In this document: positions 1-64,000 of the stretch, one piece after another
Layout: every line of letters starts with the position of its first letter
Position numbering within the stretch: position 1 is the first letter of the stretch
From: an uncultured Spirochaetaceae bacterium
Lineage (GTDB): Bacteria; Spirochaetota; Spirochaetia; Sphaerochaetales; Sphaerochaetaceae
Length of the DNA stretch: 64,000 nucleotides
Reading direction: 5' to 3'
Assembly (NCBI GenBank): GCA_944388955.1
Contig: CALXKJ010000002.1
Location: 1 to 64,000 of the forward strand
Program-made: the position numbers and the translations under genes
Notes under the pieces: model-generated
The model's input: the letters and a program-made list of their open reading frames with translations, nothing else
Databases searched by the model: none
What the model was told of the DNA's origin: nothing

Positions 1-87
1 GTTCAGATTGCCGAAGCCTTCTTTTCTTACGATGTCAAATGCAACATTGATGATTTCATCCTTTCCTGTTTTCTGTACTGGTGGCAT
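1..87 (-). CDS. TetR/AcrR-family regulator, N-terminal fragment
   Basis: Reading the minus strand from the ATG at 87 gives 29 codons running off the window edge: MPPVQKTGKDEI, then INVAFDIVRKEGFGNLN. The pattern K-x-x-I-I-x-x-A-x-x-x-V-R-x-x-G matches the first helix of TetR-type DNA-binding domains. An AGGA ribosome site lies about 9 bases upstream of the ATG. Everything after residue 29 is outside the window, so ligand and targets cannot be told. The palindromes at 101-121 just upstream are probable autoregulatory operators. Confidence 0.6.
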   Translation of the reverse strand, partial: MPPVQKTGKDEIINVAFDIVRKEGFGNLN

Positions 88-100
88 TTTGCTGTCCTGC

Positions 101-121
101 TATAACAGATGTTATATAACA
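101..121. promoter_or_regulatory. Palindromic operator upstream of the TetR gene
   Basis: TATAACA-GA-TGTTATA (101-116) is a perfect inverted repeat with a 2-base spacer. It overlaps a second perfect palindrome, TGTTATATAACA (110-121). The pair sits 14 to 34 bases upstream of the TetR start codon, where an autoregulating repressor would bind. The assignment to this regulator is inferred from position. Confidence 0.5.
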
Positions 122-194
122 TTAGAAATACTGTCAATAAATACCCGAGGATGGTATTCATATTCGATAATATGTTATTCTTACTTTACTTAAG

Positions 195-229
195 AACCGT
201 TGTAATACAACGAGTTGTATTATGCGGTT
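195..229. promoter_or_regulatory. Extended inverted repeat, operator or weak terminator
   Basis: TAATACAAC-GA-GTTGTATTA (203-222) is a perfect 9-base inverted repeat with the same GA spacer as the palindrome at 101-116. It is extended, after a small internal loop, by AACCG (195-199) against CGGTT (225-229). A TTTTCTGTTTT run follows on the plus strand. It lies between the divergent TetR and antitoxin genes, so it could be a second operator or a terminator. Confidence 0.35.
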
Positions 230-333
230 TTCTGTTTTATATCAGTTATCGTAATTATCTTAGGTTTATCCTGTCAAATTGGTAATTTTAACAGAACAAG
301 TTCGATACAACTGGTGTGCATATCTATTTCTTC

Positions 334-362
334 TTGACCGTGTGTAAACTATAGAATACACT
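334..362 (+). promoter_or_regulatory. Putative promoter of the antitoxin gene, possibly leaderless
   Basis: TTGACC (334-339) and TACACT (357-362) are separated by 17 bases. The expected transcription start would fall on or next to the ATG at 369, and there is no purine-rich ribosome site before that ATG. A leaderless mRNA is therefore possible. The assignment rests on motif match only. Confidence 0.35.
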
Positions 363-368
363 CTGAAT

Positions 369-659
369 ATGAGTGAATCTGTTACTTTTCAAGCATTGGA
401 TTCTTTTGCAGAAATAATCCGAGCAAATTGCTCTGATGGAATAATGGAATCTGTGGATTCCGCAGTTATAATACAAGCCATTTTCGAGGCTGCACGAGCA
501 AATGGAATGGCAAAGACGGCAAGAGAAGCAGGCATGACACGGGCAGGACTTTATAAGGCATTGTCGGAAGAGGGGAATCCGTCATTCCTGACAATATGGA
601 ATATTCTAGCTGCTCTTGGATATAGGCTTATGCCTGTAAAAATCAATAGAGAGAATTGA
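369..659 (+). CDS. HigA-like addiction-module antitoxin, apparently without adjacent toxin
   Basis: This 96-residue protein matches the small putative addiction-module antidote family (HigA-2-like). The C-terminal half carries the diagnostic pattern A-R-E-A-G-M-T-R-A-G-L-Y-K-A-L-S then G-N-P-S-F-L-T, a helix-turn-helix that binds its own promoter. In this family a RelE/HigB-type toxin normally lies immediately upstream in the same operon. Here the upstream 180 bases have no such ORF. The next gene, 13 bases downstream, is an AlbA_2/RecG-like regulator that might be its partner, though that is unproven. No ribosome site precedes the ATG. Confidence 0.7.
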   Translation: MSESVTFQALDSFAEIIRANCSDGIMESVDSAVIIQAIFEAARANGMAKTAREAGMTRAGLYKALSEEGNPSFLTIWNILAALGYRLMPVKINREN

Positions 660-672
660 TGTTATTGGGTGG

Positions 673-2115
673 ATGAAAATGAGAATATATGACGAAGAAG
701 ATCAGAACATAGAATTCAAGGAATCATGGAACAGTACAGAGCTCCTGAAATGGGTTTGCGGCTTTGCAAATGCAAAAGGCGGTAAGATGTATATTGGCGT
801 CAGGGACGATGGAGAAGTTCTTGGACTAACCAATAGCAAGAAGCTCATGGAAGATATACCTAATGCCATAGTCAGTGCATTCGGCATGTATGATGCCGAG
901 GTCAATCTTCTGAGAGATGGTGAAAAGAGGTACATCGAAATTGTCATACCCAAGAGCAAGGTTGTTCTGGATTACAAGGGAGTTCCTTATATCAAGATTG
1001 GTACGACACTTCAGACGATGAAAGGGGATTCTTTCCGTCAGTCTGTTCTTAGCCGCGGCAATCTCTCTTGGGATGCCTACACAGTTGATGGTATCAGTGT
1101 TGATGACTTGGACGAGGAAAGCTTCAGAATATTCAGAGAAGAGGCGACAAAGGCAAACATATTGTCCGGTGTGAATCTTGATGACAGACTTTCCATCCTC
1201 AAGGAGCTTGAACTGATTGAAGATGGAAAACTTACAAGAGCTGCCGTTTTGCTTTTCCATGCAAGGCCGTACAAGGTTTTTCCTGGTTCGTATGTACAGA
1301 TCGGACGCTTTGCAAGCGAGGCCGACATCCTTTATCAGGATGAGATAAAAGGATCTTTGATGGTACTTTGCAAGGCAATCATCAGATCTCTGAATACGAA
1401 CTACAAATACAATCTCATCTCATATGACAAGACGACAAGACATGAGACCCAGCCATATCCTGATGTGGCTGTCAGAGAGGGTGTCTACAATGCATTGATG
1501 CACAATGACTGGTCGGCATGTCAGCCTATCACAATAAAGGTTTTTGATTTGAAGATGGAAATAAGTAACAGATCTGTTCTTCCCTCAGGTTGGACAATGG
1601 AGAATCACGACTCGATGCATATCAATCCGCTCATCTCGAATGCCTTCAAATATGCGGGGTTCGTAGAGAAGTTCGGCACGGGAATTCCGAAGATGCTGAA
1701 TGCGTGCAAGGCAGATGGAAATCCGGAACCAGAATACAAGGTCTATGAGAAAAGTATTTCCCTTGTTCTGAAACCTTCAGAGAAATACATGCTACTTGTT
1801 GGGCAATTGTATGGAAGACACAGTAATACCAGTTCACAAAATGCAGATGTCGTTGATGTCGTTGATAATGTCGTTGATGTCGTTGATAGTTACAAGGAGA
1901 ACCTTCCCTTGAATGCACATGACAGACGTAAAAGACTGTTGGAACTGATATCGGCAAATGCTTCTATTTCAATTGCTGAACTGGCATTGATTATGGCAGT
2001 TACACGACGCACTGTTGATCGGGACATCTCGTGGCTGAAAGAATACGGTTATATAAGTAGAGAAGGAAATTCAAAGAGTGGTTGTTGGAGAGTTTGTAAA
2101 AGTATTGATGATTGA
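673..2115 (+). CDS. AlbA_2 (Schlafen-like) / RecG-like ATP-binding regulator with C-terminal helix-turn-helix
   Basis: The N-terminus (about residues 1-130) has the AlbA_2 pattern: E-x-x-N-x-E-F-K-E-S, then F-A-N-A-K-G-G-K-M-Y-I-G-V-R-D-D-G. The middle (about 240-370) is the HATPase_c_4-type RecG-like domain with the motif P-D-V-A-V-R-E-G-V-Y-N-A-L-M-H-N-D and E-K-F-G-T-G-I-P-K-M. A Val-Asp-rich linker encoded by 9-base repeats leads to a winged helix near residues 425-475. Members are usually annotated as ATP-binding or transcriptional regulator proteins, and their targets are mostly unknown. A second ATG at 679 has better spacing to GGGTGG at 667 and may be the true start. Confidence 0.75.
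   Translation: MKMRIYDEEDQNIEFKESWNSTELLKWVCGFANAKGGKMYIGVRDDGEVLGLTNSKKLMEDIPNAIVSAFGMYDAEVNLLRDGEKRYIEIVIPKSKVVLDYKGVPYIKIGTTLQTMKGDSFRQSVLSRGNLSWDAYTVDGISVDDLDEESFRIFREEATKANILSGVNLDDRLSILKELELIEDGKLTRAAVLLFHARPYKVFPGSYVQIGRFASEADILYQDEIKGSLMVLCKAIIRSLNTNYKYNLISYDKTTRHETQPYPDVAVREGVYNALMHNDWSACQPITIKVFDLKMEISNRSVLPSGWTMENHDSMHINPLISNAFKYAGFVEKFGTGIPKMLNACKADGNPEPEYKVYEKSISLVLKPSEKYMLLVGQLYGRHSNTSSQNADVVDVVDNVVDVVDSYKENLPLNAHDRRKRLLELISANASISIAELALIMAVTRRTVDRDISWLKEYGYISREGNSKSGCWRVCKSIDD
1846..1887 (+). repeat. In-frame 9-base repeat encoding a Val-Asp linker
   Basis: GATGTCGTT is repeated four times, interrupted once by GATAAT, inside the ATP-binding regulator gene. It encodes the D-V-V-D-V-V-D linker between the RecG-like domain and the winged helix. 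The period is a multiple of three, so copy-number change would alter linker length without shifting frame. Confidence 0.7.
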
Positions 2116-2362
2116 ACTTCTCCTGCATGATAAAGCTTGACCCTGATTTGACCCCAAAAGTTCTTGAAACGTCTGAGACTAGTGAGACTGATGAGATATA
2201 TGGCGGTTATCTGAGATTCTGTAATACCACAGATAGTGTATGTAACGATAAAACAATTGAGTGGGAATATTCCAATCCGTGAACACCTTCGATTTCCAGC
2301 GATGGATACTTCATCCTGGAGTATTCTTGAAGTTCTTGCGTCTTTTTGTCTAAAGTATCGTT
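2116..2362. other. Intergenic region without recognisable gene
   Basis: No convincing ORF, RNA or hairpin terminator was found here. TTGACCC occurs twice 11 bases apart near 2139-2156. A weak promoter-like pair lies near the 3' end (TTGAAG about 2327, TAAAGT about 2351) and could serve the downstream gene. Confidence 0.3.
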
Positions 2363-3598
2363 GTGTTCATAAGGTACAGAAATGATGGAAAGGGGAGAAG
2401 CATCCCCGTTGCGAAGATATATACAGAGAAAGAACACCATATCTCATCTGGCGATATAGATAAGGATGCGCTCTGGGCTATAAGAAAGATCCAGCAGAGC
2501 GGTGGGGAAGCCTATATCGTAGGAGGAGCGATAAGGGATCTTATTCTTGGTCGTAAGCCCAAGGATTTCGACATTGCCACATCTCTTTCTCCTCGTCAGG
2601 TCCAGAGGCTTTTCTGGAATGCCCGCATCATCGGCAGGCGCTTTCGCATTGTCCACCTGTTTTTCGGCGGGAAAATCATCGAAGTCACGACATTCCGCTC
2701 CGATGAGGAGAATTTCGAGGATGGCCGCAATAATGTCTTCGGCACAATAGAGCAGGATGCCAGACGCCGTGATTTCTCTATAAACAGCCTTTATTACAAT
2801 CCGGCAAATGGTCAGCTTCTCGATTTCTGCGATGCCCTCCCTGATTTCAGGAAGCGTGTCATCCGCTCCCTTATCCCGCTTTCATATTCATTCTCCGAAG
2901 ATCCTGTGCGTATGATCAGGGCGCTGAAGTATCAGGTGACTACTGGCTTCCAGCTTAAGCATGATGTGAAGAAAGCGATAAAGAAGAATGCAGAGAAGAT
3001 ACAGAATTGCTCGACTTCGCGTCTTACTGAGGAAGTTGCGAAGATTCTTTCCTCTGGCTCTTCGTATGATATCCTCATGAATCTCAGAAGATATGGTCTC
3101 TTGCCATTCATACTTCCATGCTGGTCACAGTACGCAGCTCTTGATTCTGTATCAGATTCCCTTGGAGAACTTGATGCGGAAGTGAAAGAAGCAAGGGAGA
3201 ACGGCGGAAACGTCAGCAAGGAAAAGCTCATATATGCCCTTGTGAAGCCGCTTCTTGTCTTCAGCGACATAGAGAGCATGACTCCGGATGAGGTATTCCA
3301 TGAGTGCTTCAGGCAGATAAAGATTCTCATTGCCCCTCTGACACCTCCGAATTATGAGCTTGAGAAAGCTGTTGATATCATCCTATCGGAGATGGGAATC
3401 AGAAGAGGCAGAAGGATACGGAGTGCTGAGAGAAGGGCTCCGCATAAGAAGCCTAATAATCTTGGACGCAAGAGAGCAGCGGAAGAGGAGCTTTCAGGCG
3501 CACCTGCAAAGAAGAAGAGAAAGCGCAGAAGGAAAACCGGAGCAAGAGTACAGAGCGCTGAACCTCCGAAGACACTCGCGGAAGAGCACGATCTCTAG
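2363..3598 (+). CDS. pcnB: Poly(A) polymerase / CCA-type nucleotidyltransferase
   Basis: Class II nucleotidyltransferase of the poly(A) polymerase / tRNA CCA enzyme superfamily, 411 residues. The signature I-V-G-G-A-I-R-D-L-I-L-G-R-K-P-K-D-F-D-I (about residues 52-71) contains the metal-binding Asp pair. The R-R-D-F-S-I-N-S-L motif and R-M-I-R-A-L-K-Y follow. The C-terminal 60 residues are very basic (K-K-K-R-K-R-R-R-K), as in PcnB-type enzymes that add 3' tails to mRNA for decay. The start is a GTG just after an in-frame stop at 2351, with no clear ribosome site. The gene overlaps the convergent P-loop gene by 4 bases. Confidence 0.85.
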   Translation: MFIRYRNDGKGRSIPVAKIYTEKEHHISSGDIDKDALWAIRKIQQSGGEAYIVGGAIRDLILGRKPKDFDIATSLSPRQVQRLFWNARIIGRRFRIVHLFFGGKIIEVTTFRSDEENFEDGRNNVFGTIEQDARRRDFSINSLYYNPANGQLLDFCDALPDFRKRVIRSLIPLSYSFSEDPVRMIRALKYQVTTGFQLKHDVKKAIKKNAEKIQNCSTSRLTEEVAKILSSGSSYDILMNLRRYGLLPFILPCWSQYAALDSVSDSLGELDAEVKEARENGGNVSKEKLIYALVKPLLVFSDIESMTPDEVFHECFRQIKILIAPLTPPNYELEKAVDIILSEMGIRRGRRIRSAERRAPHKKPNNLGRKRAAEEELSGAPAKKKRKRRRKTGARVQSAEPPKTLAEEHDL

Positions 3599-4452
3599 CC
3601 CCATTCCTCTATTTCTATATTGGTTTTCCTGACCATCACGCCGCCATAGCGCTCGATGCAATCTGAGATATATTCCTGCAGATCTGAGATTGTCGTGCTC
3701 ATGTAATGGCGTGCCGGAAGCTGCAGCGTGACGCTTATCGAGTATGATGAATCGCTGTTGCGGACGCTCCTGACTTTCTTCACCTTCATCACCGGATCAT
3801 ATTCCCCGATGGCATGCTTTACCATCTGTGAAAGTACCGCATCTGACATCTCTTCCTTATCCGGGCGGGAGAATTCAGGACGTACGATTGTCTTCTCGTA
3901 TGTCTGATTCTTCTTCATGTGGCCTTTCTGGCCGAGAAAGACTTTCATTGAGTCGTAGACAATCTGCGGGGCGGAGCGGGTGACTTCAATCGATGGAACG
4001 GGGATGACATGCTTTCCCTCGGTGTATCTGATTCTCATAGCTGTCTCGATTTCCTCTTCCGTTGCTATGTCCTCGATATGTATGATTTTCTCCGGTTCCG
4101 GAAGCTCAAGACGCTTTGCGATCTTGGAGGCCATCTTTTCTGATGTCCCGATGATGAGTATTTTCTTGTATCGCTCTTTCTGCAGCGCATTCATTATCTC
4201 ATCACGATGGTCATCATCATCGAAGACAGCAGTGCGGACTGCTGCGATGAAGTTCGGATCCCTTTTTGCGCTATGTCCCGCGAGAATCCTGTCACCTTTT
4301 ATGAGAAGGCCATCATCGATGATGAGGTCAATCCTGTATTTAGCCGCAACAAGCTTCGAGTGATAGCTTTTCCCCGTGCCTGAGCGGCCTACAAGCGCGT
4401 AGACCTTCACACCTTTGAGTTTTGAGAATGCGAACTGGAATATCCGGTTCAT
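3595..4452 (-). CDS. P-loop NTPase with Asp23/YloU-like C-terminal domain
   Basis: 285 residues. A Walker A motif, V-G-R-S-G-T-G-K-S, lies at about residues 22-30 and an acidic Walker B-like strand R-I-D-L-I-I-D-D-G near 40-48. The nucleotide-binding domain covers roughly 1-165. After a charged linker, the last 85 residues alternate strands and a helix and end Y-G-G-V-M-V-R-K-T-N-I-E-I. That resembles Asp23/YloU proteins, although this match is by pattern only. It follows the YeiH-type gene by 20 bases on the same strand. TATAAT occurs about 10 bases before the ATG. The function is unknown, and ATP-dependent regulation of an envelope-associated process is only a guess. Confidence 0.55.
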   Translation of the reverse strand: MNRIFQFAFSKLKGVKVYALVGRSGTGKSYHSKLVAAKYRIDLIIDDGLLIKGDRILAGHSAKRDPNFIAAVRTAVFDDDDHRDEIMNALQKERYKKILIIGTSEKMASKIAKRLELPEPEKIIHIEDIATEEEIETAMRIRYTEGKHVIPVPSIEVTRSAPQIVYDSMKVFLGQKGHMKKNQTYEKTIVRPEFSRPDKEEMSDAVLSQMVKHAIGEYDPVMKVKKVRSVRNSDSSYSISVTLQLPARHYMSTTISDLQEYISDCIERYGGVMVRKTNIEIEEWG

Positions 4453-4472
4453 AGGGGCATTATAGCATCAAA

Positions 4473-5501
4473 TCATATAAGGTGCATGAGGTGTTGCATC
4501 AGAAGTGATGTAAGAGTTATGAGAATCCAGCATGAGAGCCCTAAGACAAGCGGTTTCCCGCCAGTTTTTACCAGCTTCACGATATCTGTATTGAGCCCGA
4601 TAGCTCCCATAGCAAGGACAATCATGAATTTTGAGAGTGTCTTGAATGGTGCGAATACCGATTCATCCACGCCACAGGCCATGGCTATCGTTGTGATAAA
4701 CGAGGCCAGAATGAAGTAGAGGATGAAGAATGGGAATATCTTCCTGAGAGATACTTTCCCTTCGCTTCTCCCATTCTTTCCTGTTCTTATGAATGCCAGA
4801 GCGAGCGTTATGGGGATTATTGCGAGTGTTCTTGTGAGCTTTACGGTCACGGCTTTATCGAGGGTGGCGCTTCCGAGATTCCACATGCTGTCCCATGTGG
4901 AGGCGCATGCTGTTACGGATGAGGTGTCATTTACAGCAGTTCCGGCAAAGATTCCGAAAGGGGTGCCATCTGTGGTGCTGAATCCGATAGCGCTTCCGAG
5001 AATCGGGAATATGATTGCGGCGAGGACATTGAAGAAGAATATGACGCTTATCGCCTGCGCGACCTCTTCATCATCCGCGCCTATTACTGGTGCTGTCGCT
5101 GCGATTGCAGAGCCGCCGCATATCGAGGAGCCGACACCGATAAGCGTTGCTGTATTGCCCTTTATCCTCAGTGCTTTTGACAGAAGATATGCTGTCAGGA
5201 GTGATACCGTGATAGTAGACAGGATAATCGGAAGCGACTGCATCCCCGTCTCTGCAACGACTGAGAGATTCATGCCAAAGCCAAGAAGGATTACTGCCCA
5301 TTGCAGTATCTTCTTCGACGTGAACTTGATGCCGGGCGCGAAGCTTCCCTGGTCTTTGAAGAATACTGCGATGACCATGCCGAGTATGATCGCTATGACA
5401 GGACCGCCTATGATCGGAAACTCCAGGCCGAGGATATATGAAGGTATTGCTATCAGAAGAGAAAGGATCACACCTTTCCATATTGTTTTGATTTCTGTCA
5501 T
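4473..5501 (-). CDS. YeiH/UPF0324-family putative sulfate exporter
   Basis: Integral membrane protein of 342 residues from the ATG at 5501, with about nine to ten hydrophobic segments. It contains the family hallmarks [17 protein letters not shown] and [14 protein letters not shown]. These define the UPF0324/PSE (putative sulfate exporter) family, whose substrates are weakly known. An upstream in-frame extension to 5687 overlaps the glycosylase gene and looks like noise. No strong ribosome site precedes 5501. The glycosylase gene ends 31 bases upstream on the same strand, so co-transcription is possible. Confidence 0.8.
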
Positions 5502-5532
5502 GCCGCGATTGTAATGAAAGCATTCCTTTGTG

Positions 5533-6027
5533 TCATCCCAGGCTTTCAAGGATGCATTCCCATCTTCCGATGAGCTTTTCCAGTGTCCATGATGCATTAC
5601 GAGGGGATGTGGACGGAAGCGGCGTGTCCATGATTCCTGTCGTCGGGAAAACCAGTTTCCTGTACAGCTTTGACGCTGTCTTTCCATTCGTGAATATAGC
5701 TTTTACAGATGAGTTGTCTATGAGGGCTTTTATACTGTTTGGCATAGCTTCCTCAATCGATGCGTCATCGGAGCCTTCTATAGTGCACTCGCCGATGACA
5801 TCCCATAGCGCGATGCCATGTCTGAGAAGAAGCGCCTTCTTCTCATCAATGCTTTCGGGGACAGGCTGAGCGAGAAGCGCAGAAAGCACCCGCCAGAATC
5901 TGTTCTGCCTGTTGCCATAGAAGAATCCTTCCTCTCTCGATTTCACTGAAGGGAAGGAGCCAAGTATGAGAATCCGGGAATTGCTGTCGTATACAGGATT
6001 GATGGGATGGACGATTCTTTCTCTCAC
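5533..6027 (-). CDS. DNA-deoxyinosine (hypoxanthine) glycosylase, uracil-DNA glycosylase family 6
   Basis: A 164-residue protein starting with GTG. The motif [20 protein letters not shown] followed by N-R-Q-N-R-F-W matches the family-6 uracil-DNA glycosylase-like hypoxanthine-DNA glycosylases. These remove deaminated adenine from [12 protein letters not shown] and the C-terminal S-P-R-N-A-S-W complete the pattern. It is transcribed divergently from rnfC and likely acts in base-excision repair. The ribosome site is weak. Confidence 0.82.
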
Positions 6028-6088
6028 GCTTTCATTCTACAGCGTCCCGGACCTATCTGGATAGCTTTGCTTCTTTGCTGTTTCTTTA

Positions 6089-6117
6089 TTGAGATATAGA
6101 TTCATTAGGTATAGAAT
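6089..6117 (+). promoter_or_regulatory. Promoter of the rnf operon
   Basis: TTGAGA (6089-6094), a 17-base spacer and TAGAAT (6112-6117) form a good sigma-70-like promoter. The predicted start near 6124 precedes the AAGGAG ribosome site at 6131. Confidence 0.55.
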
Positions 6118-6144
6118 CAAAGACATTGAGAAGGAGTTAATGAC

Positions 6145-7455
6145 TTGAATAAGCTTGCCACTTTCAGACGTGGTGGAGTGCACCCTGATGACAAGAAGGC
6201 TCTATCGAAGGACAAGAAGCTGGAAAGGCTTCCGCTTCCTCATGAGATAGTTGTTTCCATGTCGCAGCATCTCGGGGCACCTGCCTTGCTGGTTAAGAAG
6301 AAGGGCGATGAGGTTAAGAAAGGTGAGGTCATAGGCGAGGAGGCCGGTTATATCTCAGCTTCTGTACATAGCCCTGTTGATGGTGTTGTAAAAGATATAA
6401 TCAAAGTGCGTGTAGCCTCTGGCGCTGTCGCGGATGCCGCGGTTATAGAATGCAGCCCAGAGCAGAGCAATCCATTTGAGGAGAAGCACGATTGGAAGAG
6501 CCTCTCATCATCAGAGATTGTCGATCTGATCAGGAAGATGGGTATTGTCGGTATGGGCGGTGCAACATTCCCGACAGCTGTGAAGGTTACTATCCCGATG
6601 GGAAAGGAAGTTGAGGCCCTCATCATCAACGGCGTTGAATGCGAGCCATATCTCACTTCTGATTACCGTCTGATGATTGAAAAACCTGATGAGGTGCTTG
6701 AAGGCGTGATGATAGCGGCCAAGGCTGTGAATCCAAGGCGCATTATCATTGGCATCGAGGCGAACAAAATGGATGCTGTCTCGCTTCTCGAGGCCAGGAT
6801 ATCCGGATTTGGTTATCCTATAGCTGTCATGCCTCTGAAGACAAAATATCCTCAGGGCGATGAGAAGCAGCTTATAAAGGCGACGATAGGGAAGGAAGTG
6901 CCATCTGGCATGCTTCCTCTTGATGTGGGTGCTGTCGTGTGCAATCTCGGCACATGCTATGCGCTTTATGAGGCGGCTGTATATCATAAGCCTCTGATTG
7001 AGCGCGTGATTACAGTCTCAGGCGAAGGCATAAACGAGCCTAAGAATATAATTGCTCCTATTGGTACGAAGTTCTCAGACCTCATCGCGTTCTGCGGAGG
7101 GGAAAAAGATGACTCTGCGGAGCTTGTCGCAGGAGGGCCGATGATGGGATTTGATGTCTCTGATTCCGCCACTCCGATGGTAAAAGGCTCAGGCGGACTT
7201 CTGTCACTCCCGCTTTCTGCTGATGATTTCTCAGCTCCCTGCGTGCTATGCGGCAAATGCGTCCAGCACTGTCCTATGGGTCTTCAGCCGAATAAGATGT
7301 TCAGGAACATCAAGTATGGGAATTATCAGGCGGCGATGGATCTTGGCCTCATGGATTGCAAGGAGTGCGGATGCTGTGCTTATACCTGTCCGTCGCATCT
7401 GCCTTTAGTCCAAGGCTTCAAGCTAGGAAAGAAGATGGGGAGGAAAAAGAAATGA
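6145..7455 (+). CDS. rnfC: Rnf electron transport complex subunit C
   Basis: Peripheral Fe-S and flavin/NADH-binding subunit of the ion-translocating ferredoxin:NAD oxidoreductase. 436 residues. The N-terminus has the H-x-G motif region and a biotinyl-like segment around residues 50-85. A Gly-rich nucleotide site, G-M-G-G-A-T-F-P-T, follows. Two [4Fe-4S] clusters are coordinated by Cys366/369/372/376 and Cys405/408/411/415. The start is a TTG at 6145, 8 bases after AAGGAG; the ATG at 6140 only opens a two-codon ORF. Its stop overlaps rnfD by ATGA. Confidence 0.93.
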   Translation: MNKLATFRRGGVHPDDKKALSKDKKLERLPLPHEIVVSMSQHLGAPALLVKKKGDEVKKGEVIGEEAGYISASVHSPVDGVVKDIIKVRVASGAVADAAVIECSPEQSNPFEEKHDWKSLSSSEIVDLIRKMGIVGMGGATFPTAVKVTIPMGKEVEALIINGVECEPYLTSDYRLMIEKPDEVLEGVMIAAKAVNPRRIIIGIEANKMDAVSLLEARISGFGYPIAVMPLKTKYPQGDEKQLIKATIGKEVPSGMLPLDVGAVVCNLGTCYALYEAAVYHKPLIERVITVSGEGINEPKNIIAPIGTKFSDLIAFCGGEKDDSAELVAGGPMMGFDVSDSATPMVKGSGGLLSLPLSADDFSAPCVLCGKCVQHCPMGLQPNKMFRNIKYGNYQAAMDLGLMDCKECGCCAYTCPSHLPLVQGFKLGKKMGRKKK

Positions 7456-8513
7456 GAATCGTGCGAACAAGTCCCCATATACATGGAGCACTGCGAACCG
7501 ATAAAGCGATGCTTTTCGTGATAATCGCCCTTATACCTTCAGCTCTTTGGGGCGTATGGGCATTTGGCATAAGCGCGCTTCTGGTGCTTCTGGTTTCGAT
7601 TGCTGCAAGCGTGCTTACGGAGTATCTTCTTGGGCTTGTCTCAAAGGAGTTCACTCTCAAGGATTTCTCAGCTGTCGTTACAGGACTTCTTGTCGGTATG
7701 AATATGCCGCCATCAGTACCTCTTTATATCCCTGTGATTGCCTCTGCTTTCGCGATGGCTGTCGTAAAGTGGACGTTCGGAGGCCTTGGCTGCAACTGGA
7801 TGAATCCGGCTCTTGCTGGAAGAGTATTCGTCTTCTTCTCATTCACATCGCAGATGAGTACTTTCACGCCAGTGAGGTGGATGGCTCTCGACGCGCTGTC
7901 GTCCGCCACACCGCTTTCAGCGCTTAAAGCCGCTTCTGCAGCTGGTGCTGTGGGAACAAGCTCAGAGCTTCTTTCAGCAGCTGGCCTTCCTGTCTCCGCA
8001 TTTGCAGACTCTCTATCCAGTGCGACAGGGATATCCCCATACGCGATTGACGCGTTCTTCGGGAATATGGGTGGATGCATAGGAGAGGTCTCGGCATTGC
8101 TTCTTCTCGCAGGAGGAATCTTCCTTCTTGCAACGAAGATCATCACATGGCGTATTCCTGTTGTCTATCTTGCATCATTTGCAATCCTTTCATGGGTTTT
8201 CGGTGGTGTGCCATATGGCAGAGGTGTATTCCATGGTGAGATATTCCTTCCGCTCTTTTCCGGTGGCCTTATGCTCGGAGCATTCTTCATGGCAACAGAC
8301 TGGGTAACGACTCCGACAACTCCGAAAGGCGAGATCATATTCGCTTTAGGATGTGGTTTCTTCACATTCCTTATCAGATATTTCGGCTCACTCCCTGAAG
8401 GTGTGTCTCTTGCTATAATTCTCATGAACATCGTCACTCCGACTATCGAGAGATTCGTGAAGCCGAAGCGCTTCGGTGCTGTCAAGAAGGAGAAGAAGGA
8501 GGTGAAGGCATGA
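7452..8513 (+). CDS. rnfD: Rnf electron transport complex subunit D
   Basis: Membrane subunit of Rnf, 353 residues from the ATG overlapping the rnfC stop, preceded by GGGGAGG. It has about nine to ten membrane segments. D-A-L-S-S-A-T-P-L carries the covalent FMN attachment site, so Thr153 is the expected acceptor. It also holds the G-C-N-W-M-N-P-A-L-A-G-R motif typical of RnfD/NqrB. A longer reading frame starting at 7356 lies wholly inside rnfC and is rejected. The protein probably forms part of the Na+ or H+ channel of the complex. Confidence 0.93.
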   Translation: MRIVRTSPHIHGALRTDKAMLFVIIALIPSALWGVWAFGISALLVLLVSIAASVLTEYLLGLVSKEFTLKDFSAVVTGLLVGMNMPPSVPLYIPVIASAFAMAVVKWTFGGLGCNWMNPALAGRVFVFFSFTSQMSTFTPVRWMALDALSSATPLSALKAASAAGAVGTSSELLSAAGLPVSAFADSLSSATGISPYAIDAFFGNMGGCIGEVSALLLLAGGIFLLATKIITWRIPVVYLASFAILSWVFGGVPYGRGVFHGEIFLPLFSGGLMLGAFFMATDWVTTPTTPKGEIIFALGCGFFTFLIRYFGSLPEGVSLAIILMNIVTPTIERFVKPKRFGAVKKEKKEVKA

Positions 8514-9067
8514 CCCGTTATCTGAAAACCGCGTTCACGCTCTTTGCAATCTCCGCCGTATGCACAGCTCTATGCGCATTCGTTAACCAGATTACTGCGC
8601 CTCTTATCGCGGCGAACAATGAAAGCGATAGGCTTCTTGCCCTTGAGGCGGTGAGCGCAGGCTACACCATCGGAGAGGAAACAGAAGGAAATGGGGAGAG
8701 CGTGAGCTACCTTATTCCGCTCACTGATGAGAGCGGTGAGCTTAAAGGCTACATCCTTGGCCTTACTGCCAATGGCTATGGCGGACCGATGGATGTCATC
8801 GCTTCGTACAATCCCGATGGAAGCATCATCGCGGCGAAGATGTCGACGAATTCGGAGACGCCGGGCATAGGCAAGAAAGCGGAAGAGTCGTGGTACATGG
8901 AGATGTTCACAGGTCTTGGAGGGGATTCTCCCATACCGCTTTCAAAATCCGAGCTCAGTGATACTGACAGCGCTGCTGTATCGGGCGCCTCGATTACATT
9001 CAGCGGCGTGACATCGGCACTGAAAGCCGGCTCGGATTACGTGAAGAGTCTTGGAGGTGAAGCATGA
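8510..9067 (+). CDS. rnfG: Rnf electron transport complex subunit G
   Basis: FMN-binding subunit of 185 residues, with one N-terminal membrane anchor (about residues 7-30) and an extracytoplasmic FMN-binding domain. S-G-A-S-I-T (158-163) is the flavinylation motif, and Thr163 should carry FMN through a phosphoester bond. It overlaps rnfD and rnfE by ATGA, indicating coupled translation. Flavinylation requires an ApbE-type transferase, which is not present in this window. Confidence 0.92.
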   Translation: MTRYLKTAFTLFAISAVCTALCAFVNQITAPLIAANNESDRLLALEAVSAGYTIGEETEGNGESVSYLIPLTDESGELKGYILGLTANGYGGPMDVIASYNPDGSIIAAKMSTNSETPGIGKKAEESWYMEMFTGLGGDSPIPLSKSELSDTDSAAVSGASITFSGVTSALKAGSDYVKSLGGEA

Positions 9068-9690
9068 GCCACATGAAGGAATTAACAAAAGGGCTTTTCA
9101 AGGAAAATCCTACATTCATAATCATGCTGGGAATGTGTCCGACACTCTCGGTATCCACACAGGTATCGAATGCGTTGGGAATGGGTGTTGCTGTCATATT
9201 CGTTCTCACATGCTCGAATATCTTCATTTCCCTTCTGAGGAAAGTCATACCGGATTCAATAAGAATCCCGTCATATATCGTCATCATCGCATCGTTCGTT
9301 ACAGTCGTGGAGATGGTGATGCACGCTTTTGTGCCTTCAATCTATGAAGCTCTGGGTGTGTATTTGCCTCTGATTGTCGTTAACTGCATCATATTGGGAC
9401 GCGCTGAGGCCTTTGCGGGCAAGAACGGTGTCCTTGATAGCGCTCTTGATGGTATCGGAATGGGAATCGGGTTCACGATGTCCCTCTCGTTCATCGCTCT
9501 TATCAGAGAGATATTCGGAGCTGGCAAGATTACGCTGTTCCCAATCGGCTCCTTCAGCGGAACGATAACAATCCCCGGATTGTCAGAGTCTCCAGTGCGC
9601 GTTGTGGCGCTCGCGGCAGGCGCTCTGCTCTTGATGGGCTATCTCAAGGCATTCTTCCAGTGGAAGAGCGAAAGGGGGAAGAAGGCATGA
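9064..9690 (+). CDS. rnfE: Rnf electron transport complex subunit E
   Basis: Hydrophobic 208-residue subunit with six predicted membrane segments, homologous to NqrD. It contains L-G-M-C-P-T-L-S-V-S and L-P-L-I-V-V-N-C-I-I-L-G-R-A, the paired half-motifs whose cysteines are thought to hold a membrane-embedded Fe-S centre together with RnfA. It is coupled by ATGA overlaps on both sides. Confidence 0.92.
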   Translation: MSHMKELTKGLFKENPTFIIMLGMCPTLSVSTQVSNALGMGVAVIFVLTCSNIFISLLRKVIPDSIRIPSYIVIIASFVTVVEMVMHAFVPSIYEALGVYLPLIVVNCIILGRAEAFAGKNGVLDSALDGIGMGIGFTMSLSFIALIREIFGAGKITLFPIGSFSGTITIPGLSESPVRVVALAAGALLLMGYLKAFFQWKSERGKKA

Positions 9691-10280
9691 GCTATCTTGG
9701 TATCGTAATAACATATATTTTCGTACAGAACTTCATCCTCGTCCAATTCCTTGGCCTATGTCCATTCATCGGTGTCTCCAAGAACAGCGAGAGCGCAATC
9801 GGAATGGGAGTAGCGGTAACATTCGTTACAGCTATCGCATCGGTTGTGTGCTGGGCGGTGCATACGCTTCTGCTTGCACCCTTCGGGCTTGAGTATCTTA
9901 GGACGATTGCATTCATTCTCGTCATCGCGGCGCTTGTGCAGCTTGTCGAGATGGTGATAAGGAAGATGAGCCCTGGACTGTACAAGGCGCTTGGCATCTA
10001 CCTTCCGCTTATCACAACGAACTGTGCTGTTCTTGGTATCGCAATCATAAACATCGACAACGGATACAACCTTCTTGAAAGCTTCCTCGCGGGACTTTCC
10101 GCAGGTCTAGGCTTCACGATGGCAATTATCTTGATGAGCAATATCCGCGAAAAGCTCGATATGACTCCAGTCAGGAAAGTCTTCAGGGGCGTTCCTATCG
10201 CATTCATCTCAGCAGGTCTCATGGCTCTTGCATTCATGATGTTCGACAAGAGTCTGCTGACGAATCTCGGATTGGTGTGA
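9687..10280 (+). CDS. rnfA: Rnf electron transport complex subunit A
   Basis: Hydrophobic 197-residue subunit, the inverted partner of RnfE (NqrE homologue), with six membrane segments. Motifs are L-G-L-C-P-F-I-G-V-S and L-P-L-I-T-T-N-C-A-V-L-G. The conserved Cys in each half is expected to ligate the shared membrane cluster. The ATG overlaps the rnfE stop. A start at 9660 inside rnfE has no support. Confidence 0.92.
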   Translation: MSYLGIVITYIFVQNFILVQFLGLCPFIGVSKNSESAIGMGVAVTFVTAIASVVCWAVHTLLLAPFGLEYLRTIAFILVIAALVQLVEMVIRKMSPGLYKALGIYLPLITTNCAVLGIAIINIDNGYNLLESFLAGLSAGLGFTMAIILMSNIREKLDMTPVRKVFRGVPIAFISAGLMALAFMMFDKSLLTNLGLV

Positions 10281-10290
10281 GGAGGCTTCC

Positions 10291-11082
10291 ATGAGTATTA
10301 TCATTGCTTTTCTTGTTATCGGTATTCTCGCTCTCGTGCTTGGTCTGGGACTGAGCATCGCGGATAAGAAACTTGCAATCGAGAAGGATCCCAAGCTTGT
10401 TGCATTGGAGGAGTCCATGCCTGGTGCCAACTGCGGCGGCTGTGGCTTTGCCGGCTGCAGTGCTTATGCTGAAGCTGTATTCAAGGGAACAGCTGAGGCT
10501 GGACTATGTTCCCCTGGAGGCGCCGCTCTTGCCCAGAAGATGGGTGAGATTCTTGGAATAAAAGTTGAAGCGAAGGAGAAGATGGTCGCTTATGTCTTCT
10601 GTAGGGGAAACAGCGAGGCGACAGGTGCGGACTATAAGTACAAAGGTATGTCAGACTGCAACGCTGCTGCGCTTCTGCAGGGAGGCCCGTCGCTTTGCAA
10701 ATCAGGCTGTCTTCATCTCGGCTCATGCATCTCCGTCTGTCCTGTTCAGGCCATATCAAAGGATGAGAAGGGCAATATAACTGTCGATAAAGACAAATGC
10801 ATCTCATGCGGCAAATGTGTTGCTGTCTGTCCGAATAATGTAATCAAGCTTGTGCCGTACAGCGCTGAGTACATCTGCGCGTGCAACAACCATGAGCCAG
10901 GCGGAAAGGTCAGGAAGATATGCCAGAACGGATGCATAGGCTGCCGCATGTGTCAGACAAAAGTCGAGAACAGTCCATTTACGGTTGAGTCATTCCTTTC
11001 TGTGAATGATTTCTCCAAGGAGCAGACGAACGCTGCAGATGCCGCTGCCATCTGTCCGCAGAAGTGCATAGTAAGAAGGTAA
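10291..11082 (+). CDS. rnfB: Rnf electron transport complex subunit B, multi-cluster ferredoxin-like
   Basis: 263 residues with an N-terminal membrane helix (about 1-25). The Fe-S domain N-C-G-G-C-G-F-A-G-C follows near residue 50. Further Cys clusters include C-I-S-C-G-K-C-V-A-V-C-P and C-I-G-C-R-M-C, giving several [4Fe-4S] centres that accept electrons from reduced ferredoxin. This is the last of six subunits in the order C-D-G-E-A-B. The ribosome site GGAGG lies 6-7 bases before the ATG. Confidence 0.92.
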   Translation: MSIIIAFLVIGILALVLGLGLSIADKKLAIEKDPKLVALEESMPGANCGGCGFAGCSAYAEAVFKGTAEAGLCSPGGAALAQKMGEILGIKVEAKEKMVAYVFCRGNSEATGADYKYKGMSDCNAAALLQGGPSLCKSGCLHLGSCISVCPVQAISKDEKGNITVDKDKCISCGKCVAVCPNNVIKLVPYSAEYICACNNHEPGGKVRKICQNGCIGCRMCQTKVENSPFTVESFLSVNDFSKEQTNAADAAAICPQKCIVRR

Positions 11083-11085
11083 CAG

Positions 11086-12888
11086 ATGTCCATAGCATTC
11101 GGTATGTATACAGAGGTTTCAGCATCTTCTCCCTCTCAGGTGTTCGAGAGGATGCTGAGCATTGTATATAAACCAGTGCTTTCCTTCATGTATAACAATC
11201 CGGGAAAGAGACTTTCGATGTATCAGAGCGTGGCGATGATGAAGTATCTTTCCCAATACTGTCCTGAAATGAATATGCTTGTATCTGCACTGGCAAAGCG
11301 CTCGGATCTGGAGCTTGTCACAGGTGCGTACAGTCAGGCAATACTCTCTCTCAATCCACCGAAAGACAGATCTCTGCAGATTGAGAAGATGACGACACTG
11401 ATCAGGAAATATTATGGCGTGAAGGCTTCGTCATGCTTCTTCTATGGCCAGATATGGGCTCCGATTTTCATTCATAGCCTGCGGAACACAGGCATAAGCA
11501 GTGTTGTCATATCTTCATACAGGGCGACAACCAGAGAGCGTCTTGAGTCGTCATCATTCGTGATGAACGAGCTTGGAAAACGTGCAGAGATGAGGATTAT
11601 CTCCGACGAAGCTGCTCAGCTTGTGTCCCGTTACGCGCAAGGTGAGATATCGCTTGCAGAGCTGGAGGCAGGTCTTGTCTCTGTTATCTCATCCTCAGAT
11701 AACAGCCTCATATTCTTCAATATCGACCAGATGCTTGAAGGAAGCGCCAGAAGCGGTGATGATGACAATCTCAGCCAGATGCTCCTCCGTCTCTTCTCTG
11801 AGCGCGGCGATTCTGTTCTCGTCTCAGATATCCCATGCGAGCGTCCAGGGTATCTCGATAGCGGATGGTATGGCAGGGATGCCTATGCCCAGGGTCTTCA
11901 CTCTTTTAATGATATCTTCGTCAGAAATGAGAATTTCAGATATCTTCTCAATCGCTACATAGCATTGAGCGAGACCGTGAGCCAGTTCAAGAAGGACAAA
12001 AGCGCAAAGAAAGAAGCCGAATACCTTTTATTCAATATTCCTATAGGGCCGCTTTTCATCCATGATGCCCAGTGCACTCCCATGCGTTTTTCAGAGCGCA
12101 GGCATTTCTGGAAATCCATCATCGAGGCTGAGGAGCGCCTCATTGAGTCAGATCCTCAGGCACTCCGAAGCGAATATGATTACGAAGAGATAGGCATGAA
12201 TGACTACAGCGCAAGAAGCAAAGTCCTCTCCGCTGTATTCTCCCCAAAAGGCGGAGCTGTAGCCGAGCTGAGCTACAGGCCGCTCATGATAAACATAACC
12301 GATACGAGAGTCCCCTTTGACAAGAGCTTTTCCCATATTGAGCTCAGCAAGTCATTCTCCGACTTCATTGAATCGGAGAGCGGGAATATCGATTTATCTT
12401 CAGAGATTTTCGATGCTGAAGTCATTTCCCGCACTCGTGGTGATTACCAGTTCACATATGACAGCGGACACCTGAATCTCATCAAGCACTTCAGGCTGCG
12501 CTCCCAGACACTCATACTCGAGTCATCGATTATCGCGGATGAGGATATGTCAGGGCGCTATGTCATATTTGTCTATATGTCGCTTGACGGAATGGTCCTG
12601 AGCTCGTCTGACCAGCGAAGGCAGATGATGCTTGGTAGCCTTGATGATGTCAGGACCGTCAGATATACTGAAAATCTCTCTGGCCTTACAGTCTCATTCT
12701 CTTCCACTGAGCCATTCAGCGTGAGTGAGGAGAAAGTCAGGCAGAGCCAGAATACATCAATCGGCAATGAATCTTTCGAGCTTTATACAAAGCTCTCCTT
12801 CTCATTCCCGCTGAATGTCAGAAAGGGGGAGTCCAGGACAATCAGATTCATACTTCGCGGAGGCGATAGCCGGAAGGAAAGGGAATAA
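11086..12888 (+). CDS. GH57-type (DUF1925/DUF1926) protein lacking the catalytic glutamate
   Basis: 600 residues, laid out like 4-alpha-glucanotransferases and amylases of family GH57. The N-terminal barrel covers about 1-270. A DUF1925-like linker lies near 300-360 and a DUF1926-like beta-sandwich occupies the rest (for example S-P-K-G-G-A-V-A-E-L-S-Y-R-P). Where active enzymes read T-E-R-V-W, this protein reads Y-G-Q-I-W (about residues 123-127), so the nucleophile Glu is Gly. The N-terminal H-Q-P-like motif is also absent. No signal peptide is seen. It follows rnfB by 3 bases and precedes prfB by 1. It is likely a glycan-binding or scaffold pseudoenzyme, which is an inference. Confidence 0.65.
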   Translation: MSIAFGMYTEVSASSPSQVFERMLSIVYKPVLSFMYNNPGKRLSMYQSVAMMKYLSQYCPEMNMLVSALAKRSDLELVTGAYSQAILSLNPPKDRSLQIEKMTTLIRKYYGVKASSCFFYGQIWAPIFIHSLRNTGISSVVISSYRATTRERLESSSFVMNELGKRAEMRIISDEAAQLVSRYAQGEISLAELEAGLVSVISSSDNSLIFFNIDQMLEGSARSGDDDNLSQMLLRLFSERGDSVLVSDIPCERPGYLDSGWYGRDAYAQGLHSFNDIFVRNENFRYLLNRYIALSETVSQFKKDKSAKKEAEYLLFNIPIGPLFIHDAQCTPMRFSERRHFWKSIIEAEERLIESDPQALRSEYDYEEIGMNDYSARSKVLSAVFSPKGGAVAELSYRPLMINITDTRVPFDKSFSHIELSKSFSDFIESESGNIDLSSEIFDAEVISRTRGDYQFTYDSGHLNLIKHFRLRSQTLILESSIIADEDMSGRYVIFVYMSLDGMVLSSSDQRRQMMLGSLDDVRTVRYTENLSGLTVSFSSTEPFSVSEEKVRQSQNTSIGNESFELYTKLSFSFPLNVRKGESRTIRFILRGGDSRKERE

Positions 12889-12889
12889 T

Positions 12890-13988
12890 ATGTTTATAGA
12901 AAACCGCTCAAAGTTCGAGGATATCAAGGAAGAAGCCTATACTGTATGGAGGCGTCTTTGAAGAGGCGGGGACTGAAGATAAGATAAAAGCTATCGAGAA
13001 GGAGACAGAGGCTCCTGATTTCTGGAATGATCCTGAGAAGGCTGAGAAGACTTTCCAGAATCTCAATACGCTTAAGGACGGCTATTATCCATGGAAGAAG
13101 CTCATTGACGAAATCAATGATATCGAGGAGCTTCTGGAGCTTTATGCCGATGAAGACGATGAGAGTCTCAGAGAGGAGCTTCAGGGACAGATAGACTCGC
13201 TTGATGCTGAATTCAGACCGCTCAGGCTGAAAACGCTTCTCGATGGCAAGAACGATAAGAATAATGTCTTCCTTACAATCCATTCAGGAGCCGGTGGAAA
13301 TGAGGCTTCTGACTGGACGCAGATGCTCATGAGAATGTACACGCGCTGGGCTGAGCGCAACGGTTTCAAGTGCGAGGTTCTCGATATGCAGGAGGATGAA
13401 GGAGGCGTCAAGAGCGTCTCGCTTAAGATAGCGGGTCCATATGCTTTTGGCTATCTGAAAGGGGAGGCAGGTGTTCACCGCTTAGTGAGAATATCCCCAT
13501 TCGATGCGGCGAAGAGGCGCCACACATCGTTTGCTTCTGTCTATGCTTCTCCTGAAATCGATGATGATATCGAGATTGATCTCAAGCCTGAGGATTACAG
13601 ACTCGACACTTACCGCGCAGGAGGTGCCGGTGGACAGCACGTCAACAAGACTGACAGTGCGGTAAGAATCACGCACTACGCGACAGGTATCGTCGTCCAG
13701 TGCCAGAACGAGAGAAGCCAGTTCATGAATAAGGACGTGGCTTTCAAGATGCTCCGCTCAAGGCTCTATGAGTACTATCAGAAGAAGAGGGAGGAAGAGC
13801 ATCAGAAGGATGCTATTGCCAAGAAGGATATCTCCTGGGGCAATCAGATCCGGAGCTATGTCTTCCAGCCGTATACGCTTGTGAAGGATCATCGCACAGG
13901 TTGCCAGACAGGCAACATAAGCGCAGTCATGGATGGCGACATTGATGAATTCATTGAAAGCTATCTCCATTTCCAGAAAGAAGCTTAG
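12890..13988 (+). CDS. prfB: Peptide chain release factor 2, requires programmed +1 frameshift
   Basis: Release factor recognising UGA and UAA. Frame 0 runs from the ATG at 12890 for 23 codons to CTT at 12956-12958, then meets TGA. A +1 slip continues at GAA 12960-12962 to the stop at 13988, giving 365 residues, the usual RF2 length. The joined sequence reads R-R-L-E-E-A-G, then A-P-D-F-W-N-D-P-E-K-A, normal for RF2. The GGQ motif lies at residues 247-249. The ribosome site is GGAAAGGG. RF2 level is autoregulated through the shift. Confidence 0.93.
12947..12962 (+). promoter_or_regulatory. prfB programmed +1 frameshift site
   Basis: TGGAGGCGTCTTTGA contains an internal Shine-Dalgarno-like GGAGG followed by the slippery CTT and TGA, the arrangement of classical RF2 recoding sites. 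When RF2 is scarce, the paused ribosome slips one base at CTT and resumes at GAA. An assembly error is unlikely because both elements are present. Confidence 0.92.
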
Positions 13989-15153
13989 TATTCTTCTTTT
14001 CCTGATGTTTCTGCCCGCATTGCTGTGGGCAGAGCCTTTTCGTGCCGCTATCGTCACCGATAGCCAGCCATATCAGAGTATTCTTGAGGATGCACTGCGT
14101 CTTCTCTCCGGCGAAGTGACATCGCCTCAATCCCTTGCCTTATATGAGGATAAAAGGGAAGAGCGACAGAGGCTTGAGAAGGAAAAGGCTGTTTCTGAAG
14201 CGCGTCAGGCTGAGAGAGCATATGCAGAAAATGAGACGCAGGCAGAGAGTACGCCTCTTCTGCTTGAGGTCGTCACGCTTTCACTCTCCGATGCGGAAAA
14301 GGATTTTCTCTATCAGAATGATGAGGATGCCGTACGCTTCATAAAGCTCCGTGATGATATAGATCTTCTGCTTGTCGCTGACGCAAGCGAGGATGGGATG
14401 CTTACGGAGGCGACACTCTATTCAGATGGCGAAGAGCTTAGAAGCACGCTCTTCATAATAGAGGAAACCGATGATGAGTTTCTGGAAGTCGCTGGGCTTC
14501 TGAAGCCTATTGTCAAGGATGACAGTGTCTCGCTTGTGAAAGCAGATCTTCCATCCTCTGTCTCGATTGCGATAGATGGTGAATCTGTTGTTCCTGTAAG
14601 AGGGTATCTTGCACTTGAAGATGGAGAGCATCACATCTCATACGCAGCTCCAGGATATATGACGAAAGAGATTGAGATGGAAACGCAGGAAGGCGCTGAG
14701 ATAACCACCGCTCTTGAGCCGAGTGGGACTATCAGGCTTTTCGTATCACCACGCCCATATGATGCCGCTATCTATCTCAATGGGCTTAAGCTCGATACAC
14801 ATTCTGTTCCGGAAGCGCCTCTTCCTTTCCAGCTTACGGCGACGCGTGAAAGCTTCAGGACATATGCAGTGCAATCCAGGCTGGCGCTCGATAGAATCGA
14901 GGTCATGCTCTATCCCGGATGGATGGATGATGTTGATATAGTAGAGAAAGCGAAAGACAGATTCTATAGCAATCTTCTTTCAACCATTGTATCTTTTGGC
15001 TGTTATGTTGCATCAGGAGCCCTTGAGGATATATATCCCCAGGCAGGTCTTTCGCCCGCTACGGGACTTTTTATGGGCATCAGCTTTGTCGGGCTCGTTG
15101 AGCTCTTTGATTCGATGTTTGATTATTTCCAGATGGCAAGAGCTGGAATTTAG
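13945..15153 (+). CDS. Exported PEGA-domain protein
   Basis: About 402 residues from the ATG at 13945, which lies inside the 3' end of prfB. The signal peptide has a basic stretch S-R-K-K then L-S-I-L-L-F-L-M-F-L-P-A-L-L-W-A, with cleavage likely before E-P-F. Two PEGA-like beta modules cover about residues 200-310; a D-G-E-H-H-I-S-Y-A-A-P-G-Y pattern is visible. A hydrophobic C-terminal segment follows. PEGA proteins are common surface or periplasmic proteins in spirochaetes, of unknown function. An ATG at 13933 or a TTG at 13954 are alternative starts. ftsY follows after 8 bases. Confidence 0.65.
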   Translation: MNSLKAISISRKKLSILLFLMFLPALLWAEPFRAAIVTDSQPYQSILEDALRLLSGEVTSPQSLALYEDKREERQRLEKEKAVSEARQAERAYAENETQAESTPLLLEVVTLSLSDAEKDFLYQNDEDAVRFIKLRDDIDLLLVADASEDGMLTEATLYSDGEELRSTLFIIEETDDEFLEVAGLLKPIVKDDSVSLVKADLPSSVSIAIDGESVVPVRGYLALEDGEHHISYAAPGYMTKEIEMETQEGAEITTALEPSGTIRLFVSPRPYDAAIYLNGLKLDTHSVPEAPLPFQLTATRESFRTYAVQSRLALDRIEVMLYPGWMDDVDIVEKAKDRFYSNLLSTIVSFGCYVASGALEDIYPQAGLSPATGLFMGISFVGLVELFDSMFDYFQMARAGI

Positions 15154-15161
15154 GAGAGTAT

Positions 15162-16037
15162 ATGCTTTTCAAACGCTTTGGTGAGAAGCTGCGGAGCCTT
15201 TTCGGAGGCAGGAAAATCGATGACGCATTCTTTGATGAGCTTGAGGACACGCTTATTGAAGGAGATCTTGGTGCGCGTCTTACAGATGAGATCATTACTG
15301 AGCTTCGGGAGATTTCTAGACGTGAGAAGATAACAGAAGCGGAGGATCTGAGAGCTCGCATGAAGGAGATTCTCAGCGGGTATATCAAATCATATGAGGC
15401 AATGCCTGAGCATGGAAAAGTCAATGTCTATATGATTCTCGGAGTCAATGGCGTCGGGAAGACAACAACGATTGCCAAGATGGCGAAAAGATTCTCAGGT
15501 GAGGGCTATAAGGTGTTACTTGCAGCAGGGGATACATTCCGTGCCGCGGCTGTCGACCAGCTCGATATCCACGCAACAAGACTTGGCATGAGGATAGTCA
15601 AACAGCAGATGGGCTCGGATCCAGGGGCTGTGATCTACGATGCTATCTCATCGGCTGAGGCTCATGGCGATGAGCTCATACTCCTTGATACAGCTGGCAG
15701 GATGCATAACAAGGAGAACCTCATGAAGGAGCTCCAGAAGATGGACAAAGTCATCAAAGCTAGGAAGATTGATGATGATTGCTATAGGAAATTCATTGTT
15801 ATCGACGCGACAACAGGGCAGAATGGCGTTTCCCAGGCAATGCTGTTCAATGAGGCAGTGAAGCTCGATGGCGTGATTCTCACGAAATATGATTCAGCCG
15901 CGAAAGGCGGGTCGCTGCTGCAGATCGGAAGGCTTCTTGGGCTTCCTGTGCTCTTCGTTTGCACAGGTGAAGGCTATGATGACATAAAGCCTTTCGACAA
16001 AGACGAATTCCTGTCAGCGCTTATGGGCATTGAATGA
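15162..16037 (+). CDS. ftsY: Signal recognition particle receptor FtsY
   Basis: SRP GTPase that docks ribosome-SRP complexes at the membrane. At 291 residues it is essentially the NG core without the long acidic A domain. Motifs are G-V-N-G-V-G-K-T-T-T (G1), D-T-F-R-A-A-A-V-D-Q-L (G2 region), D-T-A-G-R (G3) and T-K-Y-D-S-A-A-K-G-G (G4/closing loop, usually T-K-L-D-G-T-A-K-G-G). The stop overlaps the next gene by ATGA. Confidence 0.93.
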   Translation: MLFKRFGEKLRSLFGGRKIDDAFFDELEDTLIEGDLGARLTDEIITELREISRREKITEAEDLRARMKEILSGYIKSYEAMPEHGKVNVYMILGVNGVGKTTTIAKMAKRFSGEGYKVLLAAGDTFRAAAVDQLDIHATRLGMRIVKQQMGSDPGAVIYDAISSAEAHGDELILLDTAGRMHNKENLMKELQKMDKVIKARKIDDDCYRKFIVIDATTGQNGVSQAMLFNEAVKLDGVILTKYDSAAKGGSLLQIGRLLGLPVLFVCTGEGYDDIKPFDKDEFLSALMGIE

Positions 16038-16936
16038 AAGCCATTATTCCCATGCTCCTTATTTCCATTCCTGTCTTCGGAGGTGCATATGCGTCGAATG
16101 CGCTATGCCAGAATCTGGGAGAGATTCCTGCTTTGACAGGCTCAGGATATGAATATCTTGCAGAAGATGGGGTGACAACGCTTTTCCATGATGGTGAAGC
16201 CATAATGGAGAAAACGGAGTTTGAGAATGGCTACACAATAACAAGACCAGAAAGCCGTGAGACTGTCCTTGTCGGTGAGAATGGAGAGAGACTGTCCTGG
16301 ACGATGGAAAGGAATGGAGAGCGTGAGACGCACCATTACTTCTATGATGACTCTGGGCGTCTTTCATCTCTCTCCGTTTCAGTCAATGGCGAGATAAAGA
16401 GACGCATAGACTATCTTGAGACACCTCAGGGGACGCTTGCTGCTACCGAGGGCGATCTAGAGTCATATGTTTCACCATCATTCTATGTATATACTCTCGA
16501 AGGAGAGAGCATCCGCTTCGATTACCATGAGAACGGGATGGTGACACGCTCCTCGTCGCTTGAGGCTCCTAAAGAGTATGAGATAAGCGATGATGGACTC
16601 TGGATAGAAACCGATGAGAACGGCAGGAAACGGACATATGATGGTGACGGGCGTCTCATAAGGGATGAAGAAGGAAGCATCATCCGGGAATACTCATATG
16701 ATGGTGAAGTGCTTCAGACTATGACTGTCACTGAAGGTGAGAATGTGTTCAGGACAAGCTATGAGAATGGCAAAGCTGTGGGGCGAGATGAATACAGAGC
16801 CGGCACTCTCATCAAAAGCAGACGCTTCGGAAACGGTGAGGAGATTGAGGAAACCAGATACAAAGATGGCAAGCCTGAGTATCTTATCGTATTCGATGGC
16901 GATGGCAGGAAAGTGAAGAGGGTTGAGCGCTTATGA
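16034..16936 (+). CDS. Exported protein with MORN/YwqK-like repeats
   Basis: A 300-residue protein with an N-terminal hydrophobic signal (I-I-P-M-L-L-I-S-I-P-V-F-G-G-A-Y-A). Many short beta repeats follow, of the form Y-x-x-D-G-x-L-x-x-E-x-x-x-x-N-G, for example Y-D-G-D-G-R-L-I-R-D-E. These resemble MORN/YwqK or RHS-type repeats. It is translationally coupled to ftsY upstream and to the ABC permease downstream. It may be a periplasmic partner of the exporter, an inference from context only. Confidence 0.5.
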   Translation: MKAIIPMLLISIPVFGGAYASNALCQNLGEIPALTGSGYEYLAEDGVTTLFHDGEAIMEKTEFENGYTITRPESRETVLVGENGERLSWTMERNGERETHHYFYDDSGRLSSLSVSVNGEIKRRIDYLETPQGTLAATEGDLESYVSPSFYVYTLEGESIRFDYHENGMVTRSSSLEAPKEYEISDDGLWIETDENGRKRTYDGDGRLIRDEEGSIIREYSYDGEVLQTMTVTEGENVFRTSYENGKAVGRDEYRAGTLIKSRRFGNGEEIEETRYKDGKPEYLIVFDGDGRKVKRVERL

Positions 16937-17991
16937 TACTCGCTCTCGCAAGACGCTTCGCATTCTCTCCTGTCTCGGGCCACAGGTCATCATCAATCAG
17001 GATAATCTTCTCGCTCATGTTCTCCATGGCTGTGCTCATGACAGCTATAGGCGTGATGGATTACCTTCAGCGAGGCCGCTTTGAGGGAATCCGTGGGGCT
17101 ATAAGCTTCGATATTACTGTTGAAGGCGATGAGACAGCAAAGATGCGTACCCGCTACCCCCATGCCGATATATTCCTCTATGGAGAGACCGAAGTGCTTG
17201 CTGACGGCAATCCATATATCCTCAGGTATATAGATGATGACTATCATGGTGATCTTATCATGGTGAGCGGTGACAGAAGAGCGCTCCTTGTGCCATATAG
17301 TATCTATGCATCTAAAGGCTTTTCGGATATGACAATCGTCTCTCTGGAGAAGAAAGAGAGCGGTCGGACTATACCTTCGAGCCAGGAATACAATATAAGC
17401 GGATCGTATTTATTGAGCGGAACTTCCGCTTCCATGCTCTTTCTGCCGCTTTCAGAGAGCAATCAGGACACACCACTTTTCACCGCCATAAAAGGCGTCG
17501 ATGGAAAAGAGGCTTCCGTTCTGCGCTCTGATGGATTCAGCGCTATAAGCTGGAGCGAGAAAGAGGATAGCCTTTACAGCGCATTCATGATTGAGCGTAC
17601 GATGATGATTGTCATTCTCTCGCTTCTCTTTATCGTCATACTCGTCTCGCTCAAGTCATCTATCAGCGTGCTTGTGCGTGACAAGGAGAGAGAGATGCAT
17701 GAAGCCGTCGTCCTGGGAATGAGAAGAGGGGAAGTATTTCTCGCTGTTCTCTTCTCGTCGTGGCTTGTCATCACTATTGCCCTTATCGGGGGCTTTGCGC
17801 TCTCTATTGTGATTCTCCGTTTAGCCTCGTCATATTTCACGCGTTTCTATTTCCTTGAATCGGAGATAGCAATGCATTATGGCCTGTTCTTCGCATTTTC
17901 CCTTATTCTCTTTCTCTTCTCTCTGCTTTTCAGCTTGCTATCGATGAGAAAGACGTGGGAAAAAGATGCAATGGAGGTGCTTTGTGGCTGA
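16933..17991 (+). CDS. FtsX/LolC-type ABC transporter permease, first of pair
   Basis: 352 residues. One N-terminal membrane helix (about 25-45), a large extracytoplasmic domain (about 50-210) and three C-terminal helices (about 215-345) form the MacB/LolC/FtsX topology. R-D-K-E-R-E-M-H-E-A-V-V-L-G-M-R-R-G-E matches the coupling segment before the last helices. With the next two genes it forms a LolCDE-like system, expected to move lipoproteins toward the outer membrane or act mechanically on the periplasm. It starts on the preceding stop (ATGA). Confidence 0.75.
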   Translation: MILALARRFAFSPVSGHRSSSIRIIFSLMFSMAVLMTAIGVMDYLQRGRFEGIRGAISFDITVEGDETAKMRTRYPHADIFLYGETEVLADGNPYILRYIDDDYHGDLIMVSGDRRALLVPYSIYASKGFSDMTIVSLEKKESGRTIPSSQEYNISGSYLLSGTSASMLFLPLSESNQDTPLFTAIKGVDGKEASVLRSDGFSAISWSEKEDSLYSAFMIERTMMIVILSLLFIVILVSLKSSISVLVRDKEREMHEAVVLGMRRGEVFLAVLFSSWLVITIALIGGFALSIVILRLASSYFTRFYFLESEIAMHYGLFFAFSLILFLFSLLFSLLSMRKTWEKDAMEVLCG

Positions 17992-18661
17992 AATCCTCAG
18001 ATTGGAGAATATAAGGAAATCATATCCATCACCAGATGGTGATAGCCTTGTGATTCTTTCATCAGTGAATCTGTCTTTGAATGATGGGGAGACAGTCTCC
18101 GTTATAGGCCGGAGCGGCTCTGGAAAGAGTACGCTACTTGCAGTTGCTGCGCTTCTTTCACAGCCTGATTCCGGTGATATCCTCTACAGAGGAGAGAGCA
18201 TCCTAGCCCTTGATGATAAGCGCAAAGCTGAGATGAGACAGAAGAATCTTGGTTTCATTTTCCAGTCCTCTCTTCTCCTTGCTGATTTCTCCGCTCTGGA
18301 GAACACGGCGATGCCGCTTATGATAAGCGGAATGAGAAAAAGGGAGGCTTTTGAGAGAGCTTCCGAAATTCTTGATACACTGGGGCTCAAAGAGAGAAAG
18401 AATCACAGACCCTCGGCACTTTCCGGCGGAGAGAGGCAGCGAACATCTGTTGCAAGGGCTCTTGTGACGTCCCCTGATATTGTATTCGCAGACGAGCCTA
18501 CAGGAGCTCTTGACGAGAAGAGCGCGGCGGAGGTGGAGGAGATGCTCCTTGACGCAGTCAGAAAGGGAGGCCATTCAATGCTTCTTGTGACGCATAACCC
18601 TGATTTCGCTTCGCGCGCTGACAGGGTACTTACCCTTTCCGGAGGCACTCTTCATGAATGA
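17984..18661 (+). CDS. LolD-like ABC transporter ATP-binding protein
   Basis: 225 residues from GTG at 17984, chosen because GGAGG at 17970 is correctly spaced; an ATG at 17966 lacks this. Walker A is G-R-S-G-S-G-K-S-T, the signature is L-S-G-G-E-R-Q-R, Walker B is I-V-F-A-D-E-P-T-G, and the H-loop Thr-His follows in L-V-T-H-N. This is the LolD/MacB ATPase type that partners FtsX-like permeases. It overlaps both flanking permease genes by 8 bases. Confidence 0.85.
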   Translation: MAEILRLENIRKSYPSPDGDSLVILSSVNLSLNDGETVSVIGRSGSGKSTLLAVAALLSQPDSGDILYRGESILALDDKRKAEMRQKNLGFIFQSSLLLADFSALENTAMPLMISGMRKREAFERASEILDTLGLKERKNHRPSALSGGERQRTSVARALVTSPDIVFADEPTGALDEKSAAEVEEMLLDAVRKGGHSMLLVTHNPDFASRADRVLTLSGGTLHE

Positions 18662-19766
18662 CGCGCCGAAGCTCTATCTCAGGCGGAAGCTGGGTGAGAA
18701 GATGGGGAAACGTTATTTCATTTCATCCCTGTCTCCTCTCCTGATCCTTATTGTCATCACAGCAGCTTTGTCATTCTCACTTTCGTTTATCATGTCGATG
18801 TCAGAAGGCATAGACCGTCTTCTTGCTGTTATGGGCTCGGGAAGCGTGAGATGTCTCTCAAAGCCTGATATCTCTCTTCTCCCATCTGGATCTGAGCTTT
18901 CTGAGACAAAGGATGGCAGTGCGCTTCTGTACGCGGAAAACGGAGAGAGTGCTGTTATGCTCAAAGGAATAGACTGGGATTATCTTAATGGGATGAGAAA
19001 GGATTATCTCGAGATTGCCTATGGCGAGAAGGGAATCAATCCGATTGTCATCTCATCCTCCTTAGCTGACGAGCTTTCACTCTCTCTTGGCGACAGGCTG
19101 ACGTTGCTTGTGTGGGAAGGGGAGAGAGCGCGTCCGATGCTCTCCTCAGTCTATGGCATCTTCGCGTCAGTCTATCCTCAGCTTGATCACTATCTTGTGT
19201 ATGTCTCTTCCTCATCTATCAATGGGTATGTTTCATATGAAATACTCCTTCCTGAAGGCATAGCCCCAGAAGAGACAGTCGAGGAACTCTGGAAAGCTGG
19301 GATTCCTGCGGAAAGCTATAGGAGCATCTATTCTTCACTTTACATGAATGTGAACCAGTCGATAGCGATTCTGTCGTTTATCATCATACTTGTAGCGCTT
19401 CTTGCTTCTTTCTTCTCGTCCGATGCTGCTCATTATTACATTGCCAGGGACAGAAATGATATAAGCACAATGAGGATGCTTGGTGTAGGACGCAGAGCGA
19501 TGATTGGTATCTATATGTGTCTCACGCTCTCTTATGTATTTATCTCGGCACTCGCGGGAATGCTCATAGGGACGCTTCTCTCATTCCTGACACCGGATCT
19601 CATAAACCTGCTTGCAAAGACAACCCCATCGCTTCTCGATTACTACATAACATCCTTCAGGATGGTAATACCGTATTCGCATCTTGCTCTTATGCTCATT
19701 GCGATGCTTCTTGTCTCTGCGCTTTCTGTTTTTCTCTCTCTTTGCCAGAAACGCCTTCTTCCATGA
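18654..19766 (+). CDS. FtsX/LolE-type ABC transporter permease, second of pair
   Basis: 370 residues with the same layout as the first permease: one helix near 25-48, an extracytoplasmic domain to about 235 and three helices to 370. R-D-R-N-D-I-S-T-M-R-M-L-G-V-G-R-R resembles the LolE coupling segment. Its start overlaps the ATPase gene by 8 bases, so permease-ATPase-permease are translated together as a probable heterodimeric LolCDE-like exporter. Confidence 0.72.
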   Translation: MNDAPKLYLRRKLGEKMGKRYFISSLSPLLILIVITAALSFSLSFIMSMSEGIDRLLAVMGSGSVRCLSKPDISLLPSGSELSETKDGSALLYAENGESAVMLKGIDWDYLNGMRKDYLEIAYGEKGINPIVISSSLADELSLSLGDRLTLLVWEGERARPMLSSVYGIFASVYPQLDHYLVYVSSSSINGYVSYEILLPEGIAPEETVEELWKAGIPAESYRSIYSSLYMNVNQSIAILSFIIILVALLASFFSSDAAHYYIARDRNDISTMRMLGVGRRAMIGIYMCLTLSYVFISALAGMLIGTLLSFLTPDLINLLAKTTPSLLDYYITSFRMVIPYSHLALMLIAMLLVSALSVFLSLCQKRLLP

Positions 19767-19793
19767 TTGCTGCGTTTCAGATAGACTCATATC

Positions 19794-20717
19794 GTGAATC
19801 TTGAAGCTTTCTCGCTTGGAACGAGTGGCATGATGCCTCTTCCCGGGCGTTTTCTTACATCTGTACTGGTGAGAAGAGATGGCGATCTCTTCCTCTTCGA
19901 TTCAGGAGAAGGAACGCAGGTTTCCATGAAGATGCTCAATCTGAAATGGAAGAAGATCTCTGCTATCTTCATCTCCCATATGCACGCTGATCATGTCACA
20001 GGACTTCCTGGGATGCTGATGCTCTCTTCGCAGGTTGACCGCACAGAGCCTCTTTATATCGTGGGGCCAGCAAAACTGCAGGAGTATGTCGAGACGCAGA
20101 GACGCATCCTCGATATGTACATCAATTACGAAATCAGATTCATAGCTGTAGAGCCTGGTGTCGTCTATTCTGGCGATGGATTCTCAATCCAGGCCTTTCC
20201 TCTTATCCACACTAAGCCATGTTATGGCTACTCGCTTGTGGAGGAGAAAAGAAAGGGTGAGTTCTTCCCCGATAAAGCCAAGGCTCTTGGTATTCCGATG
20301 GGAAAGCTCTGGGGTAAGCTTCAGAGCGGGGAGAGCGTAACTCTTGATGATGGACGTGTCATCACGAGCGATATGGTCATGGGAGAGGAGAGGGATGGAC
20401 GGAAGATAAGCTATGTCACGGACTCTCTCTATTTCGAGAGTATCGCGGATTATGTCCACGACTCTGATATACTCTTCTGCGAGGGTATGTTCGAGGCCGC
20501 ACTGAGGGATACAGCCCGAGAGAAGAAGCACATGACAGCGCGTGAAGCCGCTATGATAGCGCGTGACAGCTACAGTCATAAGCTATGTCTCCAGCACTAT
20601 TCACCGCGTTATTCAGACCGTGAGCTGAGGCTTCTTGAAAAAGAGGCTAAGGAGATTTTCCCAGAGACTGTGCTCACGAAGGACAGAATGGTTTTCTCTG
20701 TCCCTCTGAAAGACTGA
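19794..20717 (+). CDS. rnz: Ribonuclease Z
   Basis: Metallo-beta-lactamase endonuclease that trims the 3' ends of tRNA precursors. 307 residues from a GTG. F-L-F-D-S-G-E-G-T-Q precedes the metal motif H-M-H-A-D-H. E-G-M-F and A-R-E-A-A complete the RNase Z pattern, with a late H-Y-S-P-R-Y histidine. The ribosome site is weak. It is the last gene of the long co-directional run beginning with rnfC; the ilv promoter follows. Confidence 0.88.
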   Translation: MNLEAFSLGTSGMMPLPGRFLTSVLVRRDGDLFLFDSGEGTQVSMKMLNLKWKKISAIFISHMHADHVTGLPGMLMLSSQVDRTEPLYIVGPAKLQEYVETQRRILDMYINYEIRFIAVEPGVVYSGDGFSIQAFPLIHTKPCYGYSLVEEKRKGEFFPDKAKALGIPMGKLWGKLQSGESVTLDDGRVITSDMVMGEERDGRKISYVTDSLYFESIADYVHDSDILFCEGMFEAALRDTAREKKHMTAREAAMIARDSYSHKLCLQHYSPRYSDRELRLLEKEAKEIFPETVLTKDRMVFSVPLKD

Positions 20718-20766
20718 AACAATATGCATAAATGTGAATATTCTTTCAATTTTCTTTCGTGATTTG

Positions 20767-20796
20767 TTGACAATCATCTCGCACATGGCGTATAAG
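20767..20796 (+). promoter_or_regulatory. Promoter of the ilv/leu operon
   Basis: TTGACA (20767-20772), an 18-base spacer and TATAAG (20791-20796) give a near-consensus promoter. Transcription should start near 20803, so the RNA begins just before the leader peptide. Confidence 0.75.
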
Positions 20797-20826
20797 AAAT
20801 CAAGAACACTCAAGGAGGAGAATGAA

Positions 20827-20886
20827 ATGAATAATATATCAATCATATCATCTTTCCTTCTATCTGTACTCGTCATTAGAAGCTGA
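20827..20886 (+). CDS. ilv/leu operon leader peptide (attenuation)
   Basis: AAGGAGGAG precedes an ATG encoding MNNISIISSFLLSVLVIRS and a TGA stop. Nine of the 19 residues are Ile (4), Leu (3) or Val (2), the end products of the downstream operon. The ORF sits between promoter and terminator exactly as attenuator leader peptides do. Ribosome stalling at these codons would leave the CCACGG right after the stop free for antitermination. The peptide itself probably has no other role. Confidence 0.85.
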   Translation: MNNISIISSFLLSVLVIRS

Positions 20887-20887
20887 A

Positions 20888-20928
20888 CCACGGTTGAGCT
20901 ATTCTGGCGTTGTTAGAGAGGCCCGTGG
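20888..20928 (+). promoter_or_regulatory. Antiterminator of the ilv/leu attenuator
   Basis: CCACGG (20888-20893), one base after the leader stop codon, is the exact complement of CCGTGG (20923-20928), which is part of the terminator's left arm. The two pairings exclude each other. A ribosome that finishes the leader would cover CCACGG and let the terminator form. Confidence 0.75.
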
Positions 20929-20956
20929 AAAAGCTTTTTCCCGGGCTGTTTTTTAT
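20921..20956 (+). terminator. Attenuator terminator upstream of ilvN
   Basis: GCCCG-T-GGAAAA (20921-20932) pairs with TTTTCC-CGGGC (20936-20946), leaving one bulged T and a 3-base loop, followed by TGTTTTTTAT. This is an intrinsic terminator placed between the leader peptide and the ilvN ribosome site (AAGGAGG at 20957). Confidence 0.88.
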
Positions 20957-20968
20957 AAGGAGGCTCCG

Positions 20969-22509
<1,541 letters not shown>

Positions 22510-22522
22510 AAGGAGATAGGAT

Positions 22523-24115
22523 ATGGCGGATAGGATCTATATTTTCGACACCACGCTCAGGGATGGTGAGCAGGCGCCGGGTTACAGCATGAACCTGGAT
22601 GAGAAGATCAGGGTAGCTAAGCAGCTCGAGACGCTTGGGGTTGACATAATCGAGGCAGGATTCGCCATATCCAGTCCCGGTGATGCTGAAAGCGTTAGGG
22701 CAATCGCGGGCGCTGTGAATGATGTGACAGTCGCCTCCCTTGCCCGCGCTCTGCAGAAAGACATCGATGCTGCATGGGAAGCAGTGCGTGTGGCAAGAAG
22801 GCCACGTATCCATGTATTCCTCGCAACATCGGACCTCCATCTTCAGTACAAGCTGAGGATGACGAGGGATGAGGCTGTTGACCGCCTCAAGACAGCAGTG
22901 CGCTATGCGCGTAATCTCTGCCCTGATATCGAATTCTCTCTCGAGGATGCGACAAGGACGGACATCGATTACATGTGCCGTGTCGTTGAGGAGGCTATAA
23001 AGGAAGGTGCAACTACGATCAACCTTCCTGATACCGTCGGATACTCATACCCCGGTGATATCACAGAGATGGTTACAGCTGTCAGGAATCGTGTTCCGAA
23101 TATTGACAAGGCAATCATCTCAATGCATTGCCACGATGATCTTGGACTCGCGACAGCGAATACCCTTGCCGGCGTAAGAGCCGGAGCAAGGCAGATTGAA
23201 TGCACGCTCTGCGGAATAGGCGAGAGAGCCGGTAATACGGCGCTTGAGGAAGTCGTCATGGCGATGAAGACCCGCCCTGATATCTACGACACGGAGACAG
23301 GAATCCATACAGAGGAGCTTTGCCGCTCTGCGCGTCTTCTCTCCTCTATAACCGGCGTGAGGATCTTTCCTTCCAAAGCCATCGTCGGAGATAACGCATT
23401 CGCGCATGAGTCGGGAATCCATCAGCATGGCATGATGGCGAACTCGAAGACATATGAGATCATGACACCGGAGAGCGTCGGTGTCGTGAAGACGAATTAC
23501 GTTCTTGGAAAGCATTCTGGACAGCATGCTTTCTCCAAGAAGCTCGATGAGCTTGGCTATACGCTCACAGATGCGGAAATCTCCAGGCTCTTCAGTGAAT
23601 TCAAGAATCTCTGTGACAGGAAGAAGAATGTCACTGACCGCGATATCATCGCGCTTGTCGAGTCATCTGAAAACCATGATAAGCAGACTTGGTCGCTTGT
23701 GTCCTATGTAGTGACAAGCGGCAACAGCATAACAAGCACGGCATGCATAAAGCTGAAGAATGGCGACAAGACTGTTGAAGGCGTTGCATCAGGCACAGGA
23801 CCGGTATATGCATCGCTCAGGGCCGTGGAGAAAATCATACGCCATCCGTTCTCGCTTGACGATTACCAGCTGCAGGCTGTGACAGAGCATCGAGACGCCC
23901 TTGGAGAGGCACTTGTGAAGGTTTCAGACGGAAGCGGTGTCTATCGTGGACGCGGTGTATCGACAGATGTCATCGAGGCTTCGATTCTCGCGTGCCTCGC
24001 GGCTGTCAACAGAATGCTTGAAGGAGCTTCATCATCGATTGCGGGCGGCCCTGCCGCTACTACCGCATCTTTTGAGAATGATATGCTTGTCGGTCACACA
24101 GATAAGGAGGACTGA
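22523..24115 (+). CDS. leuA: 2-isopropylmalate synthase
   Basis: First enzyme of leucine synthesis, condensing acetyl-CoA with 2-ketoisovalerate. 530 residues. The TIM-barrel starts with [12 protein letters not shown] and contains the metal motif S-M-H-C-H-D-D-L-G. The C-terminal LeuA dimer/regulatory domain (about 390-515) suggests leucine feedback inhibition. It is 13 bases after ilvC with an AGGAG ribosome site. Confidence 0.93.
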
Positions 24116-24116
24116 G

Positions 24117-25379
24117 ATGCCGATGACAATGACTGAGAAGATACTTGCACATGCAGCCGGTCTTGAGAGTGTCCATCCCGGACAGCTCATCATGGCTGAC
24201 CTTGATATGGTGCTTGGCAACGATATAACAAGCCCTGTGGCTATAAAGGAATTCCCTTCATTCGGCAAGGAGCATGTCTTTGACAAGGACAAGATTGCAC
24301 TTGTCCCAGATCACTTCACACCGAATAAGGATATAAAAGCGGCAGAGCAGTGCGCATGTGTGCGTGCTTTTGCGAAGAGCGAGAACATAACGAATTATTT
24401 CGAGGCAGGCAGAGTGGGGATAGAGCATGCTCTGCTTCCTGAAAAAGGCCTTGTCACAGCAGGAGATACGGTAATAGGCGCGGATAGCCATACCTGTACA
24501 TATGGTGCCCTTGGCGCGTTTTCCACAGGTGTAGGCTCTACTGATATGTCTGCGGGAATGGCAATCGGAAAGGCCTGGTTCCGTGTTCCGGAGACTATTC
24601 TCTTCCGCCTTTCGGGAAAGCTTGGAAAGCATGTGTCCGGAAAGGATCTCATCCTCACCATCATTGGCATGATAGGCGTCGATGGAGCAAGGTATCAGGC
24701 AATGGAATTCGGGGGTGATGGGTATCATTCGCTCACGATGGATGACAGGTTCACGATTGCGAATATGGCTATCGAGGCTGGCGCGAAGAACGGTATTTTC
24801 CCCGTTGATGATCTCACGCTCTCTTATCTGAAGGAGCATAACGCAAAGGAGCCGAAGATCTTCACATCCGATCCCGATGCCGATTATGCAAGGGTGATAG
24901 ACATCGATCTCTGCTCCATCGTCCCAACGGTAAGCTACCCGCATTTGCCGGAGAACACTCATCCTGCAAAGGAAGGGAAGGATATAAAGATTGACCAGGT
25001 TGTTATCGGAAGCTGCACCAACGGACGCCTTTCGGATCTTGAGAAGGCCGCTGCCGTTCTCAAAGGTCATAAAGTAGCGGACAGCGTCAGGTGTATCGTC
25101 ATTCCCGCTACGCAGCAGATATGGCTTGATGCAATGCACGAAGGCCTTTTCGATATCTTCGTGGAAGCGGGGTGTGTTGTATCTACACCTACCTGCGGGC
25201 CATGCCTCGGCGGTTACATGGGAATACTTTCAGAAGGCGAGAAGTGCGTTTCGACGACAAACCGTAATTTCGTTGGACGCATGGGGCACGTGAAGAGTGA
25301 GGTATATCTCGCTTCTCCTGAGACCGCAGCCGCAAGTGCCATCACAGGGCATATAACAGATCCGGAGGAAATCGTATGA
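24117..25379 (+). CDS. leuC: 3-isopropylmalate dehydratase large subunit
   Basis: Aconitase-family [4Fe-4S] isomerase subunit, 420 residues from the ATG at 24117 right after GGAGG; an in-frame ATG at 24123 is also possible. V-I-G-S-C-T-N-G-R and [10 protein letters not shown] hold the three cluster cysteines. [10 protein letters not shown] is present. A reading frame extending back to 23937 lies inside leuA and is not real. Confidence 0.93.
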
Positions 25380-25864
25380 AAGCAGAAGGCAAGGTTTTCA
25401 GATATGGTGATAACGTCGACACAGATGTGATTATCCCTGCCCGTTATCTCAACACATCGGAAAAAGATGAGCTTAGGAAGCATTGCATGGAGGATATCGA
25501 TCCGGATTTCGTGAAGAACGTGCAGCAGGGCGATATAATCGTGGCTGGGAAGAATTTCGGATGCGGCTCATCGCGTGAGCACGCACCGATAGCTATAAAG
25601 GCATCAGGCGTGAGCTGCGTAATCGCATCCACATTCGCGCGCATCTTCTTCCGCAATTCGATAAACATCGGTCTTCCTATTCTTGAGTGTCCTGAAGCCG
25701 CGGCTGAAATCAAGGCTGGCGATGAGCTTAGTGTGGATTTCTCAACAGGTGAGATTGTCGACAAGACAAGCGGCAAGACATATTACGCGGAGCCGTTTCC
25801 TGAGTTCATGCAGCGTCTTATCGAGAGCGGTGGGCTTATAGGATACATAAAGGAGAATTACTGA
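25376..25864 (+). CDS. leuD: 3-isopropylmalate dehydratase small subunit
   Basis: 162-residue swivel-domain partner of LeuC, the short bacterial/archaeal form. It contains [13 protein letters not shown] and [10 protein letters not shown], typical active-site loops. Its start overlaps leuC by ATGA and its stop overlaps the leuB start by one base (TGATG). Confidence 0.93.
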
Positions 25865-26931
25865 TGAATATGCATATAGCGCTTGTTCCAGGAGATGGAA
25901 TCGGACCAGAGATAGTCAAGGAGGCTGTCCGTGTTCTCGATAGAATAGCTTCCATCTATGGACATTCAATCACATATACAACAGTCGATGCCGGTGGCGT
26001 CTCTATCGATAAATACGGTGTGCCTCTCAGGAAAGAAGCTCTTGAAGCGTGCGCTTCATCCGATGCTGTTCTTCTTGGAGCTGTAGGCGGTCCGAAGTGG
26101 GATAAGGTGCCCGGTGATAAAAGACCGGAGAAAGCTCTTCTTGGACTGAGAAGCGGATTAGGACTTTTCTCCAATCTCAGACCGGCTGTAATATACCCGG
26201 AGCTTTCAGATGCATCCCCGCTGAAGAAGGAGATTATCGAAAGCGGCATCGATATCCTCATCCTTCGGGAGCTTACAGGTGGTATCTATTTCGGGAAGCG
26301 CGGCAGAAGCGATGATGGCAAGAGCGCTTATGACACGATGAGCTACTCTGATGGGGAAATCAGGAGAATTGCAGTAAAGGCTTTCGAGAGCGCAATGCTT
26401 AGAAAAAAGCATGTGACGCTTGTTGATAAGGCAAATGTGCTCGAGTCATCCCGACTTTGGAGGGAAACAGTCTCTGAAGTCGCAGAAAGCTATCCTGATG
26501 TGACTCTCGATTACATGTATGTAGATAACGCATCGATGCAGCTTGTGAGAAATCCATCGCAGTTTGATGTCATCCTCACGGAAAACATGTTCGGCGATAT
26601 TCTTTCAGATGAGGCTTCGATGATAACAGGCTCTATAGGAATGCTTCCGTCCGCATCTCTGGGGGAAGGAAAGCGTGGCATGTATGAGCCGATTCATGGC
26701 TCTGCACCTGATATCGCGGGGAAGGGAATCGCGAATCCTATTGCGACAATCCTCTCTGCTGCGATGATGCTCCGTTATTCATTCTCTCTGGAGAAAGAAG
26801 CTGCCGCGATTGAGAATGCTGTGAAAGAGGCCATCTCTGATGGAGTCAGGACTGCTGATATCGCTGAAAAAGGTGATTCATATCTTAGCACATCTGAGTG
26901 TGGCGATGAGATTCTCAGGAGGCTTGTATGA
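25864..26931 (+). CDS. leuB: 3-isopropylmalate dehydrogenase
   Basis: NAD-dependent oxidative decarboxylation to 2-ketoisocaproate. 355 residues. Motifs are [20 protein letters not shown], and the late [26 protein letters not shown] is the NAD-binding region of the isocitrate/isopropylmalate family. Confidence 0.94.
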
Positions 26932-28601
26932 GATCGGATAATGTAAAGACTGGTGTGGATAAGGCTCCTCATAGATCTTTGATGAAGGCTCTTGGGTGGA
27001 CAGACAGGGAAATAAAGATGCCCATGATTGGTGTTGTCTGTGCGCAGAATGAGATAATCCCAGGACACATGGAGCTCAGGAAGATAGCCGATGCTGTAAA
27101 AGCCGGAGTCAGGGAGAGCGGTGGAAATCCTGTTGAGTTTCCTGTAATCGGTGTATGCGATGGTATCGCGATGGGGCATCAGGGAATGACATGTTCGCTC
27201 CCTTCTCGTGAGCTTATTGCTGATTCAATCGAGATTATGGCAACGGCCCATCAGTTCGATGCTCTTGTGTTCATCCCGAATTGCGATAAGATTGTTCCCG
27301 GAATGCTCATGGCGGCAGCGCGGCTGAATCTTCCATCGATATTCGTCTCAGGCGGCCCGATGCTCGCAGGTCATGTCAAAGGCGGTGATAAACGCGGTAT
27401 GTCTCTCTCGTCGATGTTCGAGGCGGTAGGAAGGCATGCGGCGGGGACGATGAGTGATGAGGAGCTCCTTGAGTGGGAGAACAGCGCGTGTCCCACATGC
27501 GGCTCCTGCAGTGGTATGTACACTGCCAATTCGATGAACTGCCTTACTGAGGCAATAGGTATGGGACTTCCCGGAAATGGCACGATACCCGCAGTCTACT
27601 CAGAGCGTATCAGACTCGCGAAGGAAGCGGGGTATCAGGTGATGGAGCTTCTGAAGAATGATATCAGGCCAAGCCAGATTCTTACAGAGAAGGCTTTCTA
27701 CAATGCCCTCTCTGTTGATATGGCGCTCGGCTGCTCGACAAACACGATGCTTCATCTTCCTGCTATCGCTCATGAGGCTGGAATTGATATCGATATCTTC
27801 AAGGCCAATGAGATTTCCGCAAAGGTGCCGAACCTCTGCCATCTTGCACCAGCTGGTCCGCATCACATAGAGGACTTTTATCTTGCAGGTGGCGTGATGG
27901 CTGTGATGAAGGAGCTGTCGAAGAAGAATCTTCTCGATCTTTCGCTTATGACTGTGACTGGAAAGCCTATAGGGGACTCTGTCGAGAAGGCCAGAAACAC
28001 GGATCCAGAGGTTATAAGGCCTATAGATAACCCATATTCCCAGACAGGCGGAATCGCAGTTCTCTCAGGCTCTCTTGCACCAGATGGCGCTGTCGTAAAG
28101 AGAAGCGCAGTCGCACCTGAGATGCTCTCCCATAAGGGACCTGCAAGGGTCTTCAACAGTGAGGAAGAGGCTATCAAGGCAATATTCGGCAAGGAAATCA
28201 AACCAGGCGATGTGATAATCATACGTTACGAAGGTCCTAAGGGAGGACCTGGTATGCGGGAGATGCTCAGTCCGACTTCAGCGATTGCAGGAATGGGACT
28301 CGATAAATCAGTAGCGCTTATTACTGACGGAAGATTCTCAGGAGCCACAAGGGGCGCATCGATTGGGCATGTCTCCCCGGAGGCCGCTTCTTCAGGTCCG
28401 ATAGCTCTCGTTGAGGAAGGCGATATGATCAATATCGACATCGATAACCATACGCTTGATATCCTCGTGGATGAGAAAGTCCTTGAAGAGAGAAGAAAGA
28501 ATCTCAGACCTTTCGAAAGCCGTGTGAAGACGGGTTATCTCTATAGATACTCAAAACATGTAACAAGCGCGCGTCAGGGCGCTATCATCAGGGAGGAATG
28601 A
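26928..28601 (+). CDS. ilvD: Dihydroxy-acid dehydratase
   Basis: Fe-S enzyme giving the 2-keto acids of valine and isoleucine. 557 residues. [10 protein letters not shown] and [16 protein letters not shown] supply cluster ligands. [10 protein letters not shown] lies near the C-terminus. ATGA overlaps couple it to leuB and ilvB. Confidence 0.94.
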
Positions 28602-30268
28602 TGACAGGTGCAGAATTAATCGTTGAAAGCCTTATCCATGAAGGTGTCGATACAGTCTTCGGTTATCCAGGAGGGCAGGTTATCCCGCTCTATGATGCGC
28701 TTTATCTCAACAGAGGGCGTATCCGCCATATCCTCACAGCTCACGAACAGGGTGCAAGCCATGCCGCAGACGGCTATGCACGTTCGACGGGAAAAGTCGG
28801 TGTGTGCATCGCGACTTCAGGACCTGGCGCGACGAATCTTGTCACAGGTCTTGCGACAGCGTACATGGATTCCGTTCCTGTTGTTGCGATTACTGGAAAC
28901 GTACCGCTTTCGCTTCTCGGACGCGATAGCTTCCAGGAAGTAGATATCCGTGGCATCACGCTCACGATAACGAAGCACAACTATATCGTGAAGAATATCG
29001 AGGAACTTCAGGACACGATCATCGAGGCGTTCCACATCGCGAGAGAAGGACGTCCGGGGCCTGTTCTTATCGATATACCGAAGGATATGCAGGTTGGTGA
29101 GGTTGATCTGAAGCCATTTCCAGAGAAGGAAGTGGAGATACCCAAGGAGCCAAGAGCGAAGGACATCGAGGCTGCGGCAGAGCTTATAAGGAATTCCAAG
29201 CGTCCTATGTGCTACATTGGCGGCGGTGTCATAAGGGCCAATGCTTCTCCTGAATTGAGGGCATTCGTGGATCTCATTGATGCGCCTGTAGGCTCATCGC
29301 TGATGGGACTTGGGGCTGTTGACTCGTCATCAGAGTGCTTTACTGGTATGATCGGTATGCATGGCACGAGGCTATCGAACCTCACTATCTCGAAAGCTGA
29401 TCTTCTTGTTGTCGTAGGCGCGAGATTCTCAGACAGGGTAATCTCAAAGAGCTCTACATTCGCGAAGAACGCGAAGATTGTGCAGATTGATGTAGACCCG
29501 GCAGAGTTCAACAAGAATATTATTTCAGAAGTGCATATCGTCTCTGATATCAAGACAGGGCTCAATGCGCTTATGAAAGCAATCGGCAAGCCTCTCGACC
29601 ACAAGGACTGGATGGCACGCGTACAGGAAGGGAGAAGACGCTTCCCTGTCAAAGTCGATTCCAATGCAAAGAGAGCGAAGGAGATACTCGAGGCACTTGA
29701 TAAAGTCTTCCCCGAAGATGGCTTTGTAGCCACGGAAGTCGGACAGCATCAGATGTGGTCGGCGCAGTTCCTCCATTCAAGAGAGCCCCGTCATTTCCTC
29801 ACATCGGGCGGACTTGGAACGATGGGATTCGGTACGGGCGCTGCAATTGGAGCTCAGATAGCGAATCCAGATAAGCGTGTTATAAACATCGCGGGAGATG
29901 GCTCTTTCAGGATGAATGCCAATGAGATGGCTACTATCGCGCGTTATAAGCTTCCGGTGATGATACTCCTTATGAATAATCATGTGCTGGGAATGGTCAG
30001 GCAGTGGCAGACGCTCTTCTATGAGGGGCATTACTCAGAGACGACTCTCGACACGCCTCTTGATTGGGTGAAGCTTGCTGAGGCATATGGTATCAAAGGC
30101 ATGAGGATAATGCCCGATGATAATCCAGAGGAAGTGCTCAGAAAGGCAGTGGAATCAGGGGAGGCTGTGCTTGTTGAGGCCATCATACCAACAGATGACA
30201 TGGTCTATCCGATGGTTGCACCAGGCGCGTCGATTGATGACATGATAGGATACGCAGAAGAAGCATGA
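28598..30268 (+). CDS. ilvB: Acetolactate synthase large (catalytic) subunit
   Basis: ThDP-dependent enzyme making acetolactate and acetohydroxybutyrate. 556 residues. F-G-Y-P-G-G and the catalytic Glu in L-T-A-H-E-Q-G-A lie at the N-terminus. The ThDP motif begins [11 protein letters not shown] and continues to M-N-N-H. Two adjacent ATGs (28598, 28601) are possible starts. It is distant from its regulatory subunit ilvN but in the same operon. Confidence 0.93.
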
Positions 30269-31269
30269 AAACCTGTATTTACGGAGCAGGAAGCCTCGGG
30301 ACGATTCTCGGGGCTTATCTTGAGAAGAATGGATTCCACGTTGATCTGGTATCCAGGAATAAAGCGCATATTGTTGCCTTGAAGCAGCATGGGGCGCATA
30401 TAGTAGGCAAGGCTGAGTTCGTAGCTCCAGTTACGGCGATGCTCCCCGATGAGATGGGATATGGCTATGATGTCGTCTTCCTGATGACAAAGTGCCTTGA
30501 AAACGATGAGACGGTGAAATTCCTTGTGCCGCATCTTGCGGATGATGGGATAATCTGCACATGCCAGAACGGACTTCCAGAGCCTGGTATTGCTTCAATC
30601 ATAGGCGAGGAGCGTACATATGGCTGCACAATAGGCTGGGGCGCGACGCTAAAGGAGCCTGGTGTCTCAGAGCTTACAAGCGGTGAAGGCACTCTATCAT
30701 TCAGTCTTGGCCGCATCAAAGGCGGATGTGATGACAACCTCAGGAAATTGCAGAGCATCCTCTCGATTATGGGAGATGCGGAGATAGATGAGGACTTCAT
30801 GGGTGCCAGATGGTCAAAGCTCCTGATAAACGCATCGTTTTCAGGTCTCTCAGCAGTGACTGGTCTCACTTTCGGAGGTGTCATCGATAATAAGAAAGCC
30901 AGGAAGATAGCCCAGGGAATAATGAAGGAATGTCTTGATACCGCCCACAAAGCCGGAGTGAAGCTATCTCCGATGCAGGGACATGATATAGAGAAGATAC
31001 TTGGCTACAACGGACCTGTTAAGAAGTGGATCAGCTATCATATCATCCCTATAGCGATGAAGAAGCATAGAAGCCTCAAAGCTTCCATGCTGCAGGATAT
31101 CGAGAAGGGCAAACCTACTGAGATAGATGCTATCGATGGTGCACTTTCAAGGGAAGGACGAAAGTACGGCGTTCCGACTCCGCTTGCTGACAAGACAGTT
31201 GAGATTGTGAAATCAATCACGGCAGGAAGGCTTAAGCCTTCGCCTGAAAATCTAAATCTGTATTCATAA
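30265..31269 (+). CDS. panE: 2-dehydropantoate 2-reductase (ketopantoate reductase family)
   Basis: 334 residues beginning I-Y-G-A-G-S-L-G-T-I-L-G-A-Y-L, the NADPH Rossmann motif, with F-L-M-T-K-C near residue 75. The C-terminal helical domain has the conserved W-S-K-L-L-I-N-A-S-F-S-G-L-S-A and late acidic residues. It would make pantoate for coenzyme A from ketopantoate, itself derived from the valine precursor 2-ketoisovalerate. This explains its place at the end of the operon. panB and panC are not in this window, so a different 2-keto acid substrate remains possible. Confidence 0.78.
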   Translation: MKTCIYGAGSLGTILGAYLEKNGFHVDLVSRNKAHIVALKQHGAHIVGKAEFVAPVTAMLPDEMGYGYDVVFLMTKCLENDETVKFLVPHLADDGIICTCQNGLPEPGIASIIGEERTYGCTIGWGATLKEPGVSELTSGEGTLSFSLGRIKGGCDDNLRKLQSILSIMGDAEIDEDFMGARWSKLLINASFSGLSAVTGLTFGGVIDNKKARKIAQGIMKECLDTAHKAGVKLSPMQGHDIEKILGYNGPVKKWISYHIIPIAMKKHRSLKASMLQDIEKGKPTEIDAIDGALSREGRKYGVPTPLADKTVEIVKSITAGRLKPSPENLNLYS

Positions 31270-31298
31270 ACTCATCTTTATTCTGTTAAGATAGACGC

Positions 31299-31964
31299 AT
31301 GAGGATGAGACGGATAGGAGTATTTCTGATAACTTTCACACTTCTATCAGCACTTCATGCGTCGACGTGGAGTGCTGGCGGAAGTCTTGGTGTTCGTTAC
31401 CGTTCAACGGCACCGGATCTTGTCTCATATGGCGTATTCTCAGCTTTCGATGATTTTTCATTCTATGTCAGCGCGATAGGAAATGATGATTACGCAGTTT
31501 CACTCAGATATGATCTTCCTGTCGGGAAGACAATCCACAATGAGTTTATTTTCCATACTGACATTGCCTCGTATGAAGGTGGCTACTCAACGCTGGGATA
31601 TCTTTTCTCTCAGCGTTTCCGGTGGTCATGGTTCATGCTTGGCTATGGAGTGGGCGTGCAAGGCGGGGTTTCATTCTCTCCTTATTCAGCACCATTTTAT
31701 TCACTTATACCGCTATTCCAGCTCAATGCCGGTGCGGCATTCGGTCCTGTCTCAATCCTGCTATATGGGACAAATGCCACCCATGATGCAATAGAATGGA
31801 AAATGATGGTTTCACTTGGCACGGCAATCAGAGTGAATATCGATGAGCATAACAGTCTCTTCCTCGATGGTTTCATAACACTTGATAATCTCATGGACAT
31901 GTCCGATTACACTCTCTCGGGTTATGGCGTGAAGATAGGTTATTCCTATAGGGGGCTGCTATGA
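31299..31964 (+). CDS. Exported beta-barrel-like outer-membrane protein
   Basis: 221 residues with a signal peptide (R-R-I-G-V-F-L-I-T-F-T-L-L-S-A-L-H-A, cleavage before S-T-W). The rest is made of amphipathic strands rich in Tyr, Phe, Gly and Ser, ending in aromatic and hydrophobic residues. This suggests a small outer-membrane barrel. No family is recognised. It overlaps the next gene by ATGA, so the two are probably made together. Confidence 0.5.
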   Translation: MRMRRIGVFLITFTLLSALHASTWSAGGSLGVRYRSTAPDLVSYGVFSAFDDFSFYVSAIGNDDYAVSLRYDLPVGKTIHNEFIFHTDIASYEGGYSTLGYLFSQRFRWSWFMLGYGVGVQGGVSFSPYSAPFYSLIPLFQLNAGAAFGPVSILLYGTNATHDAIEWKMMVSLGTAIRVNIDEHNSLFLDGFITLDNLMDMSDYTLSGYGVKIGYSYRGLL

Positions 31965-32950
31965 GGAAGCTAATCATTGCCATCGTGGTATTCATCCTCG
32001 CATCCTGTCATATCACACCGATATGGAAGATAGCCCAGTTTGAGAGTAATCCTTTCCTCATTACGGAAAACCTTGAAGAAACAGGACATGTAATCAATGG
32101 GACAGTTGCAGATGGTGTCCTCGATGTCGAAGAAAAAACACTAGCAATAAACGCAAATGAGAATAAAATCCAGATTCCTCTATTCACGGATGCCCATATA
32201 GGCCGCACTGATTCTGGTGTCATAGAGAAGTATGATGAATTCCTCAATTTCCTTAAGGATGGGAATTATCCCTTCCTGATAAACCTCGGTGACTTGGTCG
32301 ACCAGAGCCATTTATCAGATCCTGCTGTTCTCGATTTCTACACAAAAACGGCGAATGAAGTTAATGGCAATCATCTATTTGTAATCGGGAATCATGAGCT
32401 TCATGAGGAGACTTCAGAGTCATTCGATAGATTCTTCTCATCACTCAACAAAGAAAGGGAAACAATGCGCATGGGACACTATGTATATGGTCCGCTATCA
32501 ATTTATGTTCTCGATAACTCCCATGGTGTCTTCGGAAGAGAGCAGCTTGCATATCTTGAGGAAGCTCTTAGTAAAGATGAAAGCAAAGTTAAGATATTCC
32601 TTGCTCACGTCAACGTGGCTTCAGGAAGAGCACCTGACCACTCATTCATCATAACAGGCATGAGTGACCAGAGAGAGGTACATCGCCTGATGAGACTCAT
32701 GGAAGAATATGGAGTGAGCCTTCTTCTCACAGGCCATCATCATAAGGGGAATATTGCGTATCACTTCACTGAGAACAGCGGTGAATTCAATGCCGCGTCA
32801 CTCCATAGACGCGATACAGCACTCAATATCGAAAGCAAAGGCTACTTCTATCTGCTTGAGATAAAACTTCAAGAGAGCGTTATTGATATAATCCAGTACA
32901 GCACAGAGACAGGCGAACAAACTGGCAAAGTATTCAGCTTTTCAATCTGA
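31961..32950 (+). CDS. Metallophosphoesterase lipoprotein
   Basis: 329 residues. The signal peptide ends in the lipobox L-A-S-C (Cys near residue 16). The calcineurin-like phosphoesterase motifs are in order: T-D-A-H-I-G, N-L-G-D-L-V-D, I-G-N-H-E-L-H, and T-G-H-H-H-K-G. All expected metal ligands appear present. It should hydrolyse a phosphoester outside the cytoplasm. The substrate is unknown. Confidence 0.78.
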   Translation: MRKLIIAIVVFILASCHITPIWKIAQFESNPFLITENLEETGHVINGTVADGVLDVEEKTLAINANENKIQIPLFTDAHIGRTDSGVIEKYDEFLNFLKDGNYPFLINLGDLVDQSHLSDPAVLDFYTKTANEVNGNHLFVIGNHELHEETSESFDRFFSSLNKERETMRMGHYVYGPLSIYVLDNSHGVFGREQLAYLEEALSKDESKVKIFLAHVNVASGRAPDHSFIITGMSDQREVHRLMRLMEEYGVSLLLTGHHHKGNIAYHFTENSGEFNAASLHRRDTALNIESKGYFYLLEIKLQESVIDIIQYSTETGEQTGKVFSFSI

Positions 32951-32997
32951 CATCAAACACGATTTTTCTTGACAACCTTCACATTTTGGAGGTGTTT

Positions 32998-33609
32998 ATG
33001 AAAAAGATTGCTGTAATGCTTCTTGCGGTGCTTATGCTTTTTGCTTTTGTTGCATGTGATAACTCAGTTAGTGACCCAGCTGAACCTTATGTCCAGATTA
33101 ACGGTAAAGATGTCTCATGGAAGGCAATTGCGGGAGAATTCTGGAAAGATGAGGGAGACTCACAGAAAAATCAGCTTTCTGTTGTAGATGGATGGATTAA
33201 GTATAATAATGGCCAGGCTGTATTTACGAATATGGAAGCACTTGATGGCTCCGGAGAAAAGGTAATTTTAAGTGATGGACAGACAATAACACTTTCTTAT
33301 GACATCAATGCAGAAAATCTTGCTGAAGGTGAGCAGTTTGCAATTTGCGCTCATCAGGATGGCATTCCTGCTAACTTCAACCAGTATGAACTTACTGAAG
33401 ACGAACTTAAAGATGGCAAAGTAGAGATGACAATTGAATATCATAAAGATGGTAATCTGCTTATTTCTGTAGAGGGTAGAGAACAGGTAGAGAGTCCAAG
33501 TAATGGCTCAGATATTCTTAATCTTTGCTCTCTTGTTATTCCTGCTCCTGAAACACAGGCTGCAACAGGTTATGTTCTGATCAATAACTACAAACTTACT
33601 ATAGAGTAA
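32998..33609 (+). CDS. Lipoprotein of unknown function
   Basis: 203 residues from the ATG at 32998, preceded by GGAGG. The lipobox is F-V-A-C. The mature part is acidic and strand-rich, with N-G-K-D-V-S-W-K-A-I-A-G-E-F-W near the start, and could fold as a jelly-roll. Base and codon use is more AT-rich than the housekeeping operons, as in the rest of this accessory stretch. No family was recognised. A terminator follows at 33694. Confidence 0.55.
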   Translation: MKKIAVMLLAVLMLFAFVACDNSVSDPAEPYVQINGKDVSWKAIAGEFWKDEGDSQKNQLSVVDGWIKYNNGQAVFTNMEALDGSGEKVILSDGQTITLSYDINAENLAEGEQFAICAHQDGIPANFNQYELTEDELKDGKVEMTIEYHKDGNLLISVEGREQVESPSNGSDILNLCSLVIPAPETQAATGYVLINNYKLTIE

Positions 33610-33693
33610 GCTGCGATGAAGGGATGGATAAGACAAAAAGGGATACCAGATGTTATATCCTATCTCAATAAGTTAAACATATACCTAAAAGCT

Positions 33694-33730
33694 GAACCGT
33701 TGCTCATTTTGGTGCAACGGTTCTTTTCTC
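33694..33730 (+). terminator. Intrinsic terminator after the lipoprotein gene
   Basis: GAACCGTTGC (33694-33703) pairs with GCAACGGTTC (33714-33723) across a 10-base loop, followed by TTTTCTC. Confidence 0.85.
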
Positions 33731-33814
33731 TATGTAGTAGATGTATATTATTGGTGTTTCAAATTTGTATGTTCTGCATCCTGCTGTAGTATTTAACATT
33801 AGTTGATTGTATAA

Positions 33815-33970
33815 ATCAATTTACTTGACTCAAAGAGCTTATGCGAACTGGGGAAAGGTAAGTATCATTGTCATCTGAGCTATCATTGGGTAGCTTGTTG
33901 GCAATGTAAGAATGGAGAATATATTATCGAGGTGTATTATGCTGTTAGTCGTGAATCAGCCCCATACTGA
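33815..33970 (+). pseudogene. Possible 3' remnant of a toxin gene
   Basis: An open frame without a start codon ends in TGA at 33968. It encodes about 51 residues ending G-K-Y-H-C-H-L-S-Y-H-W-V-A-C-W, then I-I-E-V-Y-Y-A-V-S-R-E-S-A-P-Y. The tail overlaps the start of the XRE antitoxin gene by 32 bases, as in toxin-first type II modules. The composition looks protein-like, but the in-frame stop at 33812 removes any N-terminus. The toxin assignment rests on context and resemblance and is tentative. Confidence 0.35.
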
Positions 33971-34316
33971 GGGATTTAGAATTGAAGGAAGAATTCCAAA
34001 AGACGTTCTCGACTATGTTGAGAGAAGGTATAACAAAGAGAATATTTCTGTGCTGAATGATGATGGTGAAGAGCTTTTTGATCCTACAGAAATGGATTTC
34101 TATAAGGAGATGAAAGCTACAGAGACACCTAGCGGCAATCTTCGCTTCTACAGAAAGCTTGTAGGCATGACTCAGCCTGAACTTGCTGCAAAACTTGGGA
34201 CAAGCAAACAGGCAATTTCCCTTATGGAGAATAACAGGCGTCCAATCAGCCGCAAGACAGCTAGGGAGCTTGGCGAGATTTTCCATGTTACTCCGAAACG
34301 TTTCTTCGGTCTGTGA
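33939..34316 (+). CDS. XRE-family helix-turn-helix protein, antitoxin-like
   Basis: 125 residues from the ATG at 33939, which follows GAGGTG; an in-frame ATG at 33912 lacks a ribosome site. The C-terminal half is a Cro/XRE domain: F-Y-R-K-L-V-G-M-T-Q-P-E-L-A-A-K-L-G, then S-K-Q-A-I-S-L-M-E-N-N-R-R-P-I-S. It ends H-V-T-P-K-R-F-F. The layout fits antitoxins that repress their own operon. The upstream toxin appears truncated. Confidence 0.75.
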   Translation: MLLVVNQPHTEGFRIEGRIPKDVLDYVERRYNKENISVLNDDGEELFDPTEMDFYKEMKATETPSGNLRFYRKLVGMTQPELAAKLGTSKQAISLMENNRRPISRKTARELGEIFHVTPKRFFGL

Positions 34317-34342
34317 TTCAATTGCTGATTTAAGGAATCATC

Positions 34343-34552
34343 TTAGCCGTTCTTGTTATTTTCGGTCTCGTTTCTGGCAAGCCTTATTTCTTCATTGATT
34401 TCATCAAGGCTCATATCCTGTATGCCATTCTTTCTTGCAGCCTCGCGAAGCGATAAGAATGCATTCATGCCTTTGCTCTCTGCTTGAGTTTCCGAAAAGT
34501 TCTTTGCTGTAAAATTCATTGATAATATATTCTTTGTTGCTATCGAAGTCAT
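34343..34552 (-). CDS. Small antitoxin-like protein without adjacent toxin
   Basis: About 69 residues from the ATG at 34552, with GAGG 9 bases ahead; a GTG at 34573 is an alternative start. The C-terminus reads D-M-S-L-D-E-I-N-E-E-I-R-L-A-R-N-E, a common ending of small RelB/ribbon-helix-helix or prevent-host-death-type antitoxins. No toxin ORF lies within 300 bases on this strand. It is convergent with the XRE gene. Confidence 0.45.
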   Translation of the reverse strand: MTSIATKNILSMNFTAKNFSETQAESKGMNAFLSLREAARKNGIQDMSLDEINEEIRLARNETENNKNG

Positions 34553-34573
34553 TCTGAAATCCTCATATATCAC

Positions 34574-34859
34574 CTCTAAGTTTTTCTTGTGTTTGTTATC
34601 TATTTTGCATTTTATTACAGAAAACTTTTTCCCTGAAGTTCTCAGAGAGTGTCCTTATGATTATTGAGCTATCTCATGATTTCTGGAAGCCGTCAAAAAG
34701 ACTCATTTAATAAAATCTTCCGACTGAATGATTCCAGATGTCTAAAAAGACAACAGTCAATTTATAGCTTGGCTATTGTTACTTGCTATTTGTATTGTTT
34801 ATCAGAAATTACAATCTTCTGAATCATTTAATTAGAAATTCAGAATAAGACATTTATAC
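34574..34859. other. AT-rich intergenic region before the poly-G promoter
   Basis: No gene is supported here. TTCTGAAT (34817-34824) and ATTCAGAA (34838-34845) form an 8-base inverted repeat about 15 bases upstream of the candidate -35 box. This could be a regulator site. Confidence 0.3.
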
Positions 34860-34890
34860 TTGACGATTTGGTACCGGGGGGGGGTAGCAT
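34860..34890 (+). promoter_or_regulatory. Promoter with poly-G spacer, phase-variation candidate
   Basis: TTGACG (34860-34865) and TAGCAT (34885-34890) are separated by 19 bases that include nine consecutive G (34876-34884). Loss of two G would give the optimal 17-base spacing. A start near 34897 would leave a short leader with GGGAG at 34900 and the ATG at 34913. The promoter call is moderate because TAGCAT is a weak -10; a second candidate is TGTAAT at 34890. Confidence 0.5.
34876..34884. repeat. Homopolymeric G9 tract
   Basis: Nine consecutive G residues lie in an otherwise AT-rich intergenic region. Such tracts change length by slipped-strand mispairing. Confidence 0.95.
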
Positions 34891-34912
34891 GTAATAGTTG
34901 GGAGTTCTCAAA

Positions 34913-35341
34913 ATGAAACGAGTTGTCCTTATAGGTTGTGGTAGCAAAAAGAAGGATGGGGTTCACAAGGCGAAAGATCTTTATGATAGCGATTATTTCA
35001 GGAAGAAATATGCCTATGCTCTTACTTTTGATTGCCCGATATTCATTCTTTCTGCAAAGCACCATCTGCTGTATCCAGAAGCGGAAATAGAGAAATATAA
35101 TGAATCGCTTAAGGATAAGACTGCCACTGAAAAGAAGGAGTGGACAGCTATCGTTCTTTCAGATCTCAAGAAGCATTTTGATCTCAACGATACTCAATTT
35201 GTGATTCTTGCTGGTGATGATTACTGCAAGTATCTCGAGGATAGCATAAATCCAGTCAGACCATTGAAGGGAATGAAAATCGGTGAACAGAATCATTTCC
35301 TTGCTGATGAAATCAAGAAGAAGAGTGTGGAGATGATATGA
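34913..35341 (+). CDS. DUF6884 (YaaA-like) protein
   Basis: 142 residues from the ATG at 34913; a TTG at 34898 is in frame but less likely. The N-terminus R-V-V-L-I-G-C-G-S-K-K-K-D-G and K-A-K-D-L-Y-D-S-D-Y-F-R-K are hallmarks of DUF6884. I-L-S-A-K-H-H-L-L-Y-P then follows, plus a late L-A-G-D-D-Y. The family is related to the YaaA/DUF328 fold. Function is not established; a nucleic-acid role is sometimes suggested. Its stop overlaps the giant lipoprotein start by ATGA, so the two are coupled. Confidence 0.75.
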   Translation: MKRVVLIGCGSKKKDGVHKAKDLYDSDYFRKKYAYALTFDCPIFILSAKHHLLYPEAEIEKYNESLKDKTATEKKEWTAIVLSDLKKHFDLNDTQFVILAGDDYCKYLEDSINPVRPLKGMKIGEQNHFLADEIKKKSVEMI

Positions 35342-38300
35342 AGAAGCTTTATGTTGCATTTGCATGTTTCCTGATAGTGCTTGGTATTGTAATCGGATGT
35401 AAATCAGATAATCCTCTGAAATATTCAACACCTACAGCTGTTGGAAGTATTATGCTTCCGTCCGATTCTGATATTGCGTTTGATGACATCTATGTACGTG
35501 TAGAAGAGACAGGAAAACAATACATAGTTTCTGAAGATGGAACATGGAATGTACAAGGGCTAGAAGAAGGCAGTACATACACACTCTACTTCCAGAACAA
35601 ACCATTTCTTGATGTCACCCGAGGTTTATCAAAATCATCAGAGAAGATTTATTCAGCAAGAAAAACAGGAGTCATTGCAGCTCCCGGCAATGGTGCAGAT
35701 AACGGTATAGTACAACTGAAAATCGGTGCCGCAATAAGCGGTACTGTGAAAACCAGAGATGGTCTGCCTCTATCTGATGCAACTGCATATATACCAGATT
35801 CCCCATATATCACCCAGACTGACAGTGACGGCAGATTCACGCTTGAAGGTATACCTTCCGGCATTTATCCGATTGGCGTCAGCAAACAAGGGTATACTGA
35901 AACCATTCTCGATGAAATAACTGTAATCGCTGAAGATGATGAAATCAGAACTTATGAAATTCCTACTCCTGTTGAACTAGCAAGCAGTCTTGGCTCAATC
36001 CAGGGCTCGGTCTATTTTGAGGGTAGTACCTCAATCGGAAAGCGGACTGCTACAGTTACGGCTGAGAATATATCTGTATTGGGTTCTGCAAGGACTGTGA
36101 CTACCAATGAAAGTGGTGTTTTCCTTATAGATAACCTGCCTGCTGGAGACTATAAAGTAACAGTCAGCACCACTTCTTCCTATCAGCCACATACTATTGA
36201 TAATGTCAGTGTTGGAGTTTCATCCTCTGTAATCCTCGATCCTGTTTATCTACGGGCAATTGGTGGAATAATGTCTGGCAGAGTTTCCACATCAGATGGC
36301 TCATCTCCTGCAAGTGCAACTATTTTGCTATCATCAATATCAAGTGACGAGCAGTATCTAGGGACTGTCAATGATGATGGCTCATATATTATTGAAAACA
36401 TTATTGCTGGTGATTATGTATGCACCGTCTCAATGGATGGATTTGTCTCAATCATCGATAACGTTAAGATAACACAAGGAAAAGTTCTTATTAACAATAT
36501 CGATCTTATTGCTGTGAATGGAACGATTATCGGCAGGGTAGTGCTCAGAGGAGCTGCCAATAATTCCGGTGTTACTATAATTGCTGAAAACCTTGATAAC
36601 CCAAGTTATACACATTCCACTTCGACACAGGATTATGGAACATTCACGATTTCCGGAATAAGAAAGGAAGGCAACTATCAGGTAAGAATCAGCAAGGATG
36701 GTTACGCATCTTATACATCTGAAACTATAAACGTCATATCCGGAGATCAGGCGAGCATCGGTACAGTGACATTGGAGCCATTGGATGCCTCGCTTAGCGG
36801 AAATATAACGCTCCGTGGAGCTTCCTCGTATAAGGGTATTGAAGTTGTCATTGAGAGCAGTGGAATCAAATATGATACCACTACTGACAGCGCTGGCGAC
36901 TTTTTCTTCCCGCATATTCCAGCTGGGACATATACAATGGTTGTCTCATATCCGGGTTATGTTACAAGGACTTTGAATCCGATACTTGTTTCACAGTCTG
37001 AGGTAAAAGTCCTTGATAATCTCGTGCTGGAAATCGCTGTGTTGCCATTCTCAGGACATGTGACTCTTGAAGGAGTTGATGATTATTCTGGTGTTACAGT
37101 TTCGGCTGTCAATATGGTAGATGGGGATATAGTCTACGCGGCTGAAACAGATGAGTCCGGATATTATTCGATAGACGGCATGGAGCCGGGCGCTTATGTT
37201 ATTGCTTTCTCGAAAGCTGGCTACCTTACTTATACGACTACTGCTGTAGTTGCAGCTGGTGTCGAGGGTAAAGCTGACGCTGATCTTGAAATCGGAACAA
37301 GCATTATCACGGGAAGAGTATATCTTGATGGTGCTTCATCATATGATGGAATCACTGTAACAGCTATGAATATGGCCGATTCAAACGATACTTATAGTAC
37401 CGTTACAGGTGCTGATGGCTCTTTCAGCATTGTTGATGTCAAGAAAGAAGGCACATATCAGCTTAAAGCCGAAAAGAAAGGCTATACAACAGTATTCTCT
37501 GATACCATTAAAGTTCTATTCGGGTTTGTCAACGATATTGGTGCAATTACTCTCCCAAGCGTCAATGGAAGCATTTCCGGTACTGCTGTACTGGAGGGAA
37601 GTTATTATCATGAAGAAATCGATATAACCCTATCCAATGATGATAATTCATATTCAGCTACAACGGATTCCGATGGCGTATTTGACATTCCATCAGTTGT
37701 TCCTGGAACTTATACTCTTACAGCCTCAAAAGATGGTTATGGATCAAAGACTGTCAATGGTGTTTCTGTCATCCAGAGCAAGAATACCGAAATCGGCAAG
37801 ATATCTCTTGTTCTTGATTATCAGAGTATAAGCGGATCTGTAACGCTTGAGGATATGGTAGATGCCTCTGGCATTCTCGTTAAAGCTACGAGCAAGGATG
37901 GGAACCGCACATATAACGCTACGACATCTTATGACGGCTCTTTTGCAATAGGACAAGTTTCTCCTGGCACATACACTGTTGAATTCTCGAAAGAAGGATA
38001 CCTTACATCAAGCAAAACAGTTGTTGTTCAAGCCGGTAGTCCCGCTAAGGTTGATGCAGAGCTCATTCTTGGCTCCAGCATAATCACTGGTAAAATCATG
38101 CTGGAGGGTGCAGAGTCATATGAAGGTGTAATAGTCTGTGCAACCTTTGCTGCCGATACGCGCATTTTCTATGAAGTTCAGACTGAAGAGGACGGCACAT
38201 TCTCAATCGTGAATATCGAAAGGGAAGGCAACTATCGTATCGCGGCATCATATGACGGGTATCAGAGCTATTCATCCGGAAACATCGCAGTTGAATTCGG

Positions 38301-41300
38301 AGAGGTTGTCACAGTACCAGATGTCACGCTTATCAGTGTACTTGGCTCAGTGACAGGTTCTGTGAAACTGGAAGGTGTTCTGTATCATGATGAAATAGCC
38401 ATCACGCTTAAGAATGATGGCAATGAGTATACAGCAACGACAGGAGTGGATGGCTCGTTCACGGTTCTCTCCGTTAAGCCTGGTACATATACACTCATAG
38501 TATCGAAGGATGGTTATGTAACCTCGACAACAGAGAACGTAATAGTTACTCAGGGAAAAGAAACAGCGATTTCATCTGTAATACTCCCATATTCCCGGCT
38601 GACGCTTTCTGGTACTGTATCACTTGACGGAGCCTCTGCTTATACCGATGTGCTTATTACATTGACTAGCACATCTAATGAGAGTGTTGCTCACTCAGTT
38701 TATACAAATGAGTCCGGAGATTATTCAATCAATGGCATTGTTCCCGGAACTTACCGGATAACCGTTACAAAGGCTGGATATGTTGAATATACAGATACTA
38801 TAACAATAGCCTCTGGTACTGAGCCATCTTATGATGTTCAGCTTATTCCAATGACGGGAAGCATATCCGGTAAGATATTGCTTGATGGTGCAAAGGATTA
38901 TTCTGGTATAAAAGTCATAGCTGTTAACTCCAGTTCAGAAGAGCATAGCTATGAAACAAATTCCAACAGTGATGGCTCATACCATATTGCGGGAATACGA
39001 CCAGAAGGACTTTATATCATCAAAGCACTGAAAGATGGATATGCGAATGATAACTCGACATCTGTCAATGTCGTCTACGGGGAGAATACAGTAGTCGATA
39101 CAATAACTCTTGTTAAGACGAGTGCTGTTGTAAAGGGAGTAGCTGAGCTTGAAAATCGCTCATCTCATAGTGGAATAACTGTTCAGCTTTCAAATGAAGA
39201 AGGCAATGAATATGAGACCGCGACAGATTCTTCAGGTTTTTATGCCTTTACAGGTGTCGTCCCAGGTGAATATATCTTAACGATTTCAAAAGGTGGGTAT
39301 ACAGAAAAAACTGTTAATCCTGTCACTGTCTTGCAGTCTGGAAATGTTGAAATCGAGAAGATTGTTCTGACAGAAATGGTTCTTCCATTCTCTGGTCATG
39401 TTAGACTTGAAGGGACAGAAGATTATTCCGGCGTACTTGTAACAGCTACAAATCTTTCAGATAACAAGGTTGTATATTCAACATACACTGAAGAAGATGG
39501 CTCTTACTCTTTTGAATCTATGATGGCTGGAAGTTATGAGATTCGTTTCTCAAAGGCAGGCTATCTCACTTGGACTACAGAAGTTTCTGTTGTTTTCGGT
39601 GCGGCTGGAGCCTTGGATGCAGAGCTGTCTCTTGATTCAGGCGCTATTACAGGATATGTCCTGTTAGAGAATCAGACAGATCATTCTGGAATATCTGTAG
39701 TTGCATTCAATTCTGGAAATGAAGAGGAAAGCTATAATGCAACAACAGCCGAAGATGGCTCTTTCACTATTTCCGGAATAAAGAATGCAGGACGATATGT
39801 CATCACGGCCTCCAAGGATGGTTACACTCCTGATAATTCCCATTTTGCCGAGGTAGTTCTTGGTAAAGTAAGCTCGATAGGGACATTCACGCTTTCAGAT
39901 TTCAATTCAACAGTCAAAGGGAAAGTTGAGCTTTCTGGAGCGGCTATTCATAATGGAGTTTCCATTGTTCTTCAGGAGAAAGATGGTGACTTGCAATATA
40001 CAGCGACTACAGATGATGATGGCGAGTATATCATTTCTGATGTTGTTCCAGACAAATACTATATTGTCAGTGCAAGTAAGGAAGGTTATACAGCAAAGTC
40101 ATCTGCATCCACTTATGTAAGTTCTTCTAGTGTCACTGAAATACCTCTTATTACACTTACTGTCAGCCGTATATCTATCAGGGGAACAGTGCATCTTGAA
40201 GGTGAGGAGACGCACTCCAGTGCTGTTGTAACAGCTGTAAATGTGGAAGATGCAAGTATTGTATATACAGGTATTACAAGCAGTTCTGGTGCCTTCTCGC
40301 TCGCTGGAATGATTGCAGGAGAATACATAATTTCAATAAGCAAAGATGGTTATCGTACTATTACGCTTGAGACTGTAAATATTGAAACTGATTCGAGTAC
40401 AATCAATCTAAAGACTATTGAGCTTCCAAGAGCTGTTGGTACGATTACTGGCGTTGCTCGTCTTGAAGGCAGTACTGATCATTCGGGAATAACAGTATTA
40501 CTTGTTGGCACAGAATATACCGCTGTCACCAACAATGATGGTGTGTATGAGATGATTGTTCCGCCAGATACATATACTGGTGGATTGCGGTTTACAAGAG
40601 ATGATTATGAGCTGCAATCTCTCGCTGAAATCATTCCTGTCATAACAGAAAGCATTTACACTATCACGACTGATGTTCAGCTGAATTGTCTTGCTTCAAC
40701 AGTCACAGGACGTATTGATGTTCTTGGTACAGATGATGATAGCGCTGTAACTGTGAGCATAGAGGGCACAGATTTCTCTGCTGTTACAGAAAGTGATGGT
40801 ATATTCACGATAGAGCATGTTCCTCTTGGAAACTATACTCTTCTTATTCAGCATACGAATGCCTCAATTGTTTCAAAGCAATTTGCTGTTGAGGCAGGTT
40901 TAACCAATGATTTAGGTACAATCAGCGTCATTCCTAATGCGGCAACATTAACAGGTAAGGTTCTCCTTGTTGGAATGGTTGATAACTCTGGCATAACTGT
41001 CACTGCTGAGTGTATAGATGGGGAAGTGGAGTCTCTCTCTGCTGTAACAAACAAGGATGGCTCATTCTATATCGGCAATGTCATCACTGGGTATAATTAC
41101 ACAGTTTCATTCGTAAAGGACGGATGGGTTAGTGATACAATCGAGAGCGTTACAGATCTTGAGCCCCTAGAGGAGAGAAACCTTACCCCTGAAGGTGCTA
41201 TTACCCTTTATGATACTGAAGCTCCTGTGCTTTTTTCTGTGACCATCAATGATGGCGCGAACACATCATCTGAAGCTGTAGTTGAAATTCATCTTGAGGC

Positions 41301-43059
41301 ATCAGACTTGGGTAGCGGTCTTAAGAAGATGCAATACTGTTTCGACAATAGGTTTGACAATACTGTCACAATGCGCGATTACAGTGATGCATTTACGGTT
41401 GAACTCCCTGAAGAAAATGGGGACAAGACAATATATGTCAAAGTTTATGATGCTTCTGGGAATGCTTCCGAAATAGCATCTGCGACTGTTACTCTTGTTG
41501 ATCAGGTCAAGGGTGTTGAAGGCCCTTTGAGCGATGATGAGCTGCATTGGACAAAGGATAAGTCACCTTATCTTGTTACTGGTGATATCCTTGTTCCTGA
41601 AGGCTCAACACTTATAATTGATTCAGGTGTTGATGTCCAGTTCAATGGTGCTTACTACATACAGATTGAAGGTACACTGCAGGCGGTTGGCTCCGAAACG
41701 GAGAGAATCAAATTCTATGGCGTCAACGATGGTTTTGATAAGTGGCTTGGCTTGAGGTTCATCAATAACAACAATTCTGTTCTTGATTACGTTGATTACT
41801 ATGATGCTGATGAAGGAGTCTCCGGAGCTGTTGAAATAACTAATTCCACACTCGAGTTCAATGATATTAATGACCGTGAATTCTCGGGGACAATCAAGAA
41901 ATCTGAGTTAAATATGAATTCAATTAAACTCCGCGGCACACCTTATATGGAAGACGTTGTGATATCAGGAAGAGGCTCAAGTGTAGGAAGCATTGAAACT
42001 TCTTCTTCTTCGTTTATCAATTGTACGATACAGGATGTAGGAAGCATTGAAACTTCTTATTCTTCTTCGTTTATCAATTGTACGATACAGGATGTAGGAA
42101 GCATTGAAACTTCTTATTCTTCTTCTTCGTTTATCAATTGTATGATACAGGATGTAGGAAGCATTGAAACTTCTTCTTCTACTTCTTCTTCGTTTATCAA
42201 TTGTACGATACAGGATGTAGGAAGCATTGAAACTTCTTATTCTTCTTATCCTTATTTTATCAATTGTATCTTGGAGAGAGTAAATGAATTTAAAGCCACA
42301 AGCGATCAAGCGTACTTATCGATAGTCAATTCCAATATCATTGAATGTGGTTCTTTTGATATCGCTACTGCAAGAAGTGAGTATGAGACGCTGGATTTCC
42401 GCAATAACTTCTGGGATTATGATAAGACACGAGAATTCAATGAGTCTAAAGATGGAGATGTCAGCTTTATCAATGACTATTATGATGATTTCAATCTTTC
42501 CCGTGTTGATTACTCTGGATATGTTGAGGAGCCTCTGGAAGATGTTGGTGTCCTTGATGAAGGATACATACCGCCAGAGCTTCCTGAAGGAAGTGCCTTC
42601 AATCTTGGTGATATAGGACCAGGAGGCGGGAAAATCGTCTATGTCGATACAGATAATGAATACCCGGATTGGGAATATATCGAAGCAATAAATACATATT
42701 TCGAGTTGCCATTTGGCTATTATCGTGCATCAGATAGCGGAGCTAATGGGAAAGTTGGGACTTCTGCAGATGTTGGTGCTGGTAAAGACAATACAGAAGC
42801 ATTGGTTAATGCTATGGGTGATTACGCTTATACTTCTTCTTCTGGAAGTGCCAAAGGAATGTATGCTGCTAAGTTTGCCTCGATAGTCAATGCAGGTAGA
42901 TATGAGTGGTATCTTCCGAGCTCTGGAGATAATAAACTGATTGGCTCTTCAGGGTGGTCATCCACTGAATCCAGCGCTACTGGAGCATATTATTCAAGTT
43001 CTAGAATGGAGGATTATAGAGGCGATAAAAAGTCAGTGACAATTATCAGGTATTTCTAA
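35338..43059 (+). CDS. Giant surface lipoprotein with 21 carboxypeptidase-regulatory-like modules
   Basis: 2573 residues. The signal peptide ends in the lipobox V-I-G-C (Cys about residue 21). Next come about 21 modules of roughly 85 residues with the core x-G-T-Y-x-L-x-x-S-K-D-G-Y, the CarboxypepD_reg/SdrB-like beta-sandwich type. They extend to about residue 1960. A further Ig-like domain (about 1960-2060) follows. A right-handed beta-helix-like part (about 2062-2400) contains a Ser-rich minisatellite. The C-terminus has D-I-G-P-G-G-G-K-I-V-Y-V-D and G-W-S-S-T-E-S-S-A-T, resembling Lcl/DUF1566. It is probably a surface adhesin. Confidence 0.85.
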   Translation: MKKLYVAFACFLIVLGIVIGCKSDNPLKYSTPTAVGSIMLPSDSDIAFDDIYVRVEETGKQYIVSEDGTWNVQGLEEGSTYTLYFQNKPFLDVTRGLSKSSEKIYSARKTGVIAAPGNGADNGIVQLKIGAAISGTVKTRDGLPLSDATAYIPDSPYITQTDSDGRFTLEGIPSGIYPIGVSKQGYTETILDEITVIAEDDEIRTYEIPTPVELASSLGSIQGSVYFEGSTSIGKRTATVTAENISVLGSARTVTTNESGVFLIDNLPAGDYKVTVSTTSSYQPHTIDNVSVGVSSSVILDPVYLRAIGGIMSGRVSTSDGSSPASATILLSSISSDEQYLGTVNDDGSYIIENIIAGDYVCTVSMDGFVSIIDNVKITQGKVLINNIDLIAVNGTIIGRVVLRGAANNSGVTIIAENLDNPSYTHSTSTQDYGTFTISGIRKEGNYQVRISKDGYASYTSETINVISGDQASIGTVTLEPLDASLSGNITLRGASSYKGIEVVIESSGIKYDTTTDSAGDFFFPHIPAGTYTMVVSYPGYVTRTLNPILVSQSEVKVLDNLVLEIAVLPFSGHVTLEGVDDYSGVTVSAVNMVDGDIVYAAETDESGYYSIDGMEPGAYVIAFSKAGYLTYTTTAVVAAGVEGKADADLEIGTSIITGRVYLDGASSYDGITVTAMNMADSNDTYSTVTGADGSFSIVDVKKEGTYQLKAEKKGYTTVFSDTIKVLFGFVNDIGAITLPSVNGSISGTAVLEGSYYHEEIDITLSNDDNSYSATTDSDGVFDIPSVVPGTYTLTASKDGYGSKTVNGVSVIQSKNTEIGKISLVLDYQSISGSVTLEDMVDASGILVKATSKDGNRTYNATTSYDGSFAIGQVSPGTYTVEFSKEGYLTSSKTVVVQAGSPAKVDAELILGSSIITGKIMLEGAESYEGVIVCATFAADTRIFYEVQTEEDGTFSIVNIEREGNYRIAASYDGYQSYSSGNIAVEFGEVVTVPDVTLISVLGSVTGSVKLEGVLYHDEIAITLKNDGNEYTATTGVDGSFTVLSVKPGTYTLIVSKDGYVTSTTENVIVTQGKETAISSVILPYSRLTLSGTVSLDGASAYTDVLITLTSTSNESVAHSVYTNESGDYSINGIVPGTYRITVTKAGYVEYTDTITIASGTEPSYDVQLIPMTGSISGKILLDGAKDYSGIKVIAVNSSSEEHSYETNSNSDGSYHIAGIRPEGLYIIKALKDGYANDNSTSVNVVYGENTVVDTITLVKTSAVVKGVAELENRSSHSGITVQLSNEEGNEYETATDSSGFYAFTGVVPGEYILTISKGGYTEKTVNPVTVLQSGNVEIEKIVLTEMVLPFSGHVRLEGTEDYSGVLVTATNLSDNKVVYSTYTEEDGSYSFESMMAGSYEIRFSKAGYLTWTTEVSVVFGAAGALDAELSLDSGAITGYVLLENQTDHSGISVVAFNSGNEEESYNATTAEDGSFTISGIKNAGRYVITASKDGYTPDNSHFAEVVLGKVSSIGTFTLSDFNSTVKGKVELSGAAIHNGVSIVLQEKDGDLQYTATTDDDGEYIISDVVPDKYYIVSASKEGYTAKSSASTYVSSSSVTEIPLITLTVSRISIRGTVHLEGEETHSSAVVTAVNVEDASIVYTGITSSSGAFSLAGMIAGEYIISISKDGYRTITLETVNIETDSSTINLKTIELPRAVGTITGVARLEGSTDHSGITVLLVGTEYTAVTNNDGVYEMIVPPDTYTGGLRFTRDDYELQSLAEIIPVITESIYTITTDVQLNCLASTVTGRIDVLGTDDDSAVTVSIEGTDFSAVTESDGIFTIEHVPLGNYTLLIQHTNASIVSKQFAVEAGLTNDLGTISVIPNAATLTGKVLLVGMVDNSGITVTAECIDGEVESLSAVTNKDGSFYIGNVITGYNYTVSFVKDGWVSDTIESVTDLEPLEERNLTPEGAITLYDTEAPVLFSVTINDGANTSSEAVVEIHLEASDLGSGLKKMQYCFDNRFDNTVTMRDYSDAFTVELPEENGDKTIYVKVYDASGNASEIASATVTLVDQVKGVEGPLSDDELHWTKDKSPYLVTGDILVPEGSTLIIDSGVDVQFNGAYYIQIEGTLQAVGSETERIKFYGVNDGFDKWLGLRFINNNNSVLDYVDYYDADEGVSGAVEITNSTLEFNDINDREFSGTIKKSELNMNSIKLRGTPYMEDVVISGRGSSVGSIETSSSSFINCTIQDVGSIETSYSSSFINCTIQDVGSIETSYSSSSFINCMIQDVGSIETSSSTSSSFINCTIQDVGSIETSYSSYPYFINCILERVNEFKATSDQAYLSIVNSNIIECGSFDIATARSEYETLDFRNNFWDYDKTREFNESKDGDVSFINDYYDDFNLSRVDYSGYVEEPLEDVGVLDEGYIPPELPEGSAFNLGDIGPGGGKIVYVDTDNEYPDWEYIEAINTYFELPFGYYRASDSGANGKVGTSADVGAGKDNTEALVNAMGDYAYTSSSGSAKGMYAAKFASIVNAGRYEWYLPSSGDNKLIGSSGWSSTESSATGAYYSSSRMEDYRGDKKSVTIIRYF
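36520..40430 (+). repeat. Five copies of a three-module (about 780 bp) supra-repeat
   Basis: Within the giant lipoprotein, modules 4-18 fall into repeating classes A-B-C. Class A contains E-G-x-Y and ends T-I/V-T-L (modules 4, 7, 10, 13, 16). Class B has H-x-G/E-I, V-P-G-T-Y and V-x-Q-S/G (5, 8, 11, 14, 17). Class C has D-Y-S-G-V, S-K-A-G-Y-L-T and a D-A-E-L-like end (6, 9, 12, 15, 18). Equivalent points lie 777-783 bases apart. This indicates expansion by duplication of the trimodular unit. Confidence 0.7.
41983..42276 (+). repeat. Coding minisatellite with units of 54, 57, 60, 63 and about 60 bases
   Basis: Five tandem units begin GTAGGAAGCATTGAAACTTCT; the first four end with ACGATACAGGAT or a one-base variant. 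Starts are at 41983, 42037, 42094, 42154 and 42217. Units differ in the number of TCT/TAT codons, so the encoded S-I-E-T-S-(Y/S)n-F-I-N-C-x-I-Q-D-V repeat grows one residue per copy over four copies. The fifth is degenerate. All changes preserve frame. Confidence 0.95.
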
Positions 43060-43084
43060 GTTTTGAACATACAGGAGGAAAAAC

Positions 43085-43627
43085 ATGATCAAAGCTATTG
43101 TACTAAGAAACAAGGATGAACTTGCAAAAGTTCCTGGAAACAAGCCTGGCTACTATAAGTGGTGGGCTGAGAAAACGGAATTCGATGCTCTCTGTGAGGG
43201 ACTTGGTGTCGATTCGGCATCGATTATCAATGAAGTCGAGACAAAGGATGGACTGTATTGCATTTATGTTGGTGTCGCTGTTGGCAATTCAATAAGGACA
43301 AGGCTTGATTGGCATATAAACGATTCAAATGATGAGGAGCGTGTTAGCTCTGGTTTCCTTTCAACTTTCAGAGAGAGCATTGGCGCGGTTATCGCTCATG
43401 ACCAGAGGAACAAGGATGCTATCAATGCCTTCATCGATAAGCTCTATGTTGAGTATTATGCTCTTGATTGCAAAATCAAGTCTGAGGAAGCGAAGACAGA
43501 GCTTGAGCGTATAGAGAATGAGGAAATAGCTTCCCATCTCAGGCTTCTCAACATTCAGAAGAATCACTATGAAGGCATAGAGCCGATTCTCAAGACACTG
43601 AGGGATCTCAGAGCTGCGAGTAAGTGA
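43085..43627 (+). CDS. GIY-YIG-like nuclease-family protein
   Basis: 180 residues, AGGAGG-preceded. The central stretch G-L-Y-C-I-Y-V-G-V-A-V followed by S-I-R-T-R-L-D-W-H-I matches the GIY-YIG core with its conserved Arg. Y-K-W-W-A and N-A-F-I-D-K-L-Y-V-E-Y-Y, with a late Glu, fit a subfamily of stand-alone GIY-YIG proteins. Catalysis on DNA is plausible but not shown. It lies 25 bases after the giant lipoprotein gene, likely in the same transcript. Confidence 0.7.
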   Translation: MIKAIVLRNKDELAKVPGNKPGYYKWWAEKTEFDALCEGLGVDSASIINEVETKDGLYCIYVGVAVGNSIRTRLDWHINDSNDEERVSSGFLSTFRESIGAVIAHDQRNKDAINAFIDKLYVEYYALDCKIKSEEAKTELERIENEEIASHLRLLNIQKNHYEGIEPILKTLRDLRAASK

Positions 43628-43687
43628 ACAGATAAGTAAAAGGCTTCTTTGATTGAAGAGGTCTGGCTTTCTGTTTCTTGACAAGAA

Positions 43688-43707
43688 CAGGACCCCGAAG
43701 GGTCCTG
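43688..43707 (-). terminator. Terminator of adhE, possibly bidirectional
   Basis: CAGGACCC (43688-43695), a 4-base loop and GGGTCCTG (43700-43707) form a perfect stem. On the minus strand the loop reads TTCG and the stem is followed by TTCTTGTC. An outer CTTGA/TCAAG pairing may extend it. It separates convergent transcription of the GIY-YIG gene and adhE. Confidence 0.8.
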
Positions 43708-43731
43708 TCAAGCTATTGGGGGGTTTGTGGA

Positions 43732-46392
43732 TTATACAGTTTCCTTCCACTCTCTTCCGTAGTAGGAATCGAGATAGAGCTGCTTGATCTGGCTGATGAG
43801 CGGGTAGCGCGGGTTGGAGCCTGTGCACTGGTCATCGAATGCCTTCACTGAAAGCTCATCGACTGCTGCGAGGAACTCAGCTTCGTCAACGCCCCATTCC
43901 TTGATTGATGATGGGATGTTGAGCTCTTTCTTGAGCTTCTCGATTCCGTCGATAAGTACCTGTACTTTCTCTTCCATGCTCATCTTGGAGTTCGTGACGA
44001 TGAAGTCTGTGTTCTTCTCGTCATTGAGCGCCATTGAGATGTAATCAGCTGCTCTTGCATATCTTGAGATTGCTGATGGGTACTCATACTGCGGGAAGCT
44101 TGCCTGCTTTGTAGGTGTGTCATTTGCGTTGAAGCGGATGACATTTGTCAGAAGCAGAGCGTTGGCCATTCCATGTGGAACATGGAATGCTGCACCGAGT
44201 TTATGAGCCATTGAGTGGCAGACACCAAGGAATGCATTGGAGAATGCCATACCAGCCATTGTTGAAGCGTCATGTACTTTCTCTCTTGCCTTCTTGTCTG
44301 TGCCATCTGCGTATGCACGTGGCAGATACTTGAAGATAAGGCGTGCAGCCTCAAGAGCAAGCGGGTTGGTGAAGTCCGTGCTCATTGAAGATACAAGTGC
44401 TTCAAGAGAGTGGGTAAGTACGTCGATACCGCATGATGCTGTAAGTCCCTTAGGCTGTCCCATTGCAAGCTCGCTGTCAACGATAGCCATGCTTGGAGTG
44501 AGTGCGTAATCAGCGATAGCCCACTTCATGCCTGTCTTCTCATCTGTGATGATAGCGAATGGTGTTACCTCAGAACCTGTTCCGGATGTTGTAGGAATAC
44601 ATACAAGCTCTGCCTTCTTGCCCATGTTCGGGAAGGAGTAGATTCTCTTGCGGATATCCATGAAGCGGAGAGCAAGACCCTCAAAGCTTACTTCCGGATG
44701 CTCATAAAGGAGCCACATGATCTTTGCGGCATCCATTGGAGAACCACCACCGACTGCGATGATCACATCAGGCTTGTATGCATTGACAAGCTCCATAGCC
44801 ATGTTGATTGTCCCGAGTGTCGGGTCCGGCTTTACCTGATGGAAGACTTCTGTCTCAACACCGAGCTGGTTGAGTGTCTCTGTGATGCGGTCAATCATTC
44901 CTGAAGAGAAGAGGAAGCTGTCAGTTACAATGAAAGCTCTCTTCTTGTTCTCAAGCTCCTGAAGTGCTACAGGGAGTGAGCCGTACTTGAAATAAATCTT
45001 AGGTGGCAGCTTGAACCAGAGCATGTTTTCCCTCCTCTCTGCTACTGTCTTGACGTTGAGAAGATGCTTAGGACCTACGTTCTCGGAAATCGAGTTGTTG
45101 CCCCAGCTTCCACAGCCGAGTGTGAGGGATGGCTCAAGGCGGAAGTTGTAGATATCACCGATAGCACCCTGGGATGCTGGCATGTTGATAAGTACACGGC
45201 TTGTCTTTACTGCCTTGCCGTATGTATCGATCTTGTCCTGCTCCTTCTCGTCGCAGTAGAGGACTGATGTGTGTCCGAAACCGCCAAGAGCGATAAGCTC
45301 CGCCGCCATCTTCGCGCCTTCACCGAAGTTGTCGCATGAGTACATGCCAAGAACCGGTGAGAGCTTCTCGTGTGCAAACGGCTCGTCCACAGCGACTCTC
45401 TTTACTTCTCCGATAAGCACCTTTGTGCTTGATGGAACCTTGAAACCTGCAATCTCAGCAATCTTTGCAGCTGGTTGACCAACAATCTTCGGGTTTACTG
45501 AGCCTCTCTTCGGGTCGAGGATGATTGGCTCGAGAAGTGAAAGCTCTTCTTTTGTGAGGAAGTGAGCTCCCTGCTCCTTGAATTCCTTCTTGACCTCAGA
45601 ATAGATATCCTTGTGAACGATGATAGCCTGCTCGGAAGCACAGACAACACCGTTATCGAATGTCTTGGACATCAGGATTGATGCTACTGCCATCTTGATA
45701 TTGCAGTTCCTGTCGAGGAGGGCAGGTGTGTTTCCAGCACCAACACCGATAGCTGGCTTACCTGATGAATATGCAGACTTGACCATTCCTGGACCGCCTG
45801 TAGCGAGTATCAGGTTGATGAGCGGATGCTTCATGAGGTAGTCTGTCTTCTCCATTGTCGGCTCCTCGATGAAACCGATAATCTCCTCTGGAGCTCCTGC
45901 TGCGACTGCTGCATCGCGGACAATGCGTGCTGCATCGCATGTGCACTTCTTTGCCCTCGGATGCGGCGAGAAGATGATAGCATTCCTCGTCTTGAGCGCA
46001 ATCAGGGATTTGAAGATAGCTGTTGATGTCGGGTTTGTTGTCGGGATGATTCCGCAGATAACGCCTTTAGGCTCCGCGATCTTCTCGATACCGAAAGCTT
46101 TGTCGCTCTCGATGATGCCGCATGTCTTCTCATCCTTGTATTTGTGGAAGATGTATTCAGCTGCGAAGTGGTTCTTGATTACCTTGTCTTCGATGATGCC
46201 CATTCCAGTCTCTTCGACAGCATCCTGTGCGAGCTGGATTCTTGCGTTGTTGGCGGCAATAGCAGCTGCGCGGAAGATCTCATCGACTTTCTCCTGCGGG
46301 TAGTTCGCATAGATGAGCTGAGCACGTTTTGTTCTCTCGATCATTTCCTGGAGTTCATTCTGTCCAGGGAAGAGTTCATTGACTTCTGCCAT
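43732..46392 (-). CDS. adhE: Bifunctional acetaldehyde-CoA/alcohol dehydrogenase
   Basis: 886 residues. The N-terminal CoA-acylating aldehyde dehydrogenase (about 1-440) has the catalytic Cys in N-G-V-V-C-A-S-E-Q. The C-terminal iron-dependent alcohol dehydrogenase (about 455-880) has G-G-G-S-P-M-D-A-A-K, T-S-G-T-G-S-E-V-T-P-F and the metal-binding H-S-M-A-H-K-L-G-A-A-F-H. It reduces acetyl-CoA to ethanol with two NADH, a major redox outlet in fermenting anaerobes. It forms spirosomes in known members. Single-gene transcript with its own promoter and terminator. Confidence 0.96.
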   Translation of the reverse strand: MAEVNELFPGQNELQEMIERTKRAQLIYANYPQEKVDEIFRAAAIAANNARIQLAQDAVEETGMGIIEDKVIKNHFAAEYIFHKYKDEKTCGIIESDKAFGIEKIAEPKGVICGIIPTTNPTSTAIFKSLIALKTRNAIIFSPHPRAKKCTCDAARIVRDAAVAAGAPEEIIGFIEEPTMEKTDYLMKHPLINLILATGGPGMVKSAYSSGKPAIGVGAGNTPALLDRNCNIKMAVASILMSKTFDNGVVCASEQAIIVHKDIYSEVKKEFKEQGAHFLTKEELSLLEPIILDPKRGSVNPKIVGQPAAKIAEIAGFKVPSSTKVLIGEVKRVAVDEPFAHEKLSPVLGMYSCDNFGEGAKMAAELIALGGFGHTSVLYCDEKEQDKIDTYGKAVKTSRVLINMPASQGAIGDIYNFRLEPSLTLGCGSWGNNSISENVGPKHLLNVKTVAERRENMLWFKLPPKIYFKYGSLPVALQELENKKRAFIVTDSFLFSSGMIDRITETLNQLGVETEVFHQVKPDPTLGTINMAMELVNAYKPDVIIAVGGGSPMDAAKIMWLLYEHPEVSFEGLALRFMDIRKRIYSFPNMGKKAELVCIPTTSGTGSEVTPFAIITDEKTGMKWAIADYALTPSMAIVDSELAMGQPKGLTASCGIDVLTHSLEALVSSMSTDFTNPLALEAARLIFKYLPRAYADGTDKKAREKVHDASTMAGMAFSNAFLGVCHSMAHKLGAAFHVPHGMANALLLTNVIRFNANDTPTKQASFPQYEYPSAISRYARAADYISMALNDEKNTDFIVTNSKMSMEEKVQVLIDGIEKLKKELNIPSSIKEWGVDEAEFLAAVDELSVKAFDDQCTGSNPRYPLISQIKQLYLDSYYGREWKETV

Positions 46393-46420
46393 AGTTGCTC
46401 TTTTCTCCTATTCGTTTAGG

Positions 46421-46449
46421 TGTATATTGAAACTTACTTTAAGTGTCAA
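46421..46449 (-). promoter_or_regulatory. Promoter of adhE
   Basis: On the minus strand, TTGACA (46449-46444), a 17-base spacer and TATACA (46426-46421) form a near-consensus promoter. AGGAGA at 46410-46405 precedes the ATG at 46392. The strength fits a highly expressed fermentation enzyme. Confidence 0.8.
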
Positions 46450-46479
46450 CAGCTTTCAGCAATTTATTTTCATGTACTG

Positions 46480-47523
46480 TCAGAAAAAAAGATAATCACA
46501 TACCAAAATGCAGATTAAAATGACGGTAATCAAAATTATTATGAAAATTGGTATATTAACCGCGGATTTGTCCTGTTTTATAGCATTATTAATCATAAGT
46601 GTATTGTGGATTCTATCCATTATATTTCCATTTGTGTTCTCCCAGCGGTTTATAAGCTCAGTAAAAGCCGCCACGCTCTTTCCGATAACCCCATTGCCCG
46701 CCGTGATATAAGGATAGAATCCCTGCGAGAGCGCGAGGGAGGCTGAAAGCCGTAATGATATTGTCATTCCCCTCATTATGGAGCCTTCTGTCACAGGGAA
46801 GGACAGGATGCGGCAGATTACTCTGCCTTCAGGTGTAAGCGATGCAGATATAAGCATAACGGCGAGCATGATGATGTGAGGCATGATGCGTATCCTGCGT
46901 CCGGAGTGCTTCTGGAAAATAAGAGCAGCGGCGAATGCAAGCGTTGCGGCAATAGGTGATGAGAGAAGCATGATGACAAAGACAGAGAGAATCATCAGTG
47001 CGATAGGCAGGATTGCTGTTCTGCTTTCCTGCGTTTCGATAACGATATCATCATCGTCGATAGTGAGCTTCCTGGAGAGAAATGCCGTAATAATTGATGC
47101 TCCTAGAGAGATAAGAAGCATCGGAGGGAGGAATACAAGCATTCCACGTCCCGCATAGAGAAGTGCAACGAGTATCTGCACGATTGTGCTCACTAAAGCA
47201 CCTGTCATTGAGATGCCATAGATTGATATATGCTTTTCCCATAGTCTCGATACAGAAAACATTGCCAAGCCCGAAGCCAGAGACTGCAGCACGGACATCA
47301 CGCCGAAGATGGAGATCAGATTTCCCGAGATATATGACGAGCCAAGTCCCTTGAGAAGCGTGAGGAGCATGAAGGAGCTGAAGTCATAGTTTATCGCGAA
47401 GAGAAGAGGGATATTCGCAAGCCCTATCCTGAAGAAAGGAAGGGGACGCGGTATGAATAGCTCCACGATGCTTAGAAATAGCGATATGGATGCAAGGTAT
47501 GCTATCTTATCCTGCTTCTGCAT
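46480..47523 (-). CDS. Gx transporter-family membrane protein fused to CbiQ-like domain
   Basis: 347 residues. The N-terminal half has five to six helices and the motif L-F-I-P-R-P-L-P-F-F-R-I-G-L-A-N-I, the pattern of the Gx family (also annotated heptaprenyl diphosphate synthase component I). The second half, with further helices and M-R-G-M-T-I-S-L-R-L-S-A-S-L-A, looks like an ECF-type CbiQ transmembrane component. A final membrane helix ends the protein. It overlaps the NusG domain II gene by 17 bases. Such pairs occur near flavin- or quinone-linked electron transfer genes, but the substrate here is unknown. Confidence 0.65.
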   Translation of the reverse strand: MQKQDKIAYLASISLFLSIVELFIPRPLPFFRIGLANIPLLFAINYDFSSFMLLTLLKGLGSSYISGNLISIFGVMSVLQSLASGLAMFSVSRLWEKHISIYGISMTGALVSTIVQILVALLYAGRGMLVFLPPMLLISLGASIITAFLSRKLTIDDDDIVIETQESRTAILPIALMILSVFVIMLLSSPIAATLAFAAALIFQKHSGRRIRIMPHIIMLAVMLISASLTPEGRVICRILSFPVTEGSIMRGMTISLRLSASLALSQGFYPYITAGNGVIGKSVAAFTELINRWENTNGNIMDRIHNTLMINNAIKQDKSAVNIPIFIIILITVILICILVCDYLFF

Positions 47524-47866
47524 CGAATTCCTCCACGCTGGCGGTTGTGGCTATGATTTTATTCGGCAGACAGCAAAGGGATGATGAATAGCCTTGGCGT
47601 ATGCAATCCTTGCCTCGGCATGGTGATGATATGACATGGGCCTTGCCATCTTTTATCTCAATCTCAGTCATTCCTATGGGACCCTGGAAGCTGTAAATAC
47701 CGTCGTTATCGAGAGAGTAGGCGTATTCACCATTTTCTGTGCTTACTCTGAGGACATTCCCTTTTCCGGGAAGAAGCATTACTGAGGCTATTCCCACTGC
47801 TATATAGATAATGACAGCTGCTGCGTCTCCCGCTTTGATTCTCCGCACACCCTGATGATAACGCAT
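47507..47866 (-). CDS. NusG domain II-containing membrane-anchored protein
   Basis: 119 residues. One N-terminal membrane helix (A-A-A-V-I-I-Y-I-A-V-G-I-A-S-V-M-L-L) is followed by a small extracytoplasmic beta domain. The Cys pattern S-P-C-R-G-K-D-C-I-R-Q-G, then C-C-L-P-N-K-I, is the DUF1312/NusG domain II signature. Despite the name it is not a transcription factor. It is always found beside Gx-type membrane proteins in the cases I recall and probably works with its neighbour. Confidence 0.75.
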   Translation of the reverse strand: MRYHQGVRRIKAGDAAAVIIYIAVGIASVMLLPGKGNVLRVSTENGEYAYSLDNDGIYSFQGPIGMTEIEIKDGKAHVISSPCRGKDCIRQGYSSSLCCLPNKIIATTASVEEFDAEAG

Positions 47867-47962
47867 CGGGGTTTATTTGTCTTTCTTCTGTATTTCTGTT
47901 TTTTCAGTGTAGTTTTATTCCCATTTATTGCTTTACATCCGACAATGCATGAAACTCAGGCC

Positions 47963-48655
47963 ATGAAGCTTATCTATGTAGTTGAGGATCATGAAGTCAT
48001 CAGAAACGGTATTGTCCAGTATCTTTCCCTCTCTGGTTATGAGGGAATGGGATTTGGCTCGATTCAGGCAGTGCGCGAGGCATTCGGGAAGACTGCTCCG
48101 GATCTTCTGATACAGGATGTCATGCTTCCCGATGGAGATGGTTTCTCATTCGTGAAGGAGATGAAAGAGAAATATCCCCATCTTCCTGTGATTTTCCTCA
48201 CAGCACGCGTTGAGGAATCTGACAGGATTCTCGGTTTCGAGCTTGGAGCTGATGATTATATCACAAAGCCATTCAGCCCGAAGGAGCTGGTTCTGAGGAT
48301 TCAGGCTCTTTTCCGCCGTCTTGATGAGTCATCATCTGACACCGGCAATGTCTATACATATAAAAGCGATGAGAACACCATGGTCATCGATGATAATGAG
48401 CATGTGCTTTCAATCAACGGCACGCCTGTCGCGCTTACTGCGGCTGAGTGGAGGATTGTTTTCTATCTTGCATCGAATGCGCCGAATCTCATAACGCGCT
48501 CCCAGATACTCGAGGAGTGCTTTGATTACAGCTTTGAAAGCTATGAGCGTGTTGTTGACACGCATATAAAGAATATACGAGCAAAACTCAAGCCCGGTAC
48601 CTGGATTGATACAGTCCGCGGCTATGGATACAGGTTCTCAGGCAAGAAGGCTTAA
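47963..48655 (+). CDS. OmpR-type response regulator
   Basis: 230 residues from the ATG at 47963. Upstream in-frame codons to 47855 encode a hydrophobic stretch unlike a regulator. The receiver domain has V-V-E-D-H, the phosphoacceptor Asp52 in I-Q-D-V-M-L-P-D-G-D-G-F, and a T-A-R switch with K-P-F. The C-terminal winged helix contains V-D-T-H-I-K-N-I-R-A-K-L and V-R-G-Y-G-Y-R-F. The partner kinase follows 2 bases later. The target genes are unknown. Confidence 0.9.
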   Translation: MKLIYVVEDHEVIRNGIVQYLSLSGYEGMGFGSIQAVREAFGKTAPDLLIQDVMLPDGDGFSFVKEMKEKYPHLPVIFLTARVEESDRILGFELGADDYITKPFSPKELVLRIQALFRRLDESSSDTGNVYTYKSDENTMVIDDNEHVLSINGTPVALTAAEWRIVFYLASNAPNLITRSQILEECFDYSFESYERVVDTHIKNIRAKLKPGTWIDTVRGYGYRFSGKKA

Positions 48656-48657
48656 TA

Positions 48658-50169
48658 ATGCGTCATCAGTTTGTACGGCTGTTTCTGTCAATCCTTCTTA
48701 TATCACTCGCGCTGATACTCACCCAGATCCTGATACTCTTTATCGGGAACTGGCGTGTAACAGTATCCTGGAAGGATATGGTTTTCGAGGAATTCGCATC
48801 CTCGCTGAGGAAAGCTGTAGAGAGTGTTGGTGATCAGGATAATGAAAGCGTTGTCAATCTGATGATAGATAACGCGACTGAGAGAATCTCAGGTCTCCTT
48901 CTTCGTGATGGGAATGGCAGATTCGTGCTTTCCCTTGGCGCCTCACCTCTGGATGAGCAGCTTCCTAGCCCGGAAGCGCGGAGAAATTCTATCATGCGCT
49001 CTCTTCCAACAGGACGCCTGAAGCTCGATTTCCAGAACAAGATCTCTTATATCGATGTCAATATCGATCCGCCTGAGTATGTGATAAACGTCCGCACCAG
49101 CCAGAATCCATTCATCCCCGCCGATGTGCGCTTCATGGAAAGCAATTCGGACACAAAGATGCTGGTTTCTCTTCCATCGGCAGTTGCCGACCAGGATATA
49201 GCAGGAACTATTGAGGTTGTTGTGGATGGTGAGGTGCAGGGATATATCGATGTTCTTGTCTACCGCATGAACTACTACGCGCCGACGCTCTTCGCGATGA
49301 AGGAGCTGCTTCTGGCTTTCATCTTCTCGATTCCTATCGGGCTTGTGGTCTCGGCAATACTTGCGGCCCTAGTATCAAAACACAATGAGCGCGGTGTCAA
49401 GGAATTGCAGAAGGCTCTCTCAGAGCTTTCAAAAGGCTATTATGATGTAAAGCTTTCGCATCAGAATACGGAGGAGATGGCTCAGATAGGCAAGTCAATC
49501 AGTCTCCTTGCCGAGGATCTTGAGCGTCATCAGAAATCAAGAAAGGAGTGGATCAGGAATATATCACACGATCTCAACACGCCTGTGACAGCGCTCACGC
49601 TCCTCATAAACGGAGCCATGGATGGTCTTTTTCCTCTTGATGAAAAACTCCTTAATGATATGAAGAAGGAGAATGACACGCTTGCGCTCCGCATCCAGTC
49701 AGTGAGCTATTATTCATACCTCCTTTCACCTGACGCGAAAGCCTCGAGGAGCAGTGTTTCATTCCTCTCATCGATAACGGACGCAGAGAACAACACCTCA
49801 GTCAAGACTGAGCATTCTGCAGATGATACGGAGATATATGCCGATCCTCTTCTTCTCTGCCGTGCGCTATCTGAGGTTATACAGAACGCCGCGTCATATA
49901 AAACAGATGATGCAAAGCCTGTTGTAAGCTATAAGAAGGCTGGCGATGGTGTCACGATTATCGTCTCGAACAATGGACATCTGCCGCATCCTCTCCCGCA
50001 GTTCTTCGAGCCATGGGCACGAGGAGACTCATCGCGTACCGCAGGCGGTTCAGGCCTTGGTCTTCCTATTGTCTACCAGATTATGGAGCTCCATGGCGGA
50101 AGCGTGAGAATCGAAGAGAATGGGGAGAGGGTGACCGTCAGCCTTTTCTTCCCTGAAGAGAGAAGATGA
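48658..50169 (+). CDS. Sensor histidine kinase
   Basis: 503 residues. The first membrane helix covers about 7-30 and a sensor domain about 31-210. The second helix (about 213-240) is followed by a HAMP region. His304 is in I-S-H-D-L-N-T-P-V, the H-box. The ATPase domain has an N-box (E-V-I-Q-N-A-A) and G-box (G-S-G-L-G-L-P-I-V). It should phosphorylate the adjacent regulator. The 3' end overlaps the convergent phosphodiesterase gene by 32 bases. Confidence 0.9.
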   Translation: MRHQFVRLFLSILLISLALILTQILILFIGNWRVTVSWKDMVFEEFASSLRKAVESVGDQDNESVVNLMIDNATERISGLLLRDGNGRFVLSLGASPLDEQLPSPEARRNSIMRSLPTGRLKLDFQNKISYIDVNIDPPEYVINVRTSQNPFIPADVRFMESNSDTKMLVSLPSAVADQDIAGTIEVVVDGEVQGYIDVLVYRMNYYAPTLFAMKELLLAFIFSIPIGLVVSAILAALVSKHNERGVKELQKALSELSKGYYDVKLSHQNTEEMAQIGKSISLLAEDLERHQKSRKEWIRNISHDLNTPVTALTLLINGAMDGLFPLDEKLLNDMKKENDTLALRIQSVSYYSYLLSPDAKASRSSVSFLSSITDAENNTSVKTEHSADDTEIYADPLLLCRALSEVIQNAASYKTDDAKPVVSYKKAGDGVTIIVSNNGHLPHPLPQFFEPWARGDSSRTAGGSGLGLPIVYQIMELHGGSVRIEENGERVTVSLFFPEERR

Positions 50170-50686
50170 TGGAATCATCATCGAGATTCCTCACTTCTAT
50201 ATTCCCTCCATCCCAGATTGCATAGCTTGGCGAGAATCCTCCCTTCGGGATGGATACAGAGCCTGGATTGAGATAGGTTATCCCATTGCGTTTTTCAAGT
50301 ACTGGTATATGTGTATGGCCAGAGAAGAAGGCATCGAAGCCCGCAGGGTGCTTATCTGGGGTGTAGATATGCCCATGAGTCATGAAAATCGTATAGCTGT
50401 CAGCAAAGATCATTGTGCTTTCAGAGAGCACGGGGAAGGGAAGCACCATCTGGTCGACTTCGGCTTCGCAGTTGCCTCTCACCGCGATGATTGATGATGA
50501 AAGCGATGAGAGTATCTCTATGACTTTCTTCGGAGCGTATGAAGAAGGAAGGTCATTCCTTGGCCCATGGTACAGAAGATCCCCGAGAAGCAGAAGCTTG
50601 TCATAGCTTCCATTACCGTAAAGCGATGCTATTTTCTCAGCGCTTTTTTCAGCGCCATGTATATCTGATGCGATAAGAAATCTCAT
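50138..50686 (-). CDS. YfcE-type metallophosphoesterase
   Basis: 182 residues from the ATG at 50686; a frame extension to 50725 lacks support. Motifs are S-D-I-H-G, L-L-G-D-L-L-Y-H-G-P, R-G-N-C-E, T-H-G-H and S-G-H-T-H-I-P, followed by N-P-G-S-V-S-I-P-K-G-G. This is the YfcE/MJ0936 group of Mn-dependent phosphodiesterases with unclear physiological substrate. Confidence 0.87.
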   Translation of the reverse strand: MRFLIASDIHGAEKSAEKIASLYGNGSYDKLLLLGDLLYHGPRNDLPSSYAPKKVIEILSSLSSSIIAVRGNCEAEVDQMVLPFPVLSESTMIFADSYTIFMTHGHIYTPDKHPAGFDAFFSGHTHIPVLEKRNGITYLNPGSVSIPKGGFSPSYAIWDGGNIEVRNLDDDSIIFSLQGRKG

Positions 50687-50780
50687 GTGGGGAAGTCTAA
50701 CAGAAAAACACCATTTCAAGAACACAGAGTCTTCGCAATATGAAGCGGTTTCAGCATTACCTTATTGTTAGGAGGAAGAA

Positions 50781-51236
50781 ATGGATTTTAGAAGCTTTCT
50801 GGAAACACTCAGCTACAGAGGTACAGGTGTCCTTTTGTGGACAGAAGACAAAGAAGGCAATATCCGCGTACTGCTTTCAAGACGGAGGATGCCATCTCTT
50901 CTTGGAGACGCGTTTTCAGTCGCTATCCCCACAGGTGATAGAGGGACAGAGGAGAGAAAGGAGGATGCCGCTGTACGTGTCGTGCATGATGAGCTTGGAC
51001 TGAATATAGGGAAGGATGAAATCAATGAATTCTACTCGGCGACGGCAGGTGGAGTGTCCATAACAGTATTCGCTTGCCACGTCAAGTCGATGCTGAAAGC
51101 GAAGGATGGCAGGGGATATACAGACAGCATGTGGTATGTGCTTCCTGAGGATTGCATAGTCCCTGATGCTGATAATCTCACGATTGCGGAGCTCAAAGCT
51201 TTCAGATGCACACAGCAGAATCAAAAGGTGTCATGA
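50781..51236 (+). CDS. Nudix-like protein with altered Nudix box
   Basis: 151 residues, preceded by AGGAGG. The Nudix box G-x5-E-x7-R-E-U-x-E-E-x-G-U appears as G-D-R-G-T-E-E, then A-V-R-V-V-H-D-E-L-G-L. The Glu after Arg is Val and the first Glu of the EE pair is Asp. Some metal-binding residues remain, so activity is uncertain. The start may be a variant of the Nudix fold for nucleotide-sugar or damaged-nucleotide hydrolysis. It converges on the AmmeMemoRadiSam genes with a 16-base overlap. Confidence 0.62.
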   Translation: MDFRSFLETLSYRGTGVLLWTEDKEGNIRVLLSRRRMPSLLGDAFSVAIPTGDRGTEERKEDAAVRVVHDELGLNIGKDEINEFYSATAGGVSITVFACHVKSMLKAKDGRGYTDSMWYVLPEDCIVPDADNLTIAELKAFRCTQQNQKVS

Positions 51237-52144
51237 TTCCATACCCCATATATTCTGCAGCCGCACTCAGGGCATATACCCTTGGTGCGGTATCTGTTTA
51301 TTACTGTATTGCACCGGGGACAGCGCGTTTCAGCTTCAAGCATGCTGTTTCCCGGGTAAATATACGGAATACCGCATCCATGCAATTCTGAGATCATAGC
51401 TTTCAGGAATGATTCAGATGTCGCCTTCCTGTCACTCATTTTATACGCAGGGAAGAAGCGCGTGATGTGCCATACACTCACGCCAGCGTCATGAAGCATT
51501 CTCGCGATATTGAGCATCATCTTGGCATCGTGTATTCCCTCAATCATGAGCGTTGTGATCTCTACATGTTTTCCCTCTCTGACAAGGTATCCTATGGAAT
51601 CTATGACAGGCGTGATGCTTCCATGGCATATTGTCCTGTAGAAATCCTCATCGCCTTTCAAATCGATGTTATAAGCATCGATGAGCGGTACTAGACGCAG
51701 AAGCGATGATTCAGAGAAAGTCCCGCTTGTGACCATCACAGTCTTCATGCCATGTGCCTTGATGTGAGGTGAAAGCTCCAGAATCTCATCCTGCCAGACT
51801 AAAGGCTCGGAGTATGTGAAGCTCACAGAGGGAATGGAATATGCTGAAGCCTCATCAATCAATGACATGATATCCTGATTACTGCCTTTCTCATGTTGCT
51901 GTGACAGCTCCCAGTTCTGGCAGAAATCACATGAAAGGGAACAGCCAGAAGCCCCGAACGAGAGTGTCTTTGTACCTGGCAGGAAGTGATATAAAGGTTT
52001 CTTCTCTATCGGATCGAGAGCGATAGCTGATATGCAATTCCTGCTGACTATCGTCCCGCTGTCGTTTTCACGTACACGGCACCATCCTGTTTTCCCTTCC
52101 TCGATAGAGCATCGACGGAAACAGAAGTCACACTTTGTCTTCAT
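51221..52144 (-). CDS. amrS: AmmeMemoRadiSam system radical SAM enzyme
   Basis: 307 residues from the ATG at 52144. The radical SAM motif is C-S-L-S-C-D-F-C (C-x3-C-x2-C). The N-terminus has C-D-F-C-F-R-R-C with G-W-C-R-V-R, further Cys ligands. The C-terminus ends in a zinc-ribbon-like C-P-R-C-N-T and C-P-E-C-G-C. This is the pyruvate formate-lyase-activase-like enzyme of the AmmeMemoRadiSam cluster. The reaction is unknown. It overlaps the preceding AMMECR1 gene by 17 bases. Confidence 0.88.
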   Translation of the reverse strand: MKTKCDFCFRRCSIEEGKTGWCRVRENDSGTIVSRNCISAIALDPIEKKPLYHFLPGTKTLSFGASGCSLSCDFCQNWELSQQHEKGSNQDIMSLIDEASAYSIPSVSFTYSEPLVWQDEILELSPHIKAHGMKTVMVTSGTFSESSLLRLVPLIDAYNIDLKGDEDFYRTICHGSITPVIDSIGYLVREGKHVEITTLMIEGIHDAKMMLNIARMLHDAGVSVWHITRFFPAYKMSDRKATSESFLKAMISELHGCGIPYIYPGNSMLEAETRCPRCNTVINRYRTKGICPECGCRIYGVWNHDTF

Positions 52145-52658
52145 CAAAGACCTCCGCTTGGAATGTCCTGAAGATTGCATCAGGATTCTTCCAGCTTTCT
52201 CTCGGTAGTCCCGCTTTTTCTGAAAGCGATGAAAGAAGTGTTTCCTTATCCCAGCCTGTCTCTTCTGCCACTTGCGGAAGGTAGACAGCGCGTCTTCCGT
52301 GGAGGCTCATGATGATTCCATCGCGTCCCAGAATGAAATCAGCGGGCGATGGAATTGTCTTCGGCTCCGTCAGCACTGATATCTCAATCGTGATTTTCCC
52401 AAGCTCGTCATATGAAAGGGGAGGGAAACGGTAATCGCTGAAAGCCGCATCGCGGGCTAATGTGAAGATTTCCCTGTAGATAGTATCAACACCTTCCATA
52501 TAGCCGATACAGCCTCGGAGAGACACTCCTTTCCTGAGTGTGACGAAAGCTCCACGTCTGATATCGCTTTCAGGTATCATGAAGGTCTCGCCGCTGAAAT
52601 ATGTCTCAAGAGATTTCCTCGCTGTCTGAAGAAGCAGTTTCCTGTCAATATCCATCAT
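52128..52658 (-). CDS. amrA: AmmeMemoRadiSam system protein A (AMMECR1 domain)
   Basis: 176 residues. The hallmark S-L-R-G-C-I-G-Y appears near residue 47, followed by A-A-F-S-D-Y-R-F-P-P-L, E-I-S-V-L-T-E-P and L-P-Q-V-A, all conserved in AMMECR1 proteins. The cytosolic domain is proposed to take part in a modification reaction with Memo and the radical SAM enzyme. It overlaps the Memo gene by ATGA. Confidence 0.9.
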   Translation of the reverse strand: MMDIDRKLLLQTARKSLETYFSGETFMIPESDIRRGAFVTLRKGVSLRGCIGYMEGVDTIYREIFTLARDAAFSDYRFPPLSYDELGKITIEISVLTEPKTIPSPADFILGRDGIIMSLHGRRAVYLPQVAEETGWDKETLLSSLSEKAGLPRESWKNPDAIFRTFQAEVFDEDKV

Positions 52659-53452
52659 TTCCTCCAGTATACAGTCCGATAGGACACAAAATCCTCATCA
52701 TCGCCAGTGCTTTCTGCCGAGTTTCCGCTCATGCCGCACCATCCAGGCATTTCCGTTTCCCTCGCAACCTGAGAGAGGATCATTGCTGCGGCAATGCCGC
52801 AGATAGTACCCTGCGTGAATCGTCTGAAGACTTCATCTGTCTTGTTCTCCGAAAGAAGCATGCTGCATTCCCCATCATCCTCAATTGCTTTCTCAAGTCC
52901 ATGGATGCCATATGGCATATAACCGAATCTCGGACCGTAATGAGTGAAATCCGAGGATGCAATGATTGATGTATGGCTATCAATGGCATCAATAAGCTCG
53001 GACGCCAGATGCTTCAGTGCGTCAAGGGATGTTATTTCGTTTATGAGGAGGAATGAGACAGAGATTCCACCAAGCATGCCGATGAATGGAAGAATCATCT
53101 CAACTCCGTGTTCTCTCTGTATTGCTGTATCTGACAAAGCCGCGCTTCTGATTCTGACTCCAGTTACGGGAATTTCCCCGAAAGGCGTCTCTGCGGCTGT
53201 GAATGACGATGAGATGAAAGCGTCAGCTGGTATCCGATAATAATGGGATGGGGATAGTATGATGATTCTCTTTATGTCTCTTCTCATGATGGAGAAGTAT
53301 TCCCTGAGCATAGGGGCGCTGTATGGCCAGCCTGCATGCGGAAGAACCGCGTGCATTGCTTCACCGCCTTTTCCGATATCCCCGATTATCTTTCTGCATT
53401 CATCTTCCCTGTATGGATACCATGTACCTCTGAATAATGCTTTTCTCACCAT
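52655..53452 (-). CDS. amrB: AmmeMemoRadiSam system protein B (Memo family)
   Basis: 265 residues from the ATG at 53452; an extension to 53563 encodes an unrelated stretch. F-R-G-T-W-Y-P, P-H-A-G-W-P-Y-S-A, S-P-S-H-Y-Y and S-S-D-F-T-H-Y-G are Memo motifs. The conserved histidines in this fold bind copper or iron in some members, and the fold is related to class III extradiol dioxygenases. First gene of the three-gene cluster. Confidence 0.88.
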   Translation of the reverse strand: MVRKALFRGTWYPYREDECRKIIGDIGKGGEAMHAVLPHAGWPYSAPMLREYFSIMRRDIKRIIILSPSHYYRIPADAFISSSFTAAETPFGEIPVTGVRIRSAALSDTAIQREHGVEMILPFIGMLGGISVSFLLINEITSLDALKHLASELIDAIDSHTSIIASSDFTHYGPRFGYMPYGIHGLEKAIEDDGECSMLLSENKTDEVFRRFTQGTICGIAAAMILSQVARETEMPGWCGMSGNSAESTGDDEDFVSYRTVYWRK

Positions 53453-53518
53453 ATGAAAATGATAATCCAGCTTCGGGAAAATGAAACATCGAATCACTTG
53501 AAACAGTCTCTGAATTTG

Positions 53519-53547
53519 TTGTACAGGCTGAATAGCTGTCTTACTAT
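53519..53547 (+). promoter_or_regulatory. Promoter of the sugar-binding protein gene
   Basis: TTGTAC (53519-53524), a 17-base spacer and TACTAT (53542-53547). The predicted start near 53554 precedes AAGGAGAAG and the ATG at 53582. Confidence 0.6.
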
Positions 53548-53581
53548 GAAAGAGTGAATCCAAAACAGAAGGAGAAGAAAG

Positions 53582-54856
53582 ATGAAGAAGATTCTCATGT
53601 TATTCATAGCAGCGATTCTTGTCTCTGGAATGTTATTTGCCGGCGGTGCCAATGACAGCAAGAACACTGAAGATGGAAAAGTGACTATCAGTGTTTACTG
53701 GTGGGGCAATCAGGTGCGGAATGATTTAACGCAGAAAGCCATAAATCTCTATATGGAGGAGCACCCTGATATCATCATCAATGCGGAGTTTGCCGACTGG
53801 TCCGGATACTGGGACAGGCTCAGCGCAACTGCCGCAGGTGGCAATATGCCTGATATCGTGCAGATGGATTACGCATATCTGGAATCATATGTTTCGAATG
53901 GGCTTCTTACGAATCTCAGCCCGTATATCGAAAGCGGAGCGATTGATACATCGGATATTCCGGACTCTGTGCTCGCAAGCGGTATTGTCGATGACAGCGT
54001 ATATGGTATCAGCCTTGGAAACAGCGCAATCATGATGGCCTATGATAAGGACATCACAGATAAAGCCGGTGTTGAGATTCCTCTTGAAGTCACGCTCGAT
54101 GAGCTTTATGCGATCGGCGAGGAAATCTATGAGAAGACTGGCGTTGCCACGTATTTCGATGGCGGAATCAACATGCTCAAGATGATAGCCCGCAACAGCG
54201 GAAGCTATATGTTCGATGAGCTTGCTGCGGGCGATGATACTTCCGCAAGAAGGTTCTTCGAGGAAGTCCAGAGATTCCAGGATGCGCCATTTGCAATCTC
54301 CCCTGATATCCTTGTTGAGAAGAATGCGGATATCGTTGAGCTCAAGCCTATTCTCGACGGTACAAGCTGGAATGATTTCTGTGCTGTGAATCAGTATGTT
54401 GCTGTATGCAATGCGGCAGGAAAAGATCTTGGCATGCTTATGTACCCGAAGACTGATGACAGCGTAGCGGAAGCTATGTATCTTCAGCCATCTCAGTACT
54501 TCACAATTGCTGAGACTTCAGAGCACAAGGAGGAAGCGGCAGCATTCGTGGACTGGTTTATAAATTCGGAGGAAGCCAATCTCATACTCATGGGAGAAAG
54601 AGGTACTCCTGCTAACACGGAAGTCGCAGCAGTCCTTGCGGAGAATGTTGATGAGAGAACAAAGGCGGTTTTCGATTTCATGGATAAGGTTTCTGAAATC
54701 GCGGTTCCTCTTGATCCGCCAGATCCTCAGGGCAGAGGAGAGATAGAAGCTATTCTGAAGTCTACTGTAGAGGATATGAGAGCTGGTGCACTTACTCCGG
54801 AAGAGGCTACTGAGGAATTCGTGGCTAGAGCACAGCAGATTCTCAACGAAGGCTGA
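53582..54856 (+). CDS. ABC sugar transporter substrate-binding protein, isolated
   Basis: 424 residues with a signal peptide ending L-F-A before G-G-A-N-D-S-K-N; no lipobox Cys is present. The fold signature is family 1 solute-binding: V-T-I-S-V-Y-W-W-G near the start, A-T-A-A-G-G-N-M-P-D-I-V-Q-M-D, then A-M-Y-L-Q-P-S-Q-Y-F. It should bind a sugar or oligosaccharide in the periplasm. No permease or ATPase genes are adjacent; the next gene, 2 bases on, is a polysaccharide deacetylase. Confidence 0.88.
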   Translation: MKKILMLFIAAILVSGMLFAGGANDSKNTEDGKVTISVYWWGNQVRNDLTQKAINLYMEEHPDIIINAEFADWSGYWDRLSATAAGGNMPDIVQMDYAYLESYVSNGLLTNLSPYIESGAIDTSDIPDSVLASGIVDDSVYGISLGNSAIMMAYDKDITDKAGVEIPLEVTLDELYAIGEEIYEKTGVATYFDGGINMLKMIARNSGSYMFDELAAGDDTSARRFFEEVQRFQDAPFAISPDILVEKNADIVELKPILDGTSWNDFCAVNQYVAVCNAAGKDLGMLMYPKTDDSVAEAMYLQPSQYFTIAETSEHKEEAAAFVDWFINSEEANLILMGERGTPANTEVAAVLAENVDERTKAVFDFMDKVSEIAVPLDPPDPQGRGEIEAILKSTVEDMRAGALTPEEATEEFVARAQQILNEG

Positions 54857-54858
54857 TA

Positions 54859-55659
54859 ATGAAGAAGATATACACAGTATTCCCATATGGGAAATACAAG
54901 GCGTTGACGCTGAGCTATGATGATGGGCGTGAAGAGGATAGACGGCTTGTCTCAATCTTCAGGAAATATGGATTGAAAGCGACATTCAATCTCAATTCAG
55001 GACTCGCATCCGAGGATCCGAGAAGGATAAGGATGGATGAATGGCCTGAGCTGTATAAGGGCTTTGAGATTGCATCCCATACAGTCACGCATCCGACAAT
55101 CTCCAGATGTCCATTGTCTGTTGTGGCGGAAGAGATACTGGAAGACAGGAAAAGGCTTGAGATGATCACAGGCTATCCTGTAAGGGGGCTTGCTTATCCT
55201 AACGGCTCATACTCGAAGGACATCATATCGCTCCTGCCTGCTCTTGGTATAAGCTACGCCAGGATTGTCGGAAACAGTGATGATTTCTCTATCCCGGAGA
55301 ATTTCCTGGAATGGAAAGCAACGTGCCATCATAATCATAATCTTCTGGAGAATGCTGAGGCTTTCATCTCGTTTGCGAAGCCTCAGTATCTGAAACTGAT
55401 GTATGTATGGGGCCATAGCTATGAGTTCACTGATAATGGCAACTGGAATCTCATCGAGAAGTTTTCTGAGATGATCAGCGGCAAGGATGAGATATGGTAC
55501 GCAACGAATATCGAGATAGTCGACTATCTTGAAGCGTCGAAACGTCTTGTCTTCTCCGCAGATCGCGAGATGGTCTACAATCCATCCGCGATGACGCTCT
55601 GGATTACTGTAGATGATGATCCTGTGGCAATCCCCGGCGGGGCAACTGTGAAGCTTTGA
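54859..55659 (+). CDS. Polysaccharide deacetylase family protein (CE4)
   Basis: 266 residues. The NodB/CE4 motifs are L-S-Y-D-D-G (motif 1 with catalytic Asp) and S-H-T-V-T-H-P (metal His). R-G-L-A-Y-P-N-G-S-Y is motif 3-like. It lacks a signal peptide, so it may act in the cytoplasm or be non-classical. It may remove acetyl groups from N-acetylated sugars entering via the neighbouring binding protein, an inference from co-transcription. A terminator follows. Confidence 0.85.
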   Translation: MKKIYTVFPYGKYKALTLSYDDGREEDRRLVSIFRKYGLKATFNLNSGLASEDPRRIRMDEWPELYKGFEIASHTVTHPTISRCPLSVVAEEILEDRKRLEMITGYPVRGLAYPNGSYSKDIISLLPALGISYARIVGNSDDFSIPENFLEWKATCHHNHNLLENAEAFISFAKPQYLKLMYVWGHSYEFTDNGNWNLIEKFSEMISGKDEIWYATNIEIVDYLEASKRLVFSADREMVYNPSAMTLWITVDDDPVAIPGGATVKL

Positions 55660-55698
55660 CAATGAGACCACTGCAAAGCAGTCTCATCATCTTAAAAG

Positions 55699-55730
55699 TC
55701 TCCTTCAGATACTCTCTGGAGGAGATTTTT
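55699..55730 (+). terminator. Intrinsic terminator after the deacetylase gene
   Basis: TCTCCTTCAGA (55699-55709) pairs with TCTGGAGGAGA (55715-55725) across a 5-base loop with one G-T wobble, then TTTTT. A second weak hairpin lies just upstream at 55663-55686. Confidence 0.88.
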
Positions 55731-55734
55731 GCAA

Positions 55735-56439
55735 TCATTGAATGATTTCAAATATGACAGATACCGATGCTGATACAGAGATATCATCGGTGTAGTACTC
55801 TGTGGAGACAGCTTTCGCGCTTGTGTCCGCTGAGGCGAGCATCAGATTCGCTGAGCGATAGAGCGGGGTTGCGTATGAGGAGCTGTCAGATACAGATATA
55901 AGCTTTCCGACCTTCGCATTCACAGCTTCAAGGTATGCTTCGGCTTTGCTGTATGCGTCCTTCATCGCATTCACTCTCGCTTCTCTGTACTCTTCGCTCT
56001 TGTCTTCCTTGTCGAGCGTCACGTCAGATATCGTTATACCATCGATTTTCATCAGATTCTCATAGATTCTTCCGATAGAATCGAGATCCGTCACTTTTAC
56101 ATTTATAGTCTGCGTGGCTCTCTGTCCGACAAGAATCTTCTCATCATCTCTCCATTCATACTCAGGCGATGCCGCGATGTACGATGTGGTAAGATTTTCC
56201 TCTGTAATTCCGAACTCTGATGTGAGTATGCTGACGGCCATCGAGACCATTTCAGATGTCTTTATCCTTGCTTTATCCGTTGTATCCTCAACTGCTGTCG
56301 CTGAAATCTGGAATGAAGCTGTATCAGGCTGCATCGAAACCTCGGCTTTTCCTGTCACGGAAATATACGGTGTATCGTCAGCTGCTGCTGGAATGATAGC
56401 CAGCGCTATGAGAATTACTGTGAAAATGAATTTCTTCAT
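55735..56439 (-). CDS. SIMPL-domain (DUF541) exported protein
   Basis: 234 residues from the ATG at 56439. The signal peptide reads F-I-F-T-V-I-L-I-A-L-A-I-I-P-A-A-A with cleavage before D-D. The domain shows I-S-V-T-G-K-A-E-V-S-M-Q-P-D-T-A and repeated beta-alpha pattern with R-E-A-R-V-N-A-M-K-D-A-Y-S-K-A-E, the SIMPL family hallmark. Periplasmic, function poorly known. Single gene with weak upstream signals. Confidence 0.83.
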   Translation of the reverse strand: MKKFIFTVILIALAIIPAAADDTPYISVTGKAEVSMQPDTASFQISATAVEDTTDKARIKTSEMVSMAVSILTSEFGITEENLTTSYIAASPEYEWRDDEKILVGQRATQTINVKVTDLDSIGRIYENLMKIDGITISDVTLDKEDKSEEYREARVNAMKDAYSKAEAYLEAVNAKVGKLISVSDSSSYATPLYRSANLMLASADTSAKAVSTEYYTDDISVSASVSVIFEIIQ

Positions 56440-56531
56440 CGTTTTCCTCCAATGAGAATAATACATGATTCTTAACACGCTTTGAGGTACGGAATGTGGA
56501 GAGAGCGTGGATTTCCTGTTATTATGCAGTT

Positions 56532-57914
56532 ATGCATACGGGTGTTGTTTTTTCATCTGAGGATGTTCTTGAGAATCATCTTTTCCATGAGGCGGAGCGT
56601 AAAGCAAAGAGCAATATAAAGGATTTTGGCGGACGGCGTGTTCTTATAGAGGGCGGCGGTTACATGAAAATCTGGCTTGAGACACAGCCGATGGGCGGTG
56701 AGATGTACGCCAAGCGCGACACGGACATCGCATTCAATAACGTCCTTCTTTTCATGGAGAACGCAAATGAGCTTGGACGTCTGCCGGGAAGCATAAAGTG
56801 CGAAGAGGGGAAGGTTATTCCTGAATTCAACAAGTTCCAGGGCTATTGCTTTCCTATTCATGCACTCAACCTTTATTACATAACAAAGGACAGGGAATAT
56901 CTTGCATTCCTGAAGAAGACGCTTACAGCTTTCGATGACTATCTCTGGACATACAGGGACAGCGATCATGATGGATGCCTTGAGACGTGGTGCGTCTTTG
57001 ACACAGGAGAGGACAACACTCTCCGTTTCGGTCCCGATGCCGAGAATTACTGCATAGGGGAAAAAGTCCCGGAAGGGCAGAGTATCCTCCCCGCAGCTTC
57101 AATGGATTTCATGAGCTATTCATATTCGACAAGGGATGTCCTTTCGATGATAGCGGCAATCGAAGGTGATGAGATTTCTTCCTCTATATGGAAATCCAAA
57201 GCGGATGATGTGAAAAGGAAAATGCGTGAGTATCTGTGGGACGATGAGCGCGGTGCTTTCTTCGACAGGGGAAAAGACCACAGCACGCTCCCGACACTTT
57301 GCCATAACACGCTCAGGTGCATGTACTGGGGAAGTATCTCCCAGCTTGATGCCGATACATTCGTGCGCCGCCATCTGCTCAATCCCAATGAGTTCTGGAC
57401 TCCGATGCCGCTTCCATCCATTGCCGCAAACGACCCTCTTTTCAGGAATGTAAAATCCAATGCATGGTCTGGTCAGAGTGAGGCTCTGACGTATCAGAGG
57501 GCAATCCGCGCCCTTGAGAATTACAGGTATGATTATCTTGTTCCTGTTCTGGGAAGGAAACTGATGAATGCTATAGGAATGGATGCGGTATTCGTTCAGC
57601 AATACGATCCATTCACATCATCCCCGTCTCTTTCAGGAGAGCAGGATTCATATGGCCCCGCGATTCTTTCAGTGCTTGAGTACATCGCGCACATGCATGG
57701 CGTTTATATCGAGCGCGACTCTGTCCATTGGTGCAACGCGGAAGGTGCTCCTTCCGATTACACCCAGACATGGGGTGAGCACTCATACCGCATCATCCGC
57801 AATGGTGATGGGGCAGAGTGTTTTATGGATGGAAAGAAGCTCTTCTCGCTTCCTTCGCACGCGAAGGCTGTGACAGATACCAAAGGCAGCATCAAAGGCA
57901 TGATTTATCTATGA
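56532..57914 (+). CDS. (alpha/alpha)6 glycosidase, MGH1/GH63-like
   Basis: 460 residues from the ATG at 56532. A GTG at 56496 is in frame with GAGG upstream and is an alternative start. The sequence pattern fits six-hairpin glycosidases: G-Y-C-F-P-I-H-A-L, D-S-D-H-D-G-C-L-E-T-W, L-C-H-N-T-L-R-C-M-Y-W-G and W-S-G-Q-S-E-A-L-T-Y-Q. The Asp-rich loop and late Glu may be catalytic. No signal peptide is seen, so cytoplasmic use of an imported glycan is likely. Its 3' end overlaps lysA by 6 bases. Substrate unknown. Confidence 0.65.
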   Translation: MHTGVVFSSEDVLENHLFHEAERKAKSNIKDFGGRRVLIEGGGYMKIWLETQPMGGEMYAKRDTDIAFNNVLLFMENANELGRLPGSIKCEEGKVIPEFNKFQGYCFPIHALNLYYITKDREYLAFLKKTLTAFDDYLWTYRDSDHDGCLETWCVFDTGEDNTLRFGPDAENYCIGEKVPEGQSILPAASMDFMSYSYSTRDVLSMIAAIEGDEISSSIWKSKADDVKRKMREYLWDDERGAFFDRGKDHSTLPTLCHNTLRCMYWGSISQLDADTFVRRHLLNPNEFWTPMPLPSIAANDPLFRNVKSNAWSGQSEALTYQRAIRALENYRYDYLVPVLGRKLMNAIGMDAVFVQQYDPFTSSPSLSGEQDSYGPAILSVLEYIAHMHGVYIERDSVHWCNAEGAPSDYTQTWGEHSYRIIRNGDGAECFMDGKKLFSLPSHAKAVTDTKGSIKGMIYL

Positions 57915-59168
57915 GATTTTCTCAGGCTCTGAAAGCATTGTCCTGATGTAATCCTCATAGGTTTCATCACGTCTGATCCTGTAAATGCCATCATCCTCTA
58001 TGAGGTATTCAGCGTGCCGCATCTTCGCGTTATAGTTGAATCCCATAGAGTGCCCATGGGCACCTGTGTCGTGAATGACTAGATAGTCTCCTTCATCGAT
58101 TTCCGGAAGTTTCCTGTCTATCGCGAACTTGTCGTTGTTCTCGCAAAGTGAGCCTGTGACATCATATACATGCGATAACGGTAAGTTCTCCTTTCCAAGT
58201 ACAGTTATGTGATGATAAGCCCCGTAGAGCGCTGGACGCATTAGATCTGCCATAGTGGAATCAAGGCCAACGAAGTCTTTGTGTTTATGTGTGACATGTC
58301 TGACTTTCGATACAAGATAACCATAAGGGCCCGTGATGCATCTGCCGCACTCGAATGAAAGCTTCAATGGATGAAGATTCTTCTTCTCTATCATCTCGCT
58401 GTAAAGCTCTCTGATTCTTTCCGATAGATGGAAGAATGATATCCTCTCATCTTCAGGTCTATATGGAATTCCGATGCCACCACCTAAATCAATTCTCTCA
58501 ATTTTTATTCCGGTTTCAGTATATATTTCATTGACTAATGAGAACAGCATCCTTGCAGTCTCCACAATGTAATCCTCATTGAGCTCGTTTGAAGCAACCA
58601 TCGTGTGCAGCATGAAACGCTTTGAGCCATTTTCACGCGCGATGCGGTAGCACTCTATGATATCGCGATGAGGCACACCGTACTTTGCTTCAACAGGGTT
58701 TCCTATAATCGCATTGCCTGTGCGCTCATTTCCGGGGTTGTAGCGGAATGATATGAGCTCAGGGAGCTTCCCGCAGGCTTTTATGACATGCCCAATGTGG
58801 GTGATATCATCGAGATTGAGGACTGCCCCCATTTCATATGCTGCGAGGAATTCTTCATCGGCAGTATCATTTGATGTGAACATGATGCTCTCGCCATCGA
58901 ATCCCGCTTCCTTTGCAAGAAGGAGTTCTGGCAGCGATGAGCAGTCGGCACCGAAACCAAGGGAGGCGAGGATGCGGAGTATATTCACATTCGGAAGCGC
59001 TTTTACAGCGAAATAATTGATAAAGCCATCGGACCATGAAAACGCGTCAAGCATGTCCTCTGCGTTTTTCCTGATAGCTCGACCATCATAGATATGGAAT
59101 GGTGTTCCTGCCTTCCTCGCAAAAGCCAATAGCTCTGAGCTTGTCAGTGGCAGTGTCTTCTCTGTCAT
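57909..59168 (-). CDS. lysA: Diaminopimelate decarboxylase
   Basis: 419 residues from the ATG at 59168. The PLP lysine is in N-Y-F-A-V-K-A-L-P-N, and the Gly-rich phosphate loop is D-L-G-G-G-I-G-I-P-Y. The C-terminal Cys in G-S-L-C-E-N-N-D-K-F is the conserved active-site region. Converts meso-diaminopimelate to lysine. Last gene of the dapB-dapA-dapL-lysA operon; the start overlaps dapL by 4 bases. Confidence 0.9.
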   Translation of the reverse strand: MTEKTLPLTSSELLAFARKAGTPFHIYDGRAIRKNAEDMLDAFSWSDGFINYFAVKALPNVNILRILASLGFGADCSSLPELLLAKEAGFDGESIMFTSNDTADEEFLAAYEMGAVLNLDDITHIGHVIKACGKLPELISFRYNPGNERTGNAIIGNPVEAKYGVPHRDIIECYRIARENGSKRFMLHTMVASNELNEDYIVETARMLFSLVNEIYTETGIKIERIDLGGGIGIPYRPEDERISFFHLSERIRELYSEMIEKKNLHPLKLSFECGRCITGPYGYLVSKVRHVTHKHKDFVGLDSTMADLMRPALYGAYHHITVLGKENLPLSHVYDVTGSLCENNDKFAIDRKLPEIDEGDYLVIHDTGAHGHSMGFNYNAKMRHAEYLIEDDGIYRIRRDETYEDYIRTMLSEPEKIS

Positions 59169-60394
59169 CTTAGTTTCTCCCTGAGAGCTTCGCATGCTTT
59201 CTCGATGTCTTCTCTGTGCCCGTAGGATGAAATCCTCACATAGCCTTCTCCCGATTTCCCGAACCCGGATCCCGGTGTTACCGCCACATGTGCCTTCTCA
59301 AGAAGGTAGTCAAAGAAATCCCAGCTTGTCATACCATCTGGAGTCCTGAGCCAGATATATGGGCTATCGATTCCCCCATAGCTTTCCATCCCGAGTTCAT
59401 CGATGGTGCGTTTTACTATCGATGCATTCTCCTTGTAGTATGAAACAAGCGACATGCATTCCCGTCTGCCTTCATCCGTGAGAGCCTGAAGGCCTCCTGC
59501 CTGCGCAATATTCGATGCGCCATTGAAGAATGTGCATTGCCTTCTATTCCAGAGTCTGTGGATAGTCCCATCGGGTGCGTTGTCACACTTGAGCGCTTCC
59601 GGGACTATAGACCAGCCAAGACGGACACCTGTGAAGCCAGCATTCTTTGAAAACGAGCCAATCTCGATAGCACAATCCTCAGCTCCTTCGATTTCATATA
59701 TAGAGTGGGGAATGCCGGGAGTGGAGATGTAATCCGAGTAAGCGGAATCAAAGATTATAATCGCGTTCTCCCTATGCGCATAATCGACGAAAGCCTTGAG
59801 CTGCTCTTCTGTAGCTACAGCGCCTGTCGGATTGTTAGGAAAGCATAGATAGACTAAATCTGCATGCTCCGATGGTGGTGACTGTACAAAGCCAGATGCG
59901 GCGTCGGATGGCATATAGACAATACCGTTATATGCTGCTTTCGCCTCGTCATATAATCCTGTGTGTCCGCCTGCTACCGATGAATCGACATAGACTGGGT
60001 ATGCAGGATCCTGTACAGCGGGTATCGAGGAGCGTGAGAATATTGACTGTATATTCGCCGCATCGCTTTTCGCACCATCGGAGATGAAGAACGCTGATGG
60101 AGCGAGATGGACGCCATATTCCTTCTCATAATGCTGGGACAACGCTTCCCTCAGCGCTGTGTTTCCCTGTTCGTCGCCATAGCCTGTATATGTAGATCTA
60201 TCTGAGAGAAGCTCGATTTCTCGGTGCATTGCCCGTGAAATAGATGGTGTGATAGCTTCAGTCGTGTTTCCAATGCTCAGTTTGAGCACGGCTTCCCCTG
60301 GATTCTTTTCCTGCCATGCTCTGATTCTTCTTGCTACTTCAGGAAAAAGGTAGCCGGACTGAAGTGCCAGGAATTCCTCGCTTGCTCTTGCCAT
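59165..60394 (-). CDS. dapL: LL-diaminopimelate aminotransferase
   Basis: 409 residues from the ATG at 60394. PLP fold class I. The PLP lysine is in S-F-S-K-N-A-G-F-T-G-V-R-L-G-W, with F-P-N-N-P-T-G-A upstream. This enzyme converts tetrahydrodipicolinate directly to LL-diaminopimelate, bypassing succinylation or acetylation. The substrate is inferred from its position between dapA and lysA as well as similarity. A longer frame to 60508 lies in dapA. Confidence 0.9.
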   Translation of the reverse strand: MARASEEFLALQSGYLFPEVARRIRAWQEKNPGEAVLKLSIGNTTEAITPSISRAMHREIELLSDRSTYTGYGDEQGNTALREALSQHYEKEYGVHLAPSAFFISDGAKSDAANIQSIFSRSSIPAVQDPAYPVYVDSSVAGGHTGLYDEAKAAYNGIVYMPSDAASGFVQSPPSEHADLVYLCFPNNPTGAVATEEQLKAFVDYAHRENAIIIFDSAYSDYISTPGIPHSIYEIEGAEDCAIEIGSFSKNAGFTGVRLGWSIVPEALKCDNAPDGTIHRLWNRRQCTFFNGASNIAQAGGLQALTDEGRRECMSLVSYYKENASIVKRTIDELGMESYGGIDSPYIWLRTPDGMTSWDFFDYLLEKAHVAVTPGSGFGKSGEGYVRISSYGHREDIEKACEALREKLR

Positions 60395-61299
60395 TATATC
60401 CTCCCTTCCTTCACATCCAGAGCCATTCTGTCGATGATTGATAGAAGCAGAGCTCTGTGCTCGCTTGATTCCAGTGGGCACATCGGAAGTCTGAATGATT
60501 CCCTGCACCAGCCGAAATGAGCCATTGCCGTCTTTATAGGTATAGGGTTGGTCTCAATGAAACATGCGGAGAAGAAATCACGGAACCAGCTGTCGAGCTT
60601 CTCCGCTTCATCCCATTTATTATCCAATGCGGCATGTATCATCCTCGCCATCTCTCTGGGAAAAAGATTTGACGCGACAGAGATCACGCCATCTCCGCCT
60701 TCTCTTATAAGACTTAATGCGAGATTGTCATCGCCTGAGAGGACTGAGAAGCTATCGCTGGTCTTATCTATCACATCCTTCATCTGCTCAAGTGAGCCGG
60801 ATGCTTCCTTTACCGCCACTACATTCCGGCATTCGTTCTCAAGGCGCTTCAGCGTCTCAGTCTCAAGATTCACGCCTGTGCGGCCTTTGATGTTGTAAAG
60901 GATGCAGGGAATCTTCACTGAATCAGCAATTGCCTTGAAGTGGAGGAAAAGGCCTTTCTGTGTAGGCTTGTTGTAATAAGGATTGACGAGAAGCACGGCA
61001 TCTGCACCAGCATCTTCCGCGTGCTGTGATAGTCTTATCGCCTCTGTTGTCGCATTCGAGCCAGTTCCCGCGATAATCGGGACACGGCCTTTCGCGTACT
61101 GGATAGTCTTTGCTATCACCCTGTCATGCTCTTCATGGGAGAGGGTAGGGCTTTCGCCTGTTGTCCCGCATGGGACAAGGCCATCGATACCTGCCTCTAT
61201 CTGGTAATCCACTATTTTCTCAAGCGCTTGGTAATCGACAGTTCCTATATCTGTAAATGGTGTGATGAGTGCGCTATAAACACCTCTGAAATTATGCAT
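60394..61299 (-). CDS. dapA: 4-hydroxy-tetrahydrodipicolinate synthase
   Basis: 301 residues from the ATG at 61299, with AGGAGG upstream. C-G-T-T-G-E-S-P-T-L and the Schiff-base lysine in V-V-A-V-K-E-A-S-G are present. The Tyr and Arg of I-L-Y-N-I-K-G-R-T-G match the usual catalytic site, though Pro is replaced by Lys in the P-G-R-T-G motif. Makes the cyclic precursor from pyruvate and aspartate semialdehyde. The stop overlaps the dapL start by one base. Confidence 0.92.
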   Translation of the reverse strand: MHNFRGVYSALITPFTDIGTVDYQALEKIVDYQIEAGIDGLVPCGTTGESPTLSHEEHDRVIAKTIQYAKGRVPIIAGTGSNATTEAIRLSQHAEDAGADAVLLVNPYYNKPTQKGLFLHFKAIADSVKIPCILYNIKGRTGVNLETETLKRLENECRNVVAVKEASGSLEQMKDVIDKTSDSFSVLSGDDNLALSLIREGGDGVISVASNLFPREMARMIHAALDNKWDEAEKLDSWFRDFFSACFIETNPIPIKTAMAHFGWCRESFRLPMCPLESSEHRALLLSIIDRMALDVKEGRI

Positions 61300-62041
61300 T
61301 CTTTCCTCCTGAAAGCGATGAGATGAAATCATCCATCGTATAGATTCCGTTTTCCTGATTGACAATCCACTCTGCAGCTTTCACAGCACCAGATGCAAAG
61401 CCTTCTCTGCTTCTTGCTGTATGCGTTATCTCAATTGTGTCTGCAGGGCTGTCGAAGATGACGCTGTGGATTCCCGGTACATAGCCGACACGCTCAGATG
61501 AGATAAGAAGCTCTTCATTATGCTCTGGTATGTGCTGGACTATCGTCTTCTTTCTCTGCAGCTTTGACATGAGTGCATCTGCTATCATGAGCGCTGTGCC
61601 TGAAGGCGCATCCTTCTTTGCTCTGTGATGCACTTCTCTTATCGCTGCATCATATGAAGGAAGTGAAGAGAAGATCTCTCCTGCACGCTTTATAAGCATC
61701 AGCATTGCAGATACTCCCATCGAGAAATTACCAGAATATATCATTCTCCAGCTGTTCCCGTTTGTTATCTGCGGAAGCTTATCAAGCCACCCTGTCGTTC
61801 CTATGACAGCGGGGATTCCTGCTTCCTTGTATATTTCAATATTCCCCGGAACAGCCTCTGGAGATGTGAAATCTATCACGGCATCAGAATTCCTGAGATC
61901 CTCCGGTGTGAGCTTCCTCAATACTCTGCTGTCGTCTGAAAAGGGATCATGAATCAGGCTTATTTCATGGTCTCCTGACTTCCTTATCTCTTCTTCAATC
62001 ATCTTTCCCATACGGCCATAGCCTGAAATAGCGATTCTCAT
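61292..62041 (-). CDS. dapB: 4-hydroxy-tetrahydrodipicolinate reductase
   Basis: 249 residues. NAD(P)-binding I-S-G-Y-G-R-M-G-K and catalytic E-V-H-H-R-A-K-K-D-A-P-S-G-T-A. G-T-T-G-W and S-G-N-F-S-M-G-V complete the family pattern. First gene of the operon, overlapping dapA by 8 bases. The promoter and palindromes upstream are listed separately. Confidence 0.93.
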   Translation of the reverse strand: MRIAISGYGRMGKMIEEEIRKSGDHEISLIHDPFSDDSRVLRKLTPEDLRNSDAVIDFTSPEAVPGNIEIYKEAGIPAVIGTTGWLDKLPQITNGNSWRMIYSGNFSMGVSAMLMLIKRAGEIFSSLPSYDAAIREVHHRAKKDAPSGTALMIADALMSKLQRKKTIVQHIPEHNEELLISSERVGYVPGIHSVIFDSPADTIEITHTARSREGFASGAVKAAEWIVNQENGIYTMDDFISSLSGGKNA

Positions 62042-62058
62042 GTTTGCTCCTTGCGAGA

Positions 62059-62088
62059 GTTATAGCAATTAAATAACATTAATGTCAA
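62059..62088 (-). promoter_or_regulatory. Promoter of the dap/lysA operon
   Basis: Minus strand: TTGACA (62088-62083), 18 bases, TATAAC (62064-62059). AAGGAG precedes the dapB ATG at 62041. The leader is too short for a lysine riboswitch. Confidence 0.72.
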
Positions 62089-62107
62089 TATTATAACATA
62101 ATGTTAT
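62076..62107. promoter_or_regulatory. Palindromes at the dapB -35 region
   Basis: ATAACATAATGTTAT (62093-62107) is a perfect palindrome just upstream of the -35 box. ACATTAATGT (62076-62085) overlaps the -35. Both share the AACAT/ATGTT half-site. They are positioned for a repressor or activator of dapB. No regulator is assigned. Confidence 0.45.
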
Positions 62108-62163
62108 TTTAATAACAAAATTAACATTTTCCAAATATTTTACCTTCAGCAACATCTTTTTGC

Positions 62164-62208
62164 TTGTTGAATCCGGAAGTACTGCTATAATGTGAGTAAA
62201 CGTTTACT
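62164..62208 (+). promoter_or_regulatory. Promoter and LacI-type operator of the downstream regulator
   Basis: TTGTTG (62164-62169) and TATAAT (62186-62191) with a 16-base spacer. AGTAAACGTTTACT (62195-62208) is a perfect 14-base palindrome with central CG, the typical LacI-family site, covering the likely transcription start. Autoregulation by the LacI protein that starts 16 bases later is strongly suggested. Confidence 0.82.
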
Positions 62209-62223
62209 TATCTTGGAGAGCTT

Positions 62224-63234
62224 GTGGGTAGGTTTATTACCATAAAAGATGTAGCGGAGAGGGCAGGAACTTCGTGCTGCACCGTTTCCTATGTGCTTTC
62301 AGGCAAGGAAGGACGTTATATTTCTGCCGAGACAAGGGCAAGGGTCGAGAAAGCTGTCAAGGAGCTCAATTATGTGAAAAGCCGCAGCGCATCCGTCCTC
62401 AAAGGCGAGAAAACCAATCTCATAGCGATAATCGTTCCGCAGTTCGATAACCTTTTCTTCACGCGTATTGTCAGCTTCGCGGAGAAGGTGCTTGTCAAGA
62501 ATGGTTATGATATCGTGATTTTCAATACTTCAGATAATCATGAGCGCGAGATGGAGAACATACATCGCGCGATGCAGCTGAGGGTCGATGGTGTGATCAT
62601 CACTCCGACACCTCAGGGAAGTGAAGCGCTGAAGATGCTCGATGATATATCAATTCCGTATATTGTAGCGGACAGGAAGATAAATCATACATCCACATAC
62701 GCTTATGTAGTGAGCGACAATTATAGCGCGGGTCGTCTTGCTGCGAAGCGCCTTCTTGACGCGGGACATAGATGTATCGGGTATGTAGGATGGGAGAGCG
62801 GGCTCTCGTGTCTGGGGGAGAGAAGACTGGCGATTCTTGATGTCTATGGCTCGTCCGGCACTGTGATAACCGAATACGCTCCGCTTTCATTCCACGATGG
62901 ATATCTTGCAACTGAGAGACTTATTTCAGAGCACCCTGATGTGAGCGCTATCATATATGGTTTCAACCTTCAGGCGGGCGGTGGCATAAAGTATCTCTAC
63001 GAAAAGGGTATTTCCATACCATCGGATTTATCTGCTGTTATAATAGGTACACCGCAATGGACATATGTCGGCGGAGAGTTCGACAGAATATATATGGGAG
63101 AGCGGGAACTTGGCAACGAAGCAGCCCAGTCTCTTCTCGCTCTTATCGCCGGAGTAAAACCCAAGGATGAGATTCATTATCTGCAGGAATGCCATATAAC
63201 AGAAGGATTCACTGTGGAGAGGAGGTCTGTATGA
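62224..63234 (+). CDS. LacI-family transcriptional regulator
   Basis: 336 residues from a GTG with GGAGAG in front. The N-terminal helix-turn-helix is T-I-K-D-V-A-E-R-A-G-T-S-C-C-T-V-S-Y-V-L-S-G, and the periplasmic-binding-like effector domain follows (N-L-I-A-I-I-V-P-Q-F-D-N). Ligand is probably a sugar, given the next gene. Its stop overlaps the binding protein start by ATGA, an unusual coupling of repressor and transporter. Confidence 0.92.
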   Translation: MGRFITIKDVAERAGTSCCTVSYVLSGKEGRYISAETRARVEKAVKELNYVKSRSASVLKGEKTNLIAIIVPQFDNLFFTRIVSFAEKVLVKNGYDIVIFNTSDNHEREMENIHRAMQLRVDGVIITPTPQGSEALKMLDDISIPYIVADRKINHTSTYAYVVSDNYSAGRLAAKRLLDAGHRCIGYVGWESGLSCLGERRLAILDVYGSSGTVITEYAPLSFHDGYLATERLISEHPDVSAIIYGFNLQAGGGIKYLYEKGISIPSDLSAVIIGTPQWTYVGGEFDRIYMGERELGNEAAQSLLALIAGVKPKDEIHYLQECHITEGFTVERRSV

Positions 63235-64000
63235 GAAAGACAGCTATTGTGTTTTTCGCATTAGTGCTTTCAGCGGCAATGCTTTTTGCTGGTGGCTCAA
63301 AGGACAGCAGCAGCGAAGAGGTTGTGATCAACTACTACGAATGGGATGTGCCTAATCAGCAGTTCGTAGAGGATTTCATGAAGGAGAATCCTGGCATCCG
63401 CGTCGAGGTACATACGATACCAGCAAACGGCGACAAGGCTACCAAGCTTGATATCATGGCAATGAGCGGCAGTGATATCGACGTGATGCCTATTGCAGAT
63501 GGCGACCAGTTCATCCGCTTCGAGCAGGGCATGCTCGCTCCTCTTGATGAGTTTATTGAGCGCGACGGCTTCGATATGTCGAACTTCGGCTCATACGCAG
63601 AGTGGGGCAAGGGCTCGGATGGCCACTACTATGGCATTCCTTACAGAGCAACACAGACTATGGTTTACTACAACAAGGACATGTTCGATGCAGCTGGTGT
63701 TCCATATCCTGAAGATGACTGGACATGGGATGAGTATATCGATACTGCAAGAAAGATGGCTGCGTGGGGCAAGGATCAGAGAATCTATGGAACATATACC
63801 CATACATACGCCAACGAATGGGCAACGATAGCTGGTCAGGTCGGCAAGTGGTATACAGAAGACGGACTCTGCAATATCAAGGATCCGGCATGGGTACGCG
63901 CTCTTGAGACAAGGAAGATGCTCGATGATGAAGGCACTCAGATGTCATATGGTCAGATCAAGGCAGTCAACGCTGTAATCAACAGCTCATTCCTCGGTGG
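63231..64000 (+). CDS. ABC sugar transporter substrate-binding protein, 3' end outside window
   Basis: The frame is open from the ATG at 63231 to the window end, so at least 256 residues are present. The signal peptide reads T-A-I-V-F-F-A-L-V-L-S-A-A-M-L-F-A before G-G-S-K-D-S. Then V-V-I-N-Y-Y-E-W-D-V-P-N-Q, and later Y-Y-G-I-P-Y-R-A-T-Q-T-M-V-Y-Y-N-K-D-M-F, typical of family 1 binding proteins. It is preceded by GGAGAGGAGG. Permeases should follow downstream. The LacI gene in front likely senses the same sugar. Confidence 0.9.
   Translation, partial: MRKTAIVFFALVLSAAMLFAGGSKDSSSEEVVINYYEWDVPNQQFVEDFMKENPGIRVEVHTIPANGDKATKLDIMAMSGSDIDVMPIADGDQFIRFEQGMLAPLDEFIERDGFDMSNFGSYAEWGKGSDGHYYGIPYRATQTMVYYNKDMFDAAGVPYPEDDWTWDEYIDTARKMAAWGKDQRIYGTYTHTYANEWATIAGQVGKWYTEDGLCNIKDPAWVRALETRKMLDDEGTQMSYGQIKAVNAVINSSFLG

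Follow-up and report, generated by a model that had tools for sequence, protein, structure and literature searches.

In Treponema pallidum, the gene tp0126, which encodes an OmpW homologue, carries a poly-G tract between its -35 and -10 elements and is transcribed best at a spacing of 17 nt (PMC7864442). In the same work, 76% of the 17 poly-G tracts tested were clearly length-variable, and at tprL, where the tract overlaps the -10 region, the authors exclude a spacing mechanism of the porA type. The comparison is with porA of Neisseria meningitidis, for which that paper cites a poly-G tract in the promoter spacer and control of transcription by spacing. The portion of PMC8049484 considered here gives counts of G/C homopolymers per genome for treponemes. 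Our search of the open-access literature, with subscription papers outside its scope, found no paper describing the poly-G promoter class reported here.

The window, i.e. the whole 64,000-nucleotide stretch of DNA analysed, contains such an arrangement on its forward strand. A run of nine G (34876..34884), a candidate slippage (phase-variation) element, is located between a recognisable -35 element, TTGACG (34860..34865), and a recognisable -10 element, TAGCAT (34885..34890), for which the class consensus is TAnnnT and often TAGnCT. The 19-base spacer (34866..34884) is composed of ATTTGGTACC followed by the tract, and TTGACG occupies the position of TTGACA in the sibling promoters of the same genome. 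The tract sits within the spacer of an apparent sigma70-type promoter, with the transcription start predicted at 34897, 7 bases past the -10 element. A Shine-Dalgarno-like GGGAG (34900..34904) precedes the first start codon, the ATG at 34913, 28 nt beyond the tract. The first gene of the operon encodes a 142-aa DUF6884 protein (34913..35341; PF21818, E 5.6e-38), the 3' end of which overlaps at 35338, through ATGA, the open reading frame of a 2573-aa lipoprotein (35338..43059) with the lipobox IVIGC and domain matches to repeated CarboxypepD_reg-like beta-sandwiches. A preliminary description of this DNA had given the same arrangement, from the 19-base spacing to the ATGA coupling, and this observation was confirmed.

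The operon thus includes a gene for an exported protein, in line with the promoter class, whose targets are mostly lipoprotein genes, and the target proteins are presumably located at the surface. Neither downstream product belongs to the Tpr family. Immediately 3' of the lipoprotein, also on the forward strand, a GIY-YIG domain protein is encoded (43085..43627; PF20815, E 1.5e-23), possibly on the same transcript. Between 32000 and 44000, the G+C content is 0.39-0.42 versus 0.45-0.52 around it; this region holds an HTH_3 protein (33912-34316), the poly-G operon and the GIY-YIG protein, and has possibly been acquired.

The window has three overlapping G7 words, a count equalled in 39 of 100 shuffles and hence not unusual. 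Since a lone G9 in 64 kb is unremarkable, we asked if such tracts stand out in the genome as a whole and in related genomes. The genome (2.1 Mb) contains 25 tracts of at least 7 G, comprising three of G7, one of G8 and 21 of 9-11 G. Tracts arising by chance would be expected to thin out as length increases, yet 9 is the peak, so that the excess is clear at the genome scale. At least 11 of the 21 tracts of at least 9 G have TTGAC at promoter distance, against a chance expectation of about 0.06 in a simple calculation that allows 6 offsets and either A or G after TTGAC. The common arrangement is TTGAC(A/G), 8 to 12 bases, G9 or G10 and TAnnnT, located 26-84 nt 5' of an open reading frame that mostly opens like MKKI..LL..AFTAC, a lipoprotein leader. 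Beta-barrel, BspA-type LRR and beta-helix domains are among those found in these proteins, and many targets have no match in the domain search. With sibling tracts both here and in the genus, the tract is ruled out as an isolated oddity. Nearly all the promoter tracts of this genome have exactly 9 G, a uniformity that, counted against phase variation, could reflect a fixed working length.

The siblings also bear on where transcription begins. A simple promoter scan lists an overlapping candidate, TAGAAA-16-TATACT (34833-34860), from which transcription would leave the tract merely in the 5' leader. However, the scan returns no more sites than shuffles do (9 vs 9.3), and the siblings share TTGACA-G9-TAnnnT without an upstream TATACT. 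On these two grounds we disfavour a 5'-leader placement and consider transcription from that or another promoter to be highly improbable.

Across the genus, a stereotyped class of poly-G promoters is as good as shown. The pattern TTGACA...GGGGGGGGTA (TTGACA...G8TA), searched with a free gap of 0-30 bases and with only the first two -10 bases fixed, gives 222 matches in 35 of 48 genomes as summed per-genome counts, each species being represented by a single genome, and the reversed control pattern gives none in the 48. Among the 150 matches listed of these 222, the spacer measures 15-23 bases in 149, with the mode at 19 (70/150) followed by 18 (30/150). Tract lengths range from 8 to 12 G with a strong peak at 9 G, and there is a genus-wide preference for AC(C) ahead of the tract. 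The sixth -10 base is T in 98% of 108 genus sites and in 100% of 20 other Spirochaetia sites; because this base is absent from the search pattern, its conservation is independent evidence that the tract adjoins a real -10 box. The middle of the -10 element is weakly conserved in the genus. Downstream, 89 of 92 open reading frames begin 22-46 nt past the tract, and 85 of the 92 contain a lipobox.

The class is patchy within the genus, by loss or gain. The exact TTGACA pattern has no match in 13 of the 48 genomes (G021, G027, G013, G031, G060, G062, G017, G022, G005, G011, G024, G020 and G035), some of which carry variants such as TTGACT (L052, L071). One of them, G062, has the only orthologous operon found, a DUF6884 orthologue and, after it, a lipoprotein of the same type (48% and 40% identity, respectively), and no G tract lies upstream of it, which weighs against phase variation. 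In another species (G001), DUF6884 homologues of 35-40% identity are encoded near two poly-G lipoprotein promoters (C5:2188 and C5:4807; L198, L201).

The length of the tract changes faster than its surroundings. Among 20 promoter pairs that share at least 95% identity in their flanks (40+40 bases), 14 are unequal in tract length. Two contigs of one genome (G019) are identical over 183 bases save for G10 versus G9, and two promoters with near-identical protein starts (L242 and L253) have G9 and G8. Taken together, these cases imply that the tract mutates much faster than its flanks, as slippage predicts, which is evolutionary evidence at the level of the class drawn from sequence comparison. 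We did not accept the G9 and G10 contig ends as direct proof of heterogeneity within a population, because repeated promoter-plus-signal-peptide sequences can give the same breaks. Within the genus, longer tracts are not accompanied by a shorter remainder of the spacer (r = -0.02); a pooled value of r = -0.56 was set aside as it mixes clades.

The tract might alternatively be neutral or an assembly artefact. The assemblies are drafts (33 contigs), homopolymers are error-prone and some tracts lie at contig ends. Nevertheless, the lengths are bimodal, the tract has a fixed place in a conserved promoter, the same class recurs in numerous assemblies made independently, as well as in genomes of one contig, and an IS element has inserted on separate occasions beside such tracts. 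We therefore find this explanation barely credible.

Of the 12 copies of the insertion sequence that we examined, with the terminal repeat TGTCTACCTTCAGGGGGTTAGTTCA, 9 are located 2-4 bases 5' of a G tract and share the same orientation. Copies occur in the window's own genome (L344, C6:15-80; L339, C3:1-66; L331, C29 end; L350, C7 end) and in other genomes of the genus (L332, L336, L340, L341, L343, L345), and partial open reading frames at the IS end (L332, L336) resemble by eye the helix-turn-helix of IS3-family OrfA. The tract is part of the target, since the bases separating it from the IS end are variable. We had also considered a shuffling cassette for the contig-end tracts whose left flanks are identical, and rejected it since they look like IS-element ends beside G tracts. 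The flanks on contigs C7 and C6, which we presume to be a pair, read TTGACAGTTCAAAA and AAACG9TAAGCT and fit an IS insertion inside a poly-G promoter spacer. Two further IS-flanked tracts (L050, C29 end; L033, C3 start) are apparently within coding sequence on the other strand. If the candidate right flanks (L348, L349) are attached to them, one would have C9 in a leader-peptide region, and it is possible that both are coding phase-variable tracts.

Beyond the genus, the spacing-constrained pattern is present in 61 of 395 genomes of the taxonomic class, the majority belonging to the window's genus or to family f24. Tracts of G9-G18 and spacers of 12-24 bases occur in the genus to which G226 (complete, 2,843,201 bp) and G392 belong. 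In a scan of named genomes, the matches listed include uncultured gut Spirochaetales/Spirochaetaceae, Treponema and also many other phyla. Viral contigs gave 6 matches. Outside the spirochaetes, the T at the sixth -10 position is kept in 97 of 102 matches, meaning that the design is widespread, probably through convergence. At least two TTGACA-G9-TAnnnT promoters per genome were seen in the alphaproteobacterium Emb289P3bin18 (L092, L112), Streptobacillus notomytis (L155), Lentisphaerae (L110) and rabbit-gut 'Lapin' Bacilli (e.g. L127/L164, L107/L193, L157/L186). Such genomes outside Spirochaetia probably hold independent repertoires of the same design.

The polarity of the tract calls for a separate consideration. 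Poly-C in the same place has 1 match in the 48 genus genomes, and in the taxonomic class its pattern is found in 5 of 395 genomes versus 61 of 395 for poly-G. A pure spacing switch does not account for this near-absence. The polarity could originate from common descent of the promoters, or from a sigma factor reading the G's near the extended -10 position. Alternatively, the G run might be a fixed recognition element instead of a switch, with a regulator or the sigma/RNA polymerase needing coding-strand G's just 5' of the -10 element, much like an extended -10; the class would then amount to an ordinary regulon controlling lipoprotein genes. The almost exclusive use of poly-G, the strong peaks at 9 G and at spacers of 18-19 bases and the weak middle of the -10 element in the genus are all in accord with such an element. 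It is at odds with the unequal tracts in 14 of the 20 near-identical pairs and with the range of lengths, which spans 8-12 G in the genus and reaches from 9 to 18 G in that of G226, and we regard it as unlikely. Fixed recognition and a length switch can both be partly true. In one combined form, the G run would set the spacing and also be read by the transcription machinery, giving a dedicated, strand-specific class through which an entire set of surface lipoproteins is varied independently, one gene at a time, by one common promoter design; this we put forward tentatively, as a doubtful but conceivable case.

Phase variation through spacer length is, in our estimation, the best explanation of the poly-G promoter, with a probability of roughly three in four. 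The shared design consists of TTGACA, a stretch of about 10 bases that ends in AC(C), then G8-12 and TAGnCT, and the genus reuses it ahead of many exported lipoprotein genes. Replication slippage would alter the number of G's, and with it how far apart the -35 and -10 boxes lie and how they are rotated relative to each other; the altered geometry would in turn change the efficiency of initiation by RNA polymerase. If initiation depends on the tract in this manner, each lipoprotein gene could be turned up or down independently, and the outcome would be a mixed population with differing surface lipoproteins. Slippage within a population, its effect on transcription and its benefit to the cell are, on this account, presumed steps. 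The proposal in the preliminary description that the operon has a phase-variable promoter is borne out in part, in that the tract lies in the promoter spacer, belongs to a genus-wide class and, at the level of that class, changes in length faster than its flanks. Its further suggestion that the 19-base spacer represents a low-expression state is unsupported, because no other spacer length is as frequent in the genus and the 17-nt optimum comes from tp0126 of T. pallidum, another lineage. It is just as likely that 19 bases is a normal working length.

Phase variation of this kind would broaden a switch described for a handful of genes in pathogens into a large repertoire among uncultured spirochaetes of the gut, and the poly-G pattern is easily testable in metagenomic reads that already exist. 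That poly-C versions are nearly absent bears, in addition, on the way in which such promoters are read by RNA polymerase or by a regulator.

Among the known systems, the tpr genes of T. pallidum were those invoked in the preliminary description. The analogy holds in that the length of poly-G upstream of surface-protein genes (tprE/G/J and tprL) changes promoter activity, but the spacing mechanism is excluded at tprL (PMC7864442), where the tract overlaps the -10 region, whereas the window tract is wholly inside the spacer. As for the poly-G tracts of cultivated treponemes, the part of PMC8049484 considered here describes neither promoter placement nor a shared promoter class. The nearer analogues are porA and tp0126. 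Like the present site, porA has poly-G in the promoter spacer of a surface-protein gene, although it is a single locus in an unrelated bacterium and not a member of a multi-locus class. The tp0126 promoter likewise belongs to a spirochaete, has poly-G between the -35 and -10 elements with spacing set by its length, and drives a gene for an outer-membrane protein. It differs in being described for one gene with a 17-nt optimum, while the putative switch described here has a modal spacer of 19 and recurs, as one stereotyped promoter, at as many as a dozen or so lipoprotein genes in a genome.
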